Shown piece by piece: positions 1 through 35,404 of a DNA stretch of 35,404 nucleotides. The translations under genes were made by a program, and so were the position numbers. A model generated the notes under the pieces. It made no database searches, was not told where the DNA came from, and was given only the letters and a program-made list of their open reading frames with translations. The DNA comes from Bacillota bacterium (GTDB lineage: Bacteria; Bacillota; UBA4882; UBA10575), in the NCBI GenBank assembly GCA_012735135.1, contig JAAYHY010000048.1, forward strand, positions 1 to 35,404, written 5' to 3'. Every line of letters starts with the position of its first letter. Position 1 is the stretch's first letter.

Positions 1-68
1 GCCCAGTTGGTTAGAGCGCTACGTTGACATCGTAGAGGTCAGCGGTTCGACCCCGCTCCTCCCCACCA
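1..68 (+). tRNA. tRNA-Val (GAC), 3' portion; 5' end lies outside the window
   Basis: Anticodon stem-loop CTACG-TTGACAT-CGTAG gives anticodon GAC; T-arm with GGTTCGACCCC; encoded CCA end at 66-68. Confidence 0.9.
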
Positions 69-81
69 TTTATTAAAGTTC

Positions 82-103
82 AGCAGGAAACTGCTTTTTT
101 TTT
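82..103 (+). terminator. Rho-independent terminator after tRNA
   Basis: AGCAG-GAAA-CTGCT followed by a T tract. Confidence 0.75.
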
Positions 104-238
104 ATCAAAATATAAAATTATCCCGATTTTAGTATAATTTTTGCCGCCGTTTAGTACTTGTAAACGCAGAGGCCTTATGCTATAATATAAATTGATGGCG
201 GGCATTTTCGACCAGAATAATGGAAGGGGAGGGGTTTT

Positions 239-334
239 ATGATCCTTTCCGCAGAGTTTTTCTGGAGACTATTTGAGATTACCGGGTCGATCGCAGCCTA
301 CTTGTTATATAAGGAATTTATTAATCTCAATTAA
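239..334 (+). CDS. YqzL-like small protein (31 aa)
   Basis: ATG ORF MILSAEFFWRLFEITGSIAAYLLYKEFINLN preceded by GGAAGGGGAGGGG; resembles the short YqzL family (W.lF..TG.i.aYLLyKE). Confidence 0.7.
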   Translation: MILSAEFFWRLFEITGSIAAYLLYKEFINLN

Positions 335-596
335 AGGAAAGACGAGGAAGGAAAAGAGTAACCGCACGGAACGGCACAGGGAGGAATGGCAAATTGAGAA
401 CATTCCCCGGGAAGGCGGTTGAAGTTCGTTCTGGAGTCGCTGGCTGAACAGGAGAGTAGGCCATGCCGGTTTCCACCGTTACCGGAAAAGATCCTTGCGA
501 AAAGGATCTGCAAAGCGGAGTCAGTCATGACTAAGATGGGTGGTACCGCGGAAGTAACCTTTCGTCCCTGAATATGGGCGGAAGGTTTTTATTTTA
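335..596 (+). promoter_or_regulatory. T-box leader (Phe) upstream of pheST
   Basis: T-box sequence GGGTGGTACCGCG at 538-550; terminator hairpin AACCTTTCGTCCC/GGGCGGAAGGTT plus T tract (556-590); candidate TTC specifier codon near 425-427. Confidence 0.88.
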
Positions 597-639
597 CATA
601 TTATTTCCCAAACCCAGGAAGGAGGTTAATCGTATATAA

Positions 640-1662
640 ATGCAAGATGAATTAAGAACAATTGAAGAACAAGCTCTAAAGGAGATCACCGGTGCAGCCT
701 CTTCCCAACAATTGGAAGAGATCCGGCTGAAGTATTTCGGGAAGAAAGGTGTGGTGACCCAGTATTCCCGGACTCTGGGCACCCTTTCTCCTGAAGAACG
801 GCCGCTGGCCGGTAAATTAATCAATAACCTGCGTGGACGCTTGGAAGAAGCGTTAGAAAACCGCCAACAAGAGCTGGAAAGCTTAGAAGCGGCTGCCAAG
901 TTTGAACGGGAAAGGTTGGATGTGGAACTTCCGGGGAGACGACCCCGGCGGGGTCATCCCCATCCGCTCCAGTTAATTATCGACGAGATTACCATGACCT
1001 TTTTAGGGATGGGTTTTTCCGTGGCGGAAGGCCCCGAGGTGGAATTGGATTTCTACAATTTTGAGGCCCTGAATATCCCACCCGAGCATCCCGCCAGGGA
1101 AATGCATGACTCTTTGTATATCACCGATAATATGCTCTTACGGACCCATACTTCTCCCGTCCAAGTCCGGACCATGGAAAAACTCTACCCCAATCCGGTA
1201 CGGATTATTGTACCGGGACGGGTTTACCGCCGGGATGCCCTTGATGCCACCCATTCGCCCATCTTCCACCAGATTGAAGGGTTACTGGTGGACAAAGGAG
1301 TAACCTTCGGTGATTTAAAAGGGGTGCTCACCGTCTTTGTCCGGAAGTTCTTCGGCGAAGACCGTCAGGTCCGGCTTAGACCAAGCTTTTTCCCGTTCAC
1401 CGAACCCAGCGCCGAAGTAGATGTTTCTTGTGTTTGCCGGGGCGAAGGTTGCCGGATCTGCAAAAACACCGGCTGGATTGAGATCCTGGGCGCCGGTTCA
1501 GTCCATCCAAAAGTGCTCGCCATGGCTAAATATGATCCGGAAATCTATTCCGGGTTTGCCTTCGGCATGGGGGTGGAACGCATCGCAATGCTCAGGTATG
1601 GGATTAGCGATATTCGCCAATTCTACGAAAATGACTTTCGTTTGCTCAGTCAATTTCACTAG
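640..1662 (+). CDS. pheS: Phenylalanyl-tRNA synthetase alpha subunit
   Basis: 340 aa; class II aaRS motifs (HPLQLIIDEI, GFAFGMGVERIAMLRYGI). Confidence 0.98.
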   Translation: MQDELRTIEEQALKEITGAASSQQLEEIRLKYFGKKGVVTQYSRTLGTLSPEERPLAGKLINNLRGRLEEALENRQQELESLEAAAKFERERLDVELPGRRPRRGHPHPLQLIIDEITMTFLGMGFSVAEGPEVELDFYNFEALNIPPEHPAREMHDSLYITDNMLLRTHTSPVQVRTMEKLYPNPVRIIVPGRVYRRDALDATHSPIFHQIEGLLVDKGVTFGDLKGVLTVFVRKFFGEDRQVRLRPSFFPFTEPSAEVDVSCVCRGEGCRICKNTGWIEILGAGSVHPKVLAMAKYDPEIYSGFAFGMGVERIAMLRYGISDIRQFYENDFRLLSQFH

Positions 1663-1675
1663 GGGGGAATAAGGA

Positions 1676-4087
1676 TTGCGCGTCTCATATAACTGGTTAC
1701 GGGAATATGTCCCGCTTGAACAAAGCCCGACCCAACTGGCGGAAATCTTAACCATGGCCGGGCTTGAAGTCGATGAAATCATCAATTTGGGGGCCTCTTA
1801 CCGTTCCCTTAATCTTGGACAAGTGGCCTCCATCACGCCTCATCCGAAGACCGATAAACTTTACCTTTGCCGGATCCGTTTATATGACGGCGAGGTCAAC
1901 GTCATTACTGCCGCCAAAAATTTAAAGGTGGGCGATATTGTTCCTCTTGCCCTTCCCGGCTCCCAACTACCGGACGGGAAAATTATCCAGCCCGCCGAAT
2001 TTCAGGGGATTATTTCCGAGGGGATGCTCTGTTCCGAAGAAGAACTGGGTCTCGCCCGCCAGTCGGAAGGAATAATGGTTTTACCCACCGGTACCGATTT
2101 AAAAGCCGATTTACCGACGGTGTTGGGGTTGGACGATTATGTGCTTGTCTTAGAGTTAACCCCCAACCGGGCTGACTGTTACGGCATGCTGAACCTGGCC
2201 CGGGAAGTGGCGGCGCTCACCGGCGCCCGAGTGAACTTGCCGGCTTCTCCTGTGCAGGAAACAGAAGATCCCATCAGGGATTTGGTTACCGTGGAAGTAA
2301 TTAATCCGGAATTGGCCCCCCGTTACGCCGGCCGGGTTCTCCTCGATGTTGAAATTGGCGAGTCTCCTTTATGGCTGAAAACCCGCCTCCTTGCAGCCGG
2401 GATGCGTCCCATTAACAACCTGGTCGACCTGACCAACTATGTCATGTTGGAGTATAACCAACCACTACATGCCTTCGATCTAAACCAGATGGCCGGCCGG
2501 AAAATCGTGGTCCGTTCGGCCCGGCAAGATGAGTCCATTAAAACCTTGGATGGAGAGGAAAGAAAGCTCCATCCCGGACAGCTGGTGATCGCCGATGCGG
2601 TACGCGCCCAGTGTATTGCCGGGGTAATGGGGGCTTTCGATAGCGAAGTAACCGCCTCCACCCGGACGATCTTTTTGGAATCCGCTTATTTCGCTCCGGT
2701 CAGTATCAGACGTACCGCCCAAGAGCTTGCTATCCGGTCCGAAGCGGCGATCCGTTTCGGGAAAGGACTGGACCCGGAGACGGTGCCCTTGGCCTTAGAC
2801 CGCGTCGCCTTTTTTGCCCAGCAACTGGGGGTCGCCCGGATCGCGAAAGGGGTCGTCGATTGCAATACCAAGCCGGCTGCGACCCGAAAAATATGGTTCC
2901 GTCCGGAGAAGATCAATGCCTTACTCGGTACAAAACTGGAAACCGGCTACATCCGGGAGATCTTCCAACGCCTTCACTTTAAAATTGAGGAGGACAGCAC
3001 CGACGGGAAAACTTATGTCCTGCCTCCATCTTACCGTTTAGACATCGAAAATGAAGCGGACCTGGCGGAAGAAGTGGCCCGGATTTACGGCTATAATGAG
3101 ATCCCGGCCACCTATCCCGCCGCCCAAATAATCGGGAAACTCACCCCGGAGCAAGAATTCACGGCCAAAACCAGAGAATTTCTTTTAGGTTTGGGGTTAA
3201 GCGAGATTATTACCTATAGTTTCCATGGCGAAAAAATGTTTGACCGCCTCCACATCCCGGCCGGGCACCCTCTTCGCCAGGCAGTAAAGATGAAGGTACC
3301 CCTCAGTGAGGAAGGGTCTCTAATGCGAACCACTCTTCTGACGGGTGTGTTGGAAACACTAAGTTATAACGCCAGCCGGAACCGGCATGACCTTAAAGTC
3401 TTCGAAATCGCCCATGTTTATCATCTCAAGGCCAATACCGGCGAGTTACCCGACGAGCCGATGCATCTGGCCGGCGGACTGAGCGGACGGCTGGAGGAAC
3501 CCGGCTGGAACCAAAGCGACCGGGAGGTCGATTTTTATGATGGAAAAGGTCTGCTCGAAACCCTCTTTTCCCACTTGCGGGTTAAGGAGGTAAGTTACCG
3601 CCGGGGTGAGCACCCCGTCATGCATCCTGGACGGACCGCCGTCATCGAAGCTTCCGGACGTCAGGTTGGGTTTGTCGGTGAAATTCACCCGGCGGTCAAA
3701 AAGGAGTTTAACCTTACCGCCCCGGTGGTCCTTTTTGAGCTAAATTTGGATCAGTTGTGGCAAGGAGCCGAAAAAGCGGTAATCCGTGTCACTCCCTTGC
3801 CGAAATTCCCTCCCATCCTGCGGGATCTGGCCTTCCTGTTACCGGAAAAGGTAGCGGCCCAAGACCTCGTCAACCTTTTCCACGAAATTAGCGGGGATAA
3901 GCTGGAAGCGGTAAACTTATTCGATGTTTACCAAGGTGATAAAATTCCTTCCGGCTACCGCAGTTTAGCCTTTTCCTTGACCTTCCGCCTCCCCGATCGC
4001 ACTTTACAAGACGAAGAAGTTAACACGATTATGGAAAAGATCATCACGACCGCAGCGGAGCGCTGCCAAGCACAGCTCCGGGCCTAA
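1676..4087 (+). CDS. pheT: Phenylalanyl-tRNA synthetase beta subunit
   Basis: 803 aa with tRNA-binding, B3/B4, B5 and FDX-ACB regions; TTG start; directly after pheS. Confidence 0.98.
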   Translation: MRVSYNWLREYVPLEQSPTQLAEILTMAGLEVDEIINLGASYRSLNLGQVASITPHPKTDKLYLCRIRLYDGEVNVITAAKNLKVGDIVPLALPGSQLPDGKIIQPAEFQGIISEGMLCSEEELGLARQSEGIMVLPTGTDLKADLPTVLGLDDYVLVLELTPNRADCYGMLNLAREVAALTGARVNLPASPVQETEDPIRDLVTVEVINPELAPRYAGRVLLDVEIGESPLWLKTRLLAAGMRPINNLVDLTNYVMLEYNQPLHAFDLNQMAGRKIVVRSARQDESIKTLDGEERKLHPGQLVIADAVRAQCIAGVMGAFDSEVTASTRTIFLESAYFAPVSIRRTAQELAIRSEAAIRFGKGLDPETVPLALDRVAFFAQQLGVARIAKGVVDCNTKPAATRKIWFRPEKINALLGTKLETGYIREIFQRLHFKIEEDSTDGKTYVLPPSYRLDIENEADLAEEVARIYGYNEIPATYPAAQIIGKLTPEQEFTAKTREFLLGLGLSEIITYSFHGEKMFDRLHIPAGHPLRQAVKMKVPLSEEGSLMRTTLLTGVLETLSYNASRNRHDLKVFEIAHVYHLKANTGELPDEPMHLAGGLSGRLEEPGWNQSDREVDFYDGKGLLETLFSHLRVKEVSYRRGEHPVMHPGRTAVIEASGRQVGFVGEIHPAVKKEFNLTAPVVLFELNLDQLWQGAEKAVIRVTPLPKFPPILRDLAFLLPEKVAAQDLVNLFHEISGDKLEAVNLFDVYQGDKIPSGYRSLAFSLTFRLPDRTLQDEEVNTIMEKIITTAAERCQAQLRA

Positions 4088-4158
4088 CCCTTTGGAGGCA
4101 AAAAGCCTCATTCTTTTCAGTCAAAAGGAACATTACTTGGTTTTTGCAAGTTAGAATC

Positions 4159-4188
4159 AACCATCCGGATAGCGGATGGTTTTTTTTT
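4159..4188 (+). terminator. Rho-independent terminator after pheT
   Basis: Perfect AACCATCCG-GATAG-CGGATGGTT followed by T8. Confidence 0.9.
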
Positions 4189-4398
4189 GGCCCGTCTCCG
4201 GCAACCGGCTAACTCCTGAGAATCCACGGTAAAAGCCAACCCCGGATGCTTTTCAGTAAAATCCTCTCTGAAGGTGCTTTTTGTCATTATAATTAGGGTA
4301 AATTAGGGGGAAAAATTTAATATTCGGTAATCTTCGGGATAAAAGAATTATTGGAAAAAGTCGATGATCATAGTGACTCAATTTAGGGGGGCATTGGG

Positions 4399-5031
4399 AT
4401 GGTCTTAAAAAACCTGGCCACGATCTGGGCGGAAGCACTGGCACAAGGGGCAGGCGAGAAGGACTCTTACAAAATAGATTTAGTCCGGTATATGGTGGAA
4501 AGTTTACTCTCCATGCTGCTCTCCCTCTTTTTTATCCTGATCTTTGGACTAATCTTTGGTGTTCTAAAAACAGCCCTTCTCATTACAATCGTAGTTGCCG
4601 TCTTAAAAACTTTTATGGGCGGGTTACACCTGAAGACTCCGCTCCGGTGCGCTCTGGTGGGTGCGGTCATGACCATTCTCCTTAGTTATCTTGCCCGAAT
4701 TTTACCTTTTCACCAGATCCCAAAGCTGGTTCAATTATGGGTCTTCGTCTTTTTAGTTTTTATCGTTTGGAAACAAGCCCCCCTTGAAGCGCAGGGAAAA
4801 CCACTGACGATTGAGCATAAGAAGAGTTTAGCCCGCTATTCCAGACTCCTTATTCTTCTAATTACTCTGATTTGTTGGGGCTGGCCACAAGGCTTCGCTA
4901 TAAATGAACTTTTCTATGGTACGTTTTTTCAAGGATTAAACCTAACTCGACCTTTAGCCCTTGCCTTAGCTACCCTTGATCATGCTTTGGACCGCGCAGC
5001 CGACAAGTTTCAAGGAATTATTCGATTATAA
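4399..5031 (+). CDS. agrB: Accessory gene regulator B-like peptidase (AgrB family)
   Basis: 210 aa multi-TM protein; GGLHLKTPLRC has His and Cys 7 residues apart, as in the AgrB catalytic pair; agrD-like ORF immediately downstream. Confidence 0.9.
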   Translation: MVLKNLATIWAEALAQGAGEKDSYKIDLVRYMVESLLSMLLSLFFILIFGLIFGVLKTALLITIVVAVLKTFMGGLHLKTPLRCALVGAVMTILLSYLARILPFHQIPKLVQLWVFVFLVFIVWKQAPLEAQGKPLTIEHKKSLARYSRLLILLITLICWGWPQGFAINELFYGTFFQGLNLTRPLALALATLDHALDRAADKFQGIIRL

Positions 5032-5051
5032 ATAGAAAGGAGGTTTTGAAA

Positions 5052-5165
5052 GTGAAAAAACGGATTTGTTCGGTCCTTCTGTCGGTACTGGCGATTCTGG
5101 CCAGTTGCAGTCTGTGTTCGGCGTGCTTTTTCATCTGGTATCAGCCGGAAATTCCCCAGAAATAG
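5052..5165 (+). CDS. agrD: AgrD-like cyclic lactone autoinducer peptide precursor (37 aa); absent from supplied ORF track
   Basis: GTG start after AAAGGAGG; MKKRICSVLLSVLAILASCSLCSACFFIWYQPEIPQK: amphipathic leader, core Cys, and YQPEIP tail typical of clostridial AgrD-like peptides. Confidence 0.9.
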   Translation: MKKRICSVLLSVLAILASCSLCSACFFIWYQPEIPQK

Positions 5166-5318
5166 CAACATTGAAGACAAATAGTCCTTAGTCCTTACTC
5201 AATCTGTAGATTATCAAATGATGAAAATCAAAGCCAGGTGAGTAACTAGCATCGGAGGTTTCTTGAAGCAGCTTCGTAAAAAAGAAACTGATTATTCTTA
5301 AGCACACGTATTCTTAAG

Positions 5319-5357
5319 AGACGTATGTTTATATGTTTGACATATAAATATACGTCT
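5319..5357. repeat. 17-bp near-perfect inverted repeat with 5-nt loop between agrD and the agrC-like gene
   Basis: AGACGTATGTTTATATG-TTTGA-CATATAAATATACGTCT (one mismatch). Confidence 0.85.
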
Positions 5358-5407
5358 ATCCTATGCGCTCAATCTTTGAAGTGCTTAAAGGCAGGTGTTA
5401 AGATCCC

Positions 5408-6730
5408 TTGCCAAAAGATGTATTATTGCAGCTCGTCGCAGGGAAGCAACATTATACCTTATTTTTAACGTTTATTGTTTTCATAATAAACTGGGTAGTG
5501 ATGCTCAAACTAGGCCTAATAATAATCCGATGCACAGTAAAAATACAAAAGCTTATTTTCCCTTGGGCTTTACTTGGTGTTATATACAGCCTTATTACCA
5601 AGCAAATTATTTCTGAATTCCTTTATTTTTTTACAACATTACTGGTGATTTTCGTTATATTGCTAATTATATCTAAAAAGGATCCGTTAACCGTTTTCTT
5701 TGGCGCATTAACATCACTACTCTCACCAATCTTTAGTATATTATTATTTGGACAGCCTTTACTCATGATTAATGTTACGCGGGAAATAATGTTAGGGCCA
5801 GAGGGTATAGTAATCGGAAGTATATTAGAAGGTATTGTGCCAGCTTTTTTTCTTGTCATTACGCGTAGTAGTATCCGGTCTGAAGAGGACAAAAATAAAA
5901 CATTCTGTCGCAATGTAATAATTAGTATATTCCTTTTATTTGTTTCGTATTTTTTATGCGCAATCGTTTTTTATTACCTCACTAATTATCGGGACTCAAT
6001 TCTCTGGTATGTTCTAATCAGTGAGGCCATACTGGTCAGCATTACAATTATTGCCTTTTTCCGGCTCAGATCGGTAATTAAAAAAGAGCAACAAAGAAGT
6101 GAAGAAAACCACAGCACCTACCTGTTAAGAACGATCCTCTCCAAACAAAGGGAGTACCGGAATTTTTTCCAAGTGATCCGCGCAATGGCGGAAAGGGAAA
6201 GCAACCAGAATATTGTTGATTATATTGATCACATCTTAATTGATATGTCTTTAATTGAAGAGTCTAATGGCGTCAACCCCATTTTCGCCGCTTTCCAGGT
6301 GGCTGAACAAATCAAAGCCAAAGAAAAAGGGGTTGAAATCTCTACCAAAACAAAATCGGATCTACACCAATTAAGGGAGCCGGTTCAAGTATATGATATT
6401 TTCAAAGACTTACTACAGTTTTTTGTCGATTACGAAGAAAGGGTCTTAGCGGATGAGCATCGTATCAACGTCGAAATTGACGAGACAGATCAGGAATATA
6501 TCTTTAAAATAACCCGCAAGAACGGTAGGGAGGAGTCGGGAACGGATCTTAATCATGTATCTACTCCCCCGGAAGGAGAGCATCGTCTGGAACAGATTGC
6601 GAAACGTATTCGGAAACTACGGGGAAAGATTTTTTTCTTGTATCAAGAGGATAAATTAAGGGGCTGCCTGTTTAGAACCGCCAAGGCCAAACCAAAAGAT
6701 TACCTTTTCCCCTTTAATTTTGGAACCTGA
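5408..6730 (+). CDS. AgrC-like membrane protein with degenerate Spo0B/GHKL-type kinase region
   Basis: 440 aa; multi-TM N-terminus, then KQREYRNFFQVIRAMAERESNQNIVDYIDHI aligning by eye to the Spo0B/AgrC helical hairpin (RHDFxNhLQVI), then a weak HATPase-like region. Start codon (TTG) uncertain. Confidence 0.65.
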   Translation: MPKDVLLQLVAGKQHYTLFLTFIVFIINWVVMLKLGLIIIRCTVKIQKLIFPWALLGVIYSLITKQIISEFLYFFTTLLVIFVILLIISKKDPLTVFFGALTSLLSPIFSILLFGQPLLMINVTREIMLGPEGIVIGSILEGIVPAFFLVITRSSIRSEEDKNKTFCRNVIISIFLLFVSYFLCAIVFYYLTNYRDSILWYVLISEAILVSITIIAFFRLRSVIKKEQQRSEENHSTYLLRTILSKQREYRNFFQVIRAMAERESNQNIVDYIDHILIDMSLIEESNGVNPIFAAFQVAEQIKAKEKGVEISTKTKSDLHQLREPVQVYDIFKDLLQFFVDYEERVLADEHRINVEIDETDQEYIFKITRKNGREESGTDLNHVSTPPEGEHRLEQIAKRIRKLRGKIFFLYQEDKLRGCLFRTAKAKPKDYLFPFNFGT

Positions 6731-6760
6731 CTCCTTCCGAAGAAGGAGTTTACTTTTTTA
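6730..6760 (+). terminator. Rho-independent terminator after the agrC-like gene
   Basis: ACTCCTTC-CGAA-GAAGGAGT followed by a T-rich tract. Confidence 0.75.
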
Positions 6761-6806
6761 TTGTCAAATATATAAAGGATAACATCATCTTAGGTGGTGA
6801 GCTCCG

Positions 6807-7085
6807 GTGACGGCCCACAAAATCGAAGGCAAACCTCTAAACCGTGTAACCATTAAAATCATGGGTGATGAGTATAATGTAGTCGGACCGGAGTCACCAG
6901 AGTACATTGACCGTCTGGTCGAAACCATCGAAGCAAAGATTGACACGATCCAAAAAGCCCATGGTGATGCCAAGTTATCCAAAACTCAGTTGGCCATCTT
7001 AGTTGCCTTACAGATTACGGATGAATTGGAAAAGCTTCGCATAGACCATGAAAATCTGGAGAAATTATTACAAGCAGCCAAATAG
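6807..7085 (+). CDS. zapA: Cell division protein ZapA
   Basis: 92 aa; NRVTIKIMGDEYNVVGPESPEYIDRLVETIEAKI matches ZapA. Confidence 0.93.
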   Translation: MTAHKIEGKPLNRVTIKIMGDEYNVVGPESPEYIDRLVETIEAKIDTIQKAHGDAKLSKTQLAILVALQITDELEKLRIDHENLEKLLQAAK

Positions 7086-7111
7086 GCTTGGCACTACCGG
7101 AGGAAATAAAC

Positions 7112-7948
7112 ATGAACCTGGATCTAGCCTTTTTAGACTGGGCAATTATTATAACCTTACTCATCTTTACCTACCGCGGTTTCCGCCATGGGTTTGTCCA
7201 GCAATTTCTGGGCATCCTCGGTTCCGTGGTGGCAGTTATTGCTGCTTTCTATTTTTACCAAAAACTAGGAATTATCTTGTCCGATTGGCTCCGGATCTCC
7301 GAAAATTTAGCCGGAATTCTTGGGTTCATCCTGATTCTGATTGGGATTAGCGCGGTTGTTGGTCTTAGCGGTAAAAAGTGGAAGAAAGCAACCGATAATT
7401 CTTCCCTTTCCACCCTGGATGGTATCGCCGGGGCAGTCTTTGGCGCTTTTAAAGTTTTAATCGTCTGGGTTTTAATCCTCCTGCTTCTTTCCTCTTTACC
7501 TTGGGAGTTTATTCAAACCCCTTTGCTGGAATCGACTCTTGCCCGGGATGTTTTAAAATTGGCCCCCTATTTTTATTTCCTTCAGGAACGGGCCTTACCT
7601 GCCGATGTGCCGCGGCTCTATTTAACACCGGAGGGATTACAATTTAGAAAGGTCAAATATGAAGATTTAGATGGAAGCACCTGTATCGCCTGTGGGGGAG
7701 AGGTTCGTTATCTAGGTACGGCCAAACAAGGCCTTTTTTATTTTCCTCTCTTCGAATGTACCGTCTGCGGACGCCGGAGTGACGGCTGTCAAACCTTCGA
7801 AGGGTTTCATCTGTTTTATGGCCGTTGTCCCTGGGACGCAAGGACTTTTCCTAACGGAACCAAATGTGAAATCTGGAGCGATCAATCCCCGGTTTTTCCG
7901 GCCACCATCTGCCCGGTTTGTGGGCAAAGTAATGTAAGCTCCTTTTAG
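7112..7948 (+). CDS. CvpA family membrane protein with Cys-rich (zinc-ribbon-like) C-terminal domain
   Basis: N-terminal CvpA-like TM domain (LDWAIIITLLIFTYRGFRHGFVQQFLGILG); C-terminus with CIAC, CTVC, CPVC plus further Cys; ATG 7112 has GGAGG upstream. Confidence 0.85.
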   Translation: MNLDLAFLDWAIIITLLIFTYRGFRHGFVQQFLGILGSVVAVIAAFYFYQKLGIILSDWLRISENLAGILGFILILIGISAVVGLSGKKWKKATDNSSLSTLDGIAGAVFGAFKVLIVWVLILLLLSSLPWEFIQTPLLESTLARDVLKLAPYFYFLQERALPADVPRLYLTPEGLQFRKVKYEDLDGSTCIACGGEVRYLGTAKQGLFYFPLFECTVCGRRSDGCQTFEGFHLFYGRCPWDARTFPNGTKCEIWSDQSPVFPATICPVCGQSNVSSF

Positions 7949-8015
7949 CGTGTGGGTGGGGGAGGATCGACGGAAATAATATACACTATATTATAATAAA
8001 GTAAAGTGAGGAACG

Positions 8016-10538
8016 ATGAAAAACAACAAGTTTGTCCTACCGGAATTACTTGCCCCGGCCGGCGACTGGGAGACTTTAAAGGTGGGGGTAGCCGCCGGGG
8101 CGGATGCGGTTTATATCGGAGGAAAACTCTTCAGCGCACGGCAGTATGCCCCCAATTTCGACCATGAGGAATTAGCGAAAGCCGCCGACTATCTCCATCT
8201 CCGTGGCCGTAAATTATATGTTACCGTTAATACCTTGATTAAACAGGAAGAAATTGATGGTTTATTGGAGTATATCGACTATTTATCCCAAATTGGGGCC
8301 GATGCGGTTATTCTCCAGGATTTGGGAGCGCTCTATTTGGTCCGTACCTACTGGCCCCATTTACCTGTGCATGCCAGTACCCAAATGACCGTCCACGATG
8401 GCGCCGGAGTCCGTTTTCTCCAAAACCTGGGGGTGGAAAGGGTAATCCTCTCCCGGGAACTCAGTTGGGAAGAGATCAAAGCCATCCATGAAGAAAACTC
8501 CGTCCAACTTGAAGTCTTTGTCCATGGCGCCCTTTGCGTCGCTTATTCCGGCGCTTGCCTGTTCAGTAGTCTGGTCGGTGGCCGTAGTGGGAACCGGGGG
8601 CGCTGTGCCCAACCTTGCCGGTTGACCTACACTTTATACCAGAACAGAAAGAAGGGAAACCCGGTGTTGGTTTCCGACCGCGAAAAACACCTGCTTTCCC
8701 CAAAGGATCTGGCACTGATTTCCGCTCTTCCCCAATTAATCACCGCCGGGGTCAGCTCATTAAAGATTGAAGGCCGGATGAAAGGAGCGGAATATGTCGG
8801 TTCGGTGGTCAGTACTTACCGGAAGGCTTTGGACCGTTATGCCGAAGACCCCGCTCATTTCCAAGTCACTCCGGTGGAACAGAAAGCTCTGGCCACCGTC
8901 TTTAACCGAGGCTTCTCCTCCGGGTATTTTCTGGGGGATCTTGGTCCGGATTTGATCAGTCCCGACCGCCCCAACAACCGGGGACGTTATATCGGCCGGG
9001 TAAAAGCTTACGACGGGAAAAGAAAAAAATGCCTGGTGAAATTGGAAGAAAACTTAGCCGAAGGCGATGGGGTGGAAATATGGGTTAAAGTCGGAGGCCG
9101 GGTCGGAACCATTGTTGAAGATCTGACCGTTAACGGCAAAAAAGTCGAAGAAGCCCAAGCCGGAACGGAAGCTTGGTTTGCCCTGCCCAAGCCGGTTAAA
9201 GCAGGGGACCGGGTTTTTCTTACTTCTTCGCGGCTTTTAAGTCAAAAAATCCAGGAAATGATGAGAAATGATTATCCCGGAGGGAAACTTCCCTGCACCT
9301 TACGGGTGGGTGTCACACCGGGCGAGCCCCTCTTTTTGGAGATGGAAGGCCTGGACGCGAAAGTAACGGTCCGGTCGGCGGAAAAAGCGCAAGTGGCGAC
9401 GAAACGGCCATTGACGGAGGAAACCTTAAAAAATCACCTGACCAGATTAGGGGATACTCCCTTCCGCGCGGCCAGTTTTACCGCCACAATCGAAGGCGAG
9501 CCAATGCTCCCTTTCAGCCAACTGAACCAGGTGCGCCGGGAAGCGGTTGTGCTCTTAAGTGAAAAAATCTTGGCTGCCCACCGCCGGCCCCCCCATGACT
9601 TTCCGGTGATCAACAGGGAAGAGGATGAGGCAAAAACCGGATACAAACGTTCCGGCCCTTCTTTCCTCACGGTCTTTGCCGGCAATCTTGACCTCTTAAA
9701 GGTCGCCTTAGCCTCGGGTGTTCCCAAAGTAATCTTCGGAGGCGAGAGTTTTACCCCCGGGTTTCGTTGGACCAGCGAGCATCTGGCGGAAGGGATGGAA
9801 CTGGCCCGCCGGTCTGGCGCCCGGGCCGTGATCGCTCTTCCCCGGATTACCCGGGAACGGGAGAAAAAAAGGGTGATCGATGCTCTCCGGACCAGTCACG
9901 AGCTTCGTCCGGACGGTCTTCTTATCTCCCACTTAGGAAGTTTGCAAATGGTACTTGCCGAGTCCGAGTTGCCGGTCTATGCGAACTATCCTTTTCACTT
10001 CTTCAATTCCTATACCCCGAAAATCTTTGACCGGCAGCGGATCAAGGGATTTACCCTTTCGCCCGAATTGACCAAGGGAGAAATCCTGGCTTTGGTCAAT
10101 CACCAAGAATTTGACCAAATCGAAGTGGAGCTCATCGTCTTCGGCGCCCTTGAATTGATGGTTTCCCAATTTTGTCCGGTGGGGGCCTGGGCCGGGCAAA
10201 AGCCCCCCCAAACCTGCCCGCGCCCTTGTAGGCAAGGACAATATTTCTTACGGGACCGGAAAGCCATTGATTTTCCGGTGGTGGTTGATGATTTTTGCCG
10301 CATGCATTTGCTTAACAGTAAGTATCTTTCCTTACTCCGGGAATTTCCGCTCCTTGGTGAGAAGAGGTTGAGTTTACGGTTGGAATTACGCCACCAAAAC
10401 CCGGAACTGGCCGCCAAGGTGATCAGGATCTTCCAAACGGCTTTAGCCGCCGGCGGGAGCGAGGAAGACCAATCCGCCTTGGAAGCCATCCTGGACCTAG
10501 GACTGACCAGAGGCCATTTTTACCGGGGAGTTGAATAA
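8016..10538 (+). CDS. U32 family peptidase (long form with additional C-terminal domains)
   Basis: 840 aa; ELLAPAGDWETLKVGVAAGADAVYIGG and SGACLFSSLVGGRSGNRGRCAQPCRLTY are U32 signatures. Confidence 0.95.
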   Translation: MKNNKFVLPELLAPAGDWETLKVGVAAGADAVYIGGKLFSARQYAPNFDHEELAKAADYLHLRGRKLYVTVNTLIKQEEIDGLLEYIDYLSQIGADAVILQDLGALYLVRTYWPHLPVHASTQMTVHDGAGVRFLQNLGVERVILSRELSWEEIKAIHEENSVQLEVFVHGALCVAYSGACLFSSLVGGRSGNRGRCAQPCRLTYTLYQNRKKGNPVLVSDREKHLLSPKDLALISALPQLITAGVSSLKIEGRMKGAEYVGSVVSTYRKALDRYAEDPAHFQVTPVEQKALATVFNRGFSSGYFLGDLGPDLISPDRPNNRGRYIGRVKAYDGKRKKCLVKLEENLAEGDGVEIWVKVGGRVGTIVEDLTVNGKKVEEAQAGTEAWFALPKPVKAGDRVFLTSSRLLSQKIQEMMRNDYPGGKLPCTLRVGVTPGEPLFLEMEGLDAKVTVRSAEKAQVATKRPLTEETLKNHLTRLGDTPFRAASFTATIEGEPMLPFSQLNQVRREAVVLLSEKILAAHRRPPHDFPVINREEDEAKTGYKRSGPSFLTVFAGNLDLLKVALASGVPKVIFGGESFTPGFRWTSEHLAEGMELARRSGARAVIALPRITREREKKRVIDALRTSHELRPDGLLISHLGSLQMVLAESELPVYANYPFHFFNSYTPKIFDRQRIKGFTLSPELTKGEILALVNHQEFDQIEVELIVFGALELMVSQFCPVGAWAGQKPPQTCPRPCRQGQYFLRDRKAIDFPVVVDDFCRMHLLNSKYLSLLREFPLLGEKRLSLRLELRHQNPELAAKVIRIFQTALAAGGSEEDQSALEAILDLGLTRGHFYRGVE

Positions 10539-10544
10539 TAATGA

Positions 10545-10573
10545 TTTACACATCTTTTGAACTATGATAAAAT
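10545..10573 (+). promoter_or_regulatory. Putative sigma-A-type promoter for rpsO
   Basis: TTTACA (10545-10550), 17-bp spacer, TAAAAT (10568-10573). Confidence 0.6.
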
Positions 10574-10697
10574 TTATTCTGTAGTTTGCGGCGAAAAGCC
10601 CAATCAAATCTTGAACGCCACCCCTTTCTGGGATGACCGTTACCTCCGGCGGTTTTCTCGGATTGGAGGGCCAGTATCAATAAGGAGGTGAAAACCA

Positions 10698-10964
10698 GTG
10701 CTGACGCTAGAAAAAAAAGCGGAAATCATTCAGAAATACCGTCTTCACGAAGGTGATACCGGTTCGCCCGAGGTCCAAATCGCGATTCTGACGGAGAGAA
10801 TTAATTACCTAACCGAACACTTAAAGATCCACAAAAAGGACCACCATTCGCGCCGGGGTTTGTTAAAAATGGTCGGCCAACGGAGAGGTTTATTAAACTA
10901 TCTCTACAAGAAAGACATTCAGCGGTACCGTTCGATCATTGAACGCCTTGGGTTACGCAAATAA
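10698..10964 (+). CDS. rpsO: 30S ribosomal protein S15
   Basis: 88 aa; [40 protein letters not shown]. Confidence 0.99.
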
Positions 10965-11000
10965 GAAAAGGAAGCGGGGGCTACCCGCTTTTCTTTCTGT
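10965..11000 (+). terminator. Terminator-like hairpin between rpsO and pnp
   Basis: GAAAAGGAAGCGGG-GGCTA-CCCGCTTTTCTTTC, minor mismatches, weak T tract. Confidence 0.5.
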
Positions 11001-11075
11001 ATTTGGTCATAATAATAAAAACTGTATACCCTGTTTCCGGAGGATCCGGAGCAAGGTAGAAAGGGGGTTTATTTA

Positions 11076-13178
11076 TTGAACAAATACCGGATTGACTTGG
11101 CTGGCCGCCCTTTAATTATTGAAATTGGGAAAGTGGCCAAACAAGCCAATGGCGCAGCCTGGGTCAGGTACGGAGACACAGTCGTTTTGGTCACCGCTGT
11201 TGTCTCGCCACAACCCCGCGAAGGGATTGATTTTTTTCCGCTCTTAGTAGACTATGAAGAAAGGCTCTACGCCGTCGGCAAAATTCCCGGCAGTTTTCTC
11301 CGGCGGGAAGGACGCCCGACCGAAAGCGCGATCCTGGCTGCCCGGACCATCGACCGGCCGATCCGGCCTTTATTCCCCAAGGGGTTCCGCAATGATGTCC
11401 AAGTGGTGGCCACCGTCTTATCGGTTGATCCCGATAATCCCACCGATACCACGGCCATGATCGGCGCATCCATCGCCCTCTCCATCTCCGAAATTCCTTT
11501 CCAGGGGCCGGTGGCCGGCTTGCACGTCGGACGGGTCGATGGCAAATTTATCATCAATCCCACCCTAAAGCAAGCGGAAAAGAGTGACCTGGATATCATT
11601 GTTGCCGGAACCAAAGACGCCATTATGATGGTGGAAGCCGGAGCGAAAGAAGTTCCCGAAGAAGTAATCCTGGAAGCCATCCTTTTTGGCCACGAAGAAA
11701 TTAAAAAGCTGGTCGCTTTCCAGGAAGAGATCAAAGCTGAAATCGGCAAACCCCCCATCCAAGTGGAGCCCTACGAGCCCGATCCGGAGGTTGTCGCGGC
11801 CGTAAAGGCATATAGCGCCGACAAACTAAAGGAAGCTCTAAGGACCGGTGAAAAACTGGAAAGGGAAGCCCGGGTGGATCAGCTTAAAGAGGAAACCCAT
11901 CAGTACCTTGCGGAACAATTAGGGGAAGAAGCTTACGCCGAAAAAGCCCGTGATATCAGCGAAGCCCTTGACGGGCTCATCAAAGAAGAAGTCCGCCGGA
12001 TGATTGTGGAAGAGAACATCCGGGTGGACGGCCGGGCCTTGGACGAGATTCGTCCCATCAGTTGCGAAGTGGGAGTACTACCCCGCGCCCATGGTTCCGG
12101 TCTCTTTACCCGTGGACAAACACAGGTTCTCTCCGCCGTCACTTTAGGACGGGCCAGTGAAGAACAGATCCTGGACGGTTTGAATGATGAAGACACGAAG
12201 CGCTACATACACCACTATAATTTCCCCGCTTTTAGTGTAGGCGAAGTCAAACCGGTCCGCGGTCCCGGCCGCCGGGAGATTGGCCATGGCGCTTTGGCGG
12301 AAAGAGCCCTCGCCCCGATGATTCCACCGGAAGAAGAGTTTCCCTACACCATTCGGGTTGTTTCGGAAGTGTTGGAATCAAACGGTTCGACTTCCCAGGC
12401 CAGTATCTGCGGGAGCACCTTAGCGCTCATGGATGCCGGGGTCCCCATCAAAAAACCCGTGGCCGGGGTAGCAATGGGCTTGGTTAAATACGGGGATCAA
12501 ATCCGTGTCCTCACCGACATTCAGGGGTTGGAAGATCACCTGGGTGATATGGACTTCAAAGTAGCCGGAACGAGAGAAGGGGTCACCGCCATCCAAATGG
12601 ATATGAAGATTTCCGGCATTACCAAAGAAATCCTCCAACAAGCCTTGGAGCAGGCAAGAAAAGGCCGTCTATTTATCCTCGATAAGATGCTGGAAGTGAT
12701 TGATAAGCCCCGGGCCGAACTCTCGCCCTACGCGCCACGGATGATCACCTTTGAAATTGATCCGGACAAGATCCGCGATGTCATTGGACCCGGTGGGAAG
12801 ATGATCCGGAAAATAATTGAAGAAACGGGCGTTGATATTGATATTGAAGATGACGGCCGGGTCTTCATTACCTCGGTGGACAGGGCCGCGGGTGAAAAGG
12901 CCAAAGCCATTATTGAACGGCTCACCAGTGATGTGGAGGTAGGCAAAACCTATCTGGGAAAAGTAGTGCGGCTTATGAATTTTGGCGCCTTCGTGGAAAT
13001 CTTACCCGGAAAAGAAGGTTTAGTCCACATCTCCCAACTGGATAAAGACCGGGTGGCGAAGGTTGAAGATGTGGTCCAAATCGGGGACGAGATTCTCGTT
13101 AAGGTCATTGAAATTGACAAACTGGGCCGGATCAACCTCTCCCGCAAAGCGCTCCTGGTAGAACAGGAACGAAGTTAA
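11076..13178 (+). CDS. pnp: Polyribonucleotide nucleotidyltransferase (PNPase)
   Basis: 700 aa with two RNase PH domains, KH and S1 domains; TTG start. Confidence 0.98.
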
Positions 13179-13181
13179 GCA

Positions 13182-13213
13182 AGAACCGAGAGGAAATTCT
13201 CGGTTCTTTTTTT
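13182..13213 (+). terminator. Rho-independent terminator after pnp
   Basis: AGAACCGAGA-GGAAAT-TCTCGGTTCT followed by a T tract. Confidence 0.9.
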
Positions 13214-13276
13214 ATTCACGAAAGGACGAAGTCCCGTCATATACTGTCCTATAGGATAAAGAGAGGAGGAAGGACG

Positions 13277-13447
13277 ATAAACCCTTTATTCCATCTTCAA
13301 CGGTACGGACGGCTTCTTCTGGTGGGAATTACCCTCGTTTCCTTGATTAAATGCCTGATCTTCCCGAATGCGCTGGATGTGTTGATCCTGGTGGGACTGC
13401 TTTTTCTGACTGCTGTCGTCATCCTGAACAACGGTCGCTGCCTCTAA
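13277..13447 (+). CDS. Putative small two-TM membrane protein (56 aa), possible non-canonical ATA start
   Basis: Open frame INPLFHLQRYGRLLLVGITLVSLIKCLIFPNALDVLILVGLLFLTAVVILNNGRCL after GAGGAGGAAGGACG; no ATG/GTG/TTG near the SD. Confidence 0.4.
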   Translation: MNPLFHLQRYGRLLLVGITLVSLIKCLIFPNALDVLILVGLLFLTAVVILNNGRCL

Positions 13448-13506
13448 GGTTTTTTTGCCCATATTATGGAAATTTATGGCAATTTACCTTTTTTTAATAA
13501 TAAGTC

Positions 13507-13535
13507 TTGACAAATCACATAAATTGGGGCATGAT
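13507..13535 (+). promoter_or_regulatory. Putative sigma-A-type promoter of the mraZ/dcw operon
   Basis: TTGACA (13507-13512), 17-bp spacer, CATGAT (13530-13535). Confidence 0.55.
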
Positions 13536-13550
13536 GGATTATGCAGAGAC

Positions 13551-13580
13551 AAAGTGGAGTGAAGTGGAGTGAAATGGAGA
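13551..13580 (+). promoter_or_regulatory. Putative MraZ operator: three 10-bp-period repeats
   Basis: AAAGTGGAGT GAAGTGGAGT GAAATGGAGA directly upstream of mraZ. Confidence 0.65.
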
Positions 13581-13596
13581 AGAGGGTGAAACGGTC

Positions 13597-14028
13597 TTGT
13601 TTATGGGGGAATACCAGCATTCCTTAGATGATAAAGGACGCCTTATCATCCCCGCTAAACTCAGAGACGGACTGGGGGAGAAGTTTATTCTCACCCGTGG
13701 ACTTGACCGTTCCCTTTTTGTTTATCCTTTATCCGAGTGGGAAAATATAGAGGAAAGAATGAAAACATTACCGACAACCCAGGCTGATACCCGCGCCTTT
13801 GTCCGGATGTTCTTCTCCGGAGCCATTGAATGCGAACCGGACAAGCAATGGCGGATTACGATCCCGCCCAATCTGCGCACCCATGCCCGGATCGATAAAG
13901 ATCTTTACATCCTTGGTGTCTCCACCCGGATCGAGATCTGGGCCCGGGAGGTCTGGGAAGAATACGCGGCGCAAGCGGAAGAGTCCTACGAAGCTTTGGC
14001 CGAAAAAATTGTTGGTATTGGGATCTAG
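13597..14028 (+). CDS. mraZ: Transcriptional regulator MraZ
   Basis: 143 aa; MGEYQHSLDDKGRLIIPAKLRDGLGEKFILTRGLDRSLFVYP; start may be ATG 13603. Confidence 0.97.
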   Translation: MFMGEYQHSLDDKGRLIIPAKLRDGLGEKFILTRGLDRSLFVYPLSEWENIEERMKTLPTTQADTRAFVRMFFSGAIECEPDKQWRITIPPNLRTHARIDKDLYILGVSTRIEIWAREVWEEYAAQAEESYEALAEKIVGIGI

Positions 14029-14039
14029 GACGGTAGCCA

Positions 14040-14981
14040 ATGGAAGAAGTCAGACACCTCCCGGTGATGCCCACCGAAGTTTTACAGTACCTTGACCCGC
14101 AACCAGGAGAAGTTATGGTTGATGGGACAATTGGTTTGGGGGGACATGCCAAATTAATCGCCACCCGCCTAGGCACCGCCGGAGTAATGATCGGAATTGA
14201 TCAAGACCCCACGGCGCTGGCGATTGCCCGGAAGAACCTGGCTTTTTTCTCCGGAAAACTGATGCTCTTTCATGATAATTTCCGCAATATCGGCTCGATT
14301 CTCCGCCATTCCTGTCCGCAGGGGAGCAATGGTCTGCTTTTGGATCTTGGTGTCTCTTCGCTCCAACTTGACACGGGAGAAAGGGGATTCTCCTATCAAC
14401 AGGATGCCCCTTTGGATATGCGGATGAATCCAAAGCAAAAGTTTTCCGCCGCTGATCTGGTCAATACCTATTCCCAAGCGGAATTAACCCGTATTATCCG
14501 GGAGTATGGTGAAGAACGGTGGGCAAGCCGCATCGCCCGGTTTATTGTGGAACAAAGGGCAAAAAGGCCTCTCGTCAGCACCGGCCAGTTGGTGGAGGTG
14601 GTTAAGGCGGCCATCCCCGCCGGCGCGCGCCGGACAGGCCCCCATCCGGCCCGTCGTACTTTTCAAGCCATTCGGATCGCGGTTAACCGGGAATTGGATG
14701 CCCTGCAGGAAGCTCTGAATGCGGGTATCTCCGCTTTACAGCCGGGAGGGCGGATTGTGGTGATTAGCTTCCATTCTTTGGAAGATAGGATCGTCAAAAA
14801 TACCTTCCGTCAGCGGGCGAAAGCATGTCATTGTCCTCCGGAAATCCCGATCTGTCAGTGCGGGGGAAAACCGGAACTCAAAATTTTAACTCCCCATCCG
14901 GTGCTGCCCACCGCCGGAGAATGCCGGAATAATCCGCGCAGTAGGAGCGCCAAACTTAGAGCCGCCTATAAACTGGTCTAG
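14040..14981 (+). CDS. rsmH: 16S rRNA (cytosine1402-N4)-methyltransferase RsmH (MraW)
   Basis: 313 aa; HLPVMPTEVLQYLDPQPGEVMVDGTIGLGGHA, RAKACHCPPEIPICQCGGKPELKILT. Confidence 0.98.
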   Translation: MEEVRHLPVMPTEVLQYLDPQPGEVMVDGTIGLGGHAKLIATRLGTAGVMIGIDQDPTALAIARKNLAFFSGKLMLFHDNFRNIGSILRHSCPQGSNGLLLDLGVSSLQLDTGERGFSYQQDAPLDMRMNPKQKFSAADLVNTYSQAELTRIIREYGEERWASRIARFIVEQRAKRPLVSTGQLVEVVKAAIPAGARRTGPHPARRTFQAIRIAVNRELDALQEALNAGISALQPGGRIVVISFHSLEDRIVKNTFRQRAKACHCPPEIPICQCGGKPELKILTPHPVLPTAGECRNNPRSRSAKLRAAYKLV

Positions 14982-15003
14982 GTTAGGAAAGGAGAGCATA
15001 AAA

Positions 15004-15492
15004 ATGCTAAGGGCGAGTGCAAAAAAATGGACGCCTGAATCGTCAACCCCGTTCCGAACAAGGAAAGTAAAAAGGGTTGTTCTCAATATGGAAAAAATCC
15101 GGAAGTTTCTCCAAATCGGCGGGTTACTCGCTTTATTGACCATGGCCAATGCCTCCATCCAGGCTCTGGTGGCACAAACTCAGTACCGGTTGGCCGGTGT
15201 CCAGGCCGAATTGAAAATGGTGGATCAACAGATCGGCTGGCTCCAATGGGAACTGGTCAGTCGAGTCTCCCAACAACAAGTGGCGAAATTAACGGCTAAG
15301 AATGAATCGGTAGATAACATAGAAAAACCGAAGGATTCCTTAAGTCAACTTGCTCCGAATCTCGTTCTTCCTCCATCCATTTTGCTTGTTGATCCGTCCT
15401 CCGTTTCCAGGGAGAAAACGGTCACGGCTAAACTCCATGATTGGGTCGCTGGAGTTGGACGCACCTTGGCCAAAGGAGCGTTCGCGGAGTGA
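15004..15492 (+). CDS. FtsL-like cell division protein (by position and topology)
   Basis: 162 aa; one TM then coiled-coil-like segment, between rsmH and the PBP gene. Confidence 0.5.
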   Translation: MLRASAKKWTPESSTPFRTRKVKRVVLNMEKIRKFLQIGGLLALLTMANASIQALVAQTQYRLAGVQAELKMVDQQIGWLQWELVSRVSQQQVAKLTAKNESVDNIEKPKDSLSQLAPNLVLPPSILLVDPSSVSREKTVTAKLHDWVAGVGRTLAKGAFAE

Positions 15493-15512
15493 AATAATAG
15501 GGGGGTATCCGG

Positions 15513-17630
15513 GTGTCCGGACTTAATCCATTTTTCATCAGAAAAAGAACGACCTTGCTTCTATTATGCATTTTCGGCGTAGTAGGAATCCTGACAGGTC
15601 GTCTTTTCTATATTCAAGGGATTAAGGCCAACTACTACCAACACTTGGCCGAGGACCAAAGATTACGGGATATCCGGGTCGAGCCCATGCGCGGGACGAT
15701 TTTTGACCGGAAGATGAATACTTTGGCCTTCAGTTTCGACACGGAGGCAATCTATGCCATCCCTTACCAGATTAAGAACCCCCTGGCCGACGCAAAAATT
15801 ATTGCCGAAAAGTTAAACCTCTCCGAAAAGGAAGTTTACAGCAAGCTGACGAAGAAAACATCCTTTGTCTGGATTAAATTAAGGCCTTTACCCGAAGAGG
15901 TGCAGGCAATTAAAGAAGCCCGGATCCCCGGGGTAGAAATCGCCCAAAAGGCCCAACGCTTTTATCTTCAGGGTTCTTTGGCCGCACATTTACTGGGGAT
16001 TTCCGGTATTGACAACCAGGGTCTGGAGGGAATTGAGAATTATTACGACCAATACCTCCGGGGCATTCCCGGCAGTGAGCAAGCGGAGTATGATTCCAAG
16101 GGTAACCATATCCCCATGGGAGAACGGCGTTTTATCGACGCTCAGAATGGAGCGTCTTTAGTTTTAACCATTGACCAGGTAATCCAATACATCGCCGAAC
16201 GGGAGTTGGAAAAGGCGGTCGTGGAGAACGGGGCTAAACGGGGCGCGGTCATTTTGATGGATCCGATGACGGGAGAAATTTTGGCCCTGGCCAACTACCC
16301 AACGTTCGATCCCAATCAATATGCCCAGTATCCCACAGCCTATAGACGGAACTGGGTCCTGGTCGACCAGTATGAACCGGGTTCGACTTTTAAAATCATC
16401 ACGGCCGCCGCTGCCCTCGAAGAAGGAATCGTCCGCCGGGACTCTCCCTTCTTTGACCCGGGTTTTATTATCGTCGAAGACCGGACCCTCAAATGTTGGC
16501 GGGCCGGCGGCCATGGCAGTCAGACTTTTATCGAGGCGGTCGAAAATTCATGCAACCCGGTTTTTGCTTCTCTGGCGCTTCGTTTAGGACCTCAAAAATT
16601 TCTCCAGTATATCAGAGCTTTCGGTTTCGGCGAGCAAACCGGGGTCGATTTCCCCGGAGAAGCAAGGGGAATCATCCCTCCGCTTTCACGGATTAAAAAC
16701 GTGGAATTGGCCACCATCGGCTTTGGGCAGGGCATTTCGATCACCCCATTACAATTATTATGCGCGCTTTCCGCCATCGCCAACGGGGGCGAGTTGCTCC
16801 AACCCCGGTTGGTAAAAGAGATCCGTTCCCCCGACGGGCAAGAGGTCCTCAAAGAATTCGGGAAAAACACCATTCGCCGGGTGATCTCCAAAGAGACCGC
16901 CCGGGAACTTGCCACCATCTTGAGTTCGGTGGTGGAAAACGGTTCCGGAAACCGGGCGCGGATCGCCGGCTATACGGTGGCCGGCAAAACCGGCACGGCC
17001 CAAAAGCCGGGGAAAGGAGGATATGGGCAAGAGCGGATCGCCTCCTTCATTGGTTTCGCACCGGTAGAGGACCCTAAAGTCGCCGGAATAATCATCCTGG
17101 ATGAACCACAAGGTCCGGTGAAATATGGCGGGGTGATCGCCGCGCCCTTTTTCTCCACCATTGTTGGGGACACCCTAAAGTATTTAGAGGTGAAACCGAC
17201 TAAAATCACAGAAGAAAAGCGGCAAAAAACGGAGGAAAACTTGGTGGTGGTCCCGAACTTTCTCCATTTACCCCGCGCGGAAGCCATTCAAATTCTAAAA
17301 CAAATGGGATTAACCTACCGGGAATTGGGGACGGGAGAGTATGTAATCGCCCAGAACCCGAAAGCGGGGGTCACCGTAAAACCAAATACCACCATCATCC
17401 TTTACTGTGATGAGGAGTCGCGCTACGGAAAAGAACTTTCCACGGTCATTGTCCCTGACTTAAGCGGATTAACTCCCCGGGAGGCAGAGGAGGCCTTAAC
17501 GAAACTGGGATTAAAACTGTCCGTTCAGGGATGGGGGATTGCCCATCAGCAAATTCCGGCGCCGGGAACCCGCTTGACCACTGGCGCCACCGTCACCGTC
17601 TACTTTACCGCTGCGAAAACCAACCCTTAG
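15513..17630 (+). CDS. Class B penicillin-binding protein with two PASTA domains (FtsI/SpoVD type)
   Basis: 705 aa; EPGSTFKI, SCN and KTGTAQKP motifs; C-terminal PASTA repeats; GTG start. Confidence 0.95.
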   Translation: MSGLNPFFIRKRTTLLLLCIFGVVGILTGRLFYIQGIKANYYQHLAEDQRLRDIRVEPMRGTIFDRKMNTLAFSFDTEAIYAIPYQIKNPLADAKIIAEKLNLSEKEVYSKLTKKTSFVWIKLRPLPEEVQAIKEARIPGVEIAQKAQRFYLQGSLAAHLLGISGIDNQGLEGIENYYDQYLRGIPGSEQAEYDSKGNHIPMGERRFIDAQNGASLVLTIDQVIQYIAERELEKAVVENGAKRGAVILMDPMTGEILALANYPTFDPNQYAQYPTAYRRNWVLVDQYEPGSTFKIITAAAALEEGIVRRDSPFFDPGFIIVEDRTLKCWRAGGHGSQTFIEAVENSCNPVFASLALRLGPQKFLQYIRAFGFGEQTGVDFPGEARGIIPPLSRIKNVELATIGFGQGISITPLQLLCALSAIANGGELLQPRLVKEIRSPDGQEVLKEFGKNTIRRVISKETARELATILSSVVENGSGNRARIAGYTVAGKTGTAQKPGKGGYGQERIASFIGFAPVEDPKVAGIIILDEPQGPVKYGGVIAAPFFSTIVGDTLKYLEVKPTKITEEKRQKTEENLVVVPNFLHLPRAEAIQILKQMGLTYRELGTGEYVIAQNPKAGVTVKPNTTIILYCDEESRYGKELSTVIVPDLSGLTPREAEEALTKLGLKLSVQGWGIAHQQIPAPGTRLTTGATVTVYFTAAKTNP

Positions 17631-17686
17631 TGGAATAATATGCTAATAAATGTAAAGAATAACATTGGATCAGGAATATTTGTAAT

Positions 17687-19171
17687 TTGAAGGTGTTGTC
17701 AATGAAGTTAAGAACTATTTTGGAAAATATCCCCATACGTAAACTCAATGGTGATCCGGACGTTGAAATTACCACGGTCTGTGCCAATTCGCAAGAAGTG
17801 ACCCCCGGCGCCCTATTTATTGCACTGAAGGGTTCGCTCCACGACGGACATGATTTTATCTCCGAAGCAGTGGCGAAAGGCGCCCGCGCCGTCATGGTGG
17901 AAAAAGAAGTCCCGGTCCCGCCGGAGATCAGCATGGTGCTGGTGGATAATACCCAAACCGCCCAGACCTTTGCCGGTAAAAATTTCTATGGGGATCCGGC
18001 TTCCAAACTTAAACTCATCGGTATTACCGGCACCAAAGGCAAGACGACCACCACTTTTATGATTTATTCAATTTTAAAGGCCGCCGGTTATAAAACCGGC
18101 CTCATCGGTACCATTTACAATTTAGTGAACGGACAGAAATTGGCCACCAAAAACACCACCCCGGATTCGCTGGCTTTGCAACAACTGATGGCGGAGATGG
18201 TTAAAGCGGAAACCGAATACGTAGTGATGGAAGTCTCTTCCCACGCCATTGCCTTGGGGCGTATTGCCGGCTTGTCCTTTTACCGGGGAGTCTTCACCAA
18301 CATCACCCGGGATCATCTGGATTTCCACCATACTTTTACGGAATATTTTAAGGTAAAGGCGAGCTTTTTCCGGAACCTGCCACCTACCGCCAAAGCTGCC
18401 ATCAACATGGATGATCCCCACGGGTCCGAAGTTGCGGCTGTGACAAAGGGAGAAGTCATCGGCTACGGTCTGCAGGCAGGACTCACCGTACGGGCGGAAA
18501 AGGTAAAAACCTCCATGAAGCATACGGAGTTTGAGCTGATTAGCCCGGCGGGGCGCATACCGGTCCGGCTGAACCTCATCGGCCAATTCAACGTTTACAA
18601 TGCTTTAGCCGCCGGCGCTGTTGGTTTTTCCTTAGGTCTTAATCCGGAAACAGTGACCCGTGGTTTGGAGCTACTTCCGGGAGTGCCGGGCCGGTTCCAA
18701 CAGGTCCCTACTCAAGGTGAATACGCGGTTGTCATCGATTACGCCCATACACCCGATAGTTTAAAAAATTTACTTGCGACCGCCCGGGCCTTGGCGCCGA
18801 AACGGGTAATAACGGTTTTTGGGTGCGGAGGCAACCGGGACCAGGGCAAAAGGCCCCTGATGGGCGGGGTCGCCGCGGAATTAAGCGATTACACCATCAT
18901 TACCAACGACAATCCCCGGCGGGAAGATCCGGAAGTAATCGCCGCTCAGATTAAAGCCGGCTTTTTAGAAACCAAGCCCGACGGAGCTTTTGAGGTCCTC
19001 CTCGACCGGAAAGAAGCGATTCGCAAAGCCGTCCTCATGGCCGAAAAGGGCGATCTGGTTGTCATCGCCGGAAAAGGCCATGAAACCTATCAAGACTTTG
19101 GTACATACAAGATCCATTTTGACGATAAAGAAACGGCTGAAGCAGCAATAAAAGAGAAAGAAGAGGCGTAA
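17687..19171 (+). CDS. murE: UDP-N-acetylmuramoyl-L-alanyl-D-glutamate-2,6-diaminopimelate ligase
   Basis: 494 aa; ITGTKGKTTTTFM; NDNPRREDP (meso-DAP specificity motif DNPR). Confidence 0.97.
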   Translation: MKVLSMKLRTILENIPIRKLNGDPDVEITTVCANSQEVTPGALFIALKGSLHDGHDFISEAVAKGARAVMVEKEVPVPPEISMVLVDNTQTAQTFAGKNFYGDPASKLKLIGITGTKGKTTTTFMIYSILKAAGYKTGLIGTIYNLVNGQKLATKNTTPDSLALQQLMAEMVKAETEYVVMEVSSHAIALGRIAGLSFYRGVFTNITRDHLDFHHTFTEYFKVKASFFRNLPPTAKAAINMDDPHGSEVAAVTKGEVIGYGLQAGLTVRAEKVKTSMKHTEFELISPAGRIPVRLNLIGQFNVYNALAAGAVGFSLGLNPETVTRGLELLPGVPGRFQQVPTQGEYAVVIDYAHTPDSLKNLLATARALAPKRVITVFGCGGNRDQGKRPLMGGVAAELSDYTIITNDNPRREDPEVIAAQIKAGFLETKPDGAFEVLLDRKEAIRKAVLMAEKGDLVVIAGKGHETYQDFGTYKIHFDDKETAEAAIKEKEEA

Positions 19172-19173
19172 CC

Positions 19174-20583
19174 ATGCCGGAATTTACTAACGAAGAACTA
19201 ATCAGCGCCACCAACGGAAAGTTGGTGCGGAGTGGGAACCAGGAGAAAATTGGCGGGGTCAGTATCGACAGTAGAACCCTGGTTCCGGGGGATGTTTTTT
19301 TTGCCCTCAAGGGTCCCCATTTCGACGGCCACGATTATGTGGAGGCGGCCATCAACAAGGGAGCGGCCGCGGTCATCATCGAAAAGGAGATTTCTATACC
19401 CCCGTCCTGGCCGGGCACCGTCCTTAAAGTCCCCGACACCCGGCAGGCCTTCGGATATTTAGCCCGTTTCCACCGACTCCGTTTCGAGCTACCGGTCATC
19501 GGTATCACCGGAAGCAATGGTAAAACCACCACCAAGGAGTTGATCGCCGCCATCCTCGCCCAAAGGGGAAATGTGGTGAAAACTGAGAAAAACTATAACA
19601 ACGAAATCGGACTCCCGCTTACCCTCTTGAAGATTAACGCCGCCACCAAAGCCGTGGTGGTGGAGATGGGGATGCGGGGTAAAGGGCAGATTGCTTATTT
19701 GGCAGAACTGGCCCGCCCGACGCTGGGCGTCATAACCAACATTGGCCTGACCCACTTGGAACTGCTGGGGAGCCAGGCGGCGATCGCCGAAGCGAAGGGT
19801 GAATTAATCCAAGCCCTTCCTCCTTCCGGGGTTGCCGTGCTGAATGGGGATGATCCTTTAGTTAGCCGGATGGGGAGGGCCTGTCCCGGACAACCCCTTT
19901 TTTACCGGCTCTCTTCCGGCAAGGATGAAGCGGGGCCCCGTCCCGACCTTTTTGCCGTGGCCATTACGACCAAAGGGGAGAGGGAGGAGGTAACCGTTGA
20001 CGGCCGGTGGGGTAAATTCGACTTTAGTCTTCCGCTCCTCGGCCGCCATAACGTAGCCAATGCCTTAGCCGCGGCGCTCGTTGGCCTAAGTCTTGGCCTT
20101 ACCCCGGCTGAAGTCGCCCAAGGCTTGGCCGGGGTACAGAATGTGGAGAAACGTCTCCGCAAGTTGGAGGTGGCCGGAATTACCGTTTTGGACGATACTT
20201 ACAACGCCAGCCCGGCTTCGGTTCAAGCGGCCTTGGAGGTTTTGCGGAAATTAAATAACCCCGGGCGGAAAATAGCAGTGTTGGGAGATATGCTGGAACT
20301 GGGACCAATCAGTAAAGAAGCCCATTGGCAAACCGGGGCACTGGTCGCCGCCTCCGGCTGCAATGCCCTCTTTGCCTACGGCCCTCTCTCCTTGGCCACA
20401 AAAGAAGGCGCGGCGAAAAACGGTGTGTTTGCCCGCCATTTCTCCAGTAAGGAAGAATTATGGCAGGAGTTGGAAGCCTATTTGTCTCCGGGCGATGCGG
20501 TCCTGATCAAAGGATCCCGGGGCATGGCAATGGATGAGGTCGTCGCAAAAGTAATTACCTTAGAGAGGGAGGGAGAGCAATGA
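19174..20583 (+). CDS. murF: UDP-N-acetylmuramoyl-tripeptide-D-alanyl-D-alanine ligase
   Basis: 469 aa; ITGSNGKTTTKELIAAIL, LDDTYNASPASVQAAL. Confidence 0.97.
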   Translation: MPEFTNEELISATNGKLVRSGNQEKIGGVSIDSRTLVPGDVFFALKGPHFDGHDYVEAAINKGAAAVIIEKEISIPPSWPGTVLKVPDTRQAFGYLARFHRLRFELPVIGITGSNGKTTTKELIAAILAQRGNVVKTEKNYNNEIGLPLTLLKINAATKAVVVEMGMRGKGQIAYLAELARPTLGVITNIGLTHLELLGSQAAIAEAKGELIQALPPSGVAVLNGDDPLVSRMGRACPGQPLFYRLSSGKDEAGPRPDLFAVAITTKGEREEVTVDGRWGKFDFSLPLLGRHNVANALAAALVGLSLGLTPAEVAQGLAGVQNVEKRLRKLEVAGITVLDDTYNASPASVQAALEVLRKLNNPGRKIAVLGDMLELGPISKEAHWQTGALVAASGCNALFAYGPLSLATKEGAAKNGVFARHFSSKEELWQELEAYLSPGDAVLIKGSRGMAMDEVVAKVITLEREGEQ

Positions 20584-21560
20584 GGATCCCTTGGCTTGCT
20601 CTTATTTTAGCAGGAACAACGGCCTTTTTATTTATCATTCTCTTTGGGCCTTCAATCATTCGTCTTTTAACCAAATTAAAATTGGGTCAAACCGTCCGTA
20701 CCGACGGGCCGAAAACCCACCAAAAGAAAAGCGGTACCCCGACCATGGGAGGGGTTCTGATTTTGTTTGGGATTACCGCCGGGACTTTAGCCGGTTTAGG
20801 CAGTCATTGGTCAAATAATCTACGGTGGACCCTCTTTTTGACCCTCGGGTATGGCGCCTTAGGCTTCCTGGATGATCTTTTGAATATTATTTACCATCGT
20901 TCCTTAGGTTTAAAAGCCCGTTATAAACTGCTGGGACAAGTATTTTTCGCCGGTCTATTCGGGTTGTATGTGGTGCAATCGGGGGTTATGGAGACCTTAA
21001 AAATACCTTATTTCTCCACCCACTTGGCCTTCATCAACCCGGTGCTCACCTTTCTCTTTGTTGTCTTTACTTTGGTCGCCATGTCCAATGCGGTTAATCT
21101 CACCGATGGACTGGACGGGTTAGCCGGCGGCACCACGCTCATCGCCGGACTGGCCATGGGGATCCTCGCTTTGCTTCAAGGTGAAACCGCTCTGGCCACC
21201 TTTGCCGCAGCTATAGTTGGCGCCTGTTTGGGTTTTGTCTGGTTTAACGCCCCCCCGGCCCAGGTTTTTATGGGGGACACCGGCGCGTTAGCTCTCGGCG
21301 GCGCTTTAGGAGCGATCGGCATCCTCTCCCGGACCGCCCTTTTTCTCCCCATTATCGGTGGGATCTTTGTCGCCGAAAACCTCTCGGTGATTCTCCAAGT
21401 CCTTAGTTTCAAGGCCACCGGAAAACGAATTTTACGCATGGCGCCCTTACATCACCATTATGAATTGGGCGGCCTCTCCGAAAGCAAAGTGGTGATTCGC
21501 TTTTGGATTGTAGGCATCCTCTTGGCATTATTAGGACTCGCCGGTTATAAAATAGGATAG
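20580..21560 (+). CDS. mraY: Phospho-N-acetylmuramoyl-pentapeptide-transferase
   Basis: 326 aa; GPKTHQKKSGTPTMGG, NAVNLTDGLDGLAGG, PLHHHYE. Confidence 0.98.
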   Translation: MRIPWLALILAGTTAFLFIILFGPSIIRLLTKLKLGQTVRTDGPKTHQKKSGTPTMGGVLILFGITAGTLAGLGSHWSNNLRWTLFLTLGYGALGFLDDLLNIIYHRSLGLKARYKLLGQVFFAGLFGLYVVQSGVMETLKIPYFSTHLAFINPVLTFLFVVFTLVAMSNAVNLTDGLDGLAGGTTLIAGLAMGILALLQGETALATFAAAIVGACLGFVWFNAPPAQVFMGDTGALALGGALGAIGILSRTALFLPIIGGIFVAENLSVILQVLSFKATGKRILRMAPLHHHYELGGLSESKVVIRFWIVGILLALLGLAGYKIG

Positions 21561-21603
21561 GTGATCTTAAAAGCCGGCAGGAGAATTATTGAATAATCGT
21601 CCA

Positions 21604-21621
21604 CGCTGGCTTCGGCCAGCG
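21604..21621 (+). other. Hairpin with C(UUCG)G tetraloop in the mraY-ftsW gap
   Basis: CGCTGGC-TTCG-GCCAGCG, no downstream T tract. Confidence 0.7.
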
Positions 21622-21672
21622 CATATGAGGTAATGAAAATAACCGGACTATTTTCTGGGTTGAGGTGAGGAA

Positions 21673-22773
21673 ATGAAAGCTGGTAGGCCTGATTTGTTCA
21701 TCTTCTTGATCGTTCTCTTCCTGTTGATCCTGGGCGTGGTGATGGTGACCAGCGCTAGTTTCCCCCGCGCCTTAAGTTCGACCGGCGGCGCCGATCCCTT
21801 TACTTTTGGCAAGAAGCAATTGTTCTTTGCCTTCCTCTCGTTGGTCATGATGGCAATCATGATTAACTTTGACTACCACCGTTTTCGTAAGCTCACGGTG
21901 GTCTTTGCCGTTTTGGCCCCGGTCTTTTTGGTCCTGGTCCTTTTTTTCGGCGATGAAATCAACGGCGCCCGCCGGTGGTTTGATTTTCGCGTCTTTAACT
22001 TTCAACCTTCGGAATTCGCCAAACTGGCCCTCATTTTTGTCCTGGCCCATTACTTAGCCGAAATCGGGCAGGAAGTGCGGAACTTCACCACCGGTATTCT
22101 GATCCCCTTGATTTACGTTGGTTTAATCTGCGGGTTAATTATGATGGAGCCGGACTTGGGAACAACCATTGTGGTGTTTGCCATCTTTGTGGCGATGCTT
22201 TTTGCCGCCGGGATGCGGATCAGTCATCTGTTTCTCCTCGGATTGGGAGGTCTCGCTGCCAGTGCTTTCTTAATTCTGCAAGAACCCTACCGGTTACAGC
22301 GGCTTTTTTCCTTTATCGATCCGACCCAGGACCCGAAAGGCTCGGGCTGGCAGATTCTCCAGTCGCTTATGGCTTTAGGCTCGGGGGGAATTATCGGTTT
22401 AGGCTTGGGGCGGAGCCGGCAGAAATTTTTCTACTTACCGGAACCCCATACCGACTATATCTTCTCCATCATCGGCGAAGAATTGGGGTTATTGGGCACC
22501 AGCTTAATCCTTTTCCTCTTTTTGGGTCTGGCCTGGCGGGGATATAAAATTGCGCTAGCCGCCAATGATACTTATGGCAGCCTTTTAGCCGTGGGGATCA
22601 CTTCCTGGCTGGTGATGCAAGCCTTAATCAATATTGCCGTGGTGACAGCCACCATTCCGGCCACGGGGATTACCCTTCCCCTCTTAAGCTACGGTGGTTC
22701 ATCCCTGGGGATTACCATGATTGCCGTGGGAATCCTTTTGAATATTTCCCGCACAACCCGGGATAATCTATAA
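21673..22773 (+). CDS. FtsW/SpoVE family lipid II polymerase/flippase (SEDS)
   Basis: 366 aa; NGARRWFDFRVFNFQPSEFAKLALI, PEPHTDYIFSIIGEELGLLGT, LPLLSYGGSS. Confidence 0.95.
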   Translation: MKAGRPDLFIFLIVLFLLILGVVMVTSASFPRALSSTGGADPFTFGKKQLFFAFLSLVMMAIMINFDYHRFRKLTVVFAVLAPVFLVLVLFFGDEINGARRWFDFRVFNFQPSEFAKLALIFVLAHYLAEIGQEVRNFTTGILIPLIYVGLICGLIMMEPDLGTTIVVFAIFVAMLFAAGMRISHLFLLGLGGLAASAFLILQEPYRLQRLFSFIDPTQDPKGSGWQILQSLMALGSGGIIGLGLGRSRQKFFYLPEPHTDYIFSIIGEELGLLGTSLILFLFLGLAWRGYKIALAANDTYGSLLAVGITSWLVMQALINIAVVTATIPATGITLPLLSYGGSSLGITMIAVGILLNISRTTRDNL

Positions 22774-22953
22774 ATCTGTAGGTAGAAGCGTGTTCAACCT
22801 AGGGACAACCTGGCCCGTTGTCACTAAGATGATGTCTTTTGCATAAAATACCTACGTCAAAAAGGCATAAAGAACATGCGTCACCATAGTTACGGCTCCT
22901 TTACTTCTATTTTAATCGCAATCACCGCTTCGGCAAGGATGGAGGTGACACGG

Positions 22954-24216
22954 GTGGAGCAATTGCATATCGTCGGCGGACAGCGCCTCCAAGGCCAAGT
23001 CCGCATCAGTGGCGCGAAAAACGCGGTTTTAAAATTAATGGCCGCCTCCCTGTTGGTGGAGGACGAATGTATTATCCGGAATGTGCCTTTAATTAAAGAT
23101 GTCTTAACCATGATCGAGGTCTTGCGCAGTTTAGGAGTGGAGTTATCCTGGGAGGAGGAAGCGGTCCTCAGAATTAAACCGAAAAAAGGGTTGAACTATG
23201 TCGCCCCTGATGAACTGGTCCGGGAGATGCGCGCCTCCGTGCAGGTGATGGGGCCCCTTTTAACCAAGATCGGTAAAGTTAAACTGTTTCAACCGGGAGG
23301 CTGTGTGATCGGGCAACGACCAATTGATCTGCATCTCAAGGGCTTTCAGGCTTTAGGCGCCAAGGTTATCGAAGAACACGGTTACGTTTATGCCGAAGCC
23401 AGCAAGCTGAAGGGGGTCGATATCCACCTTGACTTCCCCAGTGTCGGCGCGACGGAGAATATTATGGCGGCGGCGATTCTGGCCGAAGGGACCACAGTCA
23501 TTAAAAACGCCGCGAAAGAACCGGAAATTATCGAAGAACAGAACTTTTATAACCGTTTAGGCGCCCGCATTCGCGGCGCGGGCACCGATACAATCCGGAT
23601 TGAAGGCGTCCCCGCTTTACGCTCGGTTCCGGTCGACTATACGGTAATTCCGGACCGGATTGAAGCCGGAACCTATCTTCTGGCCGCGGCCATCACCGGC
23701 GGAAAGGTTACCCTTTTGGATGTGATTCCCGAACATTTTGAGGCCTTGACCTCAAAATTAAAAGAGAGCGGGGTCCAAGTAGAGATTGACGGCGACACCA
23801 TAACGGTGACCGCCAATAAAAAATTAGAGGCGATCGATGTCACCGTCTTACCCTATCCCGGTTTTCCCACCGATCTCCAACCGCAGATGACGGCCGTCAT
23901 GTCCCTGGCCGATGGTACAAGTCTGATCACAGAAAATGTGTTCGGAGGGCGCTTCCGCTATGTCGATGAGTTAATCCGCATGGGCGCCAACATCCGGGTG
24001 GAAGGAAGAAGCGCGGTGGTGAAAGGGGTAAAACGCCTGACCGGCGCTACCGTGATTGCTCCGGATTTACGGGCGGGCGCGGCCTTGGTCCTCGCCGGCT
24101 TGGCCGCCGAAGGAAAAACCATCATTGAAGGGGTTCATTTTATTGACCGCGGCTATGAACGGATCGAAGAAAAACTAGCCGCCTTAGGCGCCGAAATCTC
24201 CCGCATCCGCTTATAA
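22954..24216 (+). CDS. murA: UDP-N-acetylglucosamine 1-carboxyvinyltransferase
   Basis: LHIVGGQRLQGQVRISGAKNAVLKLMAASLL; GTG 22954 after GGAGGTGACACG preferred over ATG 22876. Confidence 0.95.
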   Translation: MEQLHIVGGQRLQGQVRISGAKNAVLKLMAASLLVEDECIIRNVPLIKDVLTMIEVLRSLGVELSWEEEAVLRIKPKKGLNYVAPDELVREMRASVQVMGPLLTKIGKVKLFQPGGCVIGQRPIDLHLKGFQALGAKVIEEHGYVYAEASKLKGVDIHLDFPSVGATENIMAAAILAEGTTVIKNAAKEPEIIEEQNFYNRLGARIRGAGTDTIRIEGVPALRSVPVDYTVIPDRIEAGTYLLAAAITGGKVTLLDVIPEHFEALTSKLKESGVQVEIDGDTITVTANKKLEAIDVTVLPYPGFPTDLQPQMTAVMSLADGTSLITENVFGGRFRYVDELIRMGANIRVEGRSAVVKGVKRLTGATVIAPDLRAGAALVLAGLAAEGKTIIEGVHFIDRGYERIEEKLAALGAEISRIRL

Positions 24217-24367
24217 AGGAAGAGCCCCAACATATGCTGCTTATCATGGACGAGAAAACTGAGTATAAATTTTCCTCCCACTGTAAAGAGTAAAAAATAA
24301 GGAATATTTTTCAGAGAAGATCGTAACATTTAAGGAGAGAACTAATTTTGATGGGGAGGGGCAAATT

Positions 24368-24850
24368 TTGGAAACGAAAAAATCACTAAAGGCCTTTACT
24401 TCAATATTGACTAAAGTAGCCGGTCTGGTTTTCTTTGCGTTTCTTGCCATCTCATTGGGGGTTATTTTCGGTACCTTGTTTAAGGACTGGGTAAGCGAGG
24501 ATCCTTTATCGCCGGTCCAAGGCGTCAATGAGCCATACAAGGAACCACTGACCATCAAACTTCCGGAGCAAGAGGCGCCTGAAGACACCAGCAGTGCTTA
24601 TTTCTCTGCCGACGAATATTTCCCGTCCGAAACGCCAGTTAAGTTTAAAGTGCAAGTCGGACCATTCCAAGTCCGGGAGGAAGCGCTCCAGGTCGCCAAT
24701 ACCTTACAGAACGAAGGCTATCCGGTTTTTGTCAGCAAAGGCCTCCCGTGTTATGTCCAAGTTGGCGCCTTTTCCAACCCAAACAACGCCAATAATCTCC
24801 AGAATGAATTGCTCAGTAAAGGTTATTCCGCCTATATTAAACAGGAATAA
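24368..24850 (+). CDS. SPOR domain-containing membrane protein
   Basis: 160 aa; N-terminal TM; FKVQVGPFQVREEALQVANTLQNEGYPVFV...YVQVGAFSNPNNANNLQNELLSKGYSAYI is a SPOR domain; TTG start. Confidence 0.85.
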   Translation: METKKSLKAFTSILTKVAGLVFFAFLAISLGVIFGTLFKDWVSEDPLSPVQGVNEPYKEPLTIKLPEQEAPEDTSSAYFSADEYFPSETPVKFKVQVGPFQVREEALQVANTLQNEGYPVFVSKGLPCYVQVGAFSNPNNANNLQNELLSKGYSAYIKQE

Positions 24851-24889
24851 TCCGCCAACCGATTGGAAAGATCCGTCTGTGCTTCCAAA

Positions 24890-24943
24890 ACGACAATTCT
24901 TTTTTAAAGCAGGATTTAAAACAGAATTGTCGTATTTTTTTTT
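24890..24943 (+). terminator. Rho-independent terminator after the SPOR gene
   Basis: ACGACAATTCT ... AGAATTGTCGT followed by a long T tract. Confidence 0.85.
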
Positions 24944-24996
24944 AGGCTCTTTTTTTAACGGAATAAAACAGTCAATTTCCATAAGGAGATGGCCGG

Positions 24997-25368
24997 ATGA
25001 AGTTAAGCGCCGTACAAAAGTTGTTGAAAGCAAAGATCCTGACCGGGGAAGAACTCCTAGACCAAATCGAGGTCAAAATGATCTGTGGTTCCGACTTGAT
25101 CAGTGATGTTTTAACATTTACCAAAGCAAAATCCCTTCTCCTCACCGGCTTAACCATCCCCCAGATTATTCGGACCGCCGAGATGATTGATCTCTGCGGG
25201 ATCGTCTTTGTCCGGGGGAAAACCCCCGGCGCCGATGTTGTTTCCATGGCGGCGGAGCGGTCTCTTCCTTTACTCGTTACCGATCTTCCCCTTTACGAGT
25301 CTTGCGGTCTTTTATATACTGCCGGTATCCAAGGTTGTAGCGGACTGCAAAACAACAACCGGGGGTGA
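24997..25368 (+). CDS. DRTGG domain-containing protein
   Basis: 123 aa; LLKAKILTGEELLDQIEVKMICGSDLISDVLTFTKAKSLLLTGL...IVFVRGKTPGADVV. Confidence 0.8.
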   Translation: MKLSAVQKLLKAKILTGEELLDQIEVKMICGSDLISDVLTFTKAKSLLLTGLTIPQIIRTAEMIDLCGIVFVRGKTPGADVVSMAAERSLPLLVTDLPLYESCGLLYTAGIQGCSGLQNNNRG

Positions 25369-25832
25369 AAAAATTGGCGGAAACCCGGGTCCTTTTAGAG
25401 TTCCCGGTGGAAGGGGGTAATTTTCCGGCGGCCGGTGAAGCGGCCAGTAAGGTAAAGAAAACCCTCCAAAAGTTGGGCATCGATTCCGATTTGACCAGAA
25501 GGGTTTCCATCGCCACCTATGAAGCGGAAATGAATATCGTGATCCATGCTGAGTATGGAAAAATTACCTTACAAGTGGATGCGGAAGGAATTTGGGTCCG
25601 GGCAGAAGACCGGGGGAAAGGGATTCCCGATATTGACCAGGCGATGCTCGAAGGATTTTCCACCGCACCGGAAAGGATTCGAGAAATGGGTTTTGGCGCC
25701 GGGATGGGATTGCCCAATATTAAAAAATGCGCCGATCAGCTTGAGATCAAAACTAAGCTCAACGTCGGTACTACCGTCGACATGGGTTTTTATTATCCGG
25801 CAAAGAGTAAAAGTGAAAAGCGGACAACCTAG
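25365..25832 (+). CDS. Anti-sigma-factor-type ATP-binding protein (RsbW/RsbT/SpoIIAB-like HATPase)
   Basis: 155 aa; N box EAEMNIVIHA, DRGKGIPD, GFGAGMGLPNIKK; GTG start overlapping the upstream gene. Confidence 0.85.
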   Translation: MKKLAETRVLLEFPVEGGNFPAAGEAASKVKKTLQKLGIDSDLTRRVSIATYEAEMNIVIHAEYGKITLQVDAEGIWVRAEDRGKGIPDIDQAMLEGFSTAPERIREMGFGAGMGLPNIKKCADQLEIKTKLNVGTTVDMGFYYPAKSKSEKRTT

Positions 25833-25864
25833 GCCAAACTGATCTTCCGTGAGGAGGTGGTTTG

Positions 25865-27247
25865 ATGGAGCCCCGTGCCCATTCCGTCGTCATGGACGAG
25901 GAGAAATGTAAAGGGTGTACCAATTGCATTAAAAGGTGTCCGACGGAAGCAATCCGCGTCCGCGGTGGTAAAGCGTTTATCCTTACCGAACGTTGTATTG
26001 ATTGTGGGGAATGTATTCGCACCTGCGAAAACCATGCCAAAAAAGCAGTAGCCGATTCCTTGGAAACCCTTCAGCAATATAAATACCGGGTGGCTTTGCC
26101 CGCTCCCAGTCTTTACGCCCAGTTTAAATCCGAAAAGCCCGAAAAGATCCTTGCCGCCCTTTCTCAATTGGGTTTTGATGAAATTTACGAAGTGGCATAT
26201 GCGGCCGAGTTAACGACCTGTGCCATTCAACAGTATATCCGGGACTACCGGGAAGCCCACGGTGCCGAGGCTTATCCCCTTATTTCTTCATCCTGCCCGG
26301 TCGTCACCCGTTTGATTCAAGTGCGTTTTCCCAGTTTGCTCCCAAATTTGATTCCGGTGGATCCACCCTATATTACCGCCGCCAAATTTTTTCTCCGGCA
26401 AAGATTGCCCGCTCTCAACCTTTCCCGGGAACAAGTGGGCGTCTTTTTTATTACACCTTGTCCGGCCAAGATTACCGACCTTAACAATTACGGCAAACAA
26501 TTGGTGGACGGCGCCATCCCCATTAACGTCCTCTTTGGCAAGGTGAATCAACTTTTGTTCCGGAAAGGAGATTCCCCGTCGGTACGGGAAAGTTCCGGCG
26601 TGGGAATCGGCTGGGCCCGCGCCGGAGGGGAAAATTTTGCGGTCAAATCCGAAAACGCCATGGCGGTTGACGGGATCCAGAATGTCGTTGCCTTGTTGGA
26701 AGAGATCGAAATGGATAAACTCCAAGATATTGAATATATCGAAGCCATGGCTTGTCCCCAAGGTTGTGTTGGCGGCGCCTTAACGGTGGAGAACCCCTTT
26801 GTCGCCCGGGTAATGATCCGGAAACTAGCCACCCAATACGGCGACCAGATTTTACCGGCTAAAGTGAAGGCGTTGTACAAAGAGTTAACCAAAGAGCAAC
26901 CCCGTTTTTTCATCCATGACCAAGTAATCCCCGCCAAACCTGTCTTAAAATTAGACGGGGATTTAACTAAAGCGATTACTAAATTAAACCAACTAGAGGA
27001 GATTGTCACAAAATTACCCGGGATTGATTGTGGCGCCTGCGGTTCGCCGACCTGCCGCTCATTAGCGGAAGACATTGTTCAGAACAATGCCCAACTAACC
27101 GATTGTATTATTATCCTGCGGGAACAATTGGAAGAGTTGGCACAGCGCTTATTGGTTTTAGCCCAAATCCGGCCACCGGCGATGGGTTGGGAAACTGGAA
27201 GAAAGGGGGAGAAAAATGACCCTGAAGGAATTGGCCGCGGGGATTGA
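25865..27247 (+). CDS. [FeFe]-hydrogenase-like protein (2x[4Fe-4S], H-cluster domain, C-terminal Fe-S domain), probably sensory type
   Basis: CKGCTNCIKRCP, CIDCGECIRTC; hydrogenase motifs SSSCPVV, TPCPAK, EAMACPQGCVGG; C-terminal PGIDCGACGSPTCRSLAEDIV. Confidence 0.88.
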   Translation: MEPRAHSVVMDEEKCKGCTNCIKRCPTEAIRVRGGKAFILTERCIDCGECIRTCENHAKKAVADSLETLQQYKYRVALPAPSLYAQFKSEKPEKILAALSQLGFDEIYEVAYAAELTTCAIQQYIRDYREAHGAEAYPLISSSCPVVTRLIQVRFPSLLPNLIPVDPPYITAAKFFLRQRLPALNLSREQVGVFFITPCPAKITDLNNYGKQLVDGAIPINVLFGKVNQLLFRKGDSPSVRESSGVGIGWARAGGENFAVKSENAMAVDGIQNVVALLEEIEMDKLQDIEYIEAMACPQGCVGGALTVENPFVARVMIRKLATQYGDQILPAKVKALYKELTKEQPRFFIHDQVIPAKPVLKLDGDLTKAITKLNQLEEIVTKLPGIDCGACGSPTCRSLAEDIVQNNAQLTDCIIILREQLEELAQRLLVLAQIRPPAMGWETGRKGEKNDPEGIGRGD

Positions 27248-27560
27248 GGCGGAGGTGGTGACCGGTGAGGAAAGACTGGGGGAAAAGATCACCGGAGTTT
27301 ACGTTTCCGACCTCTTAAGCGATGTGATGGGGCACGCCCGGGAAGGAGAAGTCTGGCTGACCATCCAAACCCATACCAATGTGGTGGCGGTAGCTTTATT
27401 ACTGAACTTAGCCGCCGTTGTGTTTACGGCCGGCGCCAAACCCGACGCTTTAACGGTGGAAAAAGCGAAAAAGGAGGGGACTGTTCTCCTTACTACTCAT
27501 TTAAGCACCTTTGAAACAGCTGGACGCCTCTACCTAAAGCAAAATGAAAAGGCCACTTAA
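27216..27560 (+). CDS. DRTGG domain-containing protein (second paralog)
   Basis: 114 aa; TGEERLGEKITGVYVSDLLSDVMGHAREGEVWLTIQTH; resembles 24997-25368. Confidence 0.8.
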   Translation: MTLKELAAGIEAEVVTGEERLGEKITGVYVSDLLSDVMGHAREGEVWLTIQTHTNVVAVALLLNLAAVVFTAGAKPDALTVEKAKKEGTVLLTTHLSTFETAGRLYLKQNEKAT

Positions 27561-28284
27561 AACCTATAACGCCGATCTTCACCTGCACACCGTCCTTTCA
27601 CCCTGTGGGGACGGGCAGATGGTGCCGGAACTGATCTTTTCCCAAGCCCTAAAAAATCAGGTTAAGGTACTGGCGATTACGGATCACAATTCCACGGGTA
27701 ATCTTCCGGCTTTTCTACGCTGCTGCCCACCGGAAATATGGGTAATCCCCGGGATGGAAGTCCAGACCAAAGAAGAAATTCATTTGATCTGTTTGTTTCC
27801 CGGCCTGGAACCGGCGATGGAGTGGGGGAGGACGGTCCGGGCGTTATTACCGCCTGTCAGGAACGAAAAGGGGTACTTTGGCCCCCAAATCATCCTGGAC
27901 GAAAGGGGAAAGATCAGCGGAGAGGAGGAACTTCTTCTCCTTAACTCCATTGGTCTGTCTCTGGAAGAGACCGTGGTTCAAGTCCGCAATTTAGGCGGGA
28001 TCATCTATCCGGCCCATATCGACCGACCGGCCTTTAGTATCAACTCACAAATCGGGTTTATCCCCGCCACTTTGGAGTTTAGAGTCCTGGAAATCTCAGC
28101 GCGCACTTCTTGGGAACAAACCAGTCGTCAGCATCCCGGCTACACGTTAGTCCAAGCCTCCGATGCCCATTATTTACCCCAAATTGGCGTGAAGACTTCC
28201 ACTTTACAAATGGCCGGTTTGGACTGGGACGAGTTGCTTTTAGCCTTAAACCGGCAGGAAGGGAGGGATGTGATCCTTCATTAA
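27544..28284 (+). CDS. PHP domain-containing protein (putative metal-dependent phosphoesterase)
   Basis: 246 aa; NADLHLHTVLSPCGDG, AITDHNSTGN, HIDRPAFS, SDAHYL. Confidence 0.9.
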   Translation: MKRPLKTYNADLHLHTVLSPCGDGQMVPELIFSQALKNQVKVLAITDHNSTGNLPAFLRCCPPEIWVIPGMEVQTKEEIHLICLFPGLEPAMEWGRTVRALLPPVRNEKGYFGPQIILDERGKISGEEELLLLNSIGLSLEETVVQVRNLGGIIYPAHIDRPAFSINSQIGFIPATLEFRVLEISARTSWEQTSRQHPGYTLVQASDAHYLPQIGVKTSTLQMAGLDWDELLLALNRQEGRDVILH

Positions 28285-28288
28285 CATT

Positions 28289-28346
28289 AATGTAATGTGG
28301 CAAATCCAGCTATTACATTGAATTTTTGTTAAAACAATGGTATTCT
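28289..28346 (+). promoter_or_regulatory. Putative operator and promoter of the hydC/nuoE gene
   Basis: Inverted repeat AATGTAAT-N15-ATTACATT (28289-28319) abutting TTGAAT (28318-28323)-17 bp-TATTCT (28341-28346). Confidence 0.6.
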
Positions 28347-28365
28347 AAAGCGTGGAGTAAGATCT

Positions 28366-28878
28366 ATGCTTGAGGAGGCAGTAAAGATGGCAGAAGCATG
28401 TTGCCATGGTATTTCGGACGAAAAATACCAGAAACTTGATGAGATCATTAACCAGTACAAAGGAAAGCCGGGTGGCTTAATTCCGGTTCTCCATCAAGCC
28501 CAATTAATCTTCGGTTACCTGCCGAAAGAAGTGCAGATCAGAGTAGCGGAAGGACTTGACATCCCGTTAAGTGAAGTCTATGGTGTGATTACTTTTTACT
28601 CTTTCTTCTCCCAAAAGCCAAGGGGAAAATATACCATTGGCGTTTGTTTAGGGACGGCTTGCTATGTGAAGGGAGCAGCCGAAATTGTTGAAGCGCTGGA
28701 GGAAAATCTGGGCATTAAAGTCGGAGACACAACCGAGAATGGAGAGTTTTCCTTAATGGTCACCCGTTGTTTGGGCGCCTGTGGGCTGGCTCCGGTCTTA
28801 ACGATTGGTGAAGATGTGTATGGACGTTTAACTCCTGATAAAATTCCGGAGATCATCAAAGCTTACGAGAATCGGTAA
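28366..28878 (+). CDS. NADH-dependent hydrogenase/NuoE-like [2Fe-2S] subunit (HydC/HndA type)
   Basis: 170 aa; GLIPVLHQAQLIFGYLPKEVQ; CLGTACYVKGA and CLGACGLAPV cluster ligands. Confidence 0.95.
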   Translation: MLEEAVKMAEACCHGISDEKYQKLDEIINQYKGKPGGLIPVLHQAQLIFGYLPKEVQIRVAEGLDIPLSEVYGVITFYSFFSQKPRGKYTIGVCLGTACYVKGAAEIVEALEENLGIKVGDTTENGEFSLMVTRCLGACGLAPVLTIGEDVYGRLTPDKIPEIIKAYENR

Positions 28879-28928
28879 TATCCGCAAAAAAGGAAAAACG
28901 TTTTTTTATTTTCCCCTCCTTGTGATTT

Positions 28929-29498
28929 TTGGATCAAAGTCCGGTGATCGTTTTGAAAGACCTTTCCTTACACCTTTTGGATCTAGCTCAAAATTCATTA
29001 CGGGCGGGAGCTACTTTAATCGGTTTTTTCCTTGACGAACGCATCGAGGAAAACCTCTTGGTTGTCGAGATCAAAGATAACGGCAGAGGAATGACCCCCG
29101 AAGAAGTTGCGCAAGTAATGGATCCCTTTTTCACGACCCGGACGACCCGAAGAGTAGGTTTGGGTGTGCCGCTCTTTGCCGCCGCCGCCCAGCGCTGTGG
29201 CGGCGAATTAACGATCCGGTCCACACTAAATCAAGGAACACATCTAACTGCCCGTTTCCTTTTAAACCATTGGGACAAGCCTCCCCTGGGTGATATGGCC
29301 GGAACGTTAATCACTTTAATCGCCGGCCATCCCGGTACGGATTTCGTCTATCAGCACCGGAGGGGAAAAGTCCGGTATTATTTTGATACCAGAAAAATTA
29401 AAGAACAATTAAAAGATGTTCCGATTTGTAACCCAACGATTTTAACTTATTTAGAAGAAGAGATCCGGACAGGTTTAGCTCAGATCGAGAACTTATAA
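28929..29498 (+). CDS. Stand-alone histidine-kinase-like ATPase
   Basis: 189 aa; DLAQNSLRAGA (N box), IKDNGRGM, TTRRVGLGVPLFAAAAQ; no sensor or His-phosphotransfer domain; TTG start. Confidence 0.85.
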   Translation: MDQSPVIVLKDLSLHLLDLAQNSLRAGATLIGFFLDERIEENLLVVEIKDNGRGMTPEEVAQVMDPFFTTRTTRRVGLGVPLFAAAAQRCGGELTIRSTLNQGTHLTARFLLNHWDKPPLGDMAGTLITLIAGHPGTDFVYQHRRGKVRYYFDTRKIKEQLKDVPICNPTILTYLEEEIRTGLAQIENL

Positions 29499-29534
29499 AA
29501 CTAATTAAGCAATAAAGGAAGAAGGGAAGGAATT

Positions 29535-31328
29535 ATGAACCTTTATCGTGCTCATGTTTTAATATGCGGCGGCGCCGGTTGCCTTTCGTCGGGCTGTAAA
29601 GCAGTCCAGGAAAAATTTATTGCCGAATTAAAAGCGCACAACTTGGAAAATGAAGTCAAGATGGTGGAAACCGGGTGTATTGGCACCTGTGATCTGGGAC
29701 CGGTCATTGTGATCTATCCGGAAGGCGTTTTTTACAAAAAAGTCGCTCCGGAAGATGTTCAAGAAATTATCGAAGAACACCTGATTAAAGGAAGGTACGT
29801 CACCCGTTTATTATATGAACGGCCAGTTTCCGGCGAACAGATCCCCTTTTATAATGAGATCGATTTCTTCCGGAAACAACAGCGGATTGCCTTACGGAAC
29901 GTCGGGATCATCAATCCCGAAGTGATTGAGGAATATATTGCCCGGGACGGCTATTTGGCCCTGGGCAAAGTGCTCACGCAGTACACGCCCGAACAAGTCA
30001 TCCAAGAAATTAAAGACTCCGGTTTACGGGGGAGGGGAGGAGCCGGCTTTCCGACCGGTTTGAAATGGGAGTTTACCAGAAAAGCCCCCGGCGATCAGAA
30101 ATATGTGATCTGTAACGCCGACGAGGGGGACCCCGGCGCTTTCATGGACCGGAGTGTTCTGGAAGGTGACCCCCACTCCGTAATCGAGGCGATGACCATC
30201 GCCGGTTATGCTGTTGGCGCCAACCAAGGCTATGTTTACGTCCGGGCGGAGTACCCCTTAGCCGTGCAAAGGTTGGAGGACGCGATCAAAAAAGCCCGTG
30301 AATTCGGGATGTTGGGTGAGAATATTTTGGGAACCAGTTTCTCCTTTGATCTGGAGATCCGGGTCGGGGCCGGTGCCTTTGTCTGTGGTGAGGAAACAGC
30401 CCTCTTGGCCTCCATCGAAGGGAAGCGGGGAGAACCCCGTCCCAAGCCGCCTTTCCCAGCCTCCCACGGGTTATGGGGCAAACCAACTTTAATCAATAAT
30501 GTGGAGACCTACGCCAATATCCCCGTCATTATCAACCGGGGCGCCGACTGGTTTAAACAGTTCGGGACGGAAAAAAGCAAAGGCACAAAGGTCTTTGCCT
30601 TAGCCGGAAAAGTGAATAACACCGGTCTGGTCGAAGTGCCGATGGGCACTACTTTGCGCGAAGTCATCTTTGAGTTGGGCGGTGGTATTCCCAACCATAA
30701 ACGGTTTAAAGCAGCCCAAACCGGTGGTCCCTCCGGCGGTTGCCTGACCGAAAAAGACCTGGATCGCCCAATGGATTACGAGTCGTTAGTAGCGGCCGGT
30801 TCGATGATGGGGTCCGGTGGCTTAATCGTCATGGACGAAGATAACTGTATGGTGGATGTCGCCCGCTTCTTCCTGGAGTTCACCCAGGATGAATCTTGCG
30901 GAAAATGTACCCCGTGCCGGATCGGAACCAAAAGAATGTTGGAGATTTTGATCAAAATCACCCAAGGTAAAGGCGAAGAGCGGGATCTGGAGATCTTGGA
31001 GGAATTGGCCACTACCATTAAAGCCACCGCCCTTTGCGGATTGGGTCAATCGGCGCCAAATCCGGTCCTGAGCACCATCCGGAATTTCCGGGATGAATAT
31101 TTGGCCCACATCAGGGAGAAAAGGTGCCCCGCCAAAGTCTGCCGGGCCTTGTTGCAATACACAATTATCAGCGAATTGTGTAAAGGGTGCGGCTTGTGCG
31201 CGCGTAACTGTCCGGAGAAAGCCATCAGCGGTGAACCGAAGAAACCTTACACCATTGACCAGGAAAAATGTATCAAGTGCGGTAATTGTCTGGATAAATG
31301 TCCCTTTAACGCAATTGAGCTTAAGTAA
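29535..31328 (+). CDS. NADH-binding NuoF-like subunit (HydB/HndC type)
   Basis: 597 aa; thioredoxin-like 2Fe-2S N-terminus, GRGGAGFPTGLKWEF, ADEGDPGAFMDR, SCGKCTPCRIGTKR, C-terminal 2x[4Fe-4S]. Confidence 0.97.
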   Translation: MNLYRAHVLICGGAGCLSSGCKAVQEKFIAELKAHNLENEVKMVETGCIGTCDLGPVIVIYPEGVFYKKVAPEDVQEIIEEHLIKGRYVTRLLYERPVSGEQIPFYNEIDFFRKQQRIALRNVGIINPEVIEEYIARDGYLALGKVLTQYTPEQVIQEIKDSGLRGRGGAGFPTGLKWEFTRKAPGDQKYVICNADEGDPGAFMDRSVLEGDPHSVIEAMTIAGYAVGANQGYVYVRAEYPLAVQRLEDAIKKAREFGMLGENILGTSFSFDLEIRVGAGAFVCGEETALLASIEGKRGEPRPKPPFPASHGLWGKPTLINNVETYANIPVIINRGADWFKQFGTEKSKGTKVFALAGKVNNTGLVEVPMGTTLREVIFELGGGIPNHKRFKAAQTGGPSGGCLTEKDLDRPMDYESLVAAGSMMGSGGLIVMDEDNCMVDVARFFLEFTQDESCGKCTPCRIGTKRMLEILIKITQGKGEERDLEILEELATTIKATALCGLGQSAPNPVLSTIRNFRDEYLAHIREKRCPAKVCRALLQYTIISELCKGCGLCARNCPEKAISGEPKKPYTIDQEKCIKCGNCLDKCPFNAIELK

Positions 31329-31456
31329 TAGCGGGTAAAAGCGGCTAATTAAATTTTCCTCCTTCACCACCTCGCCTTTTTGTTCATATCATGTACCAGA
31401 AGAAATTCGTCCTTGGCAATTATTTTCTATGGCGGAATGGAGAGGAGGAAGGGCAG

Positions 31457-31711
31457 ATGGCCCAATTACCGAGTACGCATCGACCCAATCTCCTTGATCA
31501 GTTGAGCCCCAGAGAGCGGGAGATCCTGCCTTTAGTGGCTCAAGGAAAGGATAATCGCGAGATTGGTAGGATCTTATTCATCAGCGAAAAAACGGCGAAA
31601 AATTATGTCACCAGTATCCGGAAGAAATTAGGACTGAAAAACCGTACCCAGATTGCCCTCTTTGCGCTTAAAGAGGGGATCATTAATCTTGATGACACTT
31701 TAGTCAATTAG
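31457..31711 (+). CDS. Stand-alone LuxR/GerE-type HTH regulator
   Basis: 84 aa from ATG 31457 (after GAGGAGGAAGGGCAG): LSPREREILPLVAQGKDNREIGRILFISEKTAKNYVTSIRKKLGLKNRTQ. Confidence 0.88.
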   Translation: MAQLPSTHRPNLLDQLSPREREILPLVAQGKDNREIGRILFISEKTAKNYVTSIRKKLGLKNRTQIALFALKEGIINLDDTLVN

Positions 31712-31750
31712 TTTATTACCCCATAAAGATAATCTTTGTGAACTGTAGGG

Positions 31751-31785
31751 ATGCAGTCTTGACTTACCAAGGCTGCATTTTTTTA
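31751..31785 (+). terminator. Rho-independent terminator after the LuxR-type gene
   Basis: ATGCAGTCTTG-ACTTAC-CAAGGCTGCAT then a T tract. Confidence 0.8.
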
Positions 31786-31961
31786 CATAAAGGATTAGGA
31801 CCTAAGACCACGAAAATATTAAGCACCGAAGTGGTTGCGGTCTATGGTATACCTGATGGTAGAGGAGGCGAAAAAGCGGACAACCACCGGTTGGACGGAG
31901 GGAAGAACAAACCAACCGTTGCAGCACCGACGAAAAGGGCAGTCTGAAGGGAGAAGATTCG

Positions 31962-32726
31962 ATGCGGATACGCGCCCGATTCGTTAGTAGTCTCATTCTA
32001 GCATTTGCCCTCATCTTTTTGGTACTGCTTCCAGCACTGGCTGCCACCTACTATGTGACTTATGGGTCCTCACCCTATTATACGCCACCAACTGGTGGTT
32101 ACTCTTCCGGGAGTGGAAGTACGTATCAATACAACTCGGGGAGCTACTCAACGAAATATAATTCGAACTACTCCACGCAGTACTATTATTACACCAGCCA
32201 ATACAACAATGGATCAAGTTATTATGTGCCTCCGAAAACAAGTACTCCGGCTCCGAGCAATCCGAAGCCAAGCAACCCTGCTCCGAGTAACCCAACACCG
32301 TCGGAGCCCCAACCGACCAACCCGACGACCCCAAGTAAAGGGTTGACCACTATGGAGCAGAAGATGGTAACCTTAGTCAACCAGGAACGGGTCAAGGCTG
32401 GTTTACAAGAGTTAAAAGTGGACAACACCCTGGTACAGTTGGCCAGAATGAAAAGCCAAGATATGATCGACAAGAACTATTTTGGCCACACGTCACCGAC
32501 TTACGGTTCGCCTTTTGACATGATGAAAAAAGCCGGTGTCAGTTACTATACGGCCGGTGAAAACCTGGCCGGCGCCGGTTCAGTCGAATCGGCCCACGCC
32601 AGTCTTATGGCCAGCTCCGGCCATCGCGCAAATATTCTCAATGCCCGGTATAACCATTTTGGCGTTGGGATTGCGGTAGGTGGCCCTTATGGGAATATGT
32701 TCACCCAGTTATTTATCGGAAGATAA
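31962..32726 (+). CDS. Secreted CAP/SCP-like (YkwD-type) protein with Ser/Tyr- and Pro-rich linker
   Basis: Signal peptide; YYYTSQYNNGSSYYV and APSNPKPSNPAPSNPTPSEP linker; CAP domain VNQERVKAGLQELKVD...NYFGHTSPTYGSPFDMM...GENLAGAGSVESAHASLMASSGHRANILNARYNHFGVGIA. Confidence 0.92.
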   Translation: MRIRARFVSSLILAFALIFLVLLPALAATYYVTYGSSPYYTPPTGGYSSGSGSTYQYNSGSYSTKYNSNYSTQYYYYTSQYNNGSSYYVPPKTSTPAPSNPKPSNPAPSNPTPSEPQPTNPTTPSKGLTTMEQKMVTLVNQERVKAGLQELKVDNTLVQLARMKSQDMIDKNYFGHTSPTYGSPFDMMKKAGVSYYTAGENLAGAGSVESAHASLMASSGHRANILNARYNHFGVGIAVGGPYGNMFTQLFIGR

Positions 32727-32748
32727 AAATCTAAATTCTGCCTTTTCT

Positions 32749-32772
32749 CGGAAAAGCTGCACCGCTTTTCCG
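32749..32772 (+). other. Hairpin after the CAP gene
   Basis: CGGAAAAGC-TGCACC-GCTTTTCCG, perfect 9-bp stem. Confidence 0.6.
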
Positions 32773-32778
32773 CAACAC

Positions 32779-32805
32779 AAAAGCCTGCTTATAAAGCAGG
32801 CTTTT
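32779..32805. terminator. Probable bidirectional terminator between the CAP gene and convergent lexA
   Basis: AAAAGCCTGCTT-ATA-AAGCAGGCTTTT. Confidence 0.75.
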
Positions 32806-32913
32806 GCGCTTTATTGATAAATTTATCCGTTTTGCGGCTGGGCTTATGTTTTTACTCCATGTCACATAACCCGGGGAGGATCACGCAACAGGACATTATC
32901 CAAAATCGAAACT

Positions 32914-33534
32914 TTAAAACTTACGGATCAACCCGATCACTTTCCCTAGAACCGAAAGGTGTTCAGCATAAATCGGGTTGTAAACCGGGTTCTCCGGCTG
33001 GAGCCGGTAACGGCCTGCCTCCCGGAAAAACCGTTTGACCGTGGCCTCGCCATTATCAAGAAGGGCCACCACAATCTCGCCGTTATTGGCGGTGGAAGTT
33101 TTATGGACCACCACCAGATCCCGGTCAAAAATCCCGGCGTTAATCATACTGTCCCCTTTAACCTTTAAAATAAAGAGATCCCGGTGGGAAGTGAAATCTT
33201 TAGGCAAAGGATAATACTCTTCAATATTCTCTACCGCCAAGATCGGTTCACCGGCGGTCACCCGGCCGACCACCGGAACCGGTATAATCTCCGGGGAGAA
33301 AAGTTCGGTGGCTTCCGGGAAAGGTTTTAAGATCTCAATGGCCCGGGGTTTCGTAGGATCGCGCCGAATATAACCTAGTTGCTGCAGTTTCTCTAAATGG
33401 GCATGCACCGAAGAACTGGAACTTAAACCGACCGCTTCTCCGATCTCCCGGACCGATGGGGGATAACCTTTTATTTGGGTTTCCTTAATAATATACTCTA
33501 AAATTTCTTGCTGCCGCGGGTTAAGATCCTCCAT
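32914..33534 (-). CDS. lexA: LexA repressor
   Basis: 206 aa from ATG 33534 (SD GGAGGG); Ala-Gly cleavage site GRVTAGEP, catalytic Ser GDSMINAG and Lys in GEATVKRFF. Confidence 0.97.
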
Positions 33535-33639
33535 CCAGATCCCTCCTTCAGACAAATCAGGCATCTTTGGCAAGTTACCGCATATAAATGGTAAAGACTA
33601 AATTCCTGGTTCAAGTATACCATAACTTAAATTTGAATG

Positions 33640-33653
33640 CAAACAATTGTTCG
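33640..33653. promoter_or_regulatory. LexA (DinR-type) box 1
   Basis: CGAACAATTGTTTG on the minus strand. Confidence 0.85.
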
Positions 33654-33658
33654 ATCGC

Positions 33659-33687
33659 TTGACACAAACATATGTTCGTGTTAAAAT
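33659..33687 (+). promoter_or_regulatory. Putative sigma-A-type promoter of the yneA-like gene
   Basis: TTGACA (33659-33664)-17 bp-TAAAAT (33682-33687). Confidence 0.75.
33665..33678. promoter_or_regulatory. LexA (DinR-type) box 2
   Basis: CGAACATATGTTTG on the minus strand, inside the promoter spacer. Confidence 0.85.
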
Positions 33688-33701
33688 TAATTCAACAATA
33701 G

Positions 33702-33715
33702 CGAACAGGTGTTTG
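33702..33715. promoter_or_regulatory. LexA (DinR-type) box 3
   Basis: CGAACAGGTGTTTG on the plus strand. Confidence 0.8.
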
Positions 33716-33728
33716 TCCGAATGGGGGA

Positions 33729-34091
33729 ATGAGCGTGAGCACCACCGAGTTTAAAACAAACGGCCCTGGATTAGCAACGGTCAAATACATTCGTCTAAAA
33801 AAGCGCTGGCGTTGGAATCCACAGAAAGGTTTGGCTCATTTAGTGTTGTTCCTATTTATCCTCTTTTTTGCGCTGATCTTTTTTTACTATAGCGCCGGAA
33901 AAAGCCAGGGACAAGCCCCAGCCCGGGAAGTGACAGTCGAGAAGGGGGATACTTTATGGGAGATCGCCCTCCGTTACTATCCCCACACGGACCCACGAAA
34001 GCCCGTGGCCGCAATTAAAAACCTGAATAACCTTAAAACCTCGGTAATTTATGCCGGTCAAAAACTAAGATTACCTGAAGGTCTTGAATGA
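33729..34091 (+). CDS. TM + LysM protein, YneA-like SOS division inhibitor candidate
   Basis: 120 aa; one TM, LysM (VTVEKGDTLWEIALRYYPHTDPRKPVAAIKNLNNL...IYAGQKLRLP); divergent from lexA with LexA boxes between. Confidence 0.8.
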   Translation: MSVSTTEFKTNGPGLATVKYIRLKKRWRWNPQKGLAHLVLFLFILFFALIFFYYSAGKSQGQAPAREVTVEKGDTLWEIALRYYPHTDPRKPVAAIKNLNNLKTSVIYAGQKLRLPEGLE

Positions 34092-34171
34092 GCGAGGTTC
34101 GGGATGAATAAAAGCGCCCACAAGGCTTCCCCCTCGTGGACAGTAATGTTCCGTGTTTTATTATAAGTACA

Positions 34172-34778
34172 CTATTTCCTATTTGTAGATTGGTCCTCAC
34201 TAATGAGATCAAATAAACCCGGGATCTTTTCAATATCTTGCGCGCCAGAGACTTCTGAATCGGCGACTTTAACCAGGGTGATTATCTTTTCTTCATCATA
34301 ATTTTCATCTTTAAATCTAAGGTTCATTTTACCCTCATTTATATTAAAGGTCATCTGTTCTTCCTGACCTAAAATCATAAGTTTATTACCATCAATACTG
34401 TATAAATCATGACGGGACTTAATTAAAAGCCCTTCTGAAAATATTTCATTCTGATTTAATAACATCCTTTATTTCATCGGTTAAATCTCCTGCAATACTA
34501 AGGTGAAGTATTGTCGTCCTGATATTATTCCTAAATTGATAATACCGCTCTTCCATTAGATAAACATTTTTGTCTTTATATTTTTCCGGGTAGATTTTAT
34601 GAGGGAATTTGTAACTTTCTTCCTCGACGGGTAATCCCTTTACTTTATATACTTGCTCTTTAAACTGCCAAGTGCCTTCAAGAGGATCAGGAGTAGTCTT
34701 TTTACCACATCCGGTAAAAAGGACGACGACCATAACAAAGATTAAAGAAAAAATGAAAACTTTTTGGCCCTTTCTCAA
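34172..34778 (-). pseudogene. Lipoprotein gene split by probable frameshift (ORFs 34446-34778 and 34172-34465)
   Basis: ORF 1 has lipobox VVLFTGCGKK; ORF 2 starts inside the end of ORF 1 in another frame and continues as a beta-rich sequence. Confidence 0.55.
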
Positions 34779-35061
34779 TCCCCTTCCTCAAAAACAAGCC
34801 TTGTTTATCAGCGATGCGATTTGCGGGAACAATTGTAACCTAAACTCTTTTTTGCATATTCTCCCTGTTTCCAATTTTTCCTGCCTTTGTATGAACTTCA
34901 ACAACCATGTTCAATAACATCTACATTCTAGACTCTGCTGTAGCATAGGGAAAAGGAAAAGAGCACAACAAATCAGAGAACTGAAAGATCAATCTTATAA
35001 TATCCAAAGAGGGGAGAGGGGTAAAATACTTTATGAGCATGTCTTGGATTATTAATGAAAA

Positions 35062-35091
35062 GCGCCTCACAGGTTGTCACCCGTGAGACGC
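35062..35091. repeat. Imperfect inverted repeat (hairpin) in intergenic region
   Basis: GCGCCTCAC ... GTGAGACGC, one mismatch. Confidence 0.6.
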
Positions 35092-35243
35092 GATGTTCGG
35101 CTAATAATTAGTGGACTTGAAAGATTACTGATAAAAGCTAATTTGAGGTTTATTCATCATCTTGTTCGAGTGTGTAAAATAATTAGTGCTTTTAGCCTTT
35201 CTGATAAAAATCAAGTATAATCAAAAAGAAAGGCGGAAGTCAC

Positions 35244-35404
35244 ATGACAAAAAAAGAAAAAAAGCAACCACTCGTCCCACGGGAAGTGCTAAGAGCGTTC
35301 ATTAAAGAAAATAATATAGTGACCGCAGCAGACGCTCAAAACGCATTAAAAAAGCTATTTGCCAGTACAATACAAGAAATGCTCGAAGCTGAAATGGACC
35401 ATGA
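35244..35404 (+). mobile_element. IS256-family (mutator-type) transposase, N-terminal fragment truncated by the window edge
   Basis: ATG 35244: MTKKEKKQPLVPREVLRAFIKENNIVTAADAQNALKKLFASTIQEMLEAEMDHE; EMLEAEMD resembles the IS256 N-terminal LxxMLxAEld motif; SD AAAGGCGG. Confidence 0.85.

Follow-up and report, generated by a model that had tools for sequence, protein, structure and literature searches.

The receptors that serve the orphan agrBD loci of several clostridia are an open question, and that of C. difficile AgrD1 has explicitly been called unidentified (PMC10602386). An agrBD pair lies on the stretch of 35,404 nucleotides analysed here (the window), from a Bacillota bacterium. Taken alone the pair is ordinary, and it is physically and evolutionarily tied to a gene, here named X, for an AgrC-derived protein that is very probably not a kinase. 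The features of the locus are collected in Table 1.

Table 1. Features of the agrB-agrD-X locus, with positions in the window.
Feature	Positions	Strand	Basis
Intrinsic terminator between pheT and agrB (9 bp stem, then T run)	4159-4181	+	Terminator scan
SigD (flagellar sigma)-like promoter, TAAA-N17-TCGATGA	4340-4367	+	Degenerate consensus match
agrB, predicted membrane endopeptidase/cyclase	4399-5031	+	PF04647 match, conserved His77/Cys84
Tract with one mismatch to sister genome G006 (2,284 bp)	4636-6919		Comparison of colinear region
Shine-Dalgarno sequence of agrD, AGGAGG	5038-5043	+	Sequence
agrD, 37-aa precursor	5052-5165	+	TIGR04223 above cut-off; kept in 10/10 related loci
Predicted ring CFFIW, from Cys25	5124-5138	+	Within agrD
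Tail YQPEIPQK	5139-5162	+	Within agrD
Hairpin between agrD and X, AGACGTATGTTTATATG-TTTGA-CATATAAATATACGTCT	5319-5357	+	Compensatory changes, variable loop length
Gene X, membrane sensor half and degenerate AgrC/Spo0B-type kinase half	5408-6730	+	Homology, AlphaFold model, conservation
Intrinsic terminator directly 3' of X, closing the agrB-agrD-X unit	6729-6750	+	Terminator scan

The agrBD pair and its predicted peptide

An earlier note, made from the sequence alone, had pointed to an AgrB-like gene with His and Cys spaced as in the known catalytic pair, and the family search bore this out. The 210-aa product of agrB (ATG start) matched the Pfam AgrB family PF04647 with 103.4 bits (cut-off 23, E = 1.2e-29), and its motif GGLHLKTPLRC contains His77 (codon 4627-4629) and Cys84 (codon 4648-4650), the same numbering as in the catalytic pair of S. 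aureus AgrB (PMC10482373); both residues were unchanged in the 11 homologues aligned. The source genome has one copy of agrB. No AgrB was found in a search of plasmid records, and the AgrB profile gave no meaningful match to PDB sequences.

The agrD gene is a previously unannotated GTG ORF of 37 codons that begins exactly 20 nt past the agrB stop, 8 nt after the AGGAGG. Its identification as agrD, also proposed earlier, was confirmed by its position, by a match to the NCBIfam family of AgrD cyclic lactone autoinducer peptides (TIGR04223; 27.3 bits, cut-off 19, E = 2.9e-6), which places both genes above the curated cut-offs, and by the presence of an AgrD-like ORF after agrB in 10/10 related loci (L032-L041), indicating that it is not a chance ORF. 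Neither of the outcomes that would have spoken against the module, a missing family match or a lack of conservation, was observed. In these loci the ORF follows agrB directly or overlaps its end, except in L040, where it lies 229 nt downstream. Because of the Shine-Dalgarno spacing and the homologue starts, located at the aligned GTG or at ATG, this start was preferred over the TTG at 5046 given by the ORF lister.

The AgrD sequences of 11 genomes followed the pattern C-x3-[FWY]-YQP[ER]xP[QE]K, into which the suggested core CFFIW(Y) and tail QPEIPQK fit. The cores were CFFIW, CWILY, CWIIY, CLILF, CWFIW, CLLLF, CLIWF, CLFVW and CFIWY, with YQP next in every case. Cys25 and YQP were invariant (11/11 loci), whereas Cys19 and Cys22, which had been named as alternative cyclisation sites, were missing in several homologues (e.g. 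ATSTMSMAC, ATATMSMAC); the latter two were therefore rejected as ring residues, and Cys25 is the likely site of cyclisation. Since the Tyr after the aromatic fifth core residue is invariant, it seems to belong to the recognition tail, and this favours a five-residue ring, most likely CFFIW, the six-residue ring CFFIWY being possible. Five residues is the commonest ring size among known AIPs, and C. acetobutylicum provides an example with six (PMC4916163). A second agrBD pair with a different AgrD (core CAFIGYQPNLP) was observed in G012 (L045:4065-4816).

Intrinsic terminators follow pheT and X; agrB thus begins a separate unit, and agrB-agrD-X was read as a single one. In each of the ten related loci (seven other genus members, G012, G010 and G011) agrBD is followed by X, and the genus and G012 share the order pheT-agrB-agrD-X-zapA, as far as the contigs reach. 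In G010 and G011 the agrB-agrD-X triad is present, with neither pheT nor zapA found next to it, while G008 and G013, which belong to the same family, have neither agrB nor X. The genomes of the close relatives were assembled from metagenomes and carry the label Bacillota or Hydrogenispora sp. The agrBD module described earlier is thus a real pair, but the picture was incomplete, as it left out an abnormal likely receptor gene located 242 bp downstream.

Gene X, a degenerate AgrC/Spo0B-type kinase

X encodes a protein of 440 aa from a TTG start. The X of the window had no Pfam or NCBIfam match at cut-off level, and the X profile had no meaningful match to PDB sequences. The sensor half (approximately residues 1 to 215) has six predicted TM segments (hydrophobic, residues 22-216) that are helical in the AlphaFold model. 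This model, of moderate confidence (mean pLDDT 67, pTM 0.40), has a membrane half built of helices, a long helix that continues as a helical hairpin, and a C-domain of alpha/beta type; its best PDB matches were two structures of the kinase domain of S. aureus AgrC, 6e52 and 6e95 (E = 4.5e-6), suggesting a DHp-CA fold. The X profile retrieved intact kinases of the same class (RHDFRNQLQVI, GNIIRNAIE and GLGL types, E of about 1e-25 to 4e-31), and HATPase_c_5 was matched by one of the ten X proteins.

Motif loss was read from an ungapped alignment with intact kinases. The equivalent of the phospho-His in the HDxxN motif is Arg248 (codon 6149-6151), an Arg in all 10 aligned X copies, and the next Asp is replaced by Glu (HD to RE); the GNLLxNAIE-type motif of the N box is replaced by KDLLQFFVD, and in every copy the N-box Asn and the G box (GxGL) are lost. 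X was rejected as an ordinary kinase for lack of the phospho-His and of the N and G boxes, and its autophosphorylation is very unlikely because neither the phospho-His nor the ATP site remains. X is very probably unable to act as a kinase; judged by its sequence, it is a predicted pseudo-histidine kinase descended from the AgrC/Spo0B type, and is not to be classed as an AgrC kinase.

X resembles Spo0B in its helical domain (SPOB_a was matched by 6/10 X proteins, best 5e-7) and in a kinase-like C domain without ATP-binding motifs; Spo0B, however, retains a phosphorylatable His, and X has none. DivL of Caulobacter is a pseudo-histidine kinase that acts by binding a response regulator (PMC4211667) and, like X, it is kinase-derived with the phospho-His replaced. 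Unlike X, DivL keeps the N, G1, F and G2 boxes and has PAS sensors, whereas X has lost its N and G boxes and carries a membrane domain of the peptide-receptor type.

In the tree, X, the orphan Arg-type proteins L086 and L087 and the His-keeping L090 and L073 grouped at 99/99, apart from the intact kinases, with long branches that make the inner order unsure. The L086:1-1298 (G014) and L087:5935-7233 (G015) products are orphan membrane pseudokinases with the motif YREFRN and no agrB on the contig stretch examined, indicating that proteins of the Arg type also occur outside agr loci. The L090:4719-5642 (G010) and L073:1258-2043 (G027) products are relatives of the X C-half that keep the His (RHEY) and have lost the N box, and are possibly Spo0B-like phosphotransferases; a Crp/Fnr-like gene comes after the G010 copy. 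As these two retain the His yet have lost the N box, a stepwise conversion of the kinase is plausible. In G025, two tandem AgrC-type kinases were observed after agrB (L089:5691-7472), one without the aligned His (SQHYDFQTQL) and with the N box kept, the other with the His and a weakened N box.

X as the candidate receptor of the AgrD peptide

In the source genome X is present in one copy and no AgrC-type kinase other than X was found; SPOB_a proteins were absent at E<=0.1, and the sole match to HATPase_c_5 was a GHKL kinase (L047) adjoining an AraC-type regulator. No LytTR (AgrA-type) regulator was found in the source genome or in seven of the eight genus members. With pheT distances controlled, the distances of X residues 1-205 tracked those of the AgrD core (partial Mantel r = 0.52, exact permutation p = 0.016, in a small sample of n = 7 genomes), whereas the distances of AgrB (p = 0.27) and of the X C-half (p = 0.20) showed no tracking of the core in the same seven genomes. 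Between G007 and G005, for instance, whose AgrD cores differ, the distance was 0.11 for pheT, 0.29 for the X C-half and 0.55 for the X sensor half. In view of its linkage to and joint absence with agrBD, the lack of any other AgrC-type kinase or LytTR protein, and the covariation of its sensor half with the AgrD core, the best interpretation of X is that of the cognate receptor of the AgrD peptide, a reading supported by correlation.

The locus resembles S. aureus agrBDCA in the His77/Cys84 of AgrB, in an adjoining AgrD with a conserved ring Cys, and in a linked polytopic receptor, AgrC being the closest solved structure to the X model. It differs in that X is without the phosphorylated His and the ATP site, and in that an AgrA/LytTR gene was found neither in the locus nor in the source genome.

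As to the peptide chemistry and the binding partner and output of X, we infer only the following course. AgrB would cut the 37-aa AgrD ahead of the YQPEIPQK tail and form a thiolactone ring that starts at Cys25, in all likelihood CFFIW; the exported cyclic peptide would be sensed by X, the six-TM product of the next gene. To signal, X would change the way in which a partner in the cytoplasm (another kinase, or a response regulator, for example Spo0A) is bound by its conserved helical ex-H-box region. Kinases dock response regulators through the H-box, and no stretch of X is more conserved than the former H-box (seven invariant residues within 241-260), as expected for a retained docking surface. 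Spo0A was present in 29/29 genomes examined, including genomes without X, and agrBD affects sporulation in clostridia (PMC10602386), making Spo0A a reasonable first candidate for the partner. A phyletic link of agrB and X to SigD or Spo0A was rejected, since a FliA-type sigma factor and Spo0A also occur in relatives without agrB and X.

It is probable that agrB-agrD-X is self-contained, with X sensing the AgrD peptide as a pseudokinase and signalling through partner binding. The broader proposal of an agr system whose receptor is a conserved pseudo-histidine kinase, with a relay that involves neither receptor autophosphorylation nor AgrA, is more tentative, its chances falling slightly short of even.

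A rather unlikely alternative is that this is an ordinary orphan agrBD whose true receptor is an intact kinase encoded elsewhere, X being auxiliary (in immunity, transport or modulation of AgrB). It draws on the known occurrence of agrBD without agrCA, as in C. difficile agr1 (agrB1D1), which like the present locus lacks AgrA and whose mutants have been tied to sporulation and SigD-dependent genes (PMC8534292), on the receptor there being still unidentified (PMC10602386), and on unrelated sensor kinases in the source genome, such as the GHKL kinase. No linked receptor-like gene is reported for agr1, whereas a conserved AgrC-derived pseudokinase is linked here. Against the alternative, X is the only AgrC-like protein found, the source genome having no SPOB_a match, no LytTR protein and the L047 kinase as its sole HATPase_c_5 match, and the AgrD core co-varies with the sensor half of X and not with AgrB.

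It is quite unlikely that X still takes part in a phosphorelay by way of an unusual residue or partner, as a heterodimer with an active kinase or as a response-regulator phosphatase. The strongest constraint in X does fall on the ex-H-box, some clostridial Spo0A-linked phosphotransfer proteins are phosphatases (PMC11210211), and the related L090 and L073 branch has a His but no N box; against this, the HD to RE change and the altered nucleotide site occur in every X copy. The loss of catalytic motifs and a degenerate SigD-like promoter in the source genome could also mark X as a decaying former kinase in a unit on its way out, but this is highly improbable and largely refuted by the selection analysis, given intact ORFs, a dN/dS of X of about 0.15-0.18, well below 1, in the two closest pairs, which denotes a maintained gene under purifying selection and led to the rejection of X as a pseudogene, a replacement Arg invariant across 10 loci and a conserved hairpin upstream of X.

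If X is the cognate receptor, the loss of the parts needed for kinase action means that the host may sense its quorum peptide without the usual phosphate relay. X offers a specific receptor candidate open to experiment, and peptide quorum sensing may here proceed without phosphorylation; receptors of this kind would escape searches for kinase motifs, and X-like proteins could be the missing receptors at other orphan agrBD loci. No AgrC-type pseudokinase linked to agrBD was described in the literature searched, many subscription papers lying outside its scope.

The shared tract and the control elements

The window and the sister genome G006 are colinear over 35 kb, with about 80-88% identity outside the near-identical tract, which runs from just before the codon of the AgrB active-site Cys, through agrD and X, into the start of zapA. 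The natural reading is a recent exchange of an agrB(3')-agrD-X block that would comprise signal and receptor; a chimeric assembly is possible, given that G006, at least, was assembled from a metagenome. A variable specificity block spanning agrB, agrD and the receptor gene is likewise a feature of staphylococcal agr loci (PMC10482373).

A SigD-like site lies at the same place upstream of agrB in L033-L041, mostly 26-34 nt before the start codon, and is near-consensus in several relatives (TAAA/TGAA-N16/17-CCGATAT). In the window, the match to TAAA-N15/16-GCCGATAT upstream of agrB was weak (9/12), equalled by 16% of shuffles. The consensus is valid for the source genome, since exact sites precede its own flgB and a flagellin gene. 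SigD control of agrB is a lead, and the site may point to a connection of the peptide system with motility.

The hairpin between agrD and X is kept in G012 and eight genus members, with two-sided changes in 7/15 pairs and pairing in 87.6% of cells. Its covariation score exceeded those of all 500 shuffles, and slid controls scored far lower, in a test that leans towards structure because the arms were chosen by the analyst. At the gathering threshold Rfam gave no match near the hairpin, the only matches in the window being a T-box leader (336-572) upstream of pheST and the 3' part of a tRNA gene (1-65). An intrinsic terminator was rejected, as the hairpin lacks a following T run and is absent from the results of the terminator scan. 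Action as RNA is preferred over a DNA operator of fixed spacing, because the spacing of the half-sites varies with loop length between genomes, a DNA element being possible. The hairpin could set the ratio of X to agrBD expression.
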